Shown piece after piece: positions 1 to 64,000 of a DNA stretch of 64,000 bases (its first letter is position 1; each line of letters starts with the position of its first letter). A program made the position numbers and the translations under genes. The stretch lies in contig JASJOS010000011.1 of the NCBI GenBank assembly GCA_030068525.1, forward strand, positions 186,001 to 250,000, in the 5' to 3' direction. The notes beneath the pieces are model-generated. The model saw nothing but the letters and a program-made list of their open reading frames with translations, made no database searches and was not told where the DNA came from. Origin of the DNA: Xanthocytophaga flava. Its GTDB lineage: Bacteria; Bacteroidota; Bacteroidia; Cytophagales; 172606-1.

Positions 1-1597
1 ACGTTGCTCCTGCAGACTGACTCCAGTAATACCATATAAAGCGTCCTCCTTTTAACATCTGATCTTGATCGCCTAACTGAATGGTATTGTGAGAGGCTGT
101 TCCCATAAAATATTTTAGCAAGCCTGGTTCTGTATTGTACTTATAAGATCCTGCATCTCGCATCAGATTAATACCCTTATACCAAATATCTACATGTAGA
201 TTATCCGCTTGTGATGGACGGTCAGGGTGATTACCACACCGAACAGATACAAACTTGTCAGGATCACGTAGTACAAAGAAGCCTGTTTGTCTGCCAGAAT
301 TTTTGTCCAGAACCAATGGCGATGCAAAACTTTGGTCTTTGGGAAATGCAGGAAAAGAAAATGTTTGTTTTCTCTGTACTTGGAGTCCATACCAGAATAC
401 ATCTTCATTCCAGATACCATTCGTATACAAAGGCTTTTGATGGAAGAAGTAGTACAGGGCATTTAACTGAGGACGATAATCTCGATAGGTACATGAATTG
501 AGTCTGAAGAATAATGCGCCATCATTGGCTCCGTAGTTGGGTAAATGCCCGGTAACATTATCCTGATGTTGGTATAAAAGATTCAGCGATTTATATACTC
601 TATCATACAGTTTATCCTCAAAACGATCTCCATTGCGTTCTGCCATAATAAATGCCCAGGTAAACAGTTGCATTGTTACCCGATGATAGTTCATGGAGAA
701 CTGCAAGTACGATCCATCTTCATAGATCTGATATAAACCTTCTTCTGTAAGCCACTGTTTTCCATTTTTTTTCCACTCTGCACTTTCTGGAAAAAAGGGG
801 TACAACAAGCCTACCAGATATAATCCCAGACATTCTGTGATGGCGTGATTATTCCGTACTGCAATCCTAGAAAAATTAATGTTCGCTGCTACATGCTGAG
901 CTTGCCAGTAAATGGAATGGATAATCGTTTGAAACCGATCTTCGGTAAGTTCAGGAGAGTTTTTATAATAATGAAGAGCAAACGTCCAGTTTAGAATCCG
1001 TAGAGAAGTTTCCTGACTACATACATAGTTAGGACCACAGTTCAGAGGATTTTTTTCAATCCAGTCTTCTATTTCATGGAAAACAAAGGCTGCCCGATCT
1101 GTCTGTGTATGAAAATCATATCGGATCACAGGATACAAGTAGGCAAAGCGTGATTTTTCCCATACAAACTTGATATCGCCAATCTTAGGGTCAAGTTCCC
1201 GTATGGTAGACCAGTGTTGTATAGGTGAGTATTGGTATTTTGTCTCTGGATGAGTCAACCAGTTATAGTCCTTCCCCAGATATTGGAAACTTGCATTAAA
1301 AAAAGGAATATGACCTGTATTGATTAATTCATTCTCTACCGAAAGCGATTCCAGTGTATTCTCATCTAAAACGGAATCGTTTTTTATTTGTGTTAATGCT
1401 TCTCTGGAAGGAAAGAAAAAATGTACAGGTTGGCCTTGCCAGCCTTCCAGTGTAGTGAATGCAGTAAAGGGAACATTTGTTGGAAAAGTTCTTTGCAGCC
1501 ATCCACTGCGTTTCTTTACTTCATAGGAAACACGAAATAGAAAAGCTCTCCAGCCCATCTGATGAATAAGCTTGGAAAGAAGAATAAGTTTTTTCAA
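1..1597 (-). CDS. Heparinase II/III family polysaccharide lyase (3' end cut by the window edge)
   Basis: An open frame runs from about 1597 to the left edge without a stop (about 532 codons). The protein should be an alpha/alpha-toroid plus beta-sandwich lyase that cleaves uronic-acid polysaccharides by beta-elimination. Family motifs are visible in order: an N-terminal segment ending in KKRSGWLQRTFP, NNHAITE around residues 249-254, a catalytic-type Tyr-His (NYHR, Tyr304), an H-V-D segment (ADNLHVDIW) and SHNTIQL near the visible end. The start is uncertain: an upstream in-frame TAG leaves either TTG at 1597 or ATG at 1558. I see no signal peptide. Such enzymes often sit in exopolysaccharide clusters, which would lie left of this window. 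The family is clear; the substrate (heparin-like, alginate or own capsule) cannot be told. Confidence 0.85.
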   Translation of the reverse strand, partial: MKKLILLSKLIHQMGWRAFLFRVSYEVKKRSGWLQRTFPTNVPFTAFTTLEGWQGQPVHFFFPSREALTQIKNDSVLDENTLESLSVENELINTGHIPFFNASFQYLGKDYNWLTHPETKYQYSPIQHWSTIRELDPKIGDIKFVWEKSRFAYLYPVIRYDFHTQTDRAAFVFHEIEDWIEKNPLNCGPNYVCSQETSLRILNWTFALHYYKNSPELTEDRFQTIIHSIYWQAQHVAANINFSRIAVRNNHAITECLGLYLVGLLYPFFPESAEWKKNGKQWLTEEGLYQIYEDGSYLQFSMNYHRVTMQLFTWAFIMAERNGDRFEDKLYDRVYKSLNLLYQHQDNVTGHLPNYGANDGALFFRLNSCTYRDYRPQLNALYYFFHQKPLYTNGIWNEDVFWYGLQVQRKQTFSFPAFPKDQSFASPLVLDKNSGRQTGFFVLRDPDKFVSVRCGNHPDRPSQADNLHVDIWYKGINLMRDAGSYKYNTEPGLLKYFMGTASHNTIQLGDQDQMLKGGRFIWYYWSQSAGAT

Positions 1598-2236
1598 TGA
1601 CTAAAAAGATATAGATAATTTATCAAATGCTTATCTGATAGTTTATTCTTTCAAAAGTCGAAAACAGAGTCTTCTATCTCTGATTTACTTCTAAAAGACT
1701 CAACAAAGTTTATGAATTAATCGCATATATCGGAGCGAAAGTTACATACCTAGTTAAATTATCAGATTGAACATTTTTTATAATTAATTTTGTGTTTACT
1801 TGTTTGGCTGATATGTTATTCTACTTTTTCGTGCATTTTTAGAATTATGATTTGTGTATGTTTAAAAAATGCTAATTAAATTTTGTCTATTTATTGTTTT
1901 TTATTACTTTCGTTTCAGTCATTTAGTATCATTTTTATTTCAGGTCTGACTTTTTCCGGTAGCCGCAAATGGAAAAAGATTCAGATAGGTTGTACTCTAA
2001 TATTTTCTTCGCCAGCAACCAGCATTCACTAAGTCAATACCTTATATACAAAGATATTCGGTCTGTCTAGCTTTTCAGAGGGGTTTCCTTTCTGAATAAA
2101 CTATACGAAAGATAATGAAGAGAATCCAGGGATCGCGATTCTCATTCAGACAGGTTGAACGTACCTGTATAGTGGGTTATATAGACCCACTATTCCATTT
2201 TACCAGTTTGTCTTAAACCATACTTAACCTAACCTT
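1598..2236. promoter_or_regulatory. Divergent intergenic region with a long structured leader for the SusC operon
   Basis: This 639-bp gap separates the leftward lyase from rightward SusC and holds no convincing gene. A possible Bacteroidota promoter is TTTG at 1882-1885, 19 bp, then TACTTTCG at 1905-1912 (one mismatch to TAnnTTTG), which would give a leader of about 315 nt. Inverted repeats lie at 1950-1957/1971-1978 (CTTTTTCC), 2074-2079/2091-2096 (TTCAGA), 2120-2126/2137-2143 (GAGAATC), 2150-2155/2163-2168 (ACAGGT) and 2169-2177/2185-2193 (ATAGTGGGT). The last three are nearly contiguous. Confidence 0.5.
2169..2193 (+). promoter_or_regulatory. 9-bp leader hairpin 43 nt before the susC start
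   Basis: ATAGTGGGT at 2169-2177 pairs perfectly with ACCCACTAT at 2185-2193 around a 7-nt loop. It abuts the preceding ACAGGT/ACCTGT hairpin, so two stems could stack or compete. No long T tract follows, which argues against a simple terminator. A role in mRNA stability or translational control is inference. Confidence 0.45.
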
Positions 2237-5200
2237 ATGAAAAGAAAACTACTCTTTCTTTTCCTGGGATTGTTTTGGCTTTATTTTTCTGTAAATGCAC
2301 AGGAACGAACGATTTCAGGTAAAATAACAGATCAGGAGCATAATACAGTAGTGCCTGGAGTAAATGTAGTACTCAAGGGAACAACAACAGGAACTACCAC
2401 CAATGGAGAAGGTATCTATACATTAAAAGTCCCTGCAAATGGTGGTTCACTGATATTTTCTTCTATTGGCTATAAAACTCAGGAGATCGCGATTGGCAAT
2501 AAGTCTGTTATGGATTTGTTTATGCTACCAGATAATCAGGCACTTTCGGAAGTAGTTGTCACTGCACTTGGTATTAAAAGGGAGGAAAAGTCACTGGGAT
2601 ACTCCTTGCAGAAAATAGATGCCAAGAGTATGGAACAGGCCAGAGAAACCAACTTTGTTAATGCGCTTACAGGAAAGATTGCTGGTGTACAGATTACAGG
2701 AGCTTCCGGCAATATAGGGGGATCGTCTCGTATTATTATTCGGGGAATACGATCTATCGATGGAAATAATCAGCCTTTATTTGTGGTAGATGGTACACCT
2801 GTAGACAATTCCAACTTCAATACAGATGCTGTACAGGGTGGAGAAGGAGGAGGTCGGGATTTTGGAAATGCCATTCAGGATCTAAACCCGGATGATATTG
2901 AGTCTATTTCGGTATTGAAAGGACCAAGTGCTTCTGCCTTATATGGCTCACGGGCATCCAATGGGGTTATTATGATTACCACTAAAGGTGGAAAAGGGCA
3001 AAAAGGAATTGGAGTTTCTTTCAATAATACGCTCACTTTTGACAAAGTATATGTATTGCCTCACTATCAGAATGAATATGGAGGTGGTTATAAACAGTTC
3101 TTCGATACCTATTCTTACAACCCTGATACGGATACAGAAGAGTATGCCGCTTTTGACGGACAACCTTTTGTCAATAATGCAGCAGATGAAAGCTGGGGGC
3201 CACGTCTGGATGGTCAACTAGTGCGGCAATGGTATAGCTGGTATCCACAGGATTCACGTTTTGGACAGATGACCCCTTGGGTTGCCCATCCTGATAATAT
3301 AAAAAACTTCTATCAGACAGGAATTACCCGTACCAATAGTATTTCACTAGCCAGTTCCAATGATAAATCTGATTTTCGGTTGTCGTTCACCAATATGAGT
3401 CAGACAGGTACCTATCCCAATAGTAGCCTGAAGAGAAACAATGTTGGATTTAGTGGGAATACCAAGTTTGACAATAAACTATCTGCAGGGATCAAATTTA
3501 ACTATGTAAAGAATGAAGCTAAGGGGCGGCCACCTGTTGGAAGCTGGAATGAGAGCAGTGTATTGCCTATTGCTTTTAATACCTGGTTTGAGCGACAACT
3601 GGATCTGGCAGACATGAAAAATTATCGTTTCGCGGATGGCACAATCCGTAACTGGAACATCAGCTATCCTACAGATACAGACCCCTACTACTGGAATAAC
3701 CCATACTTTGTTTTATATGAAAACTATAGTTCAGACAGTCGGGAAAGAGTATTTGGCAATGTATCGTTGTCTTACCAGTTAACAGATCATTTGTCTATCA
3801 GCGGATTTCTGCGCAAGGACTTCTATAACGATTTCAGAGAGGATCGCCTGGCGGAAGGATACATCTATCAGACTGCGTATGAACAGGAGATAAACAAAGT
3901 TGATGAAACCAATTATGAGTTGTTGCTGCAATATCAGAAACAAATAAGCCAGCAATTCTCACTATCTGTGACTGCAGGTGCTAATGCACGTCGTCAGTTA
4001 TTAAAACGTAATTATGGACGTACCAGAGGTGGTTTGAGTGCTACTAACTTTTTTAATCTGAAAGCCTCAACAGATCCGGCTCTGATTGATGACTATTCTT
4101 CCAGGCGATCTGTTAACAGTATATATGCAAGTGCTAGTTTGGGTTTTAGAGAATTGATCTTTGTGGATGTAACTGGTCGTAATGACTGGTCTTCGACTTT
4201 GCCAACCGGTAATCGCTCTTATTTCTACCCATCTGTATCTACCAGTTTAGTCTTCTCCGAACTAATGCAAAATTTACGCTGGCTTTCTTTTGGCAAAATT
4301 CGGGCTGGTTGGGCACAGGTTGGTAGCGATACAGATCCATACCGATTGGAAACCCGTTATTCACCTACTGACAATTATGGAAGTCAGCCCGTCTATTATG
4401 TTCCGGATATTCGCAATAACTCCAGATTGAAACCAGAGATCAGTACCTCGTATGAAGTAGGTTTGGAGACCAAATTTCTGGGAAATCGGCTAAGTCTGGA
4501 CTTCACCTATTACAATAATATCTCAACCAATCAGATCTTACGTCTGCCTGTATCCTCTACCAGTGGATTCAGCTATACCATTATCAATGCCGGTGAAGTT
4601 CGTAATAACGGTATTGAAGTAGCAGTATCCGGTACACCTGTTGAAACACCAGGCGGTTTTACCTGGGATGTAGGCATAAACTGGTCCCGTAACAGAAATA
4701 AGATTGTAGAACTGGCTGTAGGACAGACAAACTATCTTCTCAACTCAGGGTACGGTTTGATCAATATCAATGCACAGGTGGGGCAACCTTATGGGGTGTT
4801 GACAGGAGATGGATTTGCTACAGATATACAGGGACGTCGTCTGGTAGATGAAAATGGATACTACATTTTTGCCCAAAATAAGGTATTGGGTAGCGTACTG
4901 GCCGATTTTACAGGGGGCTTCAGCAATACATTCTCATATAAAGGCATCAGCTTTAGTACACTAATTGATTTTCAGAAGGGAGGACGCATCTATTCGCGTA
5001 CCAGTTCTCTTGGACAATATTCCGGTTTAACGATTGAAACCGTTGGCACTAATGTTAATGGAAATCCGAAGCGTAATCCGGTTAGCGAAGGTGGGGGAGT
5101 ACTTTCTCAAGGAGTACTGGAAGATGGTACTCCAAATAGTACATATATAGAAGCACAGGATTATTATAAATATGTCTCAGATATTGAAGAAGCACATACA

Positions 5201-5449
5201 TATGATGCCAGTTTCGTAAAGCTTCGTGAAATGCGTCTGGGTTATGTATTACCCGGTCGATGGTTTCAGAAAACACCTATCCAATCTGTCACTTTTGCTT
5301 TAGTAGCCCGCAATGTAGCCATTCTGTTTAAGAATGTTCCTCACATTGACCCGGAAGGGGCACTGGGTTCTGGGAATATTCAGGGAATGGAAGAAAATCA
5401 ATTACCCAGTGTACGGTCTATTGGTTTTAACCTCAATGTAAAACTCTGA
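2237..5449 (+). CDS. SusC/RagA family TonB-dependent outer-membrane transporter
   Basis: The 1070-residue protein has a signal peptide (about 1-21, ending VNA before QERT). A carboxypeptidase-regulatory-like beta domain (about 23-110, from ISGKITDQ) follows, then a plug domain with the SusC-typical segment VVTALGIKREEKSLGYS, and a long C-terminal barrel. In this family it forms the 22-strand barrel capped by SusD and imports oligomers with TonB energy. SusD starts 35 bp downstream and a copper amine oxidase follows, so the three are probably co-transcribed from the structured leader. The length is normal for the family. No glycoside hydrolase or sulfatase adjoins it, so the usual polysaccharide assignment is not supported here; the substrate is unknown. 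Confidence 0.93.
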   Translation: MKRKLLFLFLGLFWLYFSVNAQERTISGKITDQEHNTVVPGVNVVLKGTTTGTTTNGEGIYTLKVPANGGSLIFSSIGYKTQEIAIGNKSVMDLFMLPDNQALSEVVVTALGIKREEKSLGYSLQKIDAKSMEQARETNFVNALTGKIAGVQITGASGNIGGSSRIIIRGIRSIDGNNQPLFVVDGTPVDNSNFNTDAVQGGEGGGRDFGNAIQDLNPDDIESISVLKGPSASALYGSRASNGVIMITTKGGKGQKGIGVSFNNTLTFDKVYVLPHYQNEYGGGYKQFFDTYSYNPDTDTEEYAAFDGQPFVNNAADESWGPRLDGQLVRQWYSWYPQDSRFGQMTPWVAHPDNIKNFYQTGITRTNSISLASSNDKSDFRLSFTNMSQTGTYPNSSLKRNNVGFSGNTKFDNKLSAGIKFNYVKNEAKGRPPVGSWNESSVLPIAFNTWFERQLDLADMKNYRFADGTIRNWNISYPTDTDPYYWNNPYFVLYENYSSDSRERVFGNVSLSYQLTDHLSISGFLRKDFYNDFREDRLAEGYIYQTAYEQEINKVDETNYELLLQYQKQISQQFSLSVTAGANARRQLLKRNYGRTRGGLSATNFFNLKASTDPALIDDYSSRRSVNSIYASASLGFRELIFVDVTGRNDWSSTLPTGNRSYFYPSVSTSLVFSELMQNLRWLSFGKIRAGWAQVGSDTDPYRLETRYSPTDNYGSQPVYYVPDIRNNSRLKPEISTSYEVGLETKFLGNRLSLDFTYYNNISTNQILRLPVSSTSGFSYTIINAGEVRNNGIEVAVSGTPVETPGGFTWDVGINWSRNRNKIVELAVGQTNYLLNSGYGLININAQVGQPYGVLTGDGFATDIQGRRLVDENGYYIFAQNKVLGSVLADFTGGFSNTFSYKGISFSTLIDFQKGGRIYSRTSSLGQYSGLTIETVGTNVNGNPKRNPVSEGGGVLSQGVLEDGTPNSTYIEAQDYYKYVSDIEEAHTYDASFVKLREMRLGYVLPGRWFQKTPIQSVTFALVARNVAILFKNVPHIDPEGALGSGNIQGMEENQLPSVRSIGFNLNVKL

Positions 5450-5484
5450 AACACAAAAGTTCCAAATAGCTAAAACGATCCTAT

Positions 5485-6936
5485 ATGAAGAAATTTTCCT
5501 ATATATTCTTTCTGACAGGTCTGTTATTGTTTCTTTCTGCCTGCGAAAAGGGTTTTGATTCTGTCAATAATGATCCTAACAACCCCTCAACCGTACCAAC
5601 AGCCTATTTGTTGACAAGTGCTCAGCGCAGTGTTGTCACTGAATTAATGGGGCGTAATAGTGATTGGGGAATTGATGTTACTCCCCGTCGATATATGCAG
5701 CATTGGTCAGCTACTCTCTACACAGAGACAGACCGATATCAGGAAATCAGGGAAGATTTCAGTACATTCTACAGTGGCGGATTACAGGATCTGACTGAAA
5801 TTATTCGACTTAATACCGACGAAACAACCAAATATGAAGCTGCTAAGTCAGGGCCTAATGAAAATCAGATTGCTATTGCTCGTATTCTGAAAGCATGGGT
5901 ATTTCAGAATATCACAGATATATGGGGTGATGTACCTTACAGTGAAGCGTTACAGGGTGATACAAACTATTCTCCTCAATATGATACACAAGAGTCTATC
6001 TATGCCGATCTGATTAAAGAGCTTGATGAATCTACAGATCAGTTTGTGGATGGTGATATATCGGGAGATATCATTTTTAATGGGAGCATTGATAAATGGA
6101 AGCTTTTTGCCCAATCACTGAAACTACGTTTGGGTATACGTATGTCTAAGGTTGCTCCTGCTCTGGCGAAGACAGCAGTGCAGGAAGCGATAAGCAAAGG
6201 TGTTTTTACATCCAATGATGATAATGCGTTGTATCTCTATCTGACTGCAGCTCCGAATAATAATCCATGGCAACAACAATATGATTATGGTGCGCCTGAA
6301 TTTGCGATTACCACAACAATGATTGGCAAGCTGACCAGCTTATCAGATCCCCGACTTGCAATCTATGCCAATCCAGCTGAAAATAGTGGGAAGTTTGTTG
6401 GGATGCCTTATGGTGTCACGGCTGCTGTTGCCGGTAGCTATGGAGCGTCAAATGTTTCTCTGCCTGGAGATAAGGTCAGACAAGCTACCTCTCCTGCTAT
6501 TTTACTTACCTATTCAGAAGTATTATTTAATAAAGCGGAAGCAGCTGCACGTGGCTGGATCAATGAAGATGCCGAAGCTTTATACAAATCTGCCATTACG
6601 GCTTCTATGCAATACTGGGGTGTAACAGATAGTGCCATAACAAGTTACCTGGCACAACCTGCTATCGCATTTAATAAGATAACTTTTCAGAAGTCTATTG
6701 GAGAACAAAAGTGGCTGGCTCTGTATATGCAGGGAGTGGAAACCTGGTCTGAATGGCGACGGCTGGGATACCCTGAACTGGTAGTTGCTCCTGATGCTGT
6801 ACAAAACCGTGCTATTCCCAGACGAAGAGGCTATCCACAATCTGAGTCGAGTCTTAACCAAACCAATTACGATGCTGCAGTTGCCCGCCAGGGACCTGAT
6901 CTTATGGACATCCGGATATGGTGGGATAAAGAATAA
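5485..6936 (+). CDS. SusD-like surface lipoprotein (SusD_2 type)
   Basis: The 483-residue protein starts with a lipoprotein signal peptide (LLLFLSAC, modified Cys20). It continues with features of the SusD-like_2 family: an early NNDPNNPSTVPTAYLLTSAQ segment, TPR-like helices, WVFQNITDIWGDVPYSEAL, and a C-terminal RRLGYPEL / RGYPQSE block close to the end. It should sit on the outer face of the outer membrane as the lid and ligand-binding partner of the preceding SusC. The gap to SusC is 35 bp and to the amine oxidase 49 bp, consistent with one transcript. The ligand cannot be read from sequence. Family call is secure. Confidence 0.93.
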   Translation: MKKFSYIFFLTGLLLFLSACEKGFDSVNNDPNNPSTVPTAYLLTSAQRSVVTELMGRNSDWGIDVTPRRYMQHWSATLYTETDRYQEIREDFSTFYSGGLQDLTEIIRLNTDETTKYEAAKSGPNENQIAIARILKAWVFQNITDIWGDVPYSEALQGDTNYSPQYDTQESIYADLIKELDESTDQFVDGDISGDIIFNGSIDKWKLFAQSLKLRLGIRMSKVAPALAKTAVQEAISKGVFTSNDDNALYLYLTAAPNNNPWQQQYDYGAPEFAITTTMIGKLTSLSDPRLAIYANPAENSGKFVGMPYGVTAAVAGSYGASNVSLPGDKVRQATSPAILLTYSEVLFNKAEAAARGWINEDAEALYKSAITASMQYWGVTDSAITSYLAQPAIAFNKITFQKSIGEQKWLALYMQGVETWSEWRRLGYPELVVAPDAVQNRAIPRRRGYPQSESSLNQTNYDAAVARQGPDLMDIRIWWDKE

Positions 6937-6985
6937 TTTCTCTTTCTGATTTTTAACCTTTAACCAATCACTTATCTATTCAGTC

Positions 6986-9151
6986 ATGGTACACCAAGCC
7001 TATTCTTCTATCTTTCATTCATTGGCTAAAATCAGCCTCTTGTTGGTAATAGCTGTGCTGGTATGGAACTGCACCAGCAAAAAAACAGAGATTGCTAATG
7101 GAACACCTTTTGTTGTGGATGAGGTATTTAAACATCCACTAGACCCTTTGGATACAAACGAAATTAAATCGGTCAAAGCAATTCTGCTGGCTTCCGGCAA
7201 AGTAGATACAAACTATCTTTTCTTCCTTATTAACCTGAAAGAACCTTCCAAATCAGATGTATTGGCTTATGAAGCTGGCAAGAGTTTCAAGCGAGAAGCT
7301 TTTGCTTCCTTGTATCAATATGATCAGAATAAGGTTATGGAAGCAGTAATAGATCTGACAGATAAGAAAGTACTATCACTAAATGAGGTGAAAGGAGTAG
7401 AGCCAGGAGCTTTTGACAAGGATTCTATTATAAAAGATATCGTGAGAAACGATACAAGCTGGGTCGCAGCCTTAAAGAAAAGAAATATCCATCCGGATTC
7501 TATTAAATGCTGGGGACAGTTTGTAGGTGAACTCGGAGTGGGTACAGAAGGACACCGAGAGTTGATTGCTATTCCCAGCTATAAGAATAAGAAATTCAGT
7601 TCTTTACCCATTGCAGGTTTGTATGCATTTGTAGATATGACAGCAAGGAAAATCATCAAGCTTGTAGATGAAGAAGGGAAGTACGATAAACCAACAGATA
7701 TTGGTTATTTTAATGCAGATTCGGCAGTCGTAAGCTTTATGCCAGATAAGCCACTCAAAATTCAGCAGCCTGATGGGGTAGGATTTACAACCGAAGGATA
7801 CAAAATTGTTGGACAGAAATGGGCATTTCGGATTGGTATACATAATCGCGAAGGATTGGTTATGTATGACGTTCGTTACAATGACAATGGACGATGGCGG
7901 CCTGTGATGTATCGGGGATCTATGGCAGAAATGTATGTACCTTATGGATCACCTGATTCCTATATGGCTAGCAATAATTACTTTGATGGCGGTGTTTATC
8001 GTATGGGGCAACAGGCTGACAAAAAGGAGATGAAGCCTATGCATCTGGGCGATGTTCCGGAGAATGCCGTGTTATTTCCTGCTTACTATCATAATGAGAA
8101 GGGAGAACCTATGATGTTGGATAGTGCTGTGGCTGTATACGAGCAAAGTGGAGGTACATTGGCAAGACATGGCAAGTTTACACGGGGAGCAAGAGAGCTG
8201 GTAACCAAATATTTTACTCGTATTGGCAACTATGATTATGCTTTTAAGTGGATTCTGAAGGAGGATGGGGAAATCAAAGTAGAAACTGAATTAACAGGAG
8301 TAGTTGCTATCAGAAGTGTACATCGTACGGTAGATTTACCTGGTAGTGGAGATGAGACCTATGAAGGCAATTATTATGGCACTATGGTTACTCCTCATGC
8401 AGAGGCTGTTAACCATCAACATTTCTTCTGCTTCCGTTTGGATATGGACGTAGATGGAGCTACCAATAATAATATTGAGGAAATGAATGTAGTGCCTGTA
8501 CCTGTAACACAAGGTAGCCCATACCGTAATACTTTTATTACTCAAATGACACGATTTGTAACAGAAAAAGAGGCTCAGCGGGATGTGAATATGACTAGTA
8601 ATCGTCATTGGATGATTGCGAACTCACAAACAAATAATGGACTGGGACATCCGTCTGCCTATGTGCTGATGCCTGGACACAATGCCAAAATGATGTCTGA
8701 CCCTTCTGCACCTGCACACAAGATGGGTGATTTCCTGGATCATCAGTTATGGGTAACTCAGTATAAAGATGGTGAGCAGTTTCCGGCGGGTGATTATCCT
8801 ATCACCAAAGGGGCTAAGGATGGTTTGCCTGCATGGTCAGCCGCTGACCGAAGTCTTGAAAATCAGGATCTGGTATTATGGTACAACATGGGTGTTACGC
8901 ATATCGTACGTCCTGAAGAGTGGCCTATTATGAATGAACACAGACTTAGTTTCTCTCTGATGCCCTTTGGGTTCTTTAGCAAGAATCCAGTAATAGGGAT
9001 GCCACAGAAAGCGCCTATGCCTGTAATTGCCAATGCTGACAATAGATTATCTTTGTGTATCACTCCTAAAAAAGGAATTAATGCTGTTTCTAAAAATGTA
9101 ATTGCTAAAAATACTTCTGGTTCGGGTAGAGCTGGTAAGAAAATGAATTAG
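6986..9151 (+). CDS. Copper amine oxidase (primary-amine oxidase), predicted lipoprotein
   Basis: The 721-residue protein matches topaquinone-dependent amine oxidases, which turn primary amines into aldehyde, ammonia and hydrogen peroxide. Key residues are visible: catalytic base Asp334 in NNYFDGGVYRMG; Tyr416 in the cofactor motif GNYDY, which self-processes to topaquinone; copper ligands His477 and His479 (NHQHFFCFRLDMD) and His639 in GVTHIVRPEEWP. The N-terminus is a hydrophobic segment ending VLVWNC (Cys29), a weak lipobox, so the enzyme may be anchored in the periplasm or at the surface. It follows SusCD by 49 bp and precedes a strong terminator. The N-terminal 200 residues are poorly conserved relative to the family as I know it. 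E. coli TynA is a periplasmic homologue; the substrate here is open. Confidence 0.9.
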   Translation: MVHQAYSSIFHSLAKISLLLVIAVLVWNCTSKKTEIANGTPFVVDEVFKHPLDPLDTNEIKSVKAILLASGKVDTNYLFFLINLKEPSKSDVLAYEAGKSFKREAFASLYQYDQNKVMEAVIDLTDKKVLSLNEVKGVEPGAFDKDSIIKDIVRNDTSWVAALKKRNIHPDSIKCWGQFVGELGVGTEGHRELIAIPSYKNKKFSSLPIAGLYAFVDMTARKIIKLVDEEGKYDKPTDIGYFNADSAVVSFMPDKPLKIQQPDGVGFTTEGYKIVGQKWAFRIGIHNREGLVMYDVRYNDNGRWRPVMYRGSMAEMYVPYGSPDSYMASNNYFDGGVYRMGQQADKKEMKPMHLGDVPENAVLFPAYYHNEKGEPMMLDSAVAVYEQSGGTLARHGKFTRGARELVTKYFTRIGNYDYAFKWILKEDGEIKVETELTGVVAIRSVHRTVDLPGSGDETYEGNYYGTMVTPHAEAVNHQHFFCFRLDMDVDGATNNNIEEMNVVPVPVTQGSPYRNTFITQMTRFVTEKEAQRDVNMTSNRHWMIANSQTNNGLGHPSAYVLMPGHNAKMMSDPSAPAHKMGDFLDHQLWVTQYKDGEQFPAGDYPITKGAKDGLPAWSAADRSLENQDLVLWYNMGVTHIVRPEEWPIMNEHRLSFSLMPFGFFSKNPVIGMPQKAPMPVIANADNRLSLCITPKKGINAVSKNVIAKNTSGSGRAGKKMN

Positions 9152-9168
9152 CAACAGGTAATAAAGTA

Positions 9169-9196
9169 AAAAAGCCTCCAGAAATGGAGGCTTTTT
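9169..9196. terminator. Bidirectional terminator between amine oxidase and pdhA
   Basis: AAAAAGCCTCCA (9169-9180), loop GAAA, TGGAGGCTTTTT (9185-9196): a perfect 12-bp stem with a GNRA-type loop, with a T-run on either strand. It lies between two convergent genes and can serve both. Confidence 0.92.
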
Positions 9197-9221
9197 GATT
9201 CTTAACCCAACTATTATATTC

Positions 9222-10334
9222 TTAGTCCATTATAAATGGATAGTTTGGTTCTGCATATACATCTTTAAATGCTTCAGATGGATCCGGATAGGGTGACTCT
9301 TCTGCAAAACGTACGGATTCGTCTACCTGTTCTTTGATCTTCTCATCAATAGCATTCAAATCTTCTTCAGTTGCCATTTTGTTATCCAGAATGGTTTTCT
9401 TTACCAGTTCGATTGGATCTTGTAAGCGCCACTGTTCTACTTCTTCACGTGTACGGTATTTCTGAGGATCAGACATGGAGTGTCCTTTGTAACGATATGT
9501 ACGTAGTTCCAGTAAGGTTGGACCTTCGCCATTACGGGCACGATCAGCAGCACGGGAAATCGCATCATGTACAGCTTCTACATCCATACCGTTTACTGGC
9601 TCAGCCGGCATATCATAGGCTTCACCCAATGTGTAAAGATCTGTTACATTAGAAGTACGGGATACAGAAGTACCCATTGCATATCCATTATTTTCAATAC
9701 AGAAAATAACAGGTAATTTCCACAACATTGCCATGTTAAAGGCCTCATGCAAAGCCCCCTGACGTACAGCACCATCTCCCATATAGCAGATACACAGGTT
9801 TTTAGTTCCCTGATATTTTTCTGCAAATGCAATACCTGCGCCTAAAGGAATCTGTCCACCTACAATACCATGTCCACCCACAAATCCTACACTTTTATCA
9901 AATATGTGCATAGAACCACCTTTTCCTTTAGAAATACCAGTAGCCTTTGCAAACAACTCCGCCATTACTGCATTAGGGCTTGTTCCCAGTGCCAGCGGAT
10001 GAGCATGGTCACGATATGCTGTAATGTATTTGTCTCCTTTTTCTAAAGCAGATACTGCTCCTGCCGCACATGCTTCCTGACCAATATACAAATGACAAAA
10101 TCCACGAATCTTTTGTTGTCCGTACAACTGTCCTGCTTTTTCTTCAAACTTCCGCATCAACTGCATGCTTTCATACCAGTACATATATGTTTCCCGAGGG
10201 TATGACGCTTTTGCTTTTTTTGCACCATTGCTTTTTGCTTTTGCAGCCCCTTCACTTACTGTTGCCAAAGGGTCTTTTTTCTTGGATGCTTCGTTTGTTT
10301 TAGCTTTCGCTGCCTTTGTTTCTTTAACTGCCAT
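9222..10334 (-). CDS. pdhA: Pyruvate dehydrogenase E1 component, alpha subunit
   Basis: The 370-residue protein is the thiamine-diphosphate-binding alpha chain of an alpha2beta2 E1, which decarboxylates pyruvate and acetylates the lipoyl group of E2. Visible: YRDHAHPLALGTSP, the ThDP/Mg motif GDGAVRQGALHEAFN ending IENN, and the loop YRYKGHSMSDPQKYR, which carries the serines conserved in the family. The first 45 residues are a low-complexity Lys/Ala stretch (KETKAAKAKTNEASKKK...) that precedes the usual start of the domain. The beta subunit and E2/E3 are not in the window. A branched-chain 2-oxoacid dehydrogenase alpha chain is the alternative, but length and motifs favour PdhA. Confidence 0.92.
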   Translation of the reverse strand: MAVKETKAAKAKTNEASKKKDPLATVSEGAAKAKSNGAKKAKASYPRETYMYWYESMQLMRKFEEKAGQLYGQQKIRGFCHLYIGQEACAAGAVSALEKGDKYITAYRDHAHPLALGTSPNAVMAELFAKATGISKGKGGSMHIFDKSVGFVGGHGIVGGQIPLGAGIAFAEKYQGTKNLCICYMGDGAVRQGALHEAFNMAMLWKLPVIFCIENNGYAMGTSVSRTSNVTDLYTLGEAYDMPAEPVNGMDVEAVHDAISRAADRARNGEGPTLLELRTYRYKGHSMSDPQKYRTREEVEQWRLQDPIELVKKTILDNKMATEEDLNAIDEKIKEQVDESVRFAEESPYPDPSEAFKDVYAEPNYPFIMD

Positions 10335-10661
10335 ATTTAATAAATAAGTAGATGAGCAAATTGTGCAAATTACTAACTAAATGGAATCACTCCTTTACTA
10401 GTTTAAAGCAGGTAATTTGGTACACTGTTTTAAAAAAGGGTATTTCAGGAGAAATAGAGGCTTTTTGTGGAAACCTGACACCGATTTCCAATAGCCCTGC
10501 GAAAATACACAAAAAATGTTTATACGCGAAAGATGATAGAAAAAAGACAAAAGTGCACAGCAGAAGAAGTGGGATAAAGAAAAAGATAGTATTTTGGAAA
10601 CCTATTCAGCAACAGGGATGTACAGGACATCTCTTCTGACTCAGAACCTATAGTTTGGAAT
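10335..10661. other. Divergent intergenic region pdhA / recF
   Basis: This 327-bp gap must hold the promoters for both divergent genes. No exact TAnnTTTG box is obvious. The nearest are CTATAGTTTG just before recF and AGTAATTTG upstream of pdhA, both off in spacing. An open frame at 10352-10639 looks spurious. Confidence 0.4.
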
Positions 10662-11765
10662 ATGTACCTTGAGCGAATACAGCTACTTAATTTTAAGAAT
10701 CACGAAGAACTCTCTCTTACCCTTAGCCCTTCGGTCAACGGTATAGTTGGTATAAATGGTAGTGGAAAAACCAGTCTGCTGGATGCCATTTATATGTTGG
10801 CACTAACTAAAAGTGCTTTTAGTCAGACAGATGCACAATGTATCCGGCATGGTGCAGAGTTTTTTATGATTGATGGTGTGTTTAAAGAAACATCTTCTGG
10901 TGAGACATCTGCCAGAGGGCAGCAGGTAACTTGTAGTCTGAAAATCGGAAGCCGAAAAGTAGTGATGCTGGATAAAAAGGCCTATGAGCGGTTAAGTGAG
11001 CATATTGGAAGATTCCCTGTTGTACTTATCTCTCCTGATGACACAGATCTGATCCGGGATACCAGTGAGCTACGTCGCAAGTTTTTTGATAATATGCTAT
11101 CTCAACTGGATCATAAGTATCTGGATACCTTGATGCAGTACAACAGTGTAATGAAGCACCGGAATAGTTTGCTTAAACAATTTTATGAACGCAACTACTT
11201 TGACAAAGACCTTCTGGAAACATTTGATACCCAACTTTTGCCTTTAGGAGATATTATACATCAGAAACGCCATCAGTTTATCCAGAGTTTTGTGCCACTG
11301 GTACAAAAATACTATGCATTTATTAGCGAAAGCCGTGAAGAGGTAGATCTTATTTATGAATCGGAGTTGTTTGAAAGCAGCTTCAAATATGATTATTCCT
11401 TTGCTATGAAACGGGATTTACAGTTGCAGCGTACAACCAAAGGCGTACATAAAGATGATTTTGTATTTGAGATAAGTCGTTATGCACTAAAGAAATTTGG
11501 ATCACAGGGCCAGCAAAAGTCTTTTGTCATTGCCTTAAAGTTGGCCCAGTTTGAGATCCTGCAAAAAGAAAAAGGCTCAAAACCTCTCTTATTGCTGGAT
11601 GACATCTTTGATAAGCTGGATGACCTTCGGATCAATAAGCTCATTGAAATGATTACGAATCAGACATTTGGACAGCTATTTATCACAGACGCCCGTCCTG
11701 AACGAAGTCGCCAGATCTTTGCTTCATTGGCTACCGATGTACGAATGTTTGAGATTGAGAAGTAA
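10662..11765 (+). CDS. recF: DNA replication and repair protein RecF
   Basis: The 367-residue SMC-like ATPase loads RecA at gapped DNA with RecO and RecR. Visible: N-terminal MYLERIQLLNFKNHEE typical of RecF; Walker A GINGSGKTS at residues 30-38; DNA-contacting middle section with RRKFFDNMLSQLD; ABC signature-like GSQGQQKSF; Walker B PLLLLDDIFDKLDD; and a D-loop/switch ending TDARPER. Length is normal. Gene context is not the usual dnaA-dnaN-recF order, which is common in Bacteroidota. The stop lies 11 bp from the convergent glycosyltransferase stop, with no terminator between them. Confidence 0.95.
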   Translation: MYLERIQLLNFKNHEELSLTLSPSVNGIVGINGSGKTSLLDAIYMLALTKSAFSQTDAQCIRHGAEFFMIDGVFKETSSGETSARGQQVTCSLKIGSRKVVMLDKKAYERLSEHIGRFPVVLISPDDTDLIRDTSELRRKFFDNMLSQLDHKYLDTLMQYNSVMKHRNSLLKQFYERNYFDKDLLETFDTQLLPLGDIIHQKRHQFIQSFVPLVQKYYAFISESREEVDLIYESELFESSFKYDYSFAMKRDLQLQRTTKGVHKDDFVFEISRYALKKFGSQGQQKSFVIALKLAQFEILQKEKGSKPLLLLDDIFDKLDDLRINKLIEMITNQTFGQLFITDARPERSRQIFASLATDVRMFEIEK

Positions 11766-11776
11766 AGTAGTCCTGC

Positions 11777-13501
11777 TTATTTTCTGAAAACAACCTTTTG
11801 TAATGGATAGCCATAATCCATTATTTCATATTGTAATTTATCAACAGGAAATTCTGAATGACTCAAAATAAGACAATCATACTTCTTCTGTGAATCCCGC
11901 TGTTGCCCAACCTGTGCATTGTCAACAGTATATGGCTGATGGTTTGTTGTGTAATAGTAATAAAGCAGAACTTCAAAATAATCATTATCAATATAAAAGG
12001 AACGATAGTTTTTAGCTAACGATTTTCCTGCAATTTGTCGGGCATAAAAATCTGAGGAATATATATTGGGATATGTACTGGCAAAGTTCCATATACAATA
12101 AATAATTGCTAATGAACCGATTCCTGCTTTAGTCCAGGATGCAACAGTAGAAGTTGCTCTTGTTACTAATAGCTCTGTCAACACTAATAAGCCTATAATT
12201 ACCGGAAATATGCAATACGACCAAGTCCGCTCAAAAGGAATCGCTTTATGGAACATTATAATAACAGCAGGACAGACAAGGAATATCAGCGATATAATGG
12301 TAAGTGGTTGGAATTTTCTACTGATACTATATACCACTAAACCCATCACTATAACTATCAAAAGCAGGTAGCTATAATTCGAAAAGTATCCTACGAGCCA
12401 GTTGGCTGTTGCTTGTAAGTGAGGTATTAATTTAGTCAGGGCTTCAGTAAAGACATATCTTTTTACATATGGGTTGTCGTATACTGATTTTACTCCACTC
12501 ACAAGAAATACCGGCAAATACAGACAAACAGTTAGTATGACAATCCACAAAAAGCTTACGAATAAAGTCTTCCATTTTTTCCACGTCTGATCCTGTAACA
12601 GAAAGAATAGAATAGAGACGCTACATGAGAATGCTACATACAGAAAAGAAGGCATTACATAGAATCCCAGGACACAGACAACAATAAAAGGAACTTGATA
12701 CTGCCTGATGTCAGATCTGGTAATAATCTTATATGTAAGATAAAATGCCAGCATTCCCAATAGAATATACAAGAGATATCCTCTTGCCTGTAAGCTATAT
12801 AACTGTACCGGATAAGATATCATAAACAGGCACATACCTACTAATGCAGTGCTGCTGGAAAACCAATCCCGAAGAATAAGTAAGCTTACCCAACCTGTTA
12901 ACAATAATACAAACCAGTTTGGTAAACGGAGAGCTATTTGGGTAGGAATAGGCAGATGAGAGAATATATCTGTTAATAAGGTAAACAGAATGTGGTTGTT
13001 AGGAGCGGGATAATACGTGAGCGTAACAAAAATAGGTTTGGATGAAAAGTTCAGATATGTCCATGCCTCATCATATGAAATAGGTATGGTTATGATCTGA
13101 TAAAGTTTAAAAAGAGATAAAAGAGTTATGACAGTAATGGCAATCCATTTGTGAGTTGTGGAAAACAGATTCCATTTTGATCGAGCACATTTTGAAACAA
13201 AAGTGATTGTATCCAAAAGAAAGGCAATCCATATGGGTAATTTTTGTACAAACAAATAAGAGAGAAATAAATAACCGATTAGACCTGCAACAGATCCATA
13301 TCGAATAAGACGAAATCTCTCTATTGTCAGATAGGTCTGTTGGAATTCTGCAAGTTTATGAGATTTACCCAGATAATTACATATAACAATACATACATTC
13401 TGATACTCGTTGAACCAGAGAAAATAAATTACTCCCAGAAGAAAGATTCCTGCAAGGATCCAGAAAATGTAGAGTGTATAAAGTATAATTTTTATTCGCA
13501 T
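11777..13501 (-). CDS. Polytopic GT-C type glycosyltransferase (PMT/ArnT-like)
   Basis: The 574-residue membrane protein has about 11-13 hydrophobic segments. After the second or third segment comes a periplasmic-loop motif SYDEAWTYLNFSSKP, the acidic DE pair expected for the first extracytoplasmic loop of GT-C enzymes that use polyprenyl-phosphate sugars. The C-terminus is a short soluble domain ending YGYPLQKVVFRK. The start ATG overlaps the end of the upstream GT4 gene by 10 nt, implying translational coupling and a joint role in making a cell-surface glycan or glycoprotein. The donor and acceptor are unknown. A plain DUF2723-like membrane protein is less likely. Confidence 0.75.
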   Translation of the reverse strand: MRIKIILYTLYIFWILAGIFLLGVIYFLWFNEYQNVCIVICNYLGKSHKLAEFQQTYLTIERFRLIRYGSVAGLIGYLFLSYLFVQKLPIWIAFLLDTITFVSKCARSKWNLFSTTHKWIAITVITLLSLFKLYQIITIPISYDEAWTYLNFSSKPIFVTLTYYPAPNNHILFTLLTDIFSHLPIPTQIALRLPNWFVLLLTGWVSLLILRDWFSSSTALVGMCLFMISYPVQLYSLQARGYLLYILLGMLAFYLTYKIITRSDIRQYQVPFIVVCVLGFYVMPSFLYVAFSCSVSILFFLLQDQTWKKWKTLFVSFLWIVILTVCLYLPVFLVSGVKSVYDNPYVKRYVFTEALTKLIPHLQATANWLVGYFSNYSYLLLIVIVMGLVVYSISRKFQPLTIISLIFLVCPAVIIMFHKAIPFERTWSYCIFPVIIGLLVLTELLVTRATSTVASWTKAGIGSLAIIYCIWNFASTYPNIYSSDFYARQIAGKSLAKNYRSFYIDNDYFEVLLYYYYTTNHQPYTVDNAQVGQQRDSQKKYDCLILSHSEFPVDKLQYEIMDYGYPLQKVVFRK

Positions 13502-14616
13502 AGGTAAAGCTTCTCAAGTTGAGCAATCATTCGTTGGATTGAAAATTTGTCTACAACACTCTTGTGGCCATTACTAACTAATCTTGAGTGGATATCTTCT
13601 GAGCTAAGAATTTTCAGACATGCTTCCGTGATAGAATTTGCATCTTTGAATGGAACAACTAATGCATTTTGACCATCCTGAATAAATTCTGTTGCTATTC
13701 CGGAAAGAGTAAAAACAGAAGGAATACCTGCAGCCAGGGCTTCTACATAGGTTTGTCCAAACGCTTCAATGTCTGTGTTGATAGGGACATGAATAAAAAT
13801 GTCAAAGATCTGATACAATGAAAACAAATCTTCCTCAAAAGGAACCTCTGTATAGCTATCAGGTGGTAGTGTTTGTAGTAACTGCTCAATTTCCTGTTTA
13901 TAATTTCCTGTAGCATTAGCCAGTACCAGATGTGCATTAGGAAAGGAACTAAGCAGGGATTTAAATGCTGGAATAATATATTGGATACCCTTTAATTCAA
14001 AATACCTGGATATCACTCCAATTACAGGATACTTACCCAGTGTCTTATATCTATCCTTTAACTTATTTACTTTTTCTTCTGATGTTTCTCTAAACTTCTC
14101 CAGTTCAAAACCATGATGTATTAACGTGATTTTGTTAGGGTTGACCTTCTCTTTTTCAATTAGTACATGCCTTACATTCTCGCTAATAGCTATAATATCT
14201 GAAGCCATCCGGTTGATAAAGCGATCATACCAAACTGCACGGGGAAAGTATTGGTGGTGAAATGTGGCATGATGACGGGTGAAGATGCGTTTCTTTATTC
14301 CTGTTAATCTGGCTGCAATGAGTCCGGCAACATTTGCATCAAACAAGTGACAATGTATTACCTCTGTTTGATTCTTCTTCAAGAATTGCCGAATCTGAGA
14401 TATAGCTCCTGGTAAATCTTTTTTACCATGATAAGAAATGCGAATAAAAGGTATCGTATGTTTGATAAGGAAACTTTCCAGTACGGAATCTCCCGGATTA
14501 AGCAATATAAAACTCAGTTCAAACTTATCTTTGCTCAAATACTGTACTACCCATTCAAAAGCCAATGCTTTGTTGATATTAGATACAATGTAGGTAATAC
14601 GTTTCTTGGTAAGCAT
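13492..14616 (-). CDS. Glycosyltransferase family 4 (GT-B fold)
   Basis: The 374-residue cytosolic enzyme transfers a sugar from a nucleotide donor. The N-terminal GT4 acceptor domain contains TEVIHCHLFDANVAGLIAARLTG and TRHHATFHH. The C-terminal Glyco_transf_1 domain shows VIGVISRYFELKGIQYIIPA and the donor-binding E-x7-E-like motif FGQTYVEALAAGIPSVFT. It is the first gene of a two-gene unit with the GT-C enzyme, which it overlaps by 10 nt. A hairpin at 14710-14742 separates it from the upstream cytochrome gene. Sugar and acceptor specificity cannot be told. Confidence 0.9.
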   Translation of the reverse strand: MLTKKRITYIVSNINKALAFEWVVQYLSKDKFELSFILLNPGDSVLESFLIKHTIPFIRISYHGKKDLPGAISQIRQFLKKNQTEVIHCHLFDANVAGLIAARLTGIKKRIFTRHHATFHHQYFPRAVWYDRFINRMASDIIAISENVRHVLIEKEKVNPNKITLIHHGFELEKFRETSEEKVNKLKDRYKTLGKYPVIGVISRYFELKGIQYIIPAFKSLLSSFPNAHLVLANATGNYKQEIEQLLQTLPPDSYTEVPFEEDLFSLYQIFDIFIHVPINTDIEAFGQTYVEALAAGIPSVFTLSGIATEFIQDGQNALVVPFKDANSITEACLKILSSEDIHSRLVSNGHKSVVDKFSIQRMIAQLEKLYLCE

Positions 14617-14709
14617 ATAGAGACATAACAGGCTAGAATTCTCTGCAAATATGAATAAAATTTATCATAAGATGTTTCCTGATGGCTTGTTACCTTCTCT
14701 TAAAGAACT

Positions 14710-14742
14710 GATGCCCTGAATAAAAGTTCTATTCAGGGCATC
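14710..14742 (-). terminator. Hairpin downstream of the dehydrogenase/cytochrome gene
   Basis: GATGCCCTGAATA (14710-14722) pairs with TATTCAGGGCATC (14730-14742), a perfect 13-bp stem with a 7-nt loop, 28 nt beyond the stop of the minus-strand gene. The T tract after it on the minus strand is weak, so termination is likely but not certain. Confidence 0.7.
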
Positions 14743-14769
14743 GAAAAAAGATAATAGTGTTTTATTGTA

Positions 14770-17700
14770 CTAGTTTGCTTTCTTTAATGATACCAGATAA
14801 GCAACCAGATCTACCAGTTCCTGTGTAGTCATATTATCTGCTAGTCCTGAGGGCATCATCGAACTCTCCATTTGTTTGATAGAGGCAACTTTAGCCATCT
14901 TATAATTGCTTACTATTCCTCCCGGCATTTTCAGTTGGAGATCTGTTTCTGTTTTGCTGGCAATGATGCCAGCTATGGTACTCCCATCTTTAAGCTTTAT
15001 CTCATATCCTTCATAACCAAAGCTGATTCCGGCATCCGGATGCATGATAGAAATATATTGAGCTTCTCTGGGCAACTTGCTGCCAATCTCAGTTAGTTTT
15101 GGTCCAAAGTCCATACCTTCTCCTTTGACCTGATGGCAAACCGAACAATTATTTTTAAATACGGTAACACCATTCGTCGCATCACCCTTCATAGTCAGCA
15201 TCTGATCCAGTGCAGGATGTTTTTGTACTGTAGCTGTTTTTCCCAGATAGCTGGCTGCTTCAGTTCTCACACTTTTCCTCCAGGCTCCGCTTACACTATT
15301 GACAAGGGAAGCTTTTAGTTCTTCAGGTACTTTACCTTCTTTTAACAGTGTCAATACCCGTTCTTCTCCATCCCAGCTATTGCCGATACGGCCAGCTGCT
15401 TCTCTTCTTAGAGATAACGAATTTTTAGAGTTAAAAGCCGTTCCTTCCAGAATTTGGAGGGATTCTTTACTACCTACTGATCGTAAAGCAGTCAGCATCG
15501 CTACTGCCTGTTTTTCATCTTTACCATTGATGATCTCCCGTACTTTGGTGCCGCCATTCTGTTTTAGCAGAAGTCCGGCAGCATCTCTGCCCAGGCGATC
15601 CCCATTTTTTTCAAGCGCCATTTTCAGTAAGCGATCATTTTCTTCTTCCAATTCATATCTACTTACTAGTTCCAGATATTCCTGTGTACCCTGTATGGAT
15701 GTCAGTACATTTCTGAGAGCATTCATTGCCGTTTCAGAACGACGAACAGATGCTGGGTCCAGGTGATTGAGAGCTAATTTGTTAACCTGAGTCTGGTCTG
15801 AGTTACTTCCTTCCAGCATTTTCAGCAATGCTATCGATTTGGCATTGACATCTGGAATGAAGTCAAATGCCCGGAAATAACGTAAACGTTGACTAATATC
15901 TGTAGAAGATTCAGAGGCAAGCTTGGCAAGAAGAGGTACAGCCTGCCCTGTACGTGCACGCCAGATAATGTCCCGGTTTGCTGGGCTTGCAATAACATCC
16001 GCATCTGTTCCTGCTACTTTTAACCAGGTTGAAAAATAGCTATCCCATTGTTTATCCGCACCAATGCCCAAAGCCTCCAGATACCAGCGGTCTTTTCCAT
16101 CATATAGTTGTGCAAGCTTTGCCCATAAAGCAGGTGCATCCGTACTGGAGTTATGATGAAGTGCAATCACACATTCTCTGCGTACCTGAGCATCCGGATC
16201 ACTGACCAATTGTTTTACATACGGAATAATATCCAGTTTTAACTCACGGGCAGCACGTAAGGCTGTAATTCGAATATCCGGATTGGCATCTTTTAAGGCT
16301 ATCTCGACATATTTTTTGCCTTTACCATCTATCTTGGTTAGCAACCATAATGCACGTGCTTGCAGACGCGGATTATGAATGTTTGCTTTATAATATTTAG
16401 AAAGTGCTTTTTCTGCCTTGGTACCCATGTTATGTATAGCATTCCATGCCTGATAGCGCGCAGAAAGGTTTGGGTTTTCCAATGCTTTCAATGCGTCTTC
16501 TATTGTACTTAGATTATAAGTAGGGATCTTATAGGGTGTGTTAGATGGGGCAACTCTAAAAATCCTTCCACGATTCTGATCACCAGCCTGATGTCCACCT
16601 ACACCCGGGTCATACCAGTCGGCAACTAATAATGAACCATCAGGAGCCACGCATACGTCAGATGGCCGAAACCATTGATCTCGTACACCTTCCATTATAT
16701 TTACAATAGATGCTTTATAACCAGCACCATCTTTAGAAACAGGATACGAACGAACTACATTAGGACCTGCATCGCAGTGAATCATCTGGTTGCGGAATGG
16801 TTCAGGAAGTAATGTGCCTTCATATACCACCATTCCTGTAGGAGAGCCAGCACCTGTTTGTAATAAATTAGGTACTACACCCGGATCATTGAGGTGCCAG
16901 TGACGGCGAGGTATCTCTGGTTCAATATTCGTACGATTGGCTTGCCATCCTGCTCCTGTGATTTCATCTGTATAACCATAGTTACCATATTCCATTACAT
17001 AATTAATACGAACACCTTTATTTCCATCATCGTCATTGTCTGATTGCCAGAGAGTACCATAGGAATCTACGGCTACTTCATAATTATTCCGGAAGTTTTG
17101 TCCCAGTACCTCCAGATTTTTAAAGTCAGGATCACAGCGAAATACTACACCTTGTTTATAGTTTTTTACAGCAATCTCATTGCCTTCTATATCTTTGATA
17201 AATCGGTTTTCTTTATCCTTTAACTGTTGTCCTTCATTTCCAAAGTTAAAATAGAATTTTCCATCAGGACCAAATACAAAAGCATGCATCCCATGATCGT
17301 GCTGCTCGCCACTTATGCCTTCGAAAACAATCTCTTTTTTATCTGCTTTATCATCACCATTCTCATCTGTAAACAAATAGACATATGGACTTTGGGAAAC
17401 CAATACTTTATTACCCATTACCCAGATACCCAGTGGCGCATTAATTTCAGGTCCCTGGTAAAAGACCTTGCTAACATCTGATTTCCCATCACCGTTGGTG
17501 TCTTCCAGAATCATAATGCGGTCTCCCTCCTTGTGTGTAGGATTACCCGTGATAGAAGGTCTGTAGTTATATGCCTCACATACCCAGACACGACCTCGGG
17601 CATCTACATCTATATTGGTTGGATTGGTGATAGTAGGTTCTGAGGCAAACAACGTTGCATCCAGGCCATCTGCAATTTTAACGCCTAGTAACGCATTTTC

Positions 17701-17853
17701 AGGAAGTCGTTTCTGCTCATCGGTTAGCTGGCGATACAAACTATCCAGTACAGTTTCTGGTGGTCGGGTGGTAGTATTTGTCTGATAGGCACTTGCAAAC
17801 AGTAGTATTCCTACCAGGCCAGCAGAAACACCATGAATTTTGGTGATTTTCAT
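14770..17853 (-). CDS. PVC-type membrane-bound dehydrogenase with HEAT repeats and C-terminal cytochrome c domain
   Basis: The 1027-residue secreted protein has an N-terminal signal segment (to about residue 22). It then has a six-bladed-propeller sugar-dehydrogenase-like domain (about 40-430; VDARGRVWVCEAYNYRP, EDTNGDGKSDV, GPDGKFYFNFGNEGQ, VADWYDPGVGGHQ), a HEAT-repeat superhelix (about 450-870) and a cytochrome c domain with one CxxCH at Cys903-Cys906-His907 (NNCSVCHQVKGEG). This three-part architecture was first recognised in Planctomycetes/Verrucomicrobia and is also common in Cytophagales. It likely oxidises a carbohydrate or alcohol in the periplasm and passes electrons to its own haem. 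No known substrate. It stands alone, divergent from hemE. Confidence 0.88.
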   Translation of the reverse strand: MKITKIHGVSAGLVGILLFASAYQTNTTTRPPETVLDSLYRQLTDEQKRLPENALLGVKIADGLDATLFASEPTITNPTNIDVDARGRVWVCEAYNYRPSITGNPTHKEGDRIMILEDTNGDGKSDVSKVFYQGPEINAPLGIWVMGNKVLVSQSPYVYLFTDENGDDKADKKEIVFEGISGEQHDHGMHAFVFGPDGKFYFNFGNEGQQLKDKENRFIKDIEGNEIAVKNYKQGVVFRCDPDFKNLEVLGQNFRNNYEVAVDSYGTLWQSDNDDDGNKGVRINYVMEYGNYGYTDEITGAGWQANRTNIEPEIPRRHWHLNDPGVVPNLLQTGAGSPTGMVVYEGTLLPEPFRNQMIHCDAGPNVVRSYPVSKDGAGYKASIVNIMEGVRDQWFRPSDVCVAPDGSLLVADWYDPGVGGHQAGDQNRGRIFRVAPSNTPYKIPTYNLSTIEDALKALENPNLSARYQAWNAIHNMGTKAEKALSKYYKANIHNPRLQARALWLLTKIDGKGKKYVEIALKDANPDIRITALRAARELKLDIIPYVKQLVSDPDAQVRRECVIALHHNSSTDAPALWAKLAQLYDGKDRWYLEALGIGADKQWDSYFSTWLKVAGTDADVIASPANRDIIWRARTGQAVPLLAKLASESSTDISQRLRYFRAFDFIPDVNAKSIALLKMLEGSNSDQTQVNKLALNHLDPASVRRSETAMNALRNVLTSIQGTQEYLELVSRYELEEENDRLLKMALEKNGDRLGRDAAGLLLKQNGGTKVREIINGKDEKQAVAMLTALRSVGSKESLQILEGTAFNSKNSLSLRREAAGRIGNSWDGEERVLTLLKEGKVPEELKASLVNSVSGAWRKSVRTEAASYLGKTATVQKHPALDQMLTMKGDATNGVTVFKNNCSVCHQVKGEGMDFGPKLTEIGSKLPREAQYISIMHPDAGISFGYEGYEIKLKDGSTIAGIIASKTETDLQLKMPGGIVSNYKMAKVASIKQMESSMMPSGLADNMTTQELVDLVAYLVSLKKAN

Positions 17854-18099
17854 AAGTGATAACTAAGGATACAGAAAAGTATATAATAGGTCAAAGAATC
17901 AGAACTGGGATTCTACAAAGAGATGTAAATTTAATGTATTTTATTGTACATATTAAAGCATTAATGGGATTTGTTTAAGAGTAATCGGCAAATACTTGTT
18001 TATATGACAATAATAGATCTTGTCTGAAGGTAAAAGAATATAACTAGGTGGATTCTATTTTTTCTTTTGTTCGCATTCTGCCTTATTCGCTCTTCTTAT

Positions 18100-18107
18100 T
18101 ACCTTTG
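18100..18107 (+). promoter_or_regulatory. -7 box TACCTTTG just before hemE
   Basis: TACCTTTG matches TAnnTTTG exactly and ends 4 nt before the hemE ATG at 18112. With the usual 5-8 nt to the transcription start, the mRNA would begin at or next to the ATG (leaderless). A -33 partner is poor (TCTG near 18077-18080). Confidence 0.45.
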
Positions 18108-18111
18108 CCAC

Positions 18112-19140
18112 ATGACATTGAAAAATGATTTATTACTACGGGCGGCCCGTGGTGAAAAAACAGAACGTACTCCTGTGTGGCTGATGCGTCAGGCAGGTCG
18201 AATACTGGCCGAATATCGGGCTGTACGTGAAAAAGCAGGTAGTTTTATTAGCCTAGCTACTACTCCAGAACTTGCAGCAGAAGTAACTATACAGCCAGTA
18301 GATATTCTGGGAGTAGATGCAGCTATTATTTTTTCTGATATACTGGTGATTCCCGAAGCTATGGGGTTGCCCTATGAAATGATAGAGAAACGAGGACCCT
18401 GGTTTCCAAATCCTGTACAGACTCAGGCTGATGTAGACAGACTGAAAGTGTCTGATGCAGAAACAGATCTGGGATATGTGCTGGAAGCTATCCGGATTAC
18501 CAAACGTGACTTGAATAATCGTGTCCCATTAATTGGATTTGCAGGCGCTCCATGGACAATATTTGCGTATATGATTGAAGGGAGTGGTTCCAAGACGTTT
18601 TCCAAAGCAAAACGGATGTTGTACACTGATCCTCAATTATCACATACACTGCTTCAAAAGATTACAGACAGTACCATTGCTTACCTGAAAGGGCAAATTA
18701 CAGCAGGAGCTGATCTGATACAAATCTTTGATTCATGGGCAGGCATTCTGAGTCCGGAACAATACCGTACCTTCTCTCTACCTTATCTGAAACAGATTTG
18801 TGCAGCTATTCAGGAAGTTCCAAAAACGGTTTTTGCCAAAGATGCATGGTTTGCCCGTGCAGAAATCGCCCAGCTAGAATGTGATACCATAGGACTAGAC
18901 TGGACAATGAACCCTGCAGAATCTCGTCAATTGGTAGGACTCAACAAAACACTTCAGGGAAACCTTGATCCATGTGTATTGTATGCAGACTATCAGACAA
19001 TAGAGAAAGAGGTGAAGAATATGCTGAAAGCTTTTGGCCCTCAGCGTCATATTGCAAATCTGGGACATGGTGTTTATCCCGACACAGATCCGGATAAAGT
19101 TCGTTGTTTCATTGAAACAGTAAAAGCCTATAGTCATTAA
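18112..19140 (+). CDS. hemE: Uroporphyrinogen decarboxylase
   Basis: The 342-residue cytosolic enzyme decarboxylates uroporphyrinogen III to coproporphyrinogen III in haem synthesis. The start at 18112 ([16 protein letters not shown]) is chosen because the family begins here; the frame is open 15 codons further up from a TTG, with non-family residues. Visible signature motifs: WLMRQAGR at residues 23-30, which binds substrate carboxylates, [28 protein letters not shown] and [12 protein letters not shown] near the C-terminus. The length is normal. The gene stands alone, divergent from a cytochrome c gene and followed by a strong terminator. Identification is secure. Confidence 0.96.
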
Positions 19141-19141
19141 T

Positions 19142-19172
19142 GAAAAAGCCCTGTTTGTAACAGGGCTTTTTC
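19142..19172. terminator. Bidirectional terminator hemE / acyltransferase
   Basis: GAAAAAGCCCTGTT (19142-19155), loop TGT, AACAGGGCTTTTTC (19159-19172): a perfect 14-bp stem, usable from either strand between convergent genes. Confidence 0.93.
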
Positions 19173-19193
19173 ATTACTAATGTGTTGGATTAT

Positions 19194-20363
19194 TTATACA
19201 CGAATATAAATCTTCTTCCTATCCAGCATCAGACCTATAAACCAGAGGAAGAGTACATTTAGAATAGCAAATAGTAAAGATCCGTTGTAATCACCAGCCA
19301 TAGGTTGGAGTAGTCCACTATAAAGCCACCCAGACAAATTAGTATCTCCAACAGGAACCAATGACATAAGTTTGGGAATAATTCCTGACAAGACATAAAT
19401 GAAAAGTGGATTTTTACCAAAGACCACAAAGAAGTTAGTCCATCCTTTGTATCCTTTTAGATCAACCAGATAAATAATAACTCCTAGTAGTATCATAGCC
19501 AATCCTGTTGTATGAAAAACATAGGAACTGCTCCAGATAGGTTTGTTAATAGGAAACACCATATTCCAGCACAGGGCTATAAATATAGCCAGACTACCGA
19601 ATACAAACAGATTGGAAAGCATTTCATATGTGTTGCCTTTCTCTTTGATAAATCTACCTACCAGAAAACCAAATATCACAGATGCGATAGCAGGTATAAA
19701 ACTAAGTAATCCTTCCGGATCAAACGCAATATTCTGTTTCAGAACTTCGCTGTAATACCCATGGTACAAATGATCTTCTCCAAGTAACCATTTGTCAAGT
19801 TTCAGCACCGCATTTCCTTCCAGTGTCAGATCACCAAAGCCGAGCAAAATAAGCCAGTATCCAATCAGGAGTCCGCAAGCTATAGCAAACGATTGTTTGG
19901 GTTTAAAAAATGCAACAACCAATGCTCCGCCCATGTAGGCAAGTGCAATTCGCTGCAATACACCAAAAATCCGTAGTTTATCAAACGTTTTGAAAACCCA
20001 TTCTCCATCCTGTACCTTGAAGAACGGAAACCAGTTAAGTAGTAGTCCTATCCCAAAAATCAGCAGAGTACGCGTAAAGATCTTTTGCAGCACTTTGCCA
20101 GTACCTTCTGACACATATTTCCCAATAGCAAAACTCAGGGCATTGCCTACTGCAAAGAGAAAAAATGGAAAAACAAGATCAGTAGGTGTACAGCCATTCC
20201 AGGATGCATGTCTCAATGGAGCATATACATATTCCCAGCTTCCGGGATTGTTTACCAGAATCATTCCGGCAACAGTCATACCACGAAAGACATCAAGAGA
20301 GAGAAATCGTGGAGAAGACGGTTTGTTTACTAAAGGTTCAGAAGTAGAAGTAAGGGTTTGCAT
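19194..20363 (-). CDS. HGSNAT-like membrane acyltransferase (DUF5009 type)
   Basis: The 389-residue polytopic protein has about 10-11 membrane helices. Its N-terminus RFLSLDVFRGMTVAGMILVN followed by LRHASWNGCTPTDLVFPFFLF is the hallmark of the heparan-alpha-glucosaminide N-acetyltransferase family, in which a conserved His near the start accepts the acetyl group. The His in LRHASWNG is the natural candidate. Family members move acetyl groups across the membrane to amino sugars outside. No lysosome-like partner enzymes or amino-sugar genes adjoin it, so the acceptor (peptidoglycan or glycan fragments) is inference. Confidence 0.85.
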   Translation of the reverse strand: MQTLTSTSEPLVNKPSSPRFLSLDVFRGMTVAGMILVNNPGSWEYVYAPLRHASWNGCTPTDLVFPFFLFAVGNALSFAIGKYVSEGTGKVLQKIFTRTLLIFGIGLLLNWFPFFKVQDGEWVFKTFDKLRIFGVLQRIALAYMGGALVVAFFKPKQSFAIACGLLIGYWLILLGFGDLTLEGNAVLKLDKWLLGEDHLYHGYYSEVLKQNIAFDPEGLLSFIPAIASVIFGFLVGRFIKEKGNTYEMLSNLFVFGSLAIFIALCWNMVFPINKPIWSSSYVFHTTGLAMILLGVIIYLVDLKGYKGWTNFFVVFGKNPLFIYVLSGIIPKLMSLVPVGDTNLSGWLYSGLLQPMAGDYNGSLLFAILNVLFLWFIGLMLDRKKIYIRV

Positions 20364-20434
20364 AAATAGTAAGTTTTTTCAATTCGAAAATTTACTACTT
20401 TCTAGCTTGTTTTCTACCTATCTTCTCTGAAATT

Positions 20435-20701
20435 TTAGCTATTTCTCAATGGTGATGTCATGCTTATATTGGGAGCAATATCTTGTAAGGAGTGTTTTTC
20501 CACTTTTGCGAGGAAACTTTTTTGCTTTTCACTATGACCATAGATCTCATTCCACTCGAGCCATCGATCATTACCAAGCATTATATAGTTCACATCTGTA
20601 ATCCATAATCCTGCTGTTGCTGGCATACCTGGATCTGTGCAAATGTGAAGGTCTGTCAGACCACCCTCTGTATTGGAGATAGTAAGTGTATGAATCTGCA
20701 T
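20435..20701 (-). CDS. Small hypothetical protein (88 aa)
   Basis: I do not recognise this 88-residue frame, which begins with ATG (MQIHTLTISNTEGGL). It has no signal peptide or membrane segment and looks like a compact soluble protein with a beta-rich first half (LHICTDPGMPATAGLWITDVNYIMLGND). It lies between the acyltransferase start and another small frame on the same strand, 21 bp away. It is included because its composition looks protein-like; it could be spurious. Confidence 0.35.
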   Translation of the reverse strand: MQIHTLTISNTEGGLTDLHICTDPGMPATAGLWITDVNYIMLGNDRWLEWNEIYGHSEKQKSFLAKVEKHSLQDIAPNISMTSPLRNS

Positions 20702-20722
20702 CAGTTGAGGAGTTTAACTTGA

Positions 20723-20908
20723 TTAACACAAAACGTATACTTTATCTTTATCACCTGTTGAAGTGGGTATTGATAGTATACGTATATTTGCACCTATAGT
20801 TTTGCATTTCGCATAAATAAAATTATTTAATTGAGTGTTACCAAAACCATTTACCTTCTTTTTCCGTATTTTACTCTTACTGTAATCATACACAAGTTCT
20901 GAAAGCAT
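20723..20908 (-). CDS. Possible small basic protein (61 aa)
   Basis: This is an ATG-started 61-residue frame (MLSELVYDYSKSKIRKKKVNG), Lys-rich in the first third and ending in DKVYVLC. It could form a two-gene unit with the 88-residue frame 21 bp downstream. Nothing in it points to a function. The AT-rich stretch 20909-21174 before the desaturase gives no other gene; a TATCTTTC box just upstream of 21175 may be the desaturase promoter. Confidence 0.25.
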   Translation of the reverse strand: MLSELVYDYSKSKIRKKKVNGFGNTQLNNFIYAKCKTIGANIRILSIPTSTGDKDKVYVLC

Positions 20909-21174
20909 AATGTGGTAATAAGCTACAAGAAAAATATCTTTATTTGGGCAATAAATTCTGTTCGATACCTGTTATTGGGTATGATTGGTCAAGAATAACC
21001 GCAATAGATTTTAGTACCAAATTGATTTTTTTGAACATAAGCCAGATAATTTTTGATTTTTTTTAAAATATGTGGCAATAAAGATATACCTTGTAGGTAA
21101 TTTATGCGTTAGCAAAACAACCACTAGTTATTAAAATTTAATTCTTCTCTATCTTTCAGGTTTAACTCGGTTTC

Positions 21175-22260
21175 ATGCCCAAAGTCACATTCAGTCGTAA
21201 AAACACTAGTTTCTATCGTGCCCTCCAATCTTCTGTTGATCAGTATTTCTCTGAAAACAATATTAAAAAAAACGGAAACTGGAAGCTTTACCTAAAAACG
21301 GCAGTGCTAATTCCGTCTGCAATATTTTTGTATTTACTATTGCTGACCGTTCCAATGTCCATTTTACCAGGTATAGCTTTGAGTGCTTTGCTGGGGTTTG
21401 TTCTGGCAAGTATTGGATTCAATATTATGCATGATGCCTGCCATGGAAGTTATTCAAGCAAGAAGTGGGTAAATGATCTTTTAGGTCTAACGCTAAATGC
21501 TTTAGGAGGCAACGCTTTTATCTGGAAGTTCAAGCACAACATTGTTCACCATACCTATACCAACGTAGATGGAGTAGATGATGATATTGCTAAAAGCCCT
21601 CTGATGCGTCAATGTCATACCCAAACATGGGTTCCGGCACATCGTTTTCAGCACTTTTATGTGTTTCTGGTCTATGCCATCAGTTCGTTTGCGTGGATAT
21701 TTCTGATGGATTTCAATAAATACTTTAAACAAAAAGTATTTACCACTCCACTTCAGAAAATGGACAGAAATGAACATATCATTTTCTGGGTAAGTAAGGT
21801 CTTGTATGCTTTATTTTATATTGCTGTTCCTGTATACTTAGTGGGTTGGCAAGCCTGGGCTATCGGATTTGCTTTTATGCATATTACTATGGGGCTCACA
21901 TTGGCAGTAGTATTCCAGTTAGCTCACGTTGTTGAACATACAGAATTTGAATTTGCTGGTATCGAACCTCTACAGATAGAAAATGAGTGGGCTGTACATC
22001 AGATTCGTACAACTGCAAACTTTGCAAGGGGTAATATGATAGTTTCCTGGTTTGTAGGTGGATTGAACTATCAGGTAGAACACCATTTATTCCCTAAGAT
22101 CAGTCATATTCATTATCCGGCAATTAGCCATATTGTGAAAGCTACCTGTGAGGAGTATAATTTACCCTATCATGAGTTTTCTACCATGAGTGGGGCACTG
22201 GCTTCACATGTACGCATGATGAAAGAATTGGGAAAACAGCCTGCAGCTGTATTAGTTTGA
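21175..22260 (+). CDS. Membrane fatty acid desaturase (acyl-CoA/lipid type)
   Basis: The 361-residue integral membrane di-iron enzyme shows the three histidine boxes in correct order: HDACHG (86-91), HNIVHH (121-126) and QVEHH (300-304, with the Q instead of H typical of front-end and some bacterial delta-6-like enzymes). Hydrophobic segments at about 41-85 and 185-250 give four membrane spans. The C-terminal HYPAISHIVKATCEEYNLPYH is typical of DesA3-like desaturases. It introduces a double bond into membrane lipid acyl chains, using oxygen and an electron donor that is not encoded nearby. The regiospecificity cannot be read. A terminator follows directly. Confidence 0.93.
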   Translation: MPKVTFSRKNTSFYRALQSSVDQYFSENNIKKNGNWKLYLKTAVLIPSAIFLYLLLLTVPMSILPGIALSALLGFVLASIGFNIMHDACHGSYSSKKWVNDLLGLTLNALGGNAFIWKFKHNIVHHTYTNVDGVDDDIAKSPLMRQCHTQTWVPAHRFQHFYVFLVYAISSFAWIFLMDFNKYFKQKVFTTPLQKMDRNEHIIFWVSKVLYALFYIAVPVYLVGWQAWAIGFAFMHITMGLTLAVVFQLAHVVEHTEFEFAGIEPLQIENEWAVHQIRTTANFARGNMIVSWFVGGLNYQVEHHLFPKISHIHYPAISHIVKATCEEYNLPYHEFSTMSGALASHVRMMKELGKQPAAVLV

Positions 22261-22280
22261 GAACAAACTGTAAAGGCAAA

Positions 22281-22320
22281 ACAAAGCCCTTCTGATATAT
22301 CCGGAAGGGCTTTGTTTTTT
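22281..22320 (+). terminator. Terminator of the desaturase gene
   Basis: ACAAAGCCCTTC (22281-22292) pairs with GAAGGGCTTTGT (22304-22315), a 12-bp stem with an 11-nt loop, and the T-run ends at 22320. The arms also give a usable signal for the convergent lipoprotein gene. Confidence 0.9.
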
Positions 22321-22360
22321 ACTCAACTAATTTAGTAAGTCGCTATATAATGTTATACCA

Positions 22361-23383
22361 TTATTTGATAACACAAATGTCTGATGCAAAAGAAGAGCTG
22401 GTACCATTTGTTAATTTAGTCATCACTCCGTTTTTCCAGTAAACTGCAGTAGCGGGCTTACCATATGGAGATAAATATCCACCTATATATATATCGTCAT
22501 CCAGTACATAAATACAGGTTGTAATTGCATAACTATCTTTATCTCTAATATCTGTTCCAACACCATTCTTCCAGTATTTGCCTAAATAATCTTCTCCATT
22601 CCACTCTCCTCCAACTATATATACATCAGAGCCTGACACAAAAAAATCATAGGCAATGGTTTTAGGCTCTCCACTTGTCACTTTTATCTGAGTTCCATTT
22701 TTCCAGTAACTGATTCCTTTGTCGTAGTTGTTAACAAGTACATATACATTATTATCTACAACAGTAATAGCTTGGGCACTGCTAGGTTCATCTGTTAGGT
22801 TCACAACTTTTCCATTCTTCCAGTATCTTGCTACACTGTTTTTTCCGTTCCATTCATTACCTGCTATATATACATCTGTCTCTGTCACAAAAATTGAGGT
22901 TGCCTCAGAATGTGGGTCGCTACTGAGGTGGATAGATTCTCCGTTCTTCCAATAGGCGGCGACATTCTCCGTTCCATTCCATTCATAACCTGCTACATAT
23001 ACATCTTTGTTAAAGACATAAATATCTCTTGCAATTCCTACTATATCGTTAAGAATAGAAGAATGCTCTTCTGTTAAGTTCACAGCTGTTTGATTTTTCC
23101 AATACTTAGCACCTAAACTATAACCTGTAAGCCCTTGCCCTGCAACATAGACATCTTTGCCATCAACAAACATTGACAGACTAATACCTCCATATGCATC
23201 TGTACTCATAGGGACTTCTAAACCATCTTTCCAGTATTTTATCTGAGAATGATTCCCAAATTGTCCATCTCCTCCAATATATACAGTAGGTTCAATTTTC
23301 TTTATGGACTCATCATCTTTTTTGCAGGAGGCTGCTAATATAACTACTAGCAGGAGGAGTGTTTTTACAGACATTTTTATCAT
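22361..23383 (-). CDS. Lipoprotein with seven propeller-like repeats
   Basis: The 340-residue protein has a lipoprotein signal (LLVVILAASC, Cys20 from the first ATG; a second ATG lies at 23374). The rest is seven repeats of about 43-47 residues, each centred on YWK(D/N) followed by a stretch such as DVYVAGYEWNG or DVYIAGNEWNG. The seven YWK motifs are IKYWK, AKYWK, AAYWK, ARYWK, ISYWK, GKYWK and AVYWK. Regular YVAG strands and the count of seven suggest one closed seven-bladed beta-propeller. I know of no assigned function for this repeat. It stands alone with its own promoter region. Surface binding is inference. Confidence 0.7.
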   Translation of the reverse strand: MIKMSVKTLLLLVVILAASCKKDDESIKKIEPTVYIGGDGQFGNHSQIKYWKDGLEVPMSTDAYGGISLSMFVDGKDVYVAGQGLTGYSLGAKYWKNQTAVNLTEEHSSILNDIVGIARDIYVFNKDVYVAGYEWNGTENVAAYWKNGESIHLSSDPHSEATSIFVTETDVYIAGNEWNGKNSVARYWKNGKVVNLTDEPSSAQAITVVDNNVYVLVNNYDKGISYWKNGTQIKVTSGEPKTIAYDFFVSGSDVYIVGGEWNGEDYLGKYWKNGVGTDIRDKDSYAITTCIYVLDDDIYIGGYLSPYGKPATAVYWKNGVMTKLTNGTSSSFASDICVIK

Positions 23384-23507
23384 ATAAACTTTTTGTGGGG
23401 AGATTACTCATATAATTATTTACCAAAAATACGTTAGAAAAACTGATAGTCCGCATGAAGTGAAAGAATAAGGATTGAGTGCCTTTCTGGAAATCTTATT
23501 GAGAAAT

Positions 23508-23545
23508 AAAAAAAGCGAGTAGTTCGGGCAACTGCCTGACTACTC
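23508..23545 (-). terminator. Terminator of the secreted esterase gene
   Basis: On the minus strand GAGTAGT (arms 23517-23523/23539-23545) with an inner GGC/GCC stem is followed by seven Ts (the A-run 23508-23514 on the plus strand). It lies 32 nt beyond the esterase stop. Confidence 0.88.
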
Positions 23546-23576
23546 ACATTTTATAATACAGTTCCTATATAGTTTA

Positions 23577-24512
23577 CTATTTTTTGACAATACCTCTGTT
23601 TTTGAGCCAGTCTTTGAGACGGTCTGTCCATGTAGCCAGAATAGGGTTGTTAGGTGCTTTGCCTACACCATTCGCCATACCATATCCATGTCCACCCTTT
23701 TCATATATATGTAGTTCGGCAGGGACTTTCGCTTTACGTAAACCCATGTAGAATAAGACTGCATTGTCTGCAAGTACCGGATCATCGTCTGTATACATCA
23801 GAAAGGTAGGAGGGGTAAAGCTAGTCACATGATTCTCGGTAGACATATATTCGGCCAGCGTTGAATCCAAGTCCGGACCAATCTGCATATCTCTTGATCC
23901 ACGATGGGTATAAGGAGTTGTGAAGGAGATAACCGGATAAATCAGCATTAGAAAGCTGGGACGTGAAGAGGTTTTATCTAACACATTTTTGGCTTTGGAA
24001 TTTCCATTATCAAAGTGTGTGCCGAGCATAGATGCCAGGTGTCCGCCTGCTGAAAAACCCATTAACCCAATCTTATCAGGATCGATACTCCACTCTTTAG
24101 CCCGACTGCGTATGGTTCGCATGGCTCTGGTAGCATCATGGAAAGCATGTGGGTAGCCATATTTCTTGTGTTCTGCATTATTAACCCGATATCGGAGTAC
24201 AAAAGCTGTAATACCCATTTGATTAAACCAACGGGCAAGGTCATAGCCTTCATGTTCCATGGCACGATTAATATAACCGCCTCCAGGGCAGATTAGCACT
24301 GCTGCCCCGGTAGCTGTTTCTTTGGGAGCGGGAAAGGGATAAATGGCTGGCTTGTCTTCATCAGTATCTCCCAAGGCTCCCGGAGCGCCTTCAGGCCAGA
24401 GTAATATAGGTTCAGGAACTGTAGCTGACACGGTTGTAGCAGGAGTTTGAGCAAAAAGTGTAGTGGTCACAATACATAAAAAAGATAAACTGATAAAATG
24501 TTTTAGTTGCAT
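23577..24512 (-). CDS. Secreted alpha/beta hydrolase, acetylxylan-esterase-like
   Basis: The 311-residue protein has a Sec signal peptide (to about residue 21, ending LFAQ). Its alpha/beta-hydrolase domain resembles the BD-FAE/xylanase-associated esterases: opening WPEGAPGALG, oxyanion-hole motif CPGGGYINRA, nucleophile elbow GFSAGGH, acidic residue in YTDDDPVLADN and catalytic His in KGGHGYGM. It likely removes acetyl or feruloyl groups from plant glycans in the periplasm or outside. Its neighbours are not carbohydrate genes, so substrate is inference. Confidence 0.87.
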   Translation of the reverse strand: MQLKHFISLSFLCIVTTTLFAQTPATTVSATVPEPILLWPEGAPGALGDTDEDKPAIYPFPAPKETATGAAVLICPGGGYINRAMEHEGYDLARWFNQMGITAFVLRYRVNNAEHKKYGYPHAFHDATRAMRTIRSRAKEWSIDPDKIGLMGFSAGGHLASMLGTHFDNGNSKAKNVLDKTSSRPSFLMLIYPVISFTTPYTHRGSRDMQIGPDLDSTLAEYMSTENHVTSFTPPTFLMYTDDDPVLADNAVLFYMGLRKAKVPAELHIYEKGGHGYGMANGVGKAPNNPILATWTDRLKDWLKNRGIVKK

Positions 24513-24818
24513 ACGTTCATCAGGTATAAAAGTGATCTGATAGATAGGATAGGAGGCAAAAGATACAATGGTTCCTTTAGTTTATCAAAAAGTAAACTGG
24601 AATTTGTTATATAATAGGAGAGAAGAGTCCTAAAGTTGCGGAATGTAAAAATCCTTGTTGTCTGATTTTTTTCTATTGAATTGAGTTGATTCATAAGGCG
24701 TTAAGTTAGTAAATAGGTTAAAAGTTTGTCAATGTGATTTCATCAATAAGTAAGAATCCTTGATTCACCTTATCTTCGTGGTGTTTTTTGTAGAAATTGT
24801 TTAGCTAGTACCTGATGT
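24513..24818. other. Divergent region esterase / LytTR regulator
   Basis: No gene is supported here. A weak TATCTTCG at the end of a TTG-containing stretch (near 24770-24780) could be the promoter of the LytTR gene. Confidence 0.35.
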
Positions 24819-25652
24819 ATGTTAAATCAACCATATCCTTTTCGGGAAGTAACAAAAAGAGATAGTATAGGAATTGTGTTGGCGGGATTGTTTGTGGCAG
24901 GATTTTTAGTGTTCTTTCAGCCTTTTGGAATTTACCAATGGAATACTGAGTACAAGGTTCTCAAAATTGCCGGATATGGTCTGGTAACAATACTCGTATT
25001 ATTGATTGATTTTTATGGAATTCGTTTGCAATGGATTTCATTTTTTAATGAAAAAAGCTGGAAAGTTTGGAAAGAAATAGGTTGGATAGTTTTTATTCTA
25101 CTTAGTGTTACCATAGGAAATTACCTTTATAATATGTGGATACTGGATACCGCAACATTCCGGTTTCATAACTTCCTGGTTACCGCTATTACTACTTTCT
25201 CCATTGGTATTTTTCCAACAACAGGCTTTGTTCTGGCAAATTACATTGTCCGGCTGAGACATTATTCCAAACCTGTTGAGATACATTCCCCTGTTTATCC
25301 AGAATTCTCCGTAGTGGAATTAATTGCAGAGAATGAAAAAGATCGGTTAGTAGTAAAGTCCTCTCAGCTATTATATATAGAAAGTGCGGATAATTATTGT
25401 ACAGTGTATATACAAACAGAGGGACGAATCATCAAAGAGCTAATCCGGAGTAGTCTTACCCGTCTTGAGTCACAGGTGTCTGTTTCGGATATCATCCGAT
25501 GTCACCGTTCGTATATTGTAAATCTGGAACAGGTAACACGTATTTCAGGGAATGCACAAGGATACAAACTTCATCTTTCTGGACAGGAAGAAGCTATACC
25601 TGTAGCGCGAAAATATGCCAAACAAGTACTGGAAGTACTTCAAAAGGTTTGA
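24819..25652 (+). CDS. Membrane-anchored LytTR transcriptional regulator
   Basis: The 277-residue protein has four membrane helices in its first 145 residues. A LytTR DNA-binding domain follows (about 175-275), recognisable by LLYIESADNYCTVYIQ, IIRCHRSYIVNLEQV and PVARKYAKQV. There is no receiver domain, so it is not a phospho-acceptor; the membrane part probably senses a signal directly. This one-component arrangement is frequent in Bacteroidota. It is followed by a DUF2306-like membrane protein gene, which has its own promoter. Confidence 0.9.
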   Translation: MLNQPYPFREVTKRDSIGIVLAGLFVAGFLVFFQPFGIYQWNTEYKVLKIAGYGLVTILVLLIDFYGIRLQWISFFNEKSWKVWKEIGWIVFILLSVTIGNYLYNMWILDTATFRFHNFLVTAITTFSIGIFPTTGFVLANYIVRLRHYSKPVEIHSPVYPEFSVVELIAENEKDRLVVKSSQLLYIESADNYCTVYIQTEGRIIKELIRSSLTRLESQVSVSDIIRCHRSYIVNLEQVTRISGNAQGYKLHLSGQEEAIPVARKYAKQVLEVLQKV

Positions 25653-25727
25653 CAAACGTCCCAAAAGCTTGTTTTTAGTCCCATTTCGTGTCAATTGTCC
25701 CAAAGCCTGCCTGCTTATCCCTTTGCT

Positions 25728-25759
25728 ATTGCGGGCTCCCAATCCTCCTTCTACTTTTG
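25728..25759 (+). promoter_or_regulatory. Bacteroidota promoter for the DUF2306-like gene
   Basis: ATTG at 25728-25731, a 20-bp spacer, then TACTTTTG at 25752-25759, an exact TAnnTTTG. The start codon at 25793 lies 33 bp beyond, which fits a normal short leader. Confidence 0.6.
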
Positions 25760-25792
25760 CAGAGACCAAACCAAAAAACACATTTTGTTCAC

Positions 25793-26464
25793 ATGGAAGC
25801 TTTGCAAAAACTAACACTTTATATTCACATTCTGGCAGGTTTTACCGCCCTTACTGTCGGACTGATTCCAATGTTTGCTAAAAAAGGAGGTAAGTTACAT
25901 ATTAATGCAGGACGCATTTATGTATGGGCTATGTATATGGTTTCTGCTTCTGCTCTGGTAACTTACATAATTAAACCATATCGTCCATTTCTGCTATTTT
26001 TAGCGTTTATCGGAATATTTAGCTTTTATCTGACTTATACAGGTATACAGGCGACCAAACAGAAAAAAGAGATTCTCCCTACACTGGGCGATTGGATTAT
26101 CTCAGGAATAGGTCTTCTGGCAGGTGTATGTATGATAGGGCTTGCTGTCTGGAATTTTACACGAGGAAATACATCCTTTGCCATACTTTATGCAGTCTTT
26201 GGCGTTTTTTATGCTCGTATTGCCTCACATGATTTACAGGTCTACCGCAAGAAGGCCATTCCGGAGAAAATGGCTTGGTTTTTCCTACACATGGGTCGTA
26301 TTATGGGGGCTTATCTGGCAACCTTAACAGCCTTTTGTGTAGTAAATGCTTCCAAGGTAGAGTTTATCCCTCCATTAGTAGCCTGGATAGCTCCCGGAGT
26401 CATAGGGGGAATAGGAATTGGTATCTGGACCCAATATTATCGTAAAAAGATGAAGCTAGCATAA
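25793..26464 (+). CDS. DUF2306-like membrane protein
   Basis: The 223-residue protein has about seven membrane helices. The ATG at 25793 (MEALQKLTLYIHILAG) is chosen over the ATG 105 bp further up because it follows a good promoter and removes an untypical Cys/Leu-rich stretch. Conserved-looking histidines (YIHILAGFTAL, GGKLHINAGRIYVW, ASHDLQVY, FLHMGRIMG) sit on membrane helices as in DUF2306 proteins, which are of unknown function and may bind haem or metal. A perfect palindromic terminator follows. Confidence 0.7.
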   Translation: MEALQKLTLYIHILAGFTALTVGLIPMFAKKGGKLHINAGRIYVWAMYMVSASALVTYIIKPYRPFLLFLAFIGIFSFYLTYTGIQATKQKKEILPTLGDWIISGIGLLAGVCMIGLAVWNFTRGNTSFAILYAVFGVFYARIASHDLQVYRKKAIPEKMAWFFLHMGRIMGAYLATLTAFCVVNASKVEFIPPLVAWIAPGVIGGIGIGIWTQYYRKKMKLA

Positions 26465-26500
26465 TAAAAAACCTTCCTGATATCAGGAAGGTTTTTTATT
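26463..26500. terminator. Perfect 19-bp palindromic terminator
   Basis: Positions 26463-26481 and 26482-26500 are exact reverse complements with the centre at GAT/ATC (AACCTTCCTGAT core, flanked by six A/T each side). It ends both the DUF2306-like gene and the convergent M61 peptidase gene. Confidence 0.93.
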
Positions 26501-26505
26501 ATGTT

Positions 26506-28365
26506 TTATTGGTTAATCCAAGCTTTTCGGAGAGCAACCTGTTCGGCTGTGGGACTAGCCATTGGTTCAAACAAATGTTTTTGTTCTACTTCTACGGCCT
26601 GTACTTTGCCCTGTAGTTTCACCTGTTGTTCTTTTCCATCTGCACCCTGGCGAGCTACTACCATTTCCAGATTATCTCCTTCTTTGGTCTTTTCTCTGAA
26701 CTCTGTAAATACCTGCTGTACATTTTCGATAGTTACATTGTTGCCATTGATAGAGACAATTTCATCCTTTTCCTGATAGCCCATCTTCTTGCCAAAATCA
26801 TTCATCTTGGCTGTGCTGGCAATCATCAGACGTTTGGTAGCGGCATTGAATCCCATCTCTATGTTACCCAGAGATATAGTTTTCACTTTACCTCCATTGG
26901 CTTTGTATGTGATACCTACAGATGCAAAGCATTCTTCCAGAGGCAGACGTTCCGGACCATCCACATACCGTTTAAAGAATGTTTCGATTTCAGGATAGGT
27001 AAGTTTGGTAATAACACTAAACAACTCTTCATCTTTGAATGGTTTGTCTTTGCCATAGTTTTTAGCCAGATCTGCCATTAAGTTTTGTGCCCCATACTTC
27101 CCACCTGACAGTTGGCGCAATTTGATATCCAGACAAAGGTTTATCAACGCACCTTTCTGATACACGTTGTCGTACTGGTCTTTATATACATCCAGACAGC
27201 CTTTGCTCATGGTTGTAAACGGAAGAGAATCATTGTATTGATCTGCAGCATAAAACTTATCACGTATCATTTCTGCATATTTAGGCAAATCAATCAAACC
27301 TTCTTTTACCTGCATATGGCCTGCAAAATATTCAGTCATTCCTTCGTAGAGCCACAAATGCTTGGACATTTGAGGTTTGTTGAAGTCAAAATAGTGAATT
27401 TGCTCTGAGTGAATGCTTAACGGTGCCAGAATATGGAAAAACTCGTGTGAAGCCACATCCCGAATGGTCTGAGACAATTCTGCTGCACTATATTCAGGTA
27501 GGCAGTATAGAGAAGAATAGGAGTGTTCTAGTGCTCCCAGTTTGCCGGACTTAGGTTGTTTGTCAAACAAATAAATCAGGAAGGCATATTTCTTAATAGG
27601 CAGTTTACCTCCTAAGTACTGTTTTTGTGCTTCCAGCATAGGACCAATGTTTGTTCCTACCTCTTTAGCAGATACTTTTTTATTAGGTGAATAAATAGAA
27701 ATCAGAATATCTGCGCCACCTACCTTTAATATAGTAGTATCAGGTTTGTTATACATCATTGGGGAGTCTACCAGTTCATTGTAGGAATTAAGCAGATATG
27801 TATCTGTATTTCCTGTTACTTTGGAAGTATTTAAGGGTGTAGATCCGTAAAAACCTGCAGGTTTCACTACATTCACCTCGTAGGATACGCGTTTCTGGTC
27901 ATCAAGATATCCAAAGAAGCCATGTGTATTTAAAACAAAGTTCTTTTCTTCTTCAATGTTTGTCCCACCTGGCTCAAATACAAACTCGCCTTCAAGATCT
28001 GTGTCCCAGGTATCTTCTACTGTATAGCTGATACGATGTAACAGATTAGCTTGCTTAATCTTCCAGCTGTTTTCATCTACCTTTTCTATTTGTAGCGGTT
28101 TGCCTTGCTTGTCTCTCGCCTGAAATTCGGAAACAAATCGGCCAAAATCATAGTTTGCATAAGTACCTGGTACTATTTTGGGAAGGTAATAGGTAACTTC
28201 TTTCTTGGTTTGGGGTGCAACAATAAGATTAACACCTACCTTATCTTGCTTTACTTTGGTAAGGTCAATCGTAAACTGATAAAAAGGAGTTTTGGGTGGC
28301 TCCACTGCCCATGCCGTAACAACGATTGTCAGGCTCATTACCCAACTGAACAGAATTTTTTTCAT
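26506..28365 (-). CDS. M61 family metallopeptidase with PDZ domain
   Basis: The 619-residue protein (start at 28365, MKKILFSWVM, giving a clean signal peptide ending AWA; the frame is open 15 codons upstream) resembles M61 glycyl-aminopeptidases. Zinc motif HEFFH at His307-Glu308-His311, with the third ligand Glu in the LYEGMTEYFAGHM segment. A beta-rich N-terminal domain precedes it and a PDZ domain follows (about 485-590, KKMGYQEKDEIVSINGNNV). It should clip peptides in the periplasm. All key residues are present, and the length is normal for the family. It is convergent with the DUF2306-like gene. Confidence 0.92.
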   Translation of the reverse strand: MKKILFSWVMSLTIVVTAWAVEPPKTPFYQFTIDLTKVKQDKVGVNLIVAPQTKKEVTYYLPKIVPGTYANYDFGRFVSEFQARDKQGKPLQIEKVDENSWKIKQANLLHRISYTVEDTWDTDLEGEFVFEPGGTNIEEEKNFVLNTHGFFGYLDDQKRVSYEVNVVKPAGFYGSTPLNTSKVTGNTDTYLLNSYNELVDSPMMYNKPDTTILKVGGADILISIYSPNKKVSAKEVGTNIGPMLEAQKQYLGGKLPIKKYAFLIYLFDKQPKSGKLGALEHSYSSLYCLPEYSAAELSQTIRDVASHEFFHILAPLSIHSEQIHYFDFNKPQMSKHLWLYEGMTEYFAGHMQVKEGLIDLPKYAEMIRDKFYAADQYNDSLPFTTMSKGCLDVYKDQYDNVYQKGALINLCLDIKLRQLSGGKYGAQNLMADLAKNYGKDKPFKDEELFSVITKLTYPEIETFFKRYVDGPERLPLEECFASVGITYKANGGKVKTISLGNIEMGFNAATKRLMIASTAKMNDFGKKMGYQEKDEIVSINGNNVTIENVQQVFTEFREKTKEGDNLEMVVARQGADGKEQQVKLQGKVQAVEVEQKHLFEPMASPTAEQVALRKAWINQ

Positions 28366-28596
28366 TGAGAACAAATTCAAGAAATGATTAAAATGAGAAT
28401 GTTTTGTCAAAAATTAAAATACTATAACGATAACGTGGAGAATTTAATGGTACAATTTGTGTGCAATATTGCAAATTAGAGAATAATTATAATTTATAGT
28501 AAGGCATTGCAATAAACGGACGTGACCCCGGATAAGCGGTGATCAGAAATATATACGGATATTATGATAATAACGACGAACCTGAATAAAAATTTA

Positions 28597-28604
28597 TACT
28601 TTTG
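28597..28604 (+). promoter_or_regulatory. -7 box TACTTTTG before the coiled-coil protein
   Basis: TACTTTTG is an exact TAnnTTTG, 39 bp before the ATG at 28644. No clear TTTG lies 19-21 bp upstream. Confidence 0.5.
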
Positions 28605-28643
28605 AATGTTCTAAAAATAGTTATTCGTTTAAATGTATTTACT

Positions 28644-29666
28644 ATGAAAATCTTTTTTACGCTGAGCACGAGCTTACTCTTGTTAGGTGCCTTGTTTACC
28701 GCGCAGGCTCAGACAGTTACAGTAAAGCCTGCTACTGAATTTATTATCAGTAATGAAGCAAAAGGTGTGCAAACTGTATTATATATTGATGAAAAATATG
28801 TGACCAAAGGCTGGAAAGAGTTTTTAAAAGAATATGGCAAGGTTGAAACTCCCAAAGGCAGTAAAAATGTATATACTGTTTCCGTAGGCAAAATGCCAAA
28901 CCTTTCGTTTGCACCCATAGCTATTACCAGCAAGATTACTAGCAACGATGGCGCGACAACTGTTTTTTATTCCCTGAAAGATGATGCTGCTTTTATTACA
29001 GACCCTGCTCATTCCAAATATTCCTCTGCTGTAGACTTGTTGCACGACTTTGGTGTAAGAATGTATCGCGAACAGGTCAATCGCGAAGTAGAAGTAGCAC
29101 AGAAAGAACTCGATAAGCGGATTCGTACAAATGAGCAACTGGTACGTAAAGGAGAAGGTTTACAAAAAGATTTGGAGGAGAACAAAAAAGATAAGATCAG
29201 TTATGATGAGCAAATGGTAAAGAACCATAATGATTCTATCCAGTTGGTTCGTGACATTATCCTGAACAAGGACGAGCAAAAACAGACTGCGGAAGCCTAT
29301 ACGAAGCAGCAGACTGTTATGACTTCTGTAAAGTCCTCACTGGATTCGGCTGGTGTAGTTTATGTAGGAAAGAAGAAAAAGGATATGCCTGTGGAAATTC
29401 AGGCTTCTGAAAAAGAGTTGAAAGCCCGTGAAAAAGAAAGAGATAAAGCCATCAAAACCGGAGAGAGTCTTCGTAAGGATCAGGAAAAGAACGGTCGACA
29501 GAAAACAGACCTGCAAAACAAGCTGGCAAAAAATGCGGCAGACAGAGAGCGAATACCTAAAGAAATAGAAGCCAATCTGAAAGAACAGAAAAAAGCCCAG
29601 GAAGAAATTGAGAAACAAAAAAAGGTAGTGGAGCAGGTAAGAGCAAAACTAAATGACATTAAATAA
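28644..29666 (+). CDS. Secreted coiled-coil protein of unknown function
   Basis: The 340-residue protein has a signal peptide ending TAQAQ. The ATG at 28644 is preferred over a TTG 42 bp upstream because it lies directly after the promoter and starts the signal peptide. Residues about 22-140 form a globular part (FIISNEAKGVQTVLYIDEKYV, LSFAPIAITSKI). From about residue 148 to the end there are three stretches of heptad-rich, highly charged helix (AQKELDKRIRTNEQLVRKGEGL; KELKAREKERDKAIKTGESL; EANLKEQKKAQEEIEKQKK), the first two clearly related to each other, as in an internal duplication. I do not recognise the family. A structural envelope role is inference. Confidence 0.65.
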   Translation: MKIFFTLSTSLLLLGALFTAQAQTVTVKPATEFIISNEAKGVQTVLYIDEKYVTKGWKEFLKEYGKVETPKGSKNVYTVSVGKMPNLSFAPIAITSKITSNDGATTVFYSLKDDAAFITDPAHSKYSSAVDLLHDFGVRMYREQVNREVEVAQKELDKRIRTNEQLVRKGEGLQKDLEENKKDKISYDEQMVKNHNDSIQLVRDIILNKDEQKQTAEAYTKQQTVMTSVKSSLDSAGVVYVGKKKKDMPVEIQASEKELKAREKERDKAIKTGESLRKDQEKNGRQKTDLQNKLAKNAADRERIPKEIEANLKEQKKAQEEIEKQKKVVEQVRAKLNDIK

Positions 29667-29687
29667 TTATTATCTATTCAATACAGG

Positions 29688-29713
29688 AGCCCGGCTACAA
29701 GTCGGGCTTTTTT
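29688..29713 (+). terminator. Terminator of the coiled-coil protein gene
   Basis: AGCCCGGCT (29688-29696), loop ACA, AGTCGGGCT (29700-29708) with one G-T pair, followed by a T-run to 29713. Confidence 0.9.
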
Positions 29714-29785
29714 CGTGTACTTGACTAACAGTCTTTTTACTATTTTGCTTTATATTGGTATCAAACTATTTCACCTGTTAACTAC

Positions 29786-30184
29786 ATGAAAACAATTGAC
29801 AAACTTGCCTAGATTGAGTTAAAAAATAAATCTATCCTTTCTACCAGAACCTATGGAAAAGACAAATACTATATTCCCGGAGGAAAAAGAGAACTTGGTG
29901 AAACTGATGTACAAGCTTTGTGCAGAGAGATCAATGAGGAGTTGAGTATTAACCTGACTAACGATACGCTGCAATTAGTGGGAGTATTTCAGGCGCAAGC
30001 ACACGGGCATCCGGAAGGAACCATGGTACAAATGACCTGTTACATGGCAGAATATACCGGAGAGATAAGTGCTGCCTCTGAGATTGAAGAAATAACCTGG
30101 TTAAATTATGGCGATAAGGACAAAATTTCAGAAGTGGATAAACTCATATTTGACTTTTTGAAAGAGAAGGACTTGCTTTCCTGA
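29786..30184 (+). pseudogene. Nudix hydrolase interrupted by an in-frame amber codon
   Basis: Read from ATG 29786 the frame gives MKTIDKLA, then TAG at 29810-29812, then IELKNKSILSTRTYGKDKYY IPGGKRE and the rest of a small Nudix protein (about 132 residues with the stop read through). The Nudix box G-x5-E-x7-REINEEL is intact (GKRELGETDVQALCREINEEL) but starts upstream of any good alternative start; a TTG at 29918 would lose half of it. In relatives as I know them this position is usually Trp (LAWIEL), so one G-to-A change from TGG could explain the stop. The rest of the frame, to EKDLLS, is open and protein-like. It may be a recent pseudogene, a read-through gene or a sequencing error. Confidence 0.75.
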
Positions 30185-30340
30185 TGTTTTATAGAATACA
30201 ATGGTCAAGAATATCTTGCTGGTCTGGACATCTGTTCAGACCTTTTTTGTGTATGATCTTTTTCCGGGAAAATTTGTTACATCTATGGTGTGCCATTATT
30301 CGGACATCCAATTGGGTTTTAACATAGTAGATTTTTATAC

Positions 30341-32200
30341 ATGGCGATTCGCTCAAGTACTGGTCGTAGTGGCAGACCAGGCAATGAAACTGATGAAAAA
30401 GTAACTTTACGGGAACGGCTAGGTGCTTTACGCAACCTGCCTGCTTTCTTTCGCATGGTTTGGGATGCATCTCCCTCTTTATTTATTGCCAATGTAATCT
30501 TACGTATTTTTCGGGCTGCTATACCTGTACTAATACTCTACATTGGAAAGTTGATTATTGATGAGGTGATTCTTCAGACCAAACAATCCCATGGTTCAGA
30601 TCATGAACATTTATGGTGGCTTATCAGTGCTGAGCTGGGACTAGCTATCCTGTCAGATGGCTTAGGTAGATCCATTGCCTTAATAGATAGTTTGCTAGGG
30701 GACCTGTTTGCCAACAAGACCTCTGTCCAGATTATGGAGCATGCAGCCACACTGGACCTGGAACAGTTTGAAGATCCTACATTTTATGACAAGTTGGAGA
30801 GGGCTCGCCAGCAGACTATTGGCCGTACGGTGCTGCTATCTCAGGTGCTTGGTCAGGTACAGGATACCATTACGATGTTCTTTCTGGCAGGTGGACTGGT
30901 TGCATTTAATCCCTGGCTGATTGTGGTTTTGCTCTTGGCTGTAATTCCTTCTTTTTTGGGTGAGAACTATTTCAATGAGAAGAGTTATTCGCTGGTGAGA
31001 GGGTGGACTCCTGAACGTCGGGAACTGGATTATCTGCGTTATATGGGGGCTAGTGACGAATCCGCAAAGGAGGTAAAGATATTTGGTCTCTCCGATTTTC
31101 TGATTAATCGGTTTAAAGAACTATCCTGGCAGTTTTATACACAGAATAGACGTTTGTCTATCCGGAGAGCTTCGTGGGGTAGCTTACTCTCTGGTATTGG
31201 AACAATTGGTTATTATTCGGCATATGTACTTATTATCTGGCGGACTATAGGTGGAAAGATCTCTATTGGGGATCTGACGTTTCTGGCAGGTTCCTTCAGA
31301 CAGCTGCGTAGTTTGCTAGAAGGTATATTGTCTCGTTTCTCCAGTGTATCACAAGGGGCTCTGTATTTACGTGATTTGTTTGAATATTTTGATATAAAAC
31401 CCAACATTGCTTCTCTTGAGAAAGCCCTGCCTTTCCCCCGACCAATTCAACAGGGATTTGTTTTTGAGAATGTCGGCTTCCGATATCATAACTCCGAACG
31501 ATGGGCAAACCGACACCTGAGTTTTACCTTACATCCGGGTGAGAAGCTGGCTTTGGTAGGGGAGAATGGAGCTGGAAAAACAACACTGGTAAAACTGCTG
31601 GCACGTTTGTATGATCCTACAGAAGGACGAATTTTACTGGATGGACGCGATCTGCGGGAGTATGATCTGAAAGACTTGCGTGAGAACATAGGTGTGATCT
31701 TCCAGGACTTTGTACGATTTAAGATGACGGCTGGAACCAACATTGCTATTGGCAAGATCGGAGATAAAGAAAACTTATCGCGCATTGAGTCCTCTGCACA
31801 GCAAAGTCTGGCAAATCATGTGATCGAAAAGCTGCCTGCCCGTTATGACCAGATGTTGGGACGTAGCTTCGGTGATGGAGTAGAACTATCAGGAGGGGAG
31901 TGGCAGAAAGTAGCCCTGGGACGTGCTTACATGCGTGATGCACAGGTTCTGATTCTCGACGAACCGACTGCTGCGTTAGATGCCCGTGCCGAATACGAAG
32001 TATTTCAGCGTTTTGCAGAACTCACCCAAGGGAAAACGGCTGTGCTGATATCACACCGCTTCTCTACGGTTCGTATGGCTGATCGGATTCTGGTGCTGGA
32101 CAATGGCGAACTACTGGAGATTGGTAGTCATGAGGAATTGCTGCAAGTCAATGGTCGCTATGCTGAGTTATTCAGATTGCAGGCGAGGGGGTATCAGTAA
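30341..32200 (+). CDS. ABC exporter, fused permease and ATPase
   Basis: The 619-residue type IV ABC half-transporter has six membrane helices in residues about 45-330 (SLFIANVILRIFRAAIPVLI onwards). Its nucleotide-binding domain starts around residue 370. Walker A is GENGAGKTT (Lys413), signature LSGGEWQKVALGRA, Walker B QVLILDEPTAALDA, H-loop LISHRFST. As a homodimer it would export a lipid, peptide or drug. No peptidase C39 domain or partner subunit is present. The stop is 13 bp from the convergent lipoprotein stop, with no terminator between. Substrate unknown. Confidence 0.92.
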   Translation: MAIRSSTGRSGRPGNETDEKVTLRERLGALRNLPAFFRMVWDASPSLFIANVILRIFRAAIPVLILYIGKLIIDEVILQTKQSHGSDHEHLWWLISAELGLAILSDGLGRSIALIDSLLGDLFANKTSVQIMEHAATLDLEQFEDPTFYDKLERARQQTIGRTVLLSQVLGQVQDTITMFFLAGGLVAFNPWLIVVLLLAVIPSFLGENYFNEKSYSLVRGWTPERRELDYLRYMGASDESAKEVKIFGLSDFLINRFKELSWQFYTQNRRLSIRRASWGSLLSGIGTIGYYSAYVLIIWRTIGGKISIGDLTFLAGSFRQLRSLLEGILSRFSSVSQGALYLRDLFEYFDIKPNIASLEKALPFPRPIQQGFVFENVGFRYHNSERWANRHLSFTLHPGEKLALVGENGAGKTTLVKLLARLYDPTEGRILLDGRDLREYDLKDLRENIGVIFQDFVRFKMTAGTNIAIGKIGDKENLSRIESSAQQSLANHVIEKLPARYDQMLGRSFGDGVELSGGEWQKVALGRAYMRDAQVLILDEPTAALDARAEYEVFQRFAELTQGKTAVLISHRFSTVRMADRILVLDNGELLEIGSHEELLQVNGRYAELFRLQARGYQ

Positions 32201-32213
32201 TTAGTTGTAACCT

Positions 32214-32786
32214 TTATTTTTCTTTTGTTACAACTGTTCGGAAATAGCCTTCTGCATATTTTTTGACGCTGTCTGTATCTATGGATCGTAAGTAAAGGTA
32301 ACCATACAGACTGTCGCCTACTTGATAGACTGCCTTATTGAGTATCAGTTTTTGTTTTTCACTATGAATAATAGGTTCTTTCTCTCCAGTAATCACATCA
32401 TAAAATTGGTACGGTAACGTAGTAAATGTATTTCCAACTGCTCTTACACTAATCCCTGCTCCGGTAAAACCATCTGCATACCCGATCGTAATCCGCAAGG
32501 TATCTTTTTTGAGGCTAGCTTTACATCTTAGCTTGTCCATTGTATACATCCGATCATGAGAGTCTTTTAGTACTGCTATTGTTACAGTAGAAGTGGTTTT
32601 ACGAGGTATTGTATCTTTATCAAATGGGTTTGTTAGCTCATATTCATTATCCATAAGGCGAAAAACGAGTTGCTTACTCAAAGTGGTGTCTACTGTAAAT
32701 GTATCATACTGGTAATTCTGTTTTTGGCTACAACTGGTTATTAGGAGTAAAAGGGTAGGAATTATACTAAATGATAGGGATTTCAT
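32214..32786 (-). CDS. Hypothetical lipoprotein
   Basis: The 190-residue protein starts at MKSLSFSIIPTLLLLITSC, with the lipid Cys at residue 19; an ATG 18 bp upstream only adds MATHKT. The mature part is rich in beta-strand patterns and Thr/Lys (KKDTLRITIGYADGFTGAGI, GDSLYGYLYLRSIDTDSVKK). I do not recognise a family. Its gene lies tail-to-tail with the ABC exporter. It should sit on the inner face of the outer membrane, or at the surface. Confidence 0.6.
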   Translation of the reverse strand: MKSLSFSIIPTLLLLITSCSQKQNYQYDTFTVDTTLSKQLVFRLMDNEYELTNPFDKDTIPRKTTSTVTIAVLKDSHDRMYTMDKLRCKASLKKDTLRITIGYADGFTGAGISVRAVGNTFTTLPYQFYDVITGEKEPIIHSEKQKLILNKAVYQVGDSLYGYLYLRSIDTDSVKKYAEGYFRTVVTKEK

Positions 32787-33278
32787 TGTTTTGTGTGTAG
32801 CCAACGTTTTTTAGCAAGGCAAAAATAGCGAAAATCCAGTATGTTAACAGTATTGAGTACTCCGCTCAAATCTGTCAACATAAGAGTTTTATTTTTTGAG
32901 AGATAAAAATCCTCCAGAAAGGCAGCAAGAGAGTACGTTTTAGAGTATTTCTTCTTTACATGGAATTTATGCCATGATGATTTACTGTCAACCGAGTAAC
33001 AGGAATATGTGTTGATTCCTGACCATAGATGAATACTGATACTGACAAGTATATCAAAAGACAACACACCATTTTCATAGGATTATTCCAGAGCGACTTC
33101 TGAGAGTCGTTTTTTACATGATTTAATATGAGTGACTAAAAAGGATTTGTATATTGGCTGTGTATTATTTGATTTGACATATCCGTTAATGCACTTTGAT
33201 ACCCCAATTCCACTTTTCATCAATCTCAAATCTTAGTCTCCTTTCTTCTATAGATACTCGCGCACTTGCTTATTTGGA
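32787..33278. other. Intergenic region with an orphan plus-strand terminator
   Basis: A GTG-started 94-codon frame on the minus strand (32783-33067) has poor protein-like composition and is not called. A terminator-shaped hairpin at 33094-33115 points rightward with no plus-strand gene before it. I see nothing else. Confidence 0.4.
33094..33115 (+). terminator. Orphan rightward terminator
   Basis: CGACT (33094-33098), loop TCTGAG, AGTCG (33105-33109), then six Ts (33110-33115). The nearest plus-strand gene ends 900 bp upstream, so what it terminates is unclear. Confidence 0.6.
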
Positions 33279-33893
33279 TTAGTTTCTGATAACTTCAGAA
33301 CATCCAAATGCAATATTCCATCCTTCGCAACAATCGGTATACTTGTATTCTGGAGGCCGATTATCGAGTATGATTTTACGATTATGTATACCCAGTTCTT
33401 TCAAATCTTTTTGGTTGAGGATTTGAGTTAGTGGAAAACTATTTCCATCAACTACTATATCAAGCATCAATTCTCCTACATGTGTATTCCATCCTGTACA
33501 AGGGCCTGAATATGTAATTGCAGTTGTATCTTTCTGATTTAGTATTAATAGATTCTTTATTAATTCTTTTTCATTGCGTTTAGACAATAACCAGAATGCA
33601 TAACATTTGAGTGTTGGATCTTTGGCTTTGGCCAACTGATTTAATTCAAATGAGAAAGCTATACTTCCCAAAAACTCCCCTACACTATGCAGTTGTGACC
33701 TTCTTCCCATTCCTACAGTGTAATTCTCAAAATGTTTAATAGTGACAGTATCTGTTTCTGTCACATAGTACCCTTTATAAGCAGAAAGATATTGCACACA
33801 TTGATCTACTAATATGATGCGAACAAAAAATGCAATAAGTAGAAGACTTAGAAAGATGTTGACGGTTTTTCGTAGACGAGAAGGTTGTATCAT
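33279..33893 (-). CDS. Hypothetical membrane-anchored protein
   Basis: The 204-residue protein starts at ATG 33893 (MIQPSRLRKTVNIFLSLLLI). This start follows a TATATTTG box; the open frame extends 19 codons further up. One N-terminal hydrophobic segment (about 11-30) is followed by an extracytoplasmic domain. This contains a helical part (GEFLGSIAFSFELNQLAKAKD) and two similar Cys-Trp motifs, GPCTGWNTHVGEL and DCCEGWNIAFGC, which may form disulphides. No family recognised. It is followed by a cytidine deaminase on the same strand upstream. Confidence 0.6.
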   Translation of the reverse strand: MIQPSRLRKTVNIFLSLLLIAFFVRIILVDQCVQYLSAYKGYYVTETDTVTIKHFENYTVGMGRRSQLHSVGEFLGSIAFSFELNQLAKAKDPTLKCYAFWLLSKRNEKELIKNLLILNQKDTTAITYSGPCTGWNTHVGELMLDIVVDGNSFPLTQILNQKDLKELGIHNRKIILDNRPPEYKYTDCCEGWNIAFGCSEVIRN

Positions 33894-33901
33894 GACCTTT
33901 G

Positions 33902-33909
33902 CAAATATA
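33902..33909 (-). promoter_or_regulatory. -7 box TATATTTG on the minus strand
   Basis: An exact TAnnTTTG ends 8 bp before the ATG at 33893, giving a very short or absent leader. It supports the choice of that start. Confidence 0.45.
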
Positions 33910-34021
33910 GTAGCTACCAAATCAAATATATTATGGGAAGTTTTGTGCAAGTGCCATCATCAGATTGTTATCAAGCATTTACTTTCAAAATACAGAACAT
34001 CATCCCGAGCAAACCACTCCC

Positions 34022-34504
34022 TTACCCCAGATTATCCTGTGTAAACTTGATAGGCAGCAAAGAATCTATAGATTGAAGGACACACACTGTATTATCTGCA
34101 CCTTGCAGCAACATTCGGATTGATTTTTGCTGCTTGTATTCATACTCTAACAGAGCTTGTCTGCAAGCACCACAAGGTGATACAGAGACAAATGTTGGAC
34201 TGCTGGCAGGTTTGGCTGTTACAGCTATGGCGGTGATGATCTGGCCGGGATAGTTGGCTCCTGTGGCAAATATAGCAGTTCGTTCGGCACATAATCCGGA
34301 AGGATAAGCGGCATTTTCCTGGTTGCTGCCTTTGATGATAGTGCCGTCTTCAAGCAATACGGCGGCTCCGACATGGAAGTTAGAATAAGGCGCATAGGCA
34401 CTCTGTAATGCTTCCTGAGCTGAACGCATTATCATTTTATCTGTATTGGGTAATTCATCCCAGTCAAAAATTTCAACAGAAATTTCTAAATTGATCTTTC
34501 GCAT
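34022..34504 (-). CDS. cdd: Cytidine deaminase
   Basis: The 160-residue homotetrameric-type enzyme deaminates cytidine and deoxycytidine in pyrimidine salvage. Zinc ligands Cys72 (GLCAERTA, catalytic Glu74), Cys111 and Cys114 (SPCGACRQ) are all present, as is the substrate motif YAPYSNFHVGAAV (38-49) and NQENAAYPSG. A C-terminal extension (QGADNTVCVLQSIDSLLPIKF) is normal for Bacteroidota. ATG at 34504 gives MRKINLEI, a usual start. Confidence 0.95.
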   Translation of the reverse strand: MRKINLEISVEIFDWDELPNTDKMIMRSAQEALQSAYAPYSNFHVGAAVLLEDGTIIKGSNQENAAYPSGLCAERTAIFATGANYPGQIITAIAVTAKPASSPTFVSVSPCGACRQALLEYEYKQQKSIRMLLQGADNTVCVLQSIDSLLPIKFTQDNLG

Positions 34505-34529
34505 CGTTTACCTATTTCAGTCAGAATAC

Positions 34530-34537
34530 TATCTTTG
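34530..34537 (+). promoter_or_regulatory. Possible -7 box for the saccharopine dehydrogenase-like gene
   Basis: TATCTTTG (an exact TAnnTTTG) lies 215 bp before the ATG at 34752 and points that way. No -33 element is clear. Confidence 0.3.
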
Positions 34538-34751
34538 CTCTGTTAAAAGGGGTGTGAAAGTAAAGATTTCTTTGTGAAAATCAAATAAAAGGTGATTTTT
34601 GCCCACAGCAAGAGGAATAGAGAGAAGAGGTATTTCGTTTAGTAGGTATAGATGTCTGATGAGGAGATAAATTTCTGTGAGGCATCATTTATTTAGGAAG
34701 CAGATAGTATTTGAAAAAGACGGTTTATTAACGATTCAATATTAACAGGTT

Positions 34752-36134
34752 ATGACTTTGGTAAGTGAAAATTCAGGCGAGCAAAAAAGGATTCTGATTT
34801 TAGGCGCAGGTCGCTCTTCGACATATTTAATTGATTATCTGGCTAAAGTTGCCCCTGAGAGAAACTGGAAACTGATAGTAGGAGATATGGAACTGGCTCC
34901 GGCACAACGTAAAACAGAAATGTATCCACATGTAGATTCTATTCTGTTTGATGTGTTTGATCAGAAGCAACGGGAAATGCAAATAAATCAGGCGGATGTA
35001 GTGATATCTATGCTACCTGCTATCTATCATGTACATGTAGCACGGGCCTGTATGCGTTTCAGTAAACACTTGTTTACAGCTTCGTATATTTCATCGGAAG
35101 TACGTGAGTTGAACATTGAAGCGACCCGCAAAAACCTACTGATTCTGATGGAGTGTGGGTTAGACCCAGGATTAGATCACATGTCGGCAATGCGCATTAT
35201 AGATCGTATTCACGAAAAAGGAGGAAAGATATCTCTATTACGTTCTTGGTGTGGTGGACAGATTTCCAAGCAAAACAACGACAACCCATGGAAGTATAAA
35301 TTTACCTGGAACCCTCGAAACCTGGTTGTCTCTGGACAGAGTATGGTGAAGTTTCTGCATCATGGACAGTACAAGTTTATTCCTTCCCACCAGGTGTTTG
35401 CCCGGGTGGAGAATGTGAATATCAAAGGCTTTGGTGAAATGGAAGGATATGGAAACCGCGATTCGCTTAACTACAGAGAAGCCTATCGGGTGCCTGAAGT
35501 AAACACCTTACTACGTGGTACATTACGTCCTAAAGGGTTCAGTGAAGCCTGGCAAATTCTTGTTCGTCTGGGATTAACTGAGTCAGTGCATCGAATCGAA
35601 GGATCAGAGAATCTTACCTACAGAGAATGGGTGGAGTTGTTTCTGGAAGAAAAGTCTGAACTTTCTCTGGCAGAACAGGTAGCTGAATATCTTAACGTAG
35701 ATGTGAACTCTGAGGCTATGCGAAAAGTAATCTGGCTGGGATTGTTCAGTGATGAGAAAATCGGAATTGCCAATGCTACTCCTGCCGAGATATTACAGCA
35801 TTTATTGGAAAAGAAATGGCAGCTGACTTCAGAGGAAGAAGATATCATTGCTGTACAGCACGAAATCGAGTATGAACTAAATGGCGAACACAAACGCCTG
35901 GTATCTTCGTTATTGGTTAGAGGTGAAGACTTTATCCATACTGCCATGGCTAAAACTGTAGGTTATCCGCTTGCTGTAGCTGTTAAATTACTCTTAGAAG
36001 GCAAAATCACCGCTCGTGGTGTTCAGATTCCGGTTGTAAAAGAGATTTACGAGCCGGTATTAACTGAATTAGAACATCTGGGATTAGTATTTCAGGAAGA
36101 AGAGACTACTATCGCCAACAGTGTAGAAGCCTAA
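34752..36134 (+). CDS. Saccharopine dehydrogenase-like oxidoreductase
   Basis: The 460-residue protein has an N-terminal Rossmann fold with the dinucleotide motif LILGAGRSSTYLIDYLA (about 15-31) and ADVVISMLPAIYHVHVARAC, as in lysine-pathway saccharopine dehydrogenases. A C-terminal saccharopine-dehydrogenase domain follows: LMECGLDPGLDHMSAMR, SWCGGQISKQNNDNPWKYKF and GKITARGVQIPVVKEIYEPV. Family members join or split lysine, 2-oxoglutarate and saccharopine with NAD(P). The domain set and length fit the glutamate-forming type. No other lysine-catabolism gene adjoins. Confidence 0.85.
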   Translation: MTLVSENSGEQKRILILGAGRSSTYLIDYLAKVAPERNWKLIVGDMELAPAQRKTEMYPHVDSILFDVFDQKQREMQINQADVVISMLPAIYHVHVARACMRFSKHLFTASYISSEVRELNIEATRKNLLILMECGLDPGLDHMSAMRIIDRIHEKGGKISLLRSWCGGQISKQNNDNPWKYKFTWNPRNLVVSGQSMVKFLHHGQYKFIPSHQVFARVENVNIKGFGEMEGYGNRDSLNYREAYRVPEVNTLLRGTLRPKGFSEAWQILVRLGLTESVHRIEGSENLTYREWVELFLEEKSELSLAEQVAEYLNVDVNSEAMRKVIWLGLFSDEKIGIANATPAEILQHLLEKKWQLTSEEEDIIAVQHEIEYELNGEHKRLVSSLLVRGEDFIHTAMAKTVGYPLAVAVKLLLEGKITARGVQIPVVKEIYEPVLTELEHLGLVFQEEETTIANSVEA

Positions 36135-36169
36135 TATTCCAGAGTCAGATTGTAAAGCATATACATACC

Positions 36170-36202
36170 GGAGCCTACACCCTTTTGAAGAGTGTAGGCT
36201 CC
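36170..36202. terminator. 3'-end hairpin, copy (a) of a four-member family
   Basis: GGAGCCTACAC (36170-36180) pairs with GTGTAGGCTCC (36192-36202); the 11-nt centre CCTTTTGAAGA can form a further CTT/AAG. It lies 36 nt beyond the saccharopine dehydrogenase-like stop and 36 nt beyond the convergent DUF1501 stop. The core recurs near 45373, 50139 and 53269. Confidence 0.8.
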
Positions 36203-36237
36203 AGTATTTAAGATTCATGTCCAGGATTTGAAATTAT

Positions 36238-37680
36238 TTAGGCTATGATTCCTTTCACTAAGCTGCCATGTACATCTGTTAAGCGATAGCGCCTTCCCTG
36301 AAATTTGAAAACCATCTTTTCATGATCAACACCTAGCAGATTCATCACTGTGGCCTGAAAATCGTGAACATGTACCCCATCCTTGACAATATTGTATCCA
36401 AAATCATCTGTCTGCCCATAGGTAATGCCTTTTTTCACACCCGCCCCGGCCATCCAGATAGTAAAACAACGTGGATGGTGGTCCCTGCCGTAATTTTCAG
36501 GGGTGAGTTTCCCTTGTGAATAGTTGGTTCGTCCAAATTCACCGCCCCAGATAACCAGTGTTTCGTCCAGTAGTCCTCTCATCTTTAGATCTTTAATCAA
36601 TGCTACAGAGGCTTGATCTACACTTTTGGCCATAACTTTTATATCATTGGGCAGATTGCCATGCTGATCCCATCCTTGGTGGTATAATTGGATAAACTTC
36701 ACATCTTTTTCTGCCAGCTTTCGTGCCAGCAGACAATTGTAGGCAAATGTTCCTGGTTTTCGGGAATCTAGTCCGTACATGTCAAAGATATAGTCAGGCT
36801 CTTTGCTGATATCCAATGTTTCCGGAACTGACATTTGCATTCGGTAGGCCATCTCATACTGATTGATTCGGGAGTTTATTTCCGGATCTGTGGTATGTTT
36901 GTATTGCTCCTGATGCAGTTCTGATAAATAATCCAGCATTCGGCGTCGGCTAGCCCTATCCATTCCAGATGGATCATTGAGATATAATACCGGATCTTTG
37001 CCTGAACGAAAAAGAACCCCCTGATGCTCGGAAGGCAAAAAGCCATTACCCCAAAGTTTAGCATACAAGGGTTGATCGCCTTCTCGACCACGCGATAGCA
37101 AGACTACAAATGTGGGCAAGTTCTGGTTGTCACTGCCTAATCCATAACTAACCCATGAGCCAAAGCTGGGCCTTCCTGCCTGCTGAGAGCCTGTTTGTAC
37201 AAACGTTACTGCCGGATCATGGTTAATGGCCTCTGTATACATAGATTTTATAAAACACAGATCATCGGCTATCTGTGTATGATACGGCAACAAATCGCTG
37301 ATCCATGCCCGACTTTTGCCCCATTGCTTGAACTCAAACTTCCCAAACGCCAATGGAAAGGAACGCTGCCCGGAAGACATACCTGTCAGGCGTTGATTGC
37401 CTCGTATAGAAGAAGGTAATTCCTGTCCAAACATTTCTCTTAGTTTAGGTTTGTAGTCAAACAATTCCAGTTGAGAGGGGGCACCACTCTGAAACAGGTA
37501 AATAACACGCTTGGCCTTAGGAGCAAAGTGAGGTGTGCGGATAGGTTTGGGATCATCTGAGGCAAATGCATTTAACGGATTGAGCAAAGATCCCAAAGCT
37601 ACGGTTCCCAGGCCTAATACACTTCCTTTTAGAAATTCTCGCCGATTTATCTGGGAGGCAATCTTTTCTGTATCATTCAT
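36238..37680 (-). CDS. DUF1501 domain protein, Tat-exported
   Basis: The 480-residue protein has an N-terminal Tat-like signal (INRREFLKGSVLGLGTVALG). The body is alkaline-phosphatase/sulfatase-superfamily-like: VIYLFQSGAPSQLELFDYKP, LVIWGGEFGRTNYSQGK, YGRDHHPRCFTIWMAGAGVK. DUF1501 proteins of Planctomycetes and Bacteroidota accompany cytochrome c/DUF1553 partners of unknown activity. That partner lies 50 bp upstream here, so the two are one operon. The substrate is not known. Confidence 0.88.
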   Translation of the reverse strand: MNDTEKIASQINRREFLKGSVLGLGTVALGSLLNPLNAFASDDPKPIRTPHFAPKAKRVIYLFQSGAPSQLELFDYKPKLREMFGQELPSSIRGNQRLTGMSSGQRSFPLAFGKFEFKQWGKSRAWISDLLPYHTQIADDLCFIKSMYTEAINHDPAVTFVQTGSQQAGRPSFGSWVSYGLGSDNQNLPTFVVLLSRGREGDQPLYAKLWGNGFLPSEHQGVLFRSGKDPVLYLNDPSGMDRASRRRMLDYLSELHQEQYKHTTDPEINSRINQYEMAYRMQMSVPETLDISKEPDYIFDMYGLDSRKPGTFAYNCLLARKLAEKDVKFIQLYHQGWDQHGNLPNDIKVMAKSVDQASVALIKDLKMRGLLDETLVIWGGEFGRTNYSQGKLTPENYGRDHHPRCFTIWMAGAGVKKGITYGQTDDFGYNIVKDGVHVHDFQATVMNLLGVDHEKMVFKFQGRRYRLTDVHGSLVKGIIA

Positions 37681-37730
37681 AGAATTACAAGTTCGGGGTA
37701 AAGATAGTTGTGTTCATAAATCCGAATATG

Positions 37731-40700
37731 CTAACGTTTCATAACAGTCTCTTCGAAGTTGATTAGCGTAGTAGCCACCATGCTACATGCTGCCAGTTCA
37801 GGTACATTGAGTGCCTTATTTACAGGATATTCACCTGTGCTTAGCAAACTGAGTGCACGCTGTGGCTGTTTTTGAAAATCGGCCAGTTCTTCAGCATATA
37901 GTTTATTCAGCAAGTTAAGTTCTTTGTCTCGTGGGTGTCGGCCTACCAATGCTTTAAACGCAAAAGAGATACGTTGCTCTGGTGTGTTTCCGCCTTCTTT
38001 CATCATCCGTTCACCCAGTAAGCGGGATGCTTCCATATATTGCGGATCATTCATCAGAATCAGAGCCTGTAAGGGTGTACTGGTTTTCTGACGCCGAACT
38101 ACACAGAAATACCGGTCTGGTACATCAAAAGTGAGCATAGAGGGTGGAGGAGAGCTCCGTTTCCAGACGGTATACAGACTCCTGCGGTACAAATCTTCGC
38201 CATGGCTTTGGGTATAACTGGTCGCATTACGTGTGGCTAGTGCTTCCCATATTCCTGCTGGCTGATAAGGATATACACTAGGACCGCCAATTTTCCGGGT
38301 CAGCAGCCCACTGGCTGCTAGTATTTTATCCCGAATTACCTCTGCGGACAACCGATAACTTGGCGCTCTGCTTAATAATGTGTTATCCGGATCAATTTCC
38401 TGACTGATTTTAGATGCCAAAGAAGACTGTCTGTATGTGGCAGACATCACCATCTTTTTATGAAGCGCTTTGGCATTCCAGCCGGATTCCCGGAAATAGA
38501 CTGCCAGCCAGTCCAGCAGTTCGGGATGTGTTGGTAAAGCACCCTGATTGCCAAAGTCTTCAATTGTAGAAACTAACCCTTTACCAAAATACATAGCCCA
38601 GAATCTGTTTACCATGACACGTGAAAACAACGGGTTCTTTTTATCGAGTAACCAACGTGCCAACCCCAATCGATTAGCCGGATATTGGGTACTGTCATAT
38701 GCCAGAACGGTAGCGGGCGTATGAGGGCTAAGTGGTTCCTTCATTGGAGCATCATAAGCACCTCTGGCCAGAATAAATGTTTTGCGCTTTTGATTAGCAG
38801 GTAACTCACTCATGGTCATCACCTCAGGAATGTCTGTAAGTAATACTGTTTCCTGAAGCCGCAATTGACTTAGCTTTTGTTGGTATGAAGCAAAGGATTC
38901 ATCTATGTTCCATAAATAATAGTCAAATAATGCCTCCTGTTGTTTGGGTGTACGTTTTTCTATAGGAGTAGCGACAATTTGATAAAGTGCATTTGTCCCT
39001 GTTGCCAGCTTGGTTATCTCTGGCTGAGTAAGCTTTCGTTTGTAAATAAGTAGTTCATCAACCTGAATGTCAGCTATAGTCCCACGCATATTTTTGCCAA
39101 TCTCAAAAGGCATATAGGACCAGTTGCTGTTATGCGGACCATGCAGAATACTTTTGGTAAGATGATCAGTAATAACTTGTGTAGTTGCTTGTTTGCCATT
39201 GATATACAAGCTTATCCCTTCGGCTTTTGCACTGCCATCATAGGTTAGTAAAATGTTTGTCCACTGATTTACGCCAACTCTTTCCTGTGTACGGATTTCA
39301 ATGCAGTTGGCAGGCCATACATAACTGAATATAGTAGTTAATGTTCCGTCGGCATTAAGTGATACATCATATCCTCGAAATCCTTCAAATTCTCCGTTGT
39401 TCCGGTTAAAGATTGGACCTTTGATCCCTTTTTTGAGTACATTAACCCATAAACTGACTGAAAAAGGCCGGTTTCGTTCAAAATTCAAACCCGTATAATA
39501 GCGTTTTTTAGGGTCTGGCTGAAGATCTATTTTGCCAGCCAGATCAATACCACAGTCTCCTATTAATTGTCTGGCTGTCCCAAACTTTCCGTTTACTTGC
39601 CTGGGTCGTTTATCTTTGTCTCCCGAACTATACGCCTTTAGATCAGTTTTGACTTCGTTTGTATACGTTGAGTCTGTCCCTGTATCAAAAGAAACATGTG
39701 CCAGTAAGTCTTTGGTGTGTATATCTGGTAGCTTCGAAATGGTTGATAACTGAGATTGCCAGGCTTGAAAAGCTGTTTTATATGTAGGTTGGTTGGGATT
39801 TGCTTTTTCAAGCAGAGGAACCATTTGTTTACGAATAGCTTCCAGTTCTGCACTCACTTCTTTATCAGGAAGTAAGATAGAAGGTGATGCTTCACCATTG
39901 TAAGGAATGATGCCACTTTCCTTATTCTGATTAAAGAAGGCAAACAGCGAATAATAATCTTTTTGCGAAATCGGATCATACTTATGATCATGGCACCGGG
40001 CACACTCTATCGTTAATCCCAGAAAGGCTTTTCCAAACGTATTCGCTCTATCTGCTACATATTCGGTTCTGTATTCCTCATCAATAATACCCCCTTCCTG
40101 ACTCTGAGGATGATTTCTGTTAAAAGAGGTAGCGATAAGCTTATCCTGATCCGGGTTGGGAAGTAAATCTCCTGCCAGTTGCCAGGTAACGAATCGGTCA
40201 AACGAAAGATTGTGATTAAATGCTCGTATGACCCAGTCTCTATATGGGAAAGAGTTTCGCATGCCATCATCCTGATACCCGTGTGTGTCGGCATACCGGG
40301 CCAGATCCAGCCAGTCAGATGCCATCCGTTCGCCATAATGAGGAGACGCAAGTAAGCGATTCACTACTTTCTCATAAGCGTGTATGGAAGTATCCGCTAA
40401 AAATGCATCAATTTCAGAAGGAGTAGGGGGGAGGCCGGTCAAGTCCAGTGATACACGTCGTAAAAGTGTTTCTTTGTCTGCTTCAGGAGCAGGTGTAAGC
40501 TTTTTTTCTTCAAGCTTCCTTGCTACAAAAAAATCAATTTCGGTAACAGGCCAGTTTTTTACCTTGATATCTGGAAGAGGTGTTTTAGCTGGTGGAATTA
40601 ATGACCAATGTGTTTTGTATTCGGCACCTTGTTTGATCCATTTAACAATCAGTGCTTTCTCTTCCTCATTTAGAGACAGGTGAGATTCTGGAGTAGGCAT

Positions 40701-41048
40701 CATAAACTTGGGATCATTGGATAAGATCCTGTTTACTACCTCGCTCTCCGACAGATTACCTGGTACAATGGCATGTTTACCCTTATTTTCAGGTAACTCA
40801 CTGAATGCACCATCTGGTGTGTCCAATCGCAAACCTGCCTTTTGTTTGTTCTTGTCTGGTCCATGACAGGCAAAGCAGCGATCCGACAACAATGGTTTGA
40901 CATGCAGATTATAATCAACCTTATCTGGTAAAGTATTGTAGGCTGTTTCAATCTCCTTAGGAACAGATTCTGTACAGGATGCCACGAGTAGCATACCTAT
41001 CAAGCCAATACCATACCAGATAGAGCCTATCCAACGATTGGTTCTCAT
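37731..41048 (-). CDS. Planctomycete-type cytochrome c protein with DUF1549, LamG and DUF1553 domains
   Basis: The 1105-residue lipoprotein (LLVASC, Cys25) begins with a planctomycete-type cytochrome c domain, CxxCH at Cys58-Cys61-His62 (SDRCFACHGPDKNKQ). DUF1549 follows (about 160-360; WLDLARYADTHGYQDDGMRN), then a LamG/concanavalin-like sugar-binding insert (about 445-680) and DUF1553 (about 790-1045; PANRLGLARWLLDKKNPLFS, LLSRAPSYRLSAEVIRD). It is the first gene of an operon with DUF1501. The pair likely acts in the periplasm on a carbohydrate or sulfated compound, with electron transfer through the haem; this is inference from architecture. Length is typical. Confidence 0.9.
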   Translation of the reverse strand: MRTNRWIGSIWYGIGLIGMLLVASCTESVPKEIETAYNTLPDKVDYNLHVKPLLSDRCFACHGPDKNKQKAGLRLDTPDGAFSELPENKGKHAIVPGNLSESEVVNRILSNDPKFMMPTPESHLSLNEEEKALIVKWIKQGAEYKTHWSLIPPAKTPLPDIKVKNWPVTEIDFFVARKLEEKKLTPAPEADKETLLRRVSLDLTGLPPTPSEIDAFLADTSIHAYEKVVNRLLASPHYGERMASDWLDLARYADTHGYQDDGMRNSFPYRDWVIRAFNHNLSFDRFVTWQLAGDLLPNPDQDKLIATSFNRNHPQSQEGGIIDEEYRTEYVADRANTFGKAFLGLTIECARCHDHKYDPISQKDYYSLFAFFNQNKESGIIPYNGEASPSILLPDKEVSAELEAIRKQMVPLLEKANPNQPTYKTAFQAWQSQLSTISKLPDIHTKDLLAHVSFDTGTDSTYTNEVKTDLKAYSSGDKDKRPRQVNGKFGTARQLIGDCGIDLAGKIDLQPDPKKRYYTGLNFERNRPFSVSLWVNVLKKGIKGPIFNRNNGEFEGFRGYDVSLNADGTLTTIFSYVWPANCIEIRTQERVGVNQWTNILLTYDGSAKAEGISLYINGKQATTQVITDHLTKSILHGPHNSNWSYMPFEIGKNMRGTIADIQVDELLIYKRKLTQPEITKLATGTNALYQIVATPIEKRTPKQQEALFDYYLWNIDESFASYQQKLSQLRLQETVLLTDIPEVMTMSELPANQKRKTFILARGAYDAPMKEPLSPHTPATVLAYDSTQYPANRLGLARWLLDKKNPLFSRVMVNRFWAMYFGKGLVSTIEDFGNQGALPTHPELLDWLAVYFRESGWNAKALHKKMVMSATYRQSSLASKISQEIDPDNTLLSRAPSYRLSAEVIRDKILAASGLLTRKIGGPSVYPYQPAGIWEALATRNATSYTQSHGEDLYRRSLYTVWKRSSPPPSMLTFDVPDRYFCVVRRQKTSTPLQALILMNDPQYMEASRLLGERMMKEGGNTPEQRISFAFKALVGRHPRDKELNLLNKLYAEELADFQKQPQRALSLLSTGEYPVNKALNVPELAACSMVATTLINFEETVMKR

Positions 41049-41437
41049 ATACTAGAGTTGCTTATATGATATTACCAAATTTACTAAAGAGTTATGTATT
41101 ATACGATTAAAAAATAGTATTATTTGTGGTGTATTGGATGTTTGCAAAGAATTTAGTATCTTTTTTGAGGTAGATCCATATTTAGTTGTTGCATGGTCTT
41201 CTTTACAAAAGATTTCCCTAAAACAAGGTGTCTGATAGAAATGTCAAGCAGAAAGCTGTCATACAGTCACAGATCTGTATATTTGCGCTGCTTTTGGAAA
41301 TAAGGCTATAAAGTTTTAACAGAACTAAGATGCTTAGAGCATATTGTGCAGAGAGATGGCTGTGATGTTTAGAGGATGTTTACCTCCGAGGACGATAATT
41401 GTAATTTACTGTAGAGAGTGTGTATGATACTTAATTT
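41049..41437. promoter_or_regulatory. Divergent region with a -7 box for the DUF1553 operon
   Basis: On the minus strand TAAATTTG (41083-41076), an exact TAnnTTTG, lies 27 bp before the ATG at 41048. The remaining 389-bp gap up to batD shows no gene and no clear plus-strand promoter. Confidence 0.5.
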
Positions 41438-42871
41438 ATGCGTTTGTTAAAATTTATTCTGTGCCTTATAGCGGGTTTGTTTCCTTTGATGGTGATTGCA
41501 CAGGAGAGTACAGTAGAGCTGGGATCTAAAACTATTGCTTGGGATGAGCCTTTTGCTATAACATTGATCATTAAAAATACACAGCAGCCTAATGTATACT
41601 CTTCTTTCCCGGAAATTAAAGGATTTCGTAAACGGGACATAGTACTGGTAACAAGCAAGGAAACTGTTGCAGGAAAAAGTCTGACTGTTCAGCGTATTAC
41701 CCAGAATTACATGGCAGAGAAGCAGGGTAGTTTTGTGTTGAATGATTTTGTCATGACTGTCAACGAAAAAGAAGTTGAGGTAAAAGGAATCACTATATCA
41801 GTAACCGCACCTATAAATCCCAACTACGAGTTACTGCAGGATAGTACACTGGCAAAAGAGATTTCTTCTGTGGCGACAGAATACGCCAATGTAAAAGACA
41901 ATGCCTTTCTGGCTTTAAGTATTGACAAAGAGCAAGTATATGTGGGGGAAGGGTTTACTGTTTCACTGGCTATCTATATTGCAGATAATAATCCAATAGA
42001 ACTGGTTGCCTATAAAACAGGCGAGCAACTGATTGATATACTAAAAAAGATAAAGCCAAAAAATTGCTGGGAGGAAGATTTTCGGATACGGGAATTCCAA
42101 TCGTTTCCAGTGACAATAAAAAAGCGGAAATACACCCAGTACAAAATCTACCAGGCAACATTTTATCCTTTTAATACGGATACAGTACGGTTTGGGCAGG
42201 TAGGATTAACCATGCTGGCAAAAAAGACAGGCAATAAGAAAGAAAATCAGCAGACGTTTTATTCCTATCCCAAAGAAGTCACTGTCAAAGAGTTGCCTCC
42301 ACATCCTTTGCAAAAAGGGATTGCTGTAGGTAAGTTTGAAATGGAAGAGGCTATCAGTCAACGCTATCCCAGAACAGGGAAAGGATTTTATTATCAGTTT
42401 AAAATAAAAGGAGAAGGCAATTTTTCAGCAGTAAATGTTCCCTCGCCTGCTTCCAATGCTGTATTTGACTTTTTTCCTCCTGAGAGTAAGCTGAGCCTGA
42501 ACCTGACAGGACGCAAGGTAGTAGGAGATAAAGTTTTTCAGATATATGCCTTACCTAAGGAGCCTGGTGTGTATAATTGGCGGGATTACTTCCAGTGGAT
42601 TTATTTTAATATAGAAAAGAAAGACTATGATACTTTACGATCCCAATTAACACTGGATATCAAAGGGGAGAGTCTGCGAAATCTGAGTATTTCTTCCAGT
42701 GATCTGGGAGGAATATATGATCGTATGAATACAGAAAATAATGAACTGTATCCACTCGATTCAAAAGATAGAGTGCGATGGAGTGCAAATATTTTGATAG
42801 GAGTGATGATGGGTATTACTTTGATTTTAATTTTGTGGCAGCAACAAAAGCCTGGAGGCAATAAATCCTAA
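41438..42871 (+). CDS. batD: BatD-like protein
   Basis: The 477-residue protein has a signal peptide (ending VIAQ). It contains Ig-like beta domains of the BatD/oxygen-tolerance family (STVELGSKTIAWDEPFAITLIIKN, SFPEIKGFRKRD, QRITQNYMAEKQGSF) and one C-terminal membrane helix (ILIGVMMGITLILILW). BatD is normally encoded with MoxR and the von Willebrand proteins BatA/BatB and BatC/E. None of these adjoins it here; gldD follows by 41 bp. It is thus a BatD homologue outside a complete Bat operon, and a gliding or envelope role cannot be excluded. Confidence 0.85.
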   Translation: MRLLKFILCLIAGLFPLMVIAQESTVELGSKTIAWDEPFAITLIIKNTQQPNVYSSFPEIKGFRKRDIVLVTSKETVAGKSLTVQRITQNYMAEKQGSFVLNDFVMTVNEKEVEVKGITISVTAPINPNYELLQDSTLAKEISSVATEYANVKDNAFLALSIDKEQVYVGEGFTVSLAIYIADNNPIELVAYKTGEQLIDILKKIKPKNCWEEDFRIREFQSFPVTIKKRKYTQYKIYQATFYPFNTDTVRFGQVGLTMLAKKTGNKKENQQTFYSYPKEVTVKELPPHPLQKGIAVGKFEMEEAISQRYPRTGKGFYYQFKIKGEGNFSAVNVPSPASNAVFDFFPPESKLSLNLTGRKVVGDKVFQIYALPKEPGVYNWRDYFQWIYFNIEKKDYDTLRSQLTLDIKGESLRNLSISSSDLGGIYDRMNTENNELYPLDSKDRVRWSANILIGVMMGITLILILWQQQKPGGNKS

Positions 42872-42912
42872 GTATTTATAGACTATATTCTCATTTTAGA
42901 TAGCATTTTTTC

Positions 42913-43512
42913 ATGGCACTTCGTTACAGGAACAGCATTCTGGTATTATTTATTGGTGGATTGGTTCTACTAGCATCCGCATGTGGTGGCGAACCGGATT
43001 ATGTTCCCAAACCTAAAGGATACAACCGGATAGATTTACCAGACCATGCCTATCAATCATTGGAAGGAAAGTATCCGTATCAGTTTGAATATTCCTCACA
43101 TGCTATTATTCGGCCTGATACATTTGCGACAGCTGAACCCTATTGGATTTTTATATACTATCCAGCATTGAAAGCTAATCTTCAGCTTACCTATAAATCG
43201 GTTGATGAGGATCCTGAAAAATTTCAGGAGTTGATTAATGATGCCTATCGTCTTGCCAATAAACACAATGTAAAGGCAGAGGCTATTGATGAATTTATAA
43301 TGAAAACCAAAGATGGCAAAACTGCCAATCTGTTTACTTTACAAGGAGAAGTACCCAGTCAGTTCCAGTTCTACATAACAGATACCACTACTCATTTTTT
43401 CAGAGGTGCATTGTATTTCAAAACGGCTACTAAAAATGATTCTCTGGCGCCCGTGATTGACTATATTAAGAAAGATGCCATGCATATGCTGAATACACTT
43501 AAGTGGAAATAG
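42913..43512 (+). CDS. gldD: Gliding motility lipoprotein GldD
   Basis: The 199-residue lipoprotein (LLASAC, Cys24) carries the family signature PDYVPKPKGYNRIDLPDHAYQ immediately after the lipobox, and continues with KYPYQFEYSSHAII and YWIFIYYPALKANLQLTYK. GldD is essential for gliding in Flavobacterium johnsoniae and occurs throughout gliding Bacteroidota. The downstream HFFRGALYFKTATKNDSLAP fits too. It is probably co-transcribed with batD. The start ATG at 42913 gives a standard lipoprotein signal. Confidence 0.92.
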   Translation: MALRYRNSILVLFIGGLVLLASACGGEPDYVPKPKGYNRIDLPDHAYQSLEGKYPYQFEYSSHAIIRPDTFATAEPYWIFIYYPALKANLQLTYKSVDEDPEKFQELINDAYRLANKHNVKAEAIDEFIMKTKDGKTANLFTLQGEVPSQFQFYITDTTTHFFRGALYFKTATKNDSLAPVIDYIKKDAMHMLNTLKWK

Positions 43513-43567
43513 AGCCTTACTGCTGGCTGGAGCCTTCAATATCCCCTATGCCAGACCGAATTGGGGA

Positions 43568-43590
43568 ATAGACCCTCAGCGAAGGTCTAT
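43568..43590. terminator. Short hairpin in the gldD / adenosyltransferase gap
   Basis: ATAGACC (43568-43574) pairs with GGTCTAT (43584-43590); the second arm overlaps the stop codon of the minus-strand gene. A TCCCC/GGGGA pairing lies just left of it. There is no T tract, so function as a terminator is uncertain. Confidence 0.35.
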
Positions 43591-44135
43591 TTGCGGGGTG
43601 TCCATTTTATTTCCTCTTTGTCCAATGCATGCGACATGTACCTGGACAAGACAAATAAGTAATCCGAAAGGCGATTCAGATAGATAATAATCAGATCTTC
43701 AACATATTCCCGTTCGCTTAAACGAATTACCTGGCGTTCGGTACGGCGGCAAACAGTTCGGGCAATGTGGCAGAAAGACACACCCTGATCCCCTCCCGGA
43801 AGTATAAAAGACCGAAGTTCGGGTAGTTGGGCATTCATTTTGTCTATCTCTGTTTCAAGCAAGGTTACATCTGTATCGAATAAGTCGGGTATACTCATTT
43901 TATTTTTTTCAGGATCTGCGGCTAAGGACGAGCCAATGGTAAACAATCGGTCCTGAATTGTCTTAAGTATATCAAGATGGATCGCATTGACCTTCTGGTC
44001 CCGAACAAGTCCTATGTGACTATTGAGTTCATCTACCATACCATAGGCCTCAATACGATCGTGAGACTTTAATACACGGGTACCACCAAGCAAAGAGGTA
44101 TATCCTTTGTCTCCGGTTTTGGTATAAATTTTCAT
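43587..44135 (-). CDS. Corrinoid adenosyltransferase (PduO type)
   Basis: The 182-residue enzyme transfers the adenosyl group of ATP to cob(I)alamin. PduO-type motifs are visible: the N-terminal ATP loop TKTGDKGYTSLLGG (residues 4-17), DELNSHIGLVRD and VCRRTERQVIRLSE with catalytic Arg and the conserved Glu. It is encoded alone; other cobalamin synthesis genes are outside the window, so it may serve salvage. It is convergent with gldD and divergent from an MscS channel. Identification is firm. Confidence 0.95.
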   Translation of the reverse strand: MKIYTKTGDKGYTSLLGGTRVLKSHDRIEAYGMVDELNSHIGLVRDQKVNAIHLDILKTIQDRLFTIGSSLAADPEKNKMSIPDLFDTDVTLLETEIDKMNAQLPELRSFILPGGDQGVSFCHIARTVCRRTERQVIRLSEREYVEDLIIIYLNRLSDYLFVLSRYMSHALDKEEIKWTPRK

Positions 44136-44233
44136 AGGTCTGGCAATAACAGAAACTAAAATGCGAGTATGGGAAATAGTCTACAAAATCATTTGTCAAA
44201 TGTATAGTAATAAAGTTAATACCTAACAATTCT

Positions 44234-45034
44234 ATGAACAGATCTCAGAGTAATGTATTGGGATTCCTTATGAATCTTCAAAAATATGTAGATGATGCCG
44301 TCAGTCTGGCTATACGGTATATTCCCCAACTTGTATTAGCCATTCTTGTACTCTTGATTGGCTTGTGGATTGCTAACCGGCTAACTGCTTTATTAGGAAA
44401 GGCTATGGAGCTTCGGGGAATAGATGTTTCCCTGCGTTCTTTTTTGAAAAGCTTACTGAATATCGGATTGAAAATTCTTCTTTTGTTCAGTGTAGCAGAT
44501 ATGATTGGCATTCACACCACCTCTTTTCTTGCAGTTTTGGGTGCTGCAGGTTTGGCCATCGGTTTAGCCTTACAGGGTAGTTTATCTAACTTTGCAGGGG
44601 GAGTGCTGATATTGATTCTGCATCCGTATCGTGTAGGAGATCTGATTACTGCACAGGGGCAGACTGGACGTGTAAAGGAGATTCAGATATTCAATACTAT
44701 TCTACTTACCGAAGATGGAAAGACCGTTATCTTACCTAATGGAGCTGTTTCAAACAGTACCATTATCAATCTTACTACTTCTGGTGCACATACCTTTACA
44801 GTTACATTGGATATAAATGCAAACAGTGATTTTGAAAAGGTTAAAGATAAGTTGCAATCCTTCATGAAAGCCGATGAAAGAATTACAGATTCCTGGGTGA
44901 CTATCTCAAAACTTACTCCAGCCGTGATGACAATTTCTGTTACGGGCACTACTGCTACAGACAACTCTGCTCTTATTCAAAGTGATTTACTGCTAAAAAT
45001 GAAGCAATGGATCAATGAGGAAAAAATCGCCTGA
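44234..45034 (+). CDS. Small-conductance mechanosensitive channel (MscS family)
   Basis: The 266-residue protein has three membrane helices (about 25-115) and the MscS beta-domain. The pore helix and its border are visible: LAVLGAAGLAIGLALQGSLSNFAGGVLILILHPYRVGD, followed by TEDGKTVILPNGAVSNSTIIN. It opens under membrane tension to release solutes on osmotic downshock. It has the size of E. coli MscS. The first ATG at 44234 starts MNRSQSN. No partner gene is evident. Confidence 0.94.
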   Translation: MNRSQSNVLGFLMNLQKYVDDAVSLAIRYIPQLVLAILVLLIGLWIANRLTALLGKAMELRGIDVSLRSFLKSLLNIGLKILLLFSVADMIGIHTTSFLAVLGAAGLAIGLALQGSLSNFAGGVLILILHPYRVGDLITAQGQTGRVKEIQIFNTILLTEDGKTVILPNGAVSNSTIINLTTSGAHTFTVTLDINANSDFEKVKDKLQSFMKADERITDSWVTISKLTPAVMTISVTGTTATDNSALIQSDLLLKMKQWINEEKIA

Positions 45035-45435
45035 TTTGTAGTTGAGTCCTGGCAAATTTTGAAAAAACTCTTTTTTCTGCTTGCTCCCCCTTCCTGTCCT
45101 TCTGAGAGAAACTTTTGACAAATAGTGCCTTGTTTGATTTCAGAGAGAAAAAAATCTCCAAATCCAAAGGCCGTCGGTCTTGCCACGCCTGTCCCGACAA
45201 AGGCGGGAAAGCCCTTTCAGAAAGATAGGGAGAAGACCTTTATTTATAGATCTCTTCTATAGGAAAGATGAAACAAGATGAGAGTTGACTTTGGGCCTTG
45301 TGGGTGAAATCATCGCTGGATTGAAGAGAAACCTCTATAATGCGGTAAGTTTGAAATGATTATTCTATAAATACAGAGGCTACACTCTTTTGAAAAGTGT
45401 AGCCTCTGTTCTTTTCTAATTTCAAATACTATAGA
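45035..45435. other. Intergenic region between mscS-like gene and guaB
   Basis: This 401-bp convergent gap has no supported gene, though minus-strand frames of 60-70 codons stay open through 45012-45200. It holds GC-richer patches (CGCCTGTCCCGACAAAGGCG around 45186-45205; GGGAAAGCCC) inside an AT-rich flank. The guaB-side 3' hairpin is at 45373-45409. Confidence 0.4.
45373..45409. terminator. 3'-end hairpin, copy (b) of a four-member family
   Basis: ACAGAGGCTACAC (45373-45385) pairs with GTGTAGCCTCTGT (45397-45409), a perfect 13-bp stem with centre TCTTTTGAAAA. It lies 27 nt beyond the guaB stop. A short T-rich stretch follows on the plus strand. Confidence 0.85.
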
Positions 45436-46905
45436 TTAACGACTATTGTAATTAGGTGCTTCACGCACAATCTGAATATCGTGAGGATGGCTTTCGCGTA
45501 CACCTGCAGCCGTAATTTTTACAAATTTGGCTTGTTGCAAAGCTTCAATATCCTTAGCCCCACAGTAGCCCATACCAGCCTTTAAGCCACCTACCATCTG
45601 ATAGATAACTTCAGAAGCAGTTCCTTTATAAGGTACACGGCCTACAATTCCTTCCGGAACCAGCTTTTTAATATCATCCTCTGCATCCTGGAAGTAACGA
45701 TCTTTCGATCCATCTTCCATCGCTTCCAGAGAACCCATACCACGATAGGTTTTGAATTTACGTCCTTCATACAACACTACTTCTCCCGGAGCTTCTTCGG
45801 TACCAGCCAGCATAGAGCCTACCATAATGCTGCTTGCTCCACCTGCTATAGCTTTTACCAGATCACCGGAGAAACGAATACCTCCGTCAGCAATAACAGG
45901 AACACCTGAACCCAGAATGGCTTTGGCAGATTCGTATACAGCAGATAGCTGAGGCATACCAATACCTGCAATGATACGGGTTGTACAGATACTACCTGGT
46001 CCAACACCTACCTTTACTGCATCGGCTCCTGCATCAACCAACGCTTTTGCTCCAGCTCCCGTCGCCACGTTTCCAACAATCACATCCAGTGAGAATCGGT
46101 TTTTCACGCTTTTCAATGCATCGATTACACCTTTGGAGTGACCATGAGCCGTATCAATACTTACTACATCCACACCTGCTTTAGCCAGTGCTTCAATACG
46201 GTCAAGCAGATCATGTGTCACACCAACAGCGGCTCCTACACGCAGACGGCCATACTCATCTTTACAAGCATTGGGATGGCTTTTGCGTTTCAGGATATCT
46301 TTGTAGGTAATCAAACCTTTGAGTGTGCCATTGTTATCTACAATCGGTAATTTCTCAATCTTATATTCCTGAAGTATATCTTCTGCTTTAGCCAGATCAA
46401 CACCTACCGGAGCGGTAATGATGTTTTCTTTTGTCATTACTTCAATGACAGGCTTTTGCATATCTTTTTGAAAACGCAGGTCACGGTTGGTTAAGATACC
46501 TACCAGCTTTCCGGAAGAATTAACTACAGGAATACCACCAATTTTGAAATCCCGCATGATACGGTGAGCATCGCCAAGGGTAGCATTTTCGTCGAGTGTG
46601 ATAGGATCTAGGATCATTCCACTTTCAGAACGTTTTACACGACGTACAGCATCCGCTTGTGCTTCAATGCTCATATTTTTATGAATGAATCCCAGTCCAC
46701 CTTCCTGTGCCATCGCGATTGCCATAGCGGATTCGGTAACTGTATCCATTGCAGCAGACACAATGGGTATATTCAGAAGAATGTTTCGCGTGAGACGGCT
46801 TTTTGTATCAGTATCGCGTGGAAGAACTTCAGAATAAGCAGGCAGAAGAAGCACATCATCATAAGTAAGTGCTTCGAACAAAAATTTAGAGGGATCTAAA
46901 GACAT
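45436..46905 (-). CDS. guaB: Inosine-5'-monophosphate dehydrogenase
   Basis: The 489-residue enzyme oxidises IMP to XMP with NAD, the first step to GMP. The start at ATG 46905 ([22 protein letters not shown]) is chosen; a TTG three codons upstream is also in frame. Order of features: N-terminal barrel half, two CBS domains (about 95-210; [25 protein letters not shown]), then the barrel with [21 protein letters not shown] carrying catalytic Cys307, and the flap [28 protein letters not shown]. All are as in bacterial GuaB. It has its own promoter and is followed by hairpin (b). Confidence 0.97.
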
Positions 46906-46921
46906 GGCAAACAACAGATTT

Positions 46922-46954
46922 TACGTAAGGTTATTTGCCGAACAAAACTACGTA
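46922..46954 (-). promoter_or_regulatory. guaB promoter flanked by two TACGTA palindromes
   Basis: TAGTTTTG (46950-46943 on the minus strand) is an exact TAnnTTTG. TACGTA occurs at 46922-46927 and 46949-46954, the second overlapping the box and the first in the leader. The spacing is 27 bp. An operator role is possible. Confidence 0.4.
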
Positions 46955-47120
46955 AACTTTTTCTGATAAAAAAATGAAGTTTTATTTCACATATCTTTTT
47001 ACCTCATTTTATCGTTTTAGGATATGTATTTTCTTTATAAATTCCTATTTGCCTGACTTTGTATGTACATAGTGATAAAAACTGTGTGTGTAAAAAAGGC
47101 AGCTGTATGTAAAAATACTA

Positions 47121-47128
47121 TATCTTTG
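47121..47128 (+). promoter_or_regulatory. -7 box for the PBP1A gene
   Basis: TATCTTTG is an exact TAnnTTTG and ends 21 bp before the GTG start at 47150, which supports that start. Confidence 0.5.
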
Positions 47129-47149
47129 AGTTTAAAAAAATAAATAGCT

Positions 47150-49513
47150 GTGACTGTTTTCGAAAGTATTTGGTTGATAATTAAAGAATTATACGCAGAA
47201 GCTTTGCAATGGCTGCGAAAGCCCAAGAACCGGGTTGAGAAATCGTGGATGATATTTATTGCGCTGCTTCTATTCTTTCGATTGTATCTCTGGAGTGTGG
47301 AGTACAATTTTTTGAATCTTTATGGAGACATTCCAACGATTGACAAGATTCAGAACCCCAAGATTGACAAGCCCTCCGAACTATATACTTCAGATGGAGT
47401 TCTGATTGGAAGGTACTATCGTGAAAACCGAAATCCTGTAACCTACAAGGAAATTCCCAAGGTAATGGTGGACGCACTGGTTGCAACAGAGGATATTCGA
47501 TTTTATGATCATGCCGGAATAGATCTGAAATCTCTCTTTGCAGCGGTATGGGATGCTATTACAGATAATCCTCGTGGAGCCAGTACCATCACCCAACAGC
47601 TGGCTAAGAACTTGTACAAAACCCGTCGCCAGAAATCCCAAGGTTTGCTAAGCAAAGTACCAGGAGTAAAAATGCTGGTGACCAAAACCAAAGAGTGGAT
47701 GACCGCAATTAATATTGAGCGGACTTATACTAAGGAAGAAATTATTACACTTTATCTGAATACAGTTGATTTTGGTAGTAATGCCTATGGTATCAAAACT
47801 GCCGCTCAGACTTTCTTCAATACAACTACTGAACATCTTACTACTGAGCAGGCTGCTCTATTAGTGGGATTATTGAAGGCTCCTACTACATATAGTCCGG
47901 TACTGAATCCGAAAAATTCCCTGCGTCGGCGTAATACTGTATTCTCTCAAATGCAGCGGTATGGTTATCTCACGGCTCAACAGGTAAAGGATCTCTCACA
48001 AAAACCTATTGAGCTGGATTACAAAGTAGAACAACATACAGATGGACCAAATAATTATTTCCGCTCCTATATAAACTCTTATCTTGAAAACTGGTGTACA
48101 GACAATGATCTGGATTTGTATACAGATGGATTAAAGGTCTATTGTACGATTGATTCCCGAATGCAGAAATATGGGGAAGATGCAGTCAAAGGGCAGGTTA
48201 AAATTATGCAGAACCTGTTTGACAGCCACTGGAGTGGACGTAAGCCCTGGACTAGTAATGCAGGAGTGGAAGCTCCTAACTTTATTGAGAACAATGCAAA
48301 ACGCACTGCTTTATATAAATACCTGATAAAGAAATATAAGAATACGCCAGACTCTGTGTGGATTGTGATGAATACTCCCAAAAAGATGAAGGTATTTTCC
48401 TGGCAGGGTGAAAAAGAGATGACTATGAGTCCAATGGATTCCATCCGTTATTATAAGCGTTTTCTGCATGCAGGTATGATGACAATGGATCCTTTTACGG
48501 GGTATATCAAAGCTTGGGTAGGTGGAATTGATTTTGAACATTTTCAGTATGACCACGTCAAACAGAGTAAGCGTCAGCCGGGATCTACCTTTAAACCTTT
48601 TGTGTATCTGACTGCTATTGATAAAGGATGGGCTCCGTGTGATAAGATTCAGGACATTCGTAAGACATTTAATTATATCGAAGATGGTGAACCTAAATCC
48701 TGGACACCAAGCAATGCTACAGGCACTTTTACAGGTCGGGATATGACCCTGCGTCATGCACTTGGCCGATCTATCAATTCAGTTACAGCTCAACTGACTG
48801 AAAAAGTAACTCCGGATGCAGTGGCTGAATATGCACATCGTGTAGGGATTAAAAGTTATGTCAAGCCAGTGCCTTCTATTGGTTTGGGATCAGGAGAAGT
48901 CACTATCATGGAAATGACTGCTGCTTATAGCACGTTTGTGAATGAAGGTATTTATACAGAGCCTTTGTTGATTATGCGGATTGAAGACTCGAAAGGAAAT
49001 ATTATTCATCAGTTTACTCCTGAACGTAAACGAGTTCTTAGTCAGGAAACAGCTTGGTTAATGATACATATGCTGAAAGGAGGGATCGAAGAACCAGGAG
49101 GAACAGTACAGAACCTTTGGTCATTTGACTTATTCAGAGGCAATGAACTGGCAGGTAAGACTGGAACTTCACAGGATCAGGCAGATGGATGGTTTATGGG
49201 ACTTAGCAAGGATCTGGTAACAGGTGTATGGATGGGAGGGGATGACCCGGTTATTCACTGGCGTAGCCTCAGCATGGGAGAAGGATCTAAAACAGCACTC
49301 CCTGTCTATGGAAGATATATGGAAAAAGTTTATTCTGATAAGTCATTAGGTATTACAATGGGATATTTTCCAAAGCCCAAAGTACCTATTACAAAAGACT
49401 ATCATTGTGTTACCATCTTGCCGAAGAGACCAACCGTATCACTGGATTCTTTACGGATAGATGGAGGAGACGAAGGAGGTGAAGATGAAATTCAATCATT
49501 AGACAGTTTATAA
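47150..49513 (+). CDS. Class A penicillin-binding protein (PBP1A type)
   Basis: The 787-residue bifunctional peptidoglycan synthase starts with GTG. After one N-terminal membrane helix (about 30-50) comes a GT51 glycosyltransferase domain with catalytic Glu114 in ATEDIRFYDHAGID and RGASTITQQLAKNLY, then a transpeptidase domain: nucleophile Ser479 in GSTFK, SxN in RSINSVTA, and KTG at 670-672 (GKTGTSQDQADGWFMG). The C-terminal tail (to GDEGGEDEIQSLDSL) is acidic. A second, related PBP lies at the right window edge. Identification is firm; the name could be mrcA or ponA. Confidence 0.95.
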   Translation: MTVFESIWLIIKELYAEALQWLRKPKNRVEKSWMIFIALLLFFRLYLWSVEYNFLNLYGDIPTIDKIQNPKIDKPSELYTSDGVLIGRYYRENRNPVTYKEIPKVMVDALVATEDIRFYDHAGIDLKSLFAAVWDAITDNPRGASTITQQLAKNLYKTRRQKSQGLLSKVPGVKMLVTKTKEWMTAINIERTYTKEEIITLYLNTVDFGSNAYGIKTAAQTFFNTTTEHLTTEQAALLVGLLKAPTTYSPVLNPKNSLRRRNTVFSQMQRYGYLTAQQVKDLSQKPIELDYKVEQHTDGPNNYFRSYINSYLENWCTDNDLDLYTDGLKVYCTIDSRMQKYGEDAVKGQVKIMQNLFDSHWSGRKPWTSNAGVEAPNFIENNAKRTALYKYLIKKYKNTPDSVWIVMNTPKKMKVFSWQGEKEMTMSPMDSIRYYKRFLHAGMMTMDPFTGYIKAWVGGIDFEHFQYDHVKQSKRQPGSTFKPFVYLTAIDKGWAPCDKIQDIRKTFNYIEDGEPKSWTPSNATGTFTGRDMTLRHALGRSINSVTAQLTEKVTPDAVAEYAHRVGIKSYVKPVPSIGLGSGEVTIMEMTAAYSTFVNEGIYTEPLLIMRIEDSKGNIIHQFTPERKRVLSQETAWLMIHMLKGGIEEPGGTVQNLWSFDLFRGNELAGKTGTSQDQADGWFMGLSKDLVTGVWMGGDDPVIHWRSLSMGEGSKTALPVYGRYMEKVYSDKSLGITMGYFPKPKVPITKDYHCVTILPKRPTVSLDSLRIDGGDEGGEDEIQSLDSL

Positions 49514-49547
49514 AAAAGACGCCGGATGCTAAAATCCGGCGTCTTTT
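49514..49547 (+). terminator. Terminator of the PBP1A gene
   Basis: AAAAGACGCCGGAT (49514-49527), loop of 6, ATCCGGCGTCTTTT (49534-49547): a perfect 14-bp stem starting at the end of the stop codon. Confidence 0.93.
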
Positions 49548-49896
49548 CTTTTATGTATTAGTAGTTCTTGCTTGCGCATAACTCACTGCAAACTATTTTT
49601 TTCACGGACAAGTCAGTCTGTCCGAACAATGAACAATTTAGGTTTTATTCACAGCAGTTTTGCTTTTGAACATAACTCCAATCATTTTCTCTGTTGCGCA
49701 TAGTTCACCGCAATAAGAAAAAGTGATCGGAATTCACCGCAAAGCAACCAATTATCGTGAATTCCACGAACGCATTTCTTTGATGTTAATTCCGATTAGG
49801 GCGTTATTCTTGAGAGTAGAATACTCTAAAGAATAATAGAAAAAGGTTAAGCCACAAAGAGAGTGAAGATCACTTCACTCACGAAAGGGAGTGTAG

Positions 49897-50026
49897 GTGC
49901 GTAGGGATAAAAATTCCGCGGGCCTAGCGTTGGCCCTGTGGGGCGAAGCTTTGGAATTTTTTGCCTTTTTTTGATTATCACGCCGTGGCGTGACAAAAAA
50001 GTGACATGGTGATAAGAAGAGTAATG
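49897..50026 (-). repeat. Structured dispersed repeat, copy A
   Basis: Read on the minus strand: a 60-nt constant block (50026-49967) that holds GTCACTTTTTTG and the near-palindrome CACGCCACGGCGTG, a short spacer, a stem GGAATTTTT/AAAAATTCC (plus-strand arms 49909-49917 and 49953-49961), about 35 nt of GC-rich interior, and the tail CCTACGCAC (49905-49897). Copy B at 53355-53486 has the same order; the constant block matches at 54 of 60 positions, while the arms differ but still pair. It is in the sense direction of the upstream S8 peptidase gene. Confidence 0.75.
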
Positions 50027-50138
50027 TTCTGGATTTTAAACTAACTTGGGAAGAATAAAGCAAAAAATGAAGAGGCCAGTGGAACAATGATCAAGTGGAC
50101 TATCAATAAACTCAGGAAGAGAGAGCTCTTAAAAATAA

Positions 50139-50177
50139 ATCAGGACCTATACTCTTCTCAAAAGTATAGGTCCTGAT
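50139..50177. terminator. 3'-end hairpin, copy (c) of a four-member family
   Basis: ATCAGGACCTATACT (50139-50153) pairs with AGTATAGGTCCTGAT (50163-50177): 15 bp, loop CTTCTCAAA. It lies 54 nt beyond the S8 peptidase stop. Confidence 0.85.
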
Positions 50178-50230
50178 AAGATTCACATCCAAAATTTGGG
50201 ATGACTCGTGTGTTATAAATACTGGTGTTA

Positions 50231-51793
50231 TTATTTATCCTCCCAGAAAATTTCTATTACCTCACTACCAAGATCAACGGTTGTGCGTTTTTCATCTGAT
50301 TGACGATGTAATGTTAACCGACTGTTAACCAACGCAAGTACTTCTTGTTTCGATACCACCTGGGCTGTCTTTTTATGGAATATAACAGCTCGTTCGGCAT
50401 CCGGGTCTGAAGTCTGCACTTCGTATGATTTATTTGACGTGTGTATTTCCTGGATGGTATTTACTTTGGCTGTAGAATCTTTTACAAGCTGAAGTGCCTT
50501 TCGGGCATCAGGTACACCATATCCGATATACGTATTGCCGTATGGATACAAGTGAGCTGATTTTTCGATGATCCGCATGAGTTGTTTGTTGGTCAGCTTT
50601 GGATTTTTCTCCATCAGGCAGGCTGCCAGACCTGTAATAACAGGTGCGGAGAAAGAAGTACCATTAGGAGAGAAGCAGGATACATTGGGTTTCAGGTACG
50701 GTAGGAAGTCAGGGCCAATACTACTATAACTAATCCGGTCACGGGATTTGGCTTTTGTAGCGCCTATAGATAATACACCTTGTGCATCTGCTGGAGTAGA
50801 AATAATCCGCCAGTTTGGGTCATCGCCTTCGTTGCCTGCCGAAACCACAATCAACATGCCTTTCTGGTCTGCTGCAATTTGAGCTGCCTTGCTGATCTTA
50901 CTTGTTTTTCCATCCATTTCAGAGGGTTTGTAGTTTTCTTTTGCATTAGAGAATCCCATGGCATATCCCAATGATGTGTTAATCAGACGTACTCCCAGAC
51001 TATCCATTCGTTCGATGGCTGCAATCCAGTTATCCTCTTCCGTACGTGTTTCTCTTACTCCATGATCTGTGCGGGCAAGATAAAAAGTAGCACCTGTAGC
51101 CATACCAAATTCCATTCTTTGATTGGTATTGTATCCACCTACCAGTTGTAGTACTTCCGCACCATGGTAGTCTGAATGGGTTTCCATGCTGAAGAAATCT
51201 TCTGTATGACTGGGATTTACAAAGTCTCTGGTGTCTTTGATGCGGTTCTCATCCCGAATCAGTTGCAAAGAGGCGCTTGTTGCAACGCCATAAAAACCCA
51301 CATCAATAATGCCTACTTTTATTCCTTTACCTGTTAAACCTTCTTCTATAAAGGCTTTAGCTCCGATCTGATTTAATACTACACTATAAATCTCAGGCGT
51401 AAGCTGCCCGTCTGTGACACTGCAAATTCGGAGACGACTATCTATACCATTTATCTCCTGTACAAAATGAAGTTTTTTTACTGCCTGTAGTTGCTTTTCA
51501 TCAAGATACGCTGATGTTGCATTGAGCCATTTGGAAGTAACCTGTGTTTCAATGCCCAGATCTTTTAGTTGCCGGATATAGGCCGGGTTAACAGGAGCAT
51601 CTGTATCCTGATAAACTGCCAGTCCCTGCTGCATTCTGTTTTGCTCAGCCTGAAGCGAAATCCATGTATTGGCAGAATAAACGGGTTTGTCTTTAAATGT
51701 GATCCAGTACTTTTGCTGAGCTGATGCCCATGATGACATCAGGAGAAATAACCCACAGGCCAGGCCCGATAATCGCATCCGATAGTTGTTCAT
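50231..51793 (-). CDS. Secreted S8 (subtilisin) family serine peptidase
   Basis: The 520-residue protein starts at ATG 51793 (MNNYRMRLSGLACGLFLL), which gives a signal peptide ending SSWASAQ; the frame is open 49 codons further up but runs into the pepP promoter area. The catalytic triad is complete: Asp164 (GIIDVGFYG), His210 (SDYHGAEV), Ser380 (GTSFSAP), with the oxyanion Asn in INTSLGY and AGNEGDD. A propeptide-like N-terminal domain (about 20-140) is present. The last 85 residues are a small domain with KKTAQVVSKQEVLALVN. It probably acts outside the cell or in the periplasm. It is divergent from pepP across 150 bp. Confidence 0.93.
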   Translation of the reverse strand: MNNYRMRLSGLACGLFLLMSSWASAQQKYWITFKDKPVYSANTWISLQAEQNRMQQGLAVYQDTDAPVNPAYIRQLKDLGIETQVTSKWLNATSAYLDEKQLQAVKKLHFVQEINGIDSRLRICSVTDGQLTPEIYSVVLNQIGAKAFIEEGLTGKGIKVGIIDVGFYGVATSASLQLIRDENRIKDTRDFVNPSHTEDFFSMETHSDYHGAEVLQLVGGYNTNQRMEFGMATGATFYLARTDHGVRETRTEEDNWIAAIERMDSLGVRLINTSLGYAMGFSNAKENYKPSEMDGKTSKISKAAQIAADQKGMLIVVSAGNEGDDPNWRIISTPADAQGVLSIGATKAKSRDRISYSSIGPDFLPYLKPNVSCFSPNGTSFSAPVITGLAACLMEKNPKLTNKQLMRIIEKSAHLYPYGNTYIGYGVPDARKALQLVKDSTAKVNTIQEIHTSNKSYEVQTSDPDAERAVIFHKKTAQVVSKQEVLALVNSRLTLHRQSDEKRTTVDLGSEVIEIFWEDK

Positions 51794-51942
51794 GTCTTTA
51801 CAGGTCTTCTTAAAAGTAATTTTTAGAGAATAATTACATTGGGTAAAGAAATACTTGTGATTCACTCTGATTATATGCTTTTTTGCGATTTCCTTCCACA
51901 GGACTGGAAGATCTCCAGAATAATGCCAAACTATAATCACAA

Positions 51943-53232
51943 ATGAAGTACGCGCCTATCCCCAAAGAATTATTTATTAAAAATAGAGAAAATTTTGCAA
52001 AACTCCTGAAACCTAAGAGTATTGCTATTTTCCATTCCAATGATGTAATGCCTACCAATGCCGATGGCACTATGGGCTTCCGTCAAAATAACGATCTGTT
52101 CTATTTATCTGGTATTGATCAGGAAGAAACTGTTTTAATCATTGCACCTGATTTTCCTGATCCGAAGTTTCGTGAAATACTCTTTGTGCGTGAGACCAGT
52201 GAACTGATTGCTATCTGGGAAGGGGCTAAACTAACAAAACCTCAGGCTACAGAAGCGTCTGGTATTAAAAATATTCAGTGGACAGATCGGTTTTTGCCTA
52301 TGTTGCAGATTTTGTTGTCTGAGTGTGACAACATCTATCTGAATGCCAATGAACACACACGGGCTGTAGTAGAAGTGGAAACGCGTGATGCACGATTCGT
52401 GAAGTATTGTAAAGATCGTTTTCCATTACACAACTATGTTCGGGTGGCTCCTTTGATGCATAACTTGAGAGCTATAAAATCAGAAAAAGAGATAGAACTG
52501 ATGCAACATGCCTGTGATATCACTGAAAAAGGATTTCGCAGAGTATTGAAGTTTACGAAGCCGGGTGTATTGGAATATGAGATTGAAGCTGAATTTGCAC
52601 ATGAGTTTATCCGCAATGCAGGCAACTTTGCGTATCCTCCTATCATCGCGTCAGGAGCTAATGCTTGTGTATTGCACTATGTAGAAAATAATCAACCCTG
52701 CAAGGATGGAGATGTAATCTTGTTGGATGTGGGTGCCGGATATGCCAACTATGCAGCGGATATGACCAGAAGTATTCCTGTGAATGGGCGCTTTACACCG
52801 AGACAGCGTCAGGTGTATGATGCCGTGCTACGGGTAATGCGTGAATCGACCAAGATGCTTGTGACCGGAAACTTATGGGATGAATACCACAAAGAGGTAG
52901 GCAAGATCATGGAAAGCGAGTTAATTGGACTGGGCTTGCTAGACAAAAATGAGGTTGCAAAACAGAATCCGGATAATCCGTTGTATAAGAAATATTTCAT
53001 GCATGGAACGTCTCACTTCCTTGGACTCGATGTGCATGATGTGGGCAACAAGTACCGTCGCTTTGAACCTGGTATGGTATTTACTTGTGAACCGGGTATC
53101 TACATTCCGGAAGAAGGTTTGGGTATCCGTCTGGAAAACAATATCCTTATCACTGAGAACGGAAATAGTGACCTGATGGCTACTATTCCTGTGGAGGCTG
53201 AGGAGATTGAAGAGATTATGAATAGCAAATAA
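51943..53232 (+). CDS. pepP: Aminopeptidase P (M24 family)
   Basis: The 429-residue pita-bread metallopeptidase removes an N-terminal residue before proline. Metal ligands are Asp262 and Asp273 (DVGAGYANYAADMTR), His354 (HGTSHFLGLDVHD), Glu383 (CEPGIYIP) and Glu398 (IRLENN); the first four fall within two positions of E. coli PepP numbering. The N-terminal creatinase-like domain (FHSNDVMPTNADGTMGFRQN, FYLSGIDQEETVLIIAP) is present. No signal peptide. A 3' hairpin (d) and repeat copy B follow the gene. Confidence 0.94.
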   Translation: MKYAPIPKELFIKNRENFAKLLKPKSIAIFHSNDVMPTNADGTMGFRQNNDLFYLSGIDQEETVLIIAPDFPDPKFREILFVRETSELIAIWEGAKLTKPQATEASGIKNIQWTDRFLPMLQILLSECDNIYLNANEHTRAVVEVETRDARFVKYCKDRFPLHNYVRVAPLMHNLRAIKSEKEIELMQHACDITEKGFRRVLKFTKPGVLEYEIEAEFAHEFIRNAGNFAYPPIIASGANACVLHYVENNQPCKDGDVILLDVGAGYANYAADMTRSIPVNGRFTPRQRQVYDAVLRVMRESTKMLVTGNLWDEYHKEVGKIMESELIGLGLLDKNEVAKQNPDNPLYKKYFMHGTSHFLGLDVHDVGNKYRRFEPGMVFTCEPGIYIPEEGLGIRLENNILITENGNSDLMATIPVEAEEIEEIMNSK

Positions 53233-53268
53233 GCTGTGGGACATTCTGAATATTGAATGTGAATCTTA

Positions 53269-53310
53269 TAACCCAAACCTACGCTTCTGAAAAGAGTATG
53301 GTTTGGGTTA
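53269..53310. terminator. 3'-end hairpin, copy (d) of a four-member family
   Basis: TAACCCAAACC (53269-53279) pairs with GGTTTGGGTTA (53300-53310); the centre adds TAC/GTA and CTT/AAG pairings with one bulge. It lies 36 nt beyond the pepP stop and is followed by a T-rich stretch. Confidence 0.85.
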
Positions 53311-53354
53311 ATTTTTAATGAATCTTTCTAAATGAGTTGGCTTACAGTCCCAAT

Positions 53355-53486
53355 CATCATTCTTCTTATCACTGTGTCACTTTTTTGCCACGCCACGGCG
53401 TGATAACCAAAAAAGAGCACTTTCTGCCGAACCTCCCGCCCACAAAGATATGTGCTTTCCTCGTGGCAGAAAGTTTGCCTACGCAC
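53355..53486 (+). repeat. Structured dispersed repeat, copy B
   Basis: Constant block 53355-53414 (54 of 60 positions as in copy A), stem ACTTTCTGCC/GGCAGAAAGT (53419-53428 and 53465-53474), 36-nt interior with CGCCCACA (copy A has CGCCCCACA), and tail CCTACGCAC (53478-53486). The distance from block to tail is 71 nt in place of 69 in copy A. It follows pepP and hairpin (d) in sense orientation. Confidence 0.75.
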
Positions 53487-53675
53487 AGTTATGACCTTCC
53501 ACAATTGAAGGGGACTTAACTTTGTTTGTACATTAACTTTATAGCTTCGCTTTTCCTCAACATTTGGCGTGACTCCTATTTTTATAAAATAGAATTTCTT
53601 TGATGTGAGGTTTTTTAGCTCGCGTCTTTTATTTTCATGCATTGTTTATCTTTCCAGCTAACCATTTTTACAACT

Positions 53676-54629
53676 ATGCAGAATCTCCGAATTGCGACCG
53701 CACAATTTGAAAACAAGAGTGGAGACAAAGAATATAATTTAGGTATTATCCGAAAGCTGACTGGCAGAGCTGCTGAGCAAGGGGCACAGGTTGTGGCGTT
53801 TCATGAATGTTCCATTACAGGGTACACCTTTGCCCGCCATCTGTCCAGAGAGCAGATGCTGGATCTGGCAGAAAGAATTCCTGAAGGGGAAAGCATTGCG
53901 AAGCTAACGGCAATCGCCAGAGAATACAATGTAGCCATACTGGCTGGACTCATTGAAAAGGACGAAAAAGATCAGCTTTTCAAAGCCTATGTTTGTGTAG
54001 ATAGCAATGGACTGGTTGCTAAATACCGTAAGTTGCATCCATTTATCAATCCTCATCTGTTGCCTGGCGACCAATATGTAGTATTTGATTTATATGGCTG
54101 GAAATGTGGCATTCTGATTTGTTATGACAACAATGTGATTGAAAATGTAAGAGCAACCGCTTTGTTGGGAGCAGATATTATTTTTATGCCTCATGTAACT
54201 ATGTGTACACCTTCTACTCGTCCGGGGGCTGGCTTTGTAGAGCCAAAGTTGTGGGAGAACCGGGAAGCGGATCCAACCTCACTGCGGATGGAGTTTGATG
54301 GCATGAAAGGCCGAGCCTGGCTGATGAAGTGGCTTCCTGCCCGTGCATATGACAATGGTATTTATGCCATTTTTTCCAACCCGATTGGGATGGACGATGA
54401 CCAGTTGAAAAATGGTTGTTCGATGATTCTGGACCCTTTTGGCGATGTTATAGCCGAATGCCGTAATCTGGGTGATGATGTCGTAGTTGCTACCTGTACC
54501 CCTGAGAAGTTGGAACAGGCAGGTGGATACCGTTACCGGAAAGCTCGCCGTCCTGAATTGTACAAAGATGTAATTGGGCAATCTCATCAGTCCGAACAGA
54601 AAGTTGTCTGGCTTAACTCTGAGGAATAA
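53676..54629 (+). CDS. Nitrilase/carbon-nitrogen hydrolase family protein
   Basis: The 317-residue protein starts at ATG 53676 (MQNLRIATAQFENKSGD), the normal start of the family; another ATG 39 bp upstream adds MHCLSFQLTIFTT. The catalytic triad is in place: Glu44 (VVAFHECSITGY), Lys119 (KYRKLHPF) and Cys149 (GILICYDNNVIEN). The nearest relatives I can think of are aliphatic amidase- or N-carbamoylputrescine amidase-like proteins. A long insert (HVTMCTPSTRPGAGFVEPKL) follows the Cys, absent from short members. The stop is 4 bp before the TrpF-like gene, so the two are coupled. The substrate is unknown. Confidence 0.9.
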   Translation: MQNLRIATAQFENKSGDKEYNLGIIRKLTGRAAEQGAQVVAFHECSITGYTFARHLSREQMLDLAERIPEGESIAKLTAIAREYNVAILAGLIEKDEKDQLFKAYVCVDSNGLVAKYRKLHPFINPHLLPGDQYVVFDLYGWKCGILICYDNNVIENVRATALLGADIIFMPHVTMCTPSTRPGAGFVEPKLWENREADPTSLRMEFDGMKGRAWLMKWLPARAYDNGIYAIFSNPIGMDDDQLKNGCSMILDPFGDVIAECRNLGDDVVVATCTPEKLEQAGGYRYRKARRPELYKDVIGQSHQSEQKVVWLNSEE

Positions 54630-54633
54630 GTAA

Positions 54634-55452
54634 ATGATTTGTAAAGTTAACCGTGTTAGTTCTGTAGCAGAAGCGAAATATCTGGAAGATGTAGGAGTGG
54701 ATATTATTGGAATAACAGTCAATAGATTAAAAAAAGATGATCCGGTTGAAAAATATGATAGCCGTGCGATAAGTTATGAAGAGGCGATAAGAATAAGAAA
54801 ATCCCTTTCAACCGCAAAGCTATGTATTCACGAACATTGGTACTCCTACTTTGACGATTCATTTGATACAAATGCATTTAAAAAGGTTTGGGCAGAACTA
54901 CATCCTGATTATGTCAATGAATATGTGCAACTACCTCACTTACACTGGAAGGATAGCCATGATGACATAAAATCCTTAATTGGATCTATTAATAAGTCTG
55001 CTCTGCCAGTGATTGTATTTGGGAATGCAATTGGGTATGATACGCCACTCTCTTGGGATAGTGAGGATTTAAAACTTTTTAATAACCTGGCTTATATAGA
55101 GATGGCATGTGAGTCCATTGTAGAAAGTAGTTGGTGTTCTTTTCGATCAGAGGAAGTACTTGGAATAAAACAAAGTGAAACATCGGGTGTATTATTGGAT
55201 ACTGTAATATATTATTTCGAGCAAATGCCTGTTTTGGTTTGTGATGAATTTGTGATTGAGTCTTTGTTATCTGATTTGCAACGAGTGAAAGCAAAAGGTA
55301 TAAGTGTATCCTTGGAAAGTACTGCACCTGATATGTTTACAGAAAAGGCTGAGGCTGAGTTTGCTTTTCTTAGTGAGATCACGTACCTGTACTATGATCT
55401 GGATTCTGTTGTTGCTATGGTAAGAGCAATTAAAGAAGATGCAGAAATTTAA
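54634..55452 (+). CDS. Unknown protein, TrpF-like (alpha/beta barrel) start
   Basis: I do not recognise this 272-residue soluble protein beyond its first strand-turn-helix, KVNRVSSVAEAKYLEDVGVDIIGITV. That segment resembles the first beta-alpha units of phosphoribosylanthranilate isomerase (KICG-x-EDA-x-GAD-IGF), but the TrpF catalytic Cys after the first strand is not in its place. The later order VIVFGNAIGYD, IYYFEQMPVLVCDEF, KGISVSLESTAPD and EITYLYYDLDSVVAMVRAI fits alternating strands and helices of a barrel. No other trp gene adjoins. It follows the nitrilase by 4 bp, so the two likely act together. Its stop overlaps the convergent LytTR regulator stop. Confidence 0.55.
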   Translation: MICKVNRVSSVAEAKYLEDVGVDIIGITVNRLKKDDPVEKYDSRAISYEEAIRIRKSLSTAKLCIHEHWYSYFDDSFDTNAFKKVWAELHPDYVNEYVQLPHLHWKDSHDDIKSLIGSINKSALPVIVFGNAIGYDTPLSWDSEDLKLFNNLAYIEMACESIVESSWCSFRSEEVLGIKQSETSGVLLDTVIYYFEQMPVLVCDEFVIESLLSDLQRVKAKGISVSLESTAPDMFTEKAEAEFAFLSEITYLYYDLDSVVAMVRAIKEDAEI

Positions 55453-56207
55453 ATTGTTTCCATACGTTTTTTCAGATTGTTCAGATAATGAGAGCCGGTT
55501 TGAAGCCGGCTTTCTGTTTTATCCCGCATGAGTACTACCAGTTTGCCTGCAAAATATCGTTGGATCTCCCGAACTTGCTTGTAATTGACAATGACTGAAC
55601 GGCTGATACGTATAAAATACTCCGGTAACTTTTCTTCCAGCATACTAATTGTCAGATCTGTGATATAGTGTTGAGAGCTTAATGTATATAAAAACACATA
55701 GCGGTCATCTGCCTGAAAATAGCTTACATCCTCCAGCGGAATCACCATAAACCGATCCCCACATTTTACTGTCAGCGAAAAGATCTCTTTTTTAGGAATA
55801 AACTGGGTTAGTAACTGATTGAGTTGAGAGATGGAATACTGGGGTGTACTTTTCAGATTCTTTATTTTTTCAACTGTTTTGGCCAGACGTTCTTCTTCAA
55901 TCGGTTTCAACAGATAATCTACCGAATTCTCTTCAAAAGCTTTAATGGCATACGCATCATACGCTGTTGCAAATACAACCATAGGGATATGAGTAAGCTT
56001 TTGAAGAAGCTCGAATCCATTCATTTCTGGCATTTCAATGTCAAGAAACACAATATCCGGTTTGTATTGCTCAATAAGTTGCAAAGCTGCATTTCCGCTT
56101 GACGCCTCTCCAACTACCTGGAAGAATGTATCATACTTTTGTAAAAGTCCTCTTAAACGTTGAATTGCCAGAGGCTCATCATCTACCAAAATGGTTCTGT
56201 AAATCAT
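55449..56207 (-). CDS. LytTR-type response regulator
   Basis: The 252-residue protein has a receiver domain (Asp9, Asp10, phospho-acceptor Asp56 in PDIVFLDIEMPE, Lys in YLLKPIEEE) and a LytTR DNA-binding domain (about 150-250; VSYFQADDRYVFLYTL, IRISRSVIVNYKQVREI). Its gene overlaps the sensor gene by 29 nt and its stop overlaps the stop of the convergent TrpF-like gene. It controls transcription in response to the adjacent kinase. Target genes may include the upstream operon members. Confidence 0.95.
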   Translation of the reverse strand: MIYRTILVDDEPLAIQRLRGLLQKYDTFFQVVGEASSGNAALQLIEQYKPDIVFLDIEMPEMNGFELLQKLTHIPMVVFATAYDAYAIKAFEENSVDYLLKPIEEERLAKTVEKIKNLKSTPQYSISQLNQLLTQFIPKKEIFSLTVKCGDRFMVIPLEDVSYFQADDRYVFLYTLSSQHYITDLTISMLEEKLPEYFIRISRSVIVNYKQVREIQRYFAGKLVVLMRDKTESRLQTGSHYLNNLKKRMETI

Positions 56208-57318
56208 AGGAATACTTGTTGTCGATAGAGTCAGATAGTATCTGTGTATTGATCCTTCCCAAATCGATATGAATAGCTACCTGTTTATCCGGATCATTGG
56301 TGATAACCAGATCTGTTTTTTCTTTGTAGAGGAGTTTTAGTTTGTCGTAGATAGATTGTAATCCATAGCCAAAACCAACATTGTTACTAAAGAGAGGACC
56401 ATTATCGTGAACAGACAGTATAAGCTGGTTATTTTCTGATTTCACTTTCAACAAAATGATACCCGGATTCGAGATTTTAGAGACTCCATGTTTGACTGCA
56501 TTTTCTACCAAAGGTTGAAGCAGAAAACGTGGGACGGGTTGTTTTAACAAGAAATTAATTTGAATGTCAATATGATAAGTCAATCGGTTGCCAAAACGAA
56601 CCTGTTCAATTTCCAGATATGTCCGTACAAGTTCGATTTCGTCGGATAAGGTATGAAATAATGTATTGGGAACGGTGGTACTATACCGAAAGAATCGGGA
56701 CAACAAGATCACCATTTTAATAGCCTTTTTAGGCTCATGCTCTATAAGAGTAACCAGTGAGTTGAGTGCATTATAGAGAAAATGTGGATTGATTTTGGCT
56801 TGCAAAGCATCCAGTTCTGCCTGAGTCTTTAGCTGTTCGAGTCTAAGTAGTTGAAGCTGCTGTTCTGTAATCCTTTGATTCCGGCCTTCATCGTATTTAA
56901 CAAAGGTATAGGTAAGCAGCCCTGACGAAACAATACCAGCTCCAAATAGCCAGCGCAATGAATTACCTGCAAAAGGTTCTGTCTGTAATGTTTCGAAGTG
57001 ATACACCAGACTATTAATTAGTTGAGTAATAGCAAAGATAACTATCCCAAGCACCATGTATCGGAGCCATTGTTTCCGGATCTGAAAGTCCACATGTTGA
57101 AAAAGCCTGATTACAATAACAGTGGCTATCGCTTCCAGACTATTCCCAAGAATAATCCACACATAACTCTGATCCTGTCCGGCTTTGGGTACTTCCTGCC
57201 ATAGTGTGGTAAAGCCCTTAATGAGAAAATAGATCAAAGCAGCAAATGCCATATCCATAGTCAGGGTAATAATTACCTGAAATAGAAAAAAGCGAAACTG
57301 CCTGAAACTATTTTTCAT
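56179..57318 (-). CDS. LytS-type sensor histidine kinase (PF06580)
   Basis: The 379-residue membrane kinase has four hydrophobic helices (to about 155). A coiled segment (RITEQQLQLLRLEQLKTQAELDALQAKINPHFLYNALNS) follows, with His in NPHFLYN as the phosphorylation site. The ATP-binding part has VENAVKHGVSK and VHDNGPLF and ends in a G-rich loop (NNVGFGYGLQSIYDKL). It is the partner of the overlapping regulator. It lies 14 bp downstream of the PIG-L gene. The ligand sensed is unknown. Confidence 0.93.
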   Translation of the reverse strand: MKNSFRQFRFFLFQVIITLTMDMAFAALIYFLIKGFTTLWQEVPKAGQDQSYVWIILGNSLEAIATVIVIRLFQHVDFQIRKQWLRYMVLGIVIFAITQLINSLVYHFETLQTEPFAGNSLRWLFGAGIVSSGLLTYTFVKYDEGRNQRITEQQLQLLRLEQLKTQAELDALQAKINPHFLYNALNSLVTLIEHEPKKAIKMVILLSRFFRYSTTVPNTLFHTLSDEIELVRTYLEIEQVRFGNRLTYHIDIQINFLLKQPVPRFLLQPLVENAVKHGVSKISNPGIILLKVKSENNQLILSVHDNGPLFSNNVGFGYGLQSIYDKLKLLYKEKTDLVITNDPDKQVAIHIDLGRINTQILSDSIDNKYSYDLQNHFGR

Positions 57319-57332
57319 CTGGAGTATATGCT

Positions 57333-58157
57333 TTATTTGAAGAGGTCTACCTGTATTTTGCTGCTTCCATTCCAGGGGCGTAAATAGGCTTTCCCTTTGC
57401 CTTGTCCAATCAGCAGAAAGATTTCATCCATGTCATCTGGTGTAAACTGCGACTTATGACAGGCATATGATGTGCGAGCTGTTTTCAGATCTATAGCCTC
57501 GTATGGAATCTGATACGTTAGGTATTTGGTCCGAGTGGTATGAAAAGATTGACTTAGCCATTTGCCTGTGAATGTTTTCATCGGTGGCATATTCTGCATG
57601 GCTTCTTTGGGAAAGGCTGTGTAAAGTAGTTGTTGTGACCCATTATTTGCACCAGTCTGAAAAACTTCCGTAACCACATCACTTACAATCCGATGGTCTG
57701 CATGCCCATACCCTCCATCAGGTCCCCAGGTAATCACAACATCTGGTTTTAGTTCTGTGAATAATTTGACAATGTGTTGGTGTAAAACTTGTAATGTCTC
57801 CAGAGAGTAAAATCCTCCATCCTGTAATCCAAAGAATACAGGTGGTTTAATCCCTAATTGTTGACAGGCACAAGTGGCTTCTGCACGACGAACTTTCCCC
57901 AGCGTATTACCTGCCGGAATCTTTGCATGAGGTGTTACCCCTTGCTGGCCATCTGTAGCAATAGCCAAATAAACCTTTGTGCCCTGACGTGCATAGCGAG
58001 CCAGAACAGGCGAAATTGCTACCTCATCATCCGGATGGGCAAAGATCGCCAAAATAGTTTTTGTAGCAGATGTCTGGGATGCAGGTGTTTGCGCCTGAGA
58101 TAGCAGACCGATAAAAATAGTTAACCCAAAGAGAAAAACGGTGTAAATAGTTTTCAT
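57333..58157 (-). CDS. Secreted PIG-L family deacetylase
   Basis: The 274-residue protein has a signal peptide (ending LLSQAQ) and a zinc deacetylase domain of the PIG-L/LmbE family: AIFAHPDDEVAISPVLARYA (His-Pro-Asp-Asp-Glu motif), TDGQQGV and GYGHADHRIVSDVV, whose histidines complete the zinc site. It removes N-acetyl groups from sugar-like compounds, here in the periplasm or outside. The gene overlaps the preceding membrane-protein gene by 4 nt and is followed by the LytS gene after 14 bp. The substrate is not known. Confidence 0.9.
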   Translation of the reverse strand: MKTIYTVFLFGLTIFIGLLSQAQTPASQTSATKTILAIFAHPDDEVAISPVLARYARQGTKVYLAIATDGQQGVTPHAKIPAGNTLGKVRRAEATCACQQLGIKPPVFFGLQDGGFYSLETLQVLHQHIVKLFTELKPDVVITWGPDGGYGHADHRIVSDVVTEVFQTGANNGSQQLLYTAFPKEAMQNMPPMKTFTGKWLSQSFHTTRTKYLTYQIPYEAIDLKTARTSYACHKSQFTPDDMDEIFLLIGQGKGKAYLRPWNGSSKIQVDLFK

Positions 58158-58771
58158 ACAGAAGGTGAAAGATTGGATTTAGGAGGATTGAATATTGACG
58201 TTTTGCTAAAGGCCCAACCGAGGTAGAGTAAAGGAATAGCCATGAGTATATCTGAAAAATGGGCTAGTAATTCAATGCGTAAAATACGGCTAATAGGGAA
58301 AGTCAGTATACCTACACAAAGTACTATACCCGTCCAGATTGGAATCGTCCGGGTTCTGATTAAGCTGATAGCCAGAAAAAACAGGTTGATGACAAACAAA
58401 GGACCAGGCCAGAAAAGCAATAGATTAGAGGCTACCGGATAGTGTGAAAAGCCTTCCAGATAGGTTTGGTGGGAGATAGAAAAGATAGAAGAATACACTC
58501 CCACAAAACCAAAGTTGATGCCTCCCACACAACTGTATATACTAACAACTATACCAATACGTGATACATAAGGCATTTTGTCCCTAAGCAAATAGTAAAG
58601 AACACACAGAGCTGGAATCCAGAATACCAATGCGATAACCAGGATCGTACCACCTGTTACACCGTATTCTTTACCCTCCCAGAAAAAGGTAGAAATCAGT
58701 AATAACACAGGAGCCAATAGGAGCGTCAGCCCTGCAAATTTGGAATCAAGAGAATGTGTTGCTGTTTTCAT
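58154..58771 (-). CDS. Polytopic membrane protein (unknown, DUF998-like)
   Basis: The 205-residue protein has about six hydrophobic segments (SKFAGLTLLLAPVLLLISTF, GGTILVIALVFWIPALCVLY, and on) and short polar loops. The pattern resembles DUF998-like or related small membrane proteins, but I cannot confirm a family. It is the first gene of a four-gene operon (this, PIG-L, LytS, LytR) and overlaps PIG-L by 4 nt. A role in export or sensing is inference from context. Confidence 0.6.
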   Translation of the reverse strand: MKTATHSLDSKFAGLTLLLAPVLLLISTFFWEGKEYGVTGGTILVIALVFWIPALCVLYYLLRDKMPYVSRIGIVVSIYSCVGGINFGFVGVYSSIFSISHQTYLEGFSHYPVASNLLLFWPGPLFVINLFFLAISLIRTRTIPIWTGIVLCVGILTFPISRILRIELLAHFSDILMAIPLLYLGWAFSKTSIFNPPKSNLSPSV

Positions 58772-58886
58772 AGACCTTTTGAGAATAAGTTATGTACAAA
58801 GCAACTATATCCTAACAGGTTAACCCACCAATTTCAGGTAAATGGCTATTTCAGTTGTATAGAATCTGAAAAATGGTGTATCAACC

Positions 58887-59639
58887 TTATTCAACACAAA
58901 TAACCTGTAGCCTTTGATCCTGATAGGGCTTTACCTTTTTCAGATCTGCATCTGTGATCAATGTATGGATTATGTCTAATCCCGCAAACTGAAGATATTT
59001 ATCCTGACCAAGCTTTGTTGCATCGCAGAGAAGATAAACCTGAGCAGAGTGAGATGCCATGGCCAGCGTAATAGAGGCTTCTTTTTCACTCAGTGCACTT
59101 AATCCGTTCTCTGGCGAAATACCATCTACTCCTATAAAAGCGCGGTTTGCCCGGTAACGTTTAATATGTTCTTCAGCTATACTTCCATGTATCGCTTGCC
59201 GTTCTACATCCAGTTCTCCTCCAATGAGATTGATAGAAACAGATGAACCATGTAGCTCATATACAACTGGCAAAGAGTTGGTTATCACCTTGATCTTCTT
59301 GTGTCGAATATACGGACAAAGCCTGAAGACTGTACTGCCACAATCTATAAAAATTATATCGCCTTCCTGAATGAATTGAGCAGCCACACGGCAGATCTTA
59401 TCTTTCTGCTCTGCATTTGTGGTTGTTTTATTACTGAATGTAACAGGGTTTTGAACCAGACTTAAACGCATAGCTCCACCATGTGTCCGATGCAGAAGTC
59501 CTTCAGCTGCCATCTGAATTAAATCTCTTCGGATGGTTATCTCAGAAATATTCAAAAGCTGAGCGAATTCTTTTACTTCTACTTCTTCTTTTTCTTCCAA
59601 TAACCTGAGAATAGTTTGTTTCCGATTTTGAAAACTCAT
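58887..59639 (-). CDS. DeoR family transcriptional regulator
   Basis: The 250-residue protein starts at ATG 59639 (MSFQNRKQTILRLLEEKEE). Its DeoR winged helix (about 1-58; VKEFAQLLNISEITIRRDL, LHRTHGGAMR) is joined to a sugar-phosphate-binding domain (about 75-245; GDIIFIDCGSTVFRLCPYI, NLIGGELDVERQAIHGS, FIGVDGISPENGLSALSEKEA). Family members repress sugar or nucleoside operons and release on a phosphosugar. It is divergent from nudK; an 18-bp palindrome in the shared promoter is the likely operator. Confidence 0.93.
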   Translation of the reverse strand: MSFQNRKQTILRLLEEKEEVEVKEFAQLLNISEITIRRDLIQMAAEGLLHRTHGGAMRLSLVQNPVTFSNKTTTNAEQKDKICRVAAQFIQEGDIIFIDCGSTVFRLCPYIRHKKIKVITNSLPVVYELHGSSVSINLIGGELDVERQAIHGSIAEEHIKRYRANRAFIGVDGISPENGLSALSEKEASITLAMASHSAQVYLLCDATKLGQDKYLQFAGLDIIHTLITDADLKKVKPYQDQRLQVICVE

Positions 59640-59650
59640 AGGAATGTAAG

Positions 59651-59668
59651 TATATTTGATCAAATATA
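59651..59668. promoter_or_regulatory. 18-bp palindrome and paired -7 boxes between deoR-type gene and nudK
   Basis: TATATTTGATCAAATATA is a perfect palindrome and holds an exact TAnnTTTG on each strand (59651-59658 plus, 59668-59661 minus). The ATGs lie 33 bp to the right (nudK) and 12 bp to the left (regulator). Right of it repeated ATCA half-sites (59669-59695) add to an operator-like picture. Confidence 0.65.
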
Positions 59669-59701
59669 ATCATAAAAAATCAAAATCAATCATATACTTC
59701 T

Positions 59702-60280
59702 ATGACACCAGCCATTCGAATCAATAATACCGAGATCTTATCCAACAACTGGTATACCTTAAAGAAGGTAAATTTTGAAATTCAGCAGAAAGATGGAAGC
59801 TGGCAGACACAATCCCGCGAAGCATATGATAGAGGAAATGGAGCTACCATACTGCTGTATAATAAAGAGCAACGGACAGTGATTCTGACAAAGCAGTTTC
59901 GTATGCCAACCTATATCAACGGTAATCCTACAGGTATGTTGATCGAAGCTTGTGCAGGACTGCTGGACAAAGATAATGCAGAAGATTGTATTCGTCGGGA
60001 AACAGAAGAAGAGACTGGATTTAAGGTAAAAGAGGTAAAAAAAGTTTTTGAAGCCTATATGTCACCTGGGTCTGTTACTGAAATCCTGCATTTTTTTGTG
60101 GCTGAATACAACAAAGATCAGAAAATAGGAGAGGGAGGAGGATTGCATGAAGAACAGGAGAATATAGAAGTGATGGAAATAGATTTTGAGAAAGCGTTAG
60201 CTATGATGGAATCCGGAGAGATTAGAGATGGGAAAACAATTATCTTATTGCAATATGTGAAATTACAAGGATTAATGTAA
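59702..60280 (+). CDS. nudK: GDP-mannose pyrophosphatase-type Nudix hydrolase (NudK)
   Basis: The 192-residue Nudix enzyme resembles E. coli NudK, which splits GDP-mannose to GMP and mannose-1-phosphate. Family features: early [40 protein letters not shown], the Nudix box [21 protein letters not shown], and [18 protein letters not shown] after it. All box Glu residues are present. It is divergent from a DeoR regulator across the shared palindromic promoter, which suggests control by a sugar signal. Confidence 0.88.
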
Positions 60281-60294
60281 TGCTTTTGAATTGA

Positions 60295-62208
60295 TTATGC
60301 AGCAGGCAGTGAAATAAAAAAACGACTACCCCGGTTGGGTTCACTTTCAACCCATATACTACCGTTGTTTTTTTCTGCAAACTCCTTACAAAGTAGTAAT
60401 CCTAATCCAGTACCAGCTTCATTGGCTGTACCATGAGTAGAAAAATGCGTTTTCATATCAAATAAACGACTTTTCTGTTCTTGGGTCATGCCTTTACCTG
60501 TATCCTGAACAGAAATAACTAACTGTGATTGTTGCATTTCTGCCTGAAGAGTCACTCTTCCGCCCTGAGGAGTAAATTTTATCGCATTGGAAATCAGATT
60601 GCGTAGTATCAACGCTACCATATTACGATCTGCAAAAACAGTGGCTCCAGGAACAATAAGATTTGTGATCGTAATATTTTTTTCCTGGGCTGCACTCTGA
60701 AATGAGTTGATCTGTTCACAGGCAACTTCCCATACAAGAATAGGTTCTGATTGCGTTATAATTCCCTCCATCTGGCTTCTGGCCCATTGCAGAATATTGG
60801 CCAAGAGATCAGAGGTTGTGTGCACTTTTTTACGTAGCTCAGGAAGAATGATAGCTAGTTCTTCGCTGGAAAGACTGCCTTCTTCCAATAAAAGGAGTGT
60901 CGCTTCCATCGAGTTAAGTGGACTACGGATGTCATGTGACACAATCGAAAATAATTTATCCTTGGTAGCATTTAATGTCAGGAGTTGCTCTTTTTGATTG
61001 GCTATCTCGTTTGTCTTTTCTGTTAATAGGGTATTATTGCGTTGCTGGTGTCTGAAATTTAAATAAAATAATCCTGCAATAATGGTAATGAGAATGCTAC
61101 CAATAATAGAGGCATTTCGTTCAAATGTTTTCTGCTCCAGTTCCTGATTCTGCAATAGCTTTTCCTTATTCAGTAATGCAATGGCCCTTTGCTGATTTTC
61201 GAGGTCATACTTGGTCTGGGTATTATTCAGAATACGGGTTTTCTCTGTGTTGTAGATCTGTTCCTTTGCATTCTCCCCGATGCGTTGATACATCAGTGCT
61301 TTCTCAAAATTTCTCGTTCTTTCATAGAGAGTAGAAAGCAGAAAGGCACAGCCTCTGATCAGATTATTGTCTTTTATTTCCCGTGCAATGTCCATGGCTG
61401 TCAATGCATGCCGCATACTTTGTGGAAGATCTCCCTGATCACGAAATGTAAGAGCCAGTGCTTTGTGTACAGAGGCCTGATTAAGCCGTTGATTGTATTG
61501 ATGACTATGGGCTAATGCCTGAGAGAAAATCTGTATAGCCTGTGTATATTGCTTTTTGGCATAATACGTATAGCCCATATTCTCAAGCAAAAAGGTATGT
61601 GTCCACTGATTATTGCTACCATCACTCCCTTGAATAGCTCGTTTCAGGAGAGTTAACGCAGTATCCGGGCGATGATAGTATTGATTGTAAATAACGCCTA
61701 TATTACCCAGTTGCTGAGCAATTTCTGATTTAAAGTTGGACTCAACTGCCAGAGCATAGGCCTTTTGGTAGTATTTTAACGCCTGATTTATCTGTTGTTG
61801 TTGTTCGTAAATTTTGGCAATGCCACTATAACTGACTGATAAGCCTCTTTTGTCATTGACTGTTTCAAACAAAGGAATGCTTTTCAGATACGAATCCAGC
61901 GCTTTGATCTCATTGCCTTGCCAGGAATGAATATAACCCAGTGCATGATAGGCACGGGCAATTCCTTTTGTATATTTTTTTTGCTGAGCTAACCGTAGTG
62001 CATCCGTAGCCAGCATATAGGCTGTATCTGTTTTGGCATAATTTATCTGATAAGCCAATTCAATTCTATAAATAATTGCCAGTGTATCTGTTAATGCAGG
62101 ATTTCGTAACAAATGTTTGAGACTATCAATAGCAGCCGATTGACCATAGCACTGGAACAGCCATGACGAACACCAAAATATAACATGGATGACCCATCTC
62201 CGCTTCAT
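60295..62208 (-). CDS. TPR-containing sensor histidine kinase
   Basis: The 637-residue protein has a signal peptide (ending CYGQ) and six or so TPR units in a periplasmic domain (about 50-320; ARAYHALGYIHSWQGNEIKALD, IGVIYNQYYHRPDTALTLLKR). A membrane helix follows (ASIIGSILITIIAGLFYLNF), then a coiled linker, HisKA (SIVSHDIRSPLNSME, phosphorylation His) and HATPase (ILRNLISNAIKFTP, VQDTGKGMTQEQ, EAGTGLGLLLCKEFA). There is no partner regulator nearby and no receiver domain. Such orphan TPR kinases are common in Bacteroidota. It is convergent with nudK, with 14 bp between stops. Confidence 0.93.
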   Translation of the reverse strand: MKRRWVIHVIFWCSSWLFQCYGQSAAIDSLKHLLRNPALTDTLAIIYRIELAYQINYAKTDTAYMLATDALRLAQQKKYTKGIARAYHALGYIHSWQGNEIKALDSYLKSIPLFETVNDKRGLSVSYSGIAKIYEQQQQINQALKYYQKAYALAVESNFKSEIAQQLGNIGVIYNQYYHRPDTALTLLKRAIQGSDGSNNQWTHTFLLENMGYTYYAKKQYTQAIQIFSQALAHSHQYNQRLNQASVHKALALTFRDQGDLPQSMRHALTAMDIAREIKDNNLIRGCAFLLSTLYERTRNFEKALMYQRIGENAKEQIYNTEKTRILNNTQTKYDLENQQRAIALLNKEKLLQNQELEQKTFERNASIIGSILITIIAGLFYLNFRHQQRNNTLLTEKTNEIANQKEQLLTLNATKDKLFSIVSHDIRSPLNSMEATLLLLEEGSLSSEELAIILPELRKKVHTTSDLLANILQWARSQMEGIITQSEPILVWEVACEQINSFQSAAQEKNITITNLIVPGATVFADRNMVALILRNLISNAIKFTPQGGRVTLQAEMQQSQLVISVQDTGKGMTQEQKSRLFDMKTHFSTHGTANEAGTGLGLLLCKEFAEKNNGSIWVESEPNRGSRFFISLPAA

Positions 62209-62618
62209 GTATTTCGTCTGGTATGCATGGAAAAAATTTTAGTTTCTGGATTGCCTATAGTACTACCAGCAGAGACTGATAGCTTAAACTTCTTTACTAG
62301 TTATCTATCTTTGCATATCGTTCACGACAAGAAAACCTGCCGACAATAGCTTTATACACTCTACAAAGTACACCTATTCCAATTGCTAGAAAAGTGTAAA
62401 ACTCGCGCAAAACTTAGTTGATTAGTTAAACCAAAAAAAGCGGAGTTCCTTTTCGTCTATACGAACATTTTTGTTTACAAGTTGCTTCAGTAGGTATTCT
62501 GTATGTTGTATTTAAATGCAAAATGCCTCATATAGAGGCACTTTATGAAAAATAATTGTGAAATTTAAAGATAACCAATACGGAATATAATGCTTTAAGA
62601 ATAGTATCAGAAGTCTTA
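62209..62618. other. Intergenic region, kinase to MoxR ATPase
   Basis: No gene is supported in this 410-bp gap between two minus-strand genes. It holds the MoxR-side hairpin at 62524-62540 and, on the plus strand, an exact TATCTTTG (62306-62313) with no gene after it. Confidence 0.4.
62524..62540 (-). terminator. Short terminator-like hairpin after the MoxR gene
   Basis: TGCCTC (62524-62529) pairs with GAGGCA (62535-62540) around ATATA; on the minus strand TTTT follows. It lies 79 nt beyond the MoxR stop. Confidence 0.55.
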
Positions 62619-63698
62619 TTAAAGAGTGATTTCCTTACATGCCCTATAGAGGTCTTTATAGTCTTCCCGTGTCTTCAAAACAGTTTCCAGATACTCATTC
62701 CATACTACTTTATCCTGTACGGGATCTTTAACTACTGCACCTACCAGACCCGCTGCCAGATCTTCTGCATTGAGTGTGCCATCTCCAAAATGTGCTGCCA
62801 GGGCAAGTCCGCTGTTTACAACAGAAATCGCTTCAGCAGTACTCATAGTGCCTGTTGGAGTTTTTATTTTTGTTTTGCCATCTTGTGTAACTCCAGCCCG
62901 AAGCTCACGGAAAACAGTTACTACCCGTTTGATTTCTTTCAGGGATGGTGCCTCTGCCGGCAATTCAAGCGTTTTGGAAAGGCTGGATACACGTCTTTGT
63001 ACAATGTCAATTTCCTCATCCATATTACCTGGCACAGGCAGGATTACTGTATTGAAACGTCGTTTTAAGGCTCCGGATAGTTCATTGACACCTTTGTCAC
63101 GATTGTTTGCCGTAGCAATGACATTGAATCCTTTGATAGCCTGAACCTCTGTATTTAACTCAGGGACAGGCATTGTTTTCTCTGACAGAATAGTAATTAA
63201 TGTGTCCTGTACATCGGCTGTGATACGGGTTAATTCTTCAATCCTGGCAATCTTTCCTTCTTTCATCGCCATCATCATAGGTGTTACCACCAATGCATTC
63301 TCAGATGGACCTTCTGCCAGCAATTTAGCATAGTTCCATCCATAACGAATGGCTTCTTCACCAGTGCCTGCTGTTCCCTGAATCAGTAATGTAGAGTTTC
63401 CGGATATAGCAGCAGATAAGTGTTCTGATACCCATGATTTGGCTGTTCCGGGTAAGCCATATAGCAATAAAGCACGATCTGTAGTAAGTGTAGCAACCGC
63501 AATTTCCATCAGACGGCGGGAACCAATATACTTAGGCGAAATCTCGAAGCCGTTTTTTAATTTGCCACCCACTAGGTATGTTACCACAGAAGCAGGCGAT
63601 AAATACCAGTTAGGAGGAAGTGTGCCTTTATCTTGTTTTTTTAATTCGGCGAGTTCTTCAGCAAATTGCTGCTCGGCATGCTGGCGAAGTACTGACAT
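62619..63698 (-). CDS. MoxR-type AAA+ ATPase
   Basis: The 359-residue ATPase has Walker A YGLPGTAKSW (about 97-106), a Walker B region ARIEELTRI with the family's IEEL in place of a D-E pair, sensor I NVIATANNRD and the arginine-finger area ALKRRFN. The later DPVQDKVVWNEYLE end resembles MoxR proteins that act with von Willebrand-domain partners in metal insertion or protein maturation. No VWA gene is in the window, but the leftward gene could be outside; the downstream neighbour is a kinase. The upstream gene (partial PBP) ends 62 bp before its start. Substrate unknown. Confidence 0.9.
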   Translation of the reverse strand: MSVLRQHAEQQFAEELAELKKQDKGTLPPNWYLSPASVVTYLVGGKLKNGFEISPKYIGSRRLMEIAVATLTTDRALLLYGLPGTAKSWVSEHLSAAISGNSTLLIQGTAGTGEEAIRYGWNYAKLLAEGPSENALVVTPMMMAMKEGKIARIEELTRITADVQDTLITILSEKTMPVPELNTEVQAIKGFNVIATANNRDKGVNELSGALKRRFNTVILPVPGNMDEEIDIVQRRVSSLSKTLELPAEAPSLKEIKRVVTVFRELRAGVTQDGKTKIKTPTGTMSTAEAISVVNSGLALAAHFGDGTLNAEDLAAGLVGAVVKDPVQDKVVWNEYLETVLKTREDYKDLYRACKEITL

Positions 63699-63760
63699 AA
63701 TAATAGATTGAGTTAGAATGATACAGACTATAAATCAGATAAACGTATACAGTGTGAATT

Positions 63761-64000
63761 TTACCGGAGAGATGGATCAAGCAACGAATCCGGTGTCGCA
63801 GTATTGACAGGATACTGGGTTGAGTCGACCTGATGCAGGGCTTCCGTATATTTCTGACAATCCAGTTCCGTATTTAATACTCTGGGTTTGGTAAATGGTT
63901 TTTTCTGAAGTCCTACAGATGGATCTGAAAACGCTTTTTCCATAAAGGTTGCAAAGATAGGTAAGGCTGTCTTGGAACCCGCTCCGCTACCATCTCTGAA
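63761..64000 (-). CDS. C-terminus of a second class A penicillin-binding protein (5' end beyond the window)
   Basis: The frame is open from the right edge to the stop at 63761 (79 residues visible). GSGAGSKTALPIFATFMEKAF SDPSVGL aligns well with GEGSKTALPVYGRYMEKVYSDKSLGI of the PBP1A at 47150, and the following FTKPRVLN / LDCQKY matches FPKPKVPI / YHCVTI there. It should be the end of a transpeptidase domain of a PBP1A paralogue. The ATG at 63943 is internal. It precedes the MoxR ATPase by 62 bp on the same strand. Confidence 0.85.
   Translation of the reverse strand, partial: FRDGSGAGSKTALPIFATFMEKAFSDPSVGLQKKPFTKPRVLNTELDCQKYTEALHQVDSTQYPVNTATPDSLLDPSLR

Follow-up and report, generated by a model that had tools for sequence, protein, structure and literature searches.

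Two copies of a palindromic repeat family in Xanthocytophaga flava appear to be old mobile DNA at gene ends

The two copies (A and B) of a structured repeat present in a 64,000-nucleotide stretch of the Xanthocytophaga flava genome (the window; contig JASJOS010000011.1, positions 186,001 to 250,000) belong to a family of repeats that are found mostly at gene ends and appear to be old mobile DNA. Copies A and B are probably old members of this family, which would have spread as non-autonomous MITE-like elements of approximately 345 bp whose terminal inverted repeats are those of an IS4-like insertion sequence of the DDE type. Mobilization would have occurred in trans through the IS4-like transposase, since lost from this genome. 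Ectopic recombination between copies would later have swapped hairpins as whole cassettes, both arms changing at once so that pairing survives without compensatory mutations, and the hairpin beside the left end would now terminate transcription of the upstream gene, namely that of an S8 peptidase for copy A and that of aminopeptidase P for copy B. This frame fails to explain the origin of the core motif, because other genera have the motif with no such terminal repeats nearby.

Layout and gene context of copies A and B

The initial annotation had reported a block, a tail and a stem with differing but paired arms in both copies. On recomputation, the 60-nt block gave 54/60 identity between 49967-50026 (minus) and 53355-53414 (plus), and all arms and tails were located where that annotation had placed them. 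The tail CCTACGCAC, common to both copies, lies at 49897-49905 (minus) and 53478-53486 (plus), the stem arms of copy A fall within 49948-49961 and 49905-49919 (minus), and those of copy B, ACTTTCTGCC and GGCAGAAAGT, at 53419-53428 and 53465-53474 (plus). As judged from sequence comparison, what had been described is the inner part of larger elements. Element B extends by alignment from approximately 53236 to 53579, its length of 344 bp being close to the modal length of full elements, and element A starts at 50211 (minus), with a right end that was not recognized.

50193-50211, minus: copy A, left terminal inverted repeat ACACGAGTCATCCCAAATT, differing from the family repeat at 2 positions
50139-50177, minus: copy A, terminator-like hairpin of 18 pairs, then TTATTTTT (fold z −6.67)
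49963-50005, minus: copy A, hairpin 2 (GTCACTTTTTTG..CACGCCACGGCGTG..) and A-rich linker (alignment, pairing analysis)
49905-49961, minus: copy A, core stem of the AAAAATTCC type with apical GGGCC..GGCCC (fold, alignment)
49896-49905, minus: copy A, conserved tail CCTACGCACC (alignment)
49861-49880, minus: copy A, small 3' hairpin GAGTGAAG..CTTCACTC, then TCTTTG
53236-53255, plus: copy B, left terminal inverted repeat, degenerate, 6/20 mismatches (placed by alignment position, not by score)
53270-53316, plus: copy B, terminator-like hairpin AACCCAAACC..GGTTTGGGTT, then AATTTTT (z −5.68, equalled by 0/200 shuffles)
53376-53420, plus: copy B, hairpin 2 and A-rich linker (alignment, pairing analysis)
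53419-53474, plus: copy B, core stem of the ACTTTCTGCC/GGCAGAAAGT type (fold, pairing analysis)
53478-53486, plus: copy B, conserved tail CCTACGCAC (alignment)
53561-53579, plus: copy B, right terminal inverted repeat, degenerate, 6/19 mismatches

The left repeat of copy A is the sole match in the window to the family terminal repeat at up to 4 mismatches; on the right side none was recognized. At 6 mismatches, as in the ends of copy B, the window holds 13 matches, which sets the chance level.

The terminator-like hairpin of copy A lies on the 3' side of the gene for the S8 peptidase (minus-strand ORF 50231-51940), and the left end of copy B starts a few bases past the stop codon of the aminopeptidase P gene (ORF 51943-53232). 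From their modelled folds, the two hairpins resemble terminators, one for each peptidase gene; that of copy B was absent from a consensus terminator scan, in which the loop limit was 8. A strict rule recognized a terminator-like hairpin in 14/45 elements versus 2/89 controls. Only 7 of the 77 placed cores lie between divergent genes, compared with 74 of 261 gaps longer than 150 bp at the same loci, these counts being based on simple ORF calls and on a background that includes gaps made by the elements themselves. The two transposon-like hairpins at gene ends have apparently been in place since before this and the sister species split.

Terminal repeats, copy number and the probable parent insertion sequence

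A genome-wide search with a covariance model of the core, as suggested by the initial annotation, yielded at least 107 copies at E ≤ 1e-3, a lower bound with 150 of 4844 candidates scored. With copy B as the query, 35 matches including itself were obtained at E ≤ 1e-3 in the 9.49-Mb genome (40 of 46 candidates scored). The likeness of A and B is therefore not a matter of chance, given the many family members in the genome. That it reflects a short coding sequence, or mere chance, is exceedingly improbable. Both copies read HFF(V/A)TPRRDNQK in one frame, but the CACGCCACGGCGTG insert that gives this frame is found in only 6/69 aligned cores, the cores vary in length, and their number speaks against both versions. 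The earlier view that the repeat is not a peptide probably holds, considering the rarity of the insert and the presence of only 5/85 cores within an ORF of at least 110 aa; the element is without coding capacity.

Many cores sit inside the MITE-like frame. Within 350 bp of 84 cores, terminal inverted repeats were found on both sides in 27, on one side in 29 and on neither in 28, whereas the backward repeat used as a control around the same cores gave none on both sides and none on one side; in the sister species, the repeat flanks 14/25 cores on both sides and 6/25 on one. At that cut-off copy B, with 6 mismatches per side, falls among the 28 cores without ends, and copy A has one recognized end. 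When up to 3 mismatches are allowed, the terminal repeat AWTTCGGGATGACTCATGT is found 94 times in the genome versus 6 for the backward control. The full elements (n=45, in loci of two species selected by repeat or core) measure 301-674 bp, with 38/45 at 328-426 bp; an unselected stretch contained 3 cores, none with both ends and 2 with one. In other genomes, elements with the same terminal repeats span 166-468 bp. The element interior consists of nested palindromes, and A is found directly to the left in 33 and T directly to the right in 32 of the 45 elements, among which target duplications were sought at 4-9 bp and found in none (at 2 bp, 6 versus 4.6 expected). Three of 11 orthologous sites are occupied in one species only, a difference that is not polarized, so that loss is possible; at two of these, on inspection, the other species has an ordinary hairpin. 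An alignment of 30 loci with flanks served solely to locate element ends. As a DNA query against 39 genomes, with few candidates scored in each, the whole element was found in this genome and in that of the sister species (G002), a marginal 59-bp match bringing the total to 3/39.

The family terminal repeats also flank insertion sequences of 1431-1461 bp in Lewinella, Flectobacillus, Spirosoma and one MAG, which contain a single gene of approximately 445 aa with a DDE_Tnp_1 domain (Pfam PF01609; 35 bits for one protein against a cut-off of 23, and 21.4 bits, below it, for a second). The elements and these insertion sequences share their ends only. The parent transposase is weakly similar to Tn5 transposase chains (e.g. 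1b7e and 1muh). On such sequence evidence, the parent is classed as a DDE, IS4-like insertion sequence, intact in other Bacteroidota and decayed in the sister species, where the transposase is interrupted by stops and ends at the terminal repeat; another genome (G005) contains a broken transposase with both terminal repeats at its borders. The likeness to IS4-like insertion sequences lies in the shared terminal repeats and the one DDE_Tnp_1 gene, but the NCBIfam IS4 models score below their cut-offs (best, 48 bits versus 160) and the flanks inspected show no target duplication save one possible 6-bp case (L202). In the genome of X. flava no transposase was detected at E ≤ 1e-3, and an autonomous copy was rejected as a candidate.

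Bacterial MITEs, which include RUP, NEMIS, ERIC and Nezha, are given a length of 70-300 bp in PMC3733652. The present family is alike in its terminal inverted repeats of approximately 19-25 bp (15-30 bp being the usual range), high copy number, intergenic location, lack of coding capacity, hairpin formation, ends shared with an autonomous insertion sequence and presence/absence between relatives. It differs in the greater length of its elements (301-674 bp, most of them at 328-426 bp), in interior palindromes that are replaced as units, in the lack of a visible target site duplication, and in that a transposase was not found in the genome. The earlier statement that no known element fits was not correct as regards the outer frame: this resembles a MITE and carries ends of the DDE insertion sequence type. 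None of the literature matches listed deals with this repeat family, as judged by the title or the opening of the abstract.

The REP/BIME elements (RAYT, GTAG) and CGTC repeats described in PMC3733652 are also palindromes at gene 3' ends that occur in inverted pairs, and the present family shares with them its many copies. Mobilization of the family by a RAYT (Y1) transposase is nevertheless highly unlikely: its elements are much longer, its ends are of the insertion sequence type and match the DDE element rather than RAYT, and the reading is contradicted by the missing Y1_Tnp domain (PF01797), for which no match was obtained in the genome at E ≤ 1e-3 (16 candidates scored), in contrast to 5 of 14 control genomes.

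Pairing at orthologous sites and the inner motif

Pairing is indeed retained despite sequence change, as the initial annotation had noted, with 92.9% paired cells versus 80.6% after shuffling and 42-56% after sliding, and with 230 cells altered on both sides versus 65.9. However, the further claim that kept pairing is by itself a sign of selection acting on a folded molecule could not be sustained. In 13 orthologous core pairs of this and the sister species, read by eye, both arms were altered only at 3 sites, all with the hairpin or element replaced; at one of these the element is in the opposite orientation, and a separate insertion is possible. Sites of unchanged hairpin type show 5 arm substitutions, none of them compensated. 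Thus, joint arm change being seen only with replacement, covariation within the genus agrees better with DNA palindromes being exchanged than with selection on RNA, and the arms seem to change via swapping of whole hairpins between copies, not by paired single mutations in one RNA.

The inner motif consists of a hairpin a:a', a loop segment b, an A-rich linker, a downstream b' that pairs with b, and the long stem. H-type RNA pseudoknots have the order a-b-a'-linker-b'. The same order, with an A-rich linker, is found here, and b:b' covaries: the longest match of each sequence to its own partner is 5.20 versus 4.04 (s.d. 0.13) on permutation, with 0/2000 as high for 41 sequences, the permutation ignoring kinship (several of the 41 come from one genome, and L395 is without the motif). 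The model that found these sequences contains the consensus sequence of b and b' but no pairing between them, and the pairs vary by genus (CTTGAT/ATCAAG, CTTGAC/GTCAAG, CTTGAA/TTCAAG, GCCC/GGGC). These observations, together with a modelled strand that reads out of the upstream gene in 55/77 cores and folds better in A and B than the complement (z −3.46 for copy B, equalled by 0/200 shuffles, and −2.84 for copy A, 2/200, the opposite strands giving −1.54, 17/200, and −1.93, 6/200), would be consistent with an RNA structure, probably an H-type pseudoknot, that selection on transcripts has maintained throughout Bacteroidota, with the MITE as its carrier only. Such a reading is considered rather unlikely. 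Arms change by replacement and never by compensation at the 13 orthologous pairs, and in the core stem 123 cells are altered on both sides versus 4 on one side, which leaves few wobble steps. Rfam gave no match in the window at the gathering score and nothing near the cut-off at relaxed thresholds, so that a known RNA family was set aside. No constant gene partner or orientation was found among the 77 placed cores. In contrast to H-type pseudoknots in general, the motif is a dispersed repeat without ligand or gene context.

A phylum-wide covariance-model search found the motif in 15/296 genomes, a lower bound with 12 candidates scored per genome, and no distribution was drawn from it. The idea that in other genomes the core sits in a larger frame of inverted repeats was dropped, the signal being weak and mixed. 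Covarying arms also accompany the inner motif in other genera, so a structure may be under long-term selection, and the motif may have a role as RNA or single-stranded DNA.

Palindromes within palindromes

One palindrome family, the P-module, carries in its loop a 93-aa GIY-YIG gene (L095:6152-6433; Pfam PF01541). P-modules without the gene occur as insertions within the loop of the core stem in further elements (L104, L121, L073 and L088), and the sister species' version of copy B has one in the same place. Small GIY-YIG genes lie within inverted repeats (score of at least 13) in 18/30 genomes, versus 1/54 for shifted and 90/870 for swapped-flank controls. A nuclease cutting the tips of hairpins or palindromes, followed by repair copying, might thus spread palindromes into palindromes, the small GIY-YIG nuclease being the candidate. 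As an explanation of the present family this is quite unlikely: the nuclease is tied to the P-module and not to the element's own ends, 12/30 GIY-YIG loci are without a strong inverted repeat, and flanks resembling a split hairpin were found at 7/45 elements (49/1980 swapped pairs), a figure that led to insertion into hairpins being dropped as a general rule for the element.

For the CGTC/TGTC-type palindromic repeats, a dedicated transposase was not found, according to PMC3733652. A tentative and rather improbable proposal is that the palindromes of Bacteroidota form layers, with a widespread structured motif of overlapping hairpins whose arms covary and GIY-YIG palindromes that would invade palindrome tips, the core stem of the present family (in copy B of the sister species) among them, and that the nuclease may be the mobilizer of repeats of this type.

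Covariation is the usual sign of a functional RNA. Here it seems to stem from whole hairpins passing between dispersed copies of a DNA repeat, and where a genome is rich in repeats, any search for structured RNAs should include a check of orthologous sites. The family also shows transposon-like hairpins at gene ends, and the link between GIY-YIG genes and palindromes gives a testable candidate for how CGTC-type repeats move.

Terminal inverted repeats and the probable parent insertion sequence

The initial annotation had placed two copies of a structured repeat at 49897-50026 (minus strand, copy A) and 53355-53486 (plus strand, copy B) of the window, which is C2:186001-250000 of a genome of 9,485,478 bases. 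Both are real (54 of 60 positions identical; arms, loop and tail as described), but their borders were drawn too narrowly, as similarity extends past them in an alignment of 30 places with flanks. With copy B as the query, 35 places were found in the genome at E<=1e-3, copy B itself counted, and the similarity in the 30 aligned places spans ACATGAGTCATCCCGAATTTTGGAT to AAAATTCGGGATGACTCATGT, which are terminal inverted repeats. At up to 3 mismatches, the terminal repeat occurs at 94 places versus 6 for the same repeat read backward, frequently paired convergently at 300-700 bp. Among the loci examined from this genome and its sister species, 45 full elements (both terminal repeats at <=4 mismatches) measure 301-674 bp, 38 of them within 328-426 bp.

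Listed from left to right, the parts of the consensus are the terminal repeat, a hairpin that is terminator-like in many copies and has several stem types (e.g. AAACCCAAGCCTA, AATCAGCGCCTA, AATCAGAGCCTA), and a T-rich/A-rich hairpin a:a' (hairpin 2), whose loop segment b is able to pair with b' on the 3' side of an A-rich linker. Next come the core stem, which bears an apical GGCC..GGCC, then CGCACCTACAC, a small hairpin, CTCTTTGTAGC and the right terminal repeat. Some copies have secondary palindromes inserted in their hairpin loops. In the window:

53236-53579, plus strand: copy B element, a 344-bp family member by alignment, both ends degenerate
50193-50211, minus strand: left terminal repeat of copy A, 2 mismatches

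No right terminal repeat was recognised for copy A. In many cores of about 150-156 nt (loci L098, L085, L126, L137 and others), a GGGCACCAAATGAGAATTTGGTGAGCCAGATTTGTGTGT-type module takes the place of part of hairpin 2. A second repeat family (TTGCGCATAACTCACTGCAA, GCGGTGAATTCCGATC) adjoins copy A at 49565-49800 of the window, where the sister species has about 56 extra bp.

The frame is not present on every core. Terminal repeats within 350 bp were found at both ends of 27, one end of 29 and neither end of 28 of 84 cores of this genome (0, 0 and 84 with the backward repeat), and of 14, 6 and 5, respectively, of 25 sister-species cores; the loci were selected by repeat or by core, so that the proportions do not stand for the whole genome. 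Around the window, in a stretch that was not selected in this way, only three cores were seen, two with one end and one with none.

Outside this genome, at least 119 stretches contain the exact terminal repeat, most of them from Bacteroidota and a few from Chloroflexota (records L226, L261, L285, L289, L290 and L314, by title), the latter hinting at transfer between phyla. Four terminal-repeat pairs enclose insertion sequences of 1431-1461 bp, each with a single gene of about 445 aa. The protein weakly resembles Tn5 transposase, has a DDE_Tnp_1 domain at 35 bits in one case and 21.4 bits, under the cut-off, in a second, and falls below the cut-offs of the NCBIfam IS4 models. Transposase matches (E<=1e-3) were obtained in 9 of 148 genomes of the order and none in this genome; a copy interrupted by stop codons, with a terminal repeat at its end, is present in the sister species, and another interrupted copy, flanked by both terminal repeats, in G005, a member of the same family. 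Target duplications of 4-9 bp were found in the flanks of none of the 45 elements, and one possible 6-bp duplication in those of the parent elements (L202). Other genomes contain short elements with the same ends and different, largely palindromic interiors.

Genomic placement and comparison with the sister species

Of this genome's cores, 5 of 85 fall within ORFs of at least 110 aa. By simple ORF calls, 77 placed cores fall between convergent (29), co-directional (41) or divergent (7) genes, the background of gaps >150 bp being 52, 135 and 74, respectively. Upstream of copy A, an S8 peptidase gene stops about 20 bases before the element starts, and upstream of copy B an aminopeptidase P gene does so a few bases before. 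In both copies, the first hairpin folds strongly (z -6.67 and -5.68, respectively) and is followed by a T-rich tract, and these predicted folds may act as terminators. A strict rule finds terminator-like hairpins in 14 of 45 elements versus 2 of 89 controls, and in other genomes in 5 of 40 versus 1 of 66.

In the window region, synteny with the sister species is preserved at an identity of about 95-97%, and both species carry copies A and B at their sites. The sister core of copy B is different and larger, with a palindrome containing GTCCTTCTGAAAGAAACTCGTGACAAGACCGGCGGCC inserted in the core loop:

L175 ~3512-3992: sister-species copy B site, ortholog of window 53460-53553

Three of 11 orthologous sites are occupied in a single species, gain and loss being indistinguishable in a comparison without outgroup; at the two of them that were read, the other species has an ordinary terminator-like hairpin. 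At one orthologous site the elements face opposite ways in the two species. A double element whose halves point in opposite directions has its orientation to the flanks reversed between the two species (L065:3925-4436 versus L171:19313-19829).

Pairing, probable exchange of palindromes and small GIY-YIG genes

Arms that differ in sequence and remain paired had been read as a sign of selection on a folded RNA or DNA. Pairing is indeed kept: in the 69 of 103 full cores that are 109-120 nt long, with 29 pairs scored, standard pairs amount to 92.9%, versus 80.6% in shuffled and 42-56% in slid alignments. Cells changed on both sides number 230 (65.9 in shuffles), and pairs with a double change 16 (12.7; 8 of 500 shuffles as high), while the count of further pair types, one of five measures applied, was not above shuffles (35 versus 34.6). 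When every pair of columns was scanned without guidance, the eight top ranks were taken by base pairs of both hairpins together with a single b:b' pair; RNAalifold by itself recovered only the core stem, in which both sides are changed in 123 cells and one side in 4.

Within the genus, the orthologous cores, compared by eye in 13 pairs (for one further pair the model gave no match), do not support taking kept pairing by itself as a sign of selection. The stem type is replaced in three (L136/L177; L190/L172 at 10140/8984; L137/L185), although in L136/L177 the element orientation is also reversed and a separate insertion is possible. The ten pairs that retain it show five core-stem arm substitutions, in four pairs, none compensated. 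In L079/L186 hairpin 2 is replaced and the core stem unchanged. Because stem types are replaced whole and the five substitutions are uncompensated, pairing seems, from these sequences, to be kept inside the genus through the exchange of entire palindromes.

Some copies have a palindrome in the core loop; in one copy of this genome and one of the sister species, the loop of this palindrome itself contains a small GIY-YIG nuclease gene:

L095:6152-6433, this genome: GIY-YIG gene in nested palindrome

Across the order, 79 of 194 genomes have a match to such a small GIY-YIG gene. Of 30 loci sampled from as many genomes (L317-L346), 18 have the gene within an inverted repeat with a score of at least 13, often of the TGTCATTCTGA..GAATCT type; the same score was reached by 1 of 54 shifted controls and by 90 of 870 swapped flanks. 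Several of these genomes hold multiple copies of such palindromes. Among genomes with the gene, 11 of 20 contain the GTCATNCTGA..AGNATCT palindrome pattern, versus 2 of 20 genomes lacking the gene, the two sets being unmatched for kinship, size and completeness. By our own reading, the pattern may belong to the CGTC repeats, which, according to PMC3733652, apparently have no dedicated transposase. The nuclease is a candidate mobiliser of palindromic repeats, a lead that concerns the nested palindromes rather than the element of copies A and B.

The motif beyond the element

A model search beyond this genome found the layout of the motif, which may act as RNA or as DNA, recurring in the family with different sequence. 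With 150 candidates scored in each genome, matches numbered 84 (G007), 30 (G004), 7 (G003), 7 (G006) and 4 (G005) in the family, 3 in G001 of the same genus, and 0 in each of three genomes from a different family; Arcicella and Flectobacillus gave five in 959 kb of loci, and the layout is also found in other genomes of the phylum. Over 41 sequences, the b:b' match was 5.20 versus 4.04 (sd 0.13) when permuted, with 0 of 2000 permutations as high. At three Arcicella loci the motif lies inside an element with these terminal repeats. Six loci were examined in other species, and five of these belong to other genera; within about 1500 bases, four of the six have no terminal repeat and two have a single, weak one. 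The occurrence of the motif at loci without terminal repeats nearby shows that it is wider than this MITE-like element.
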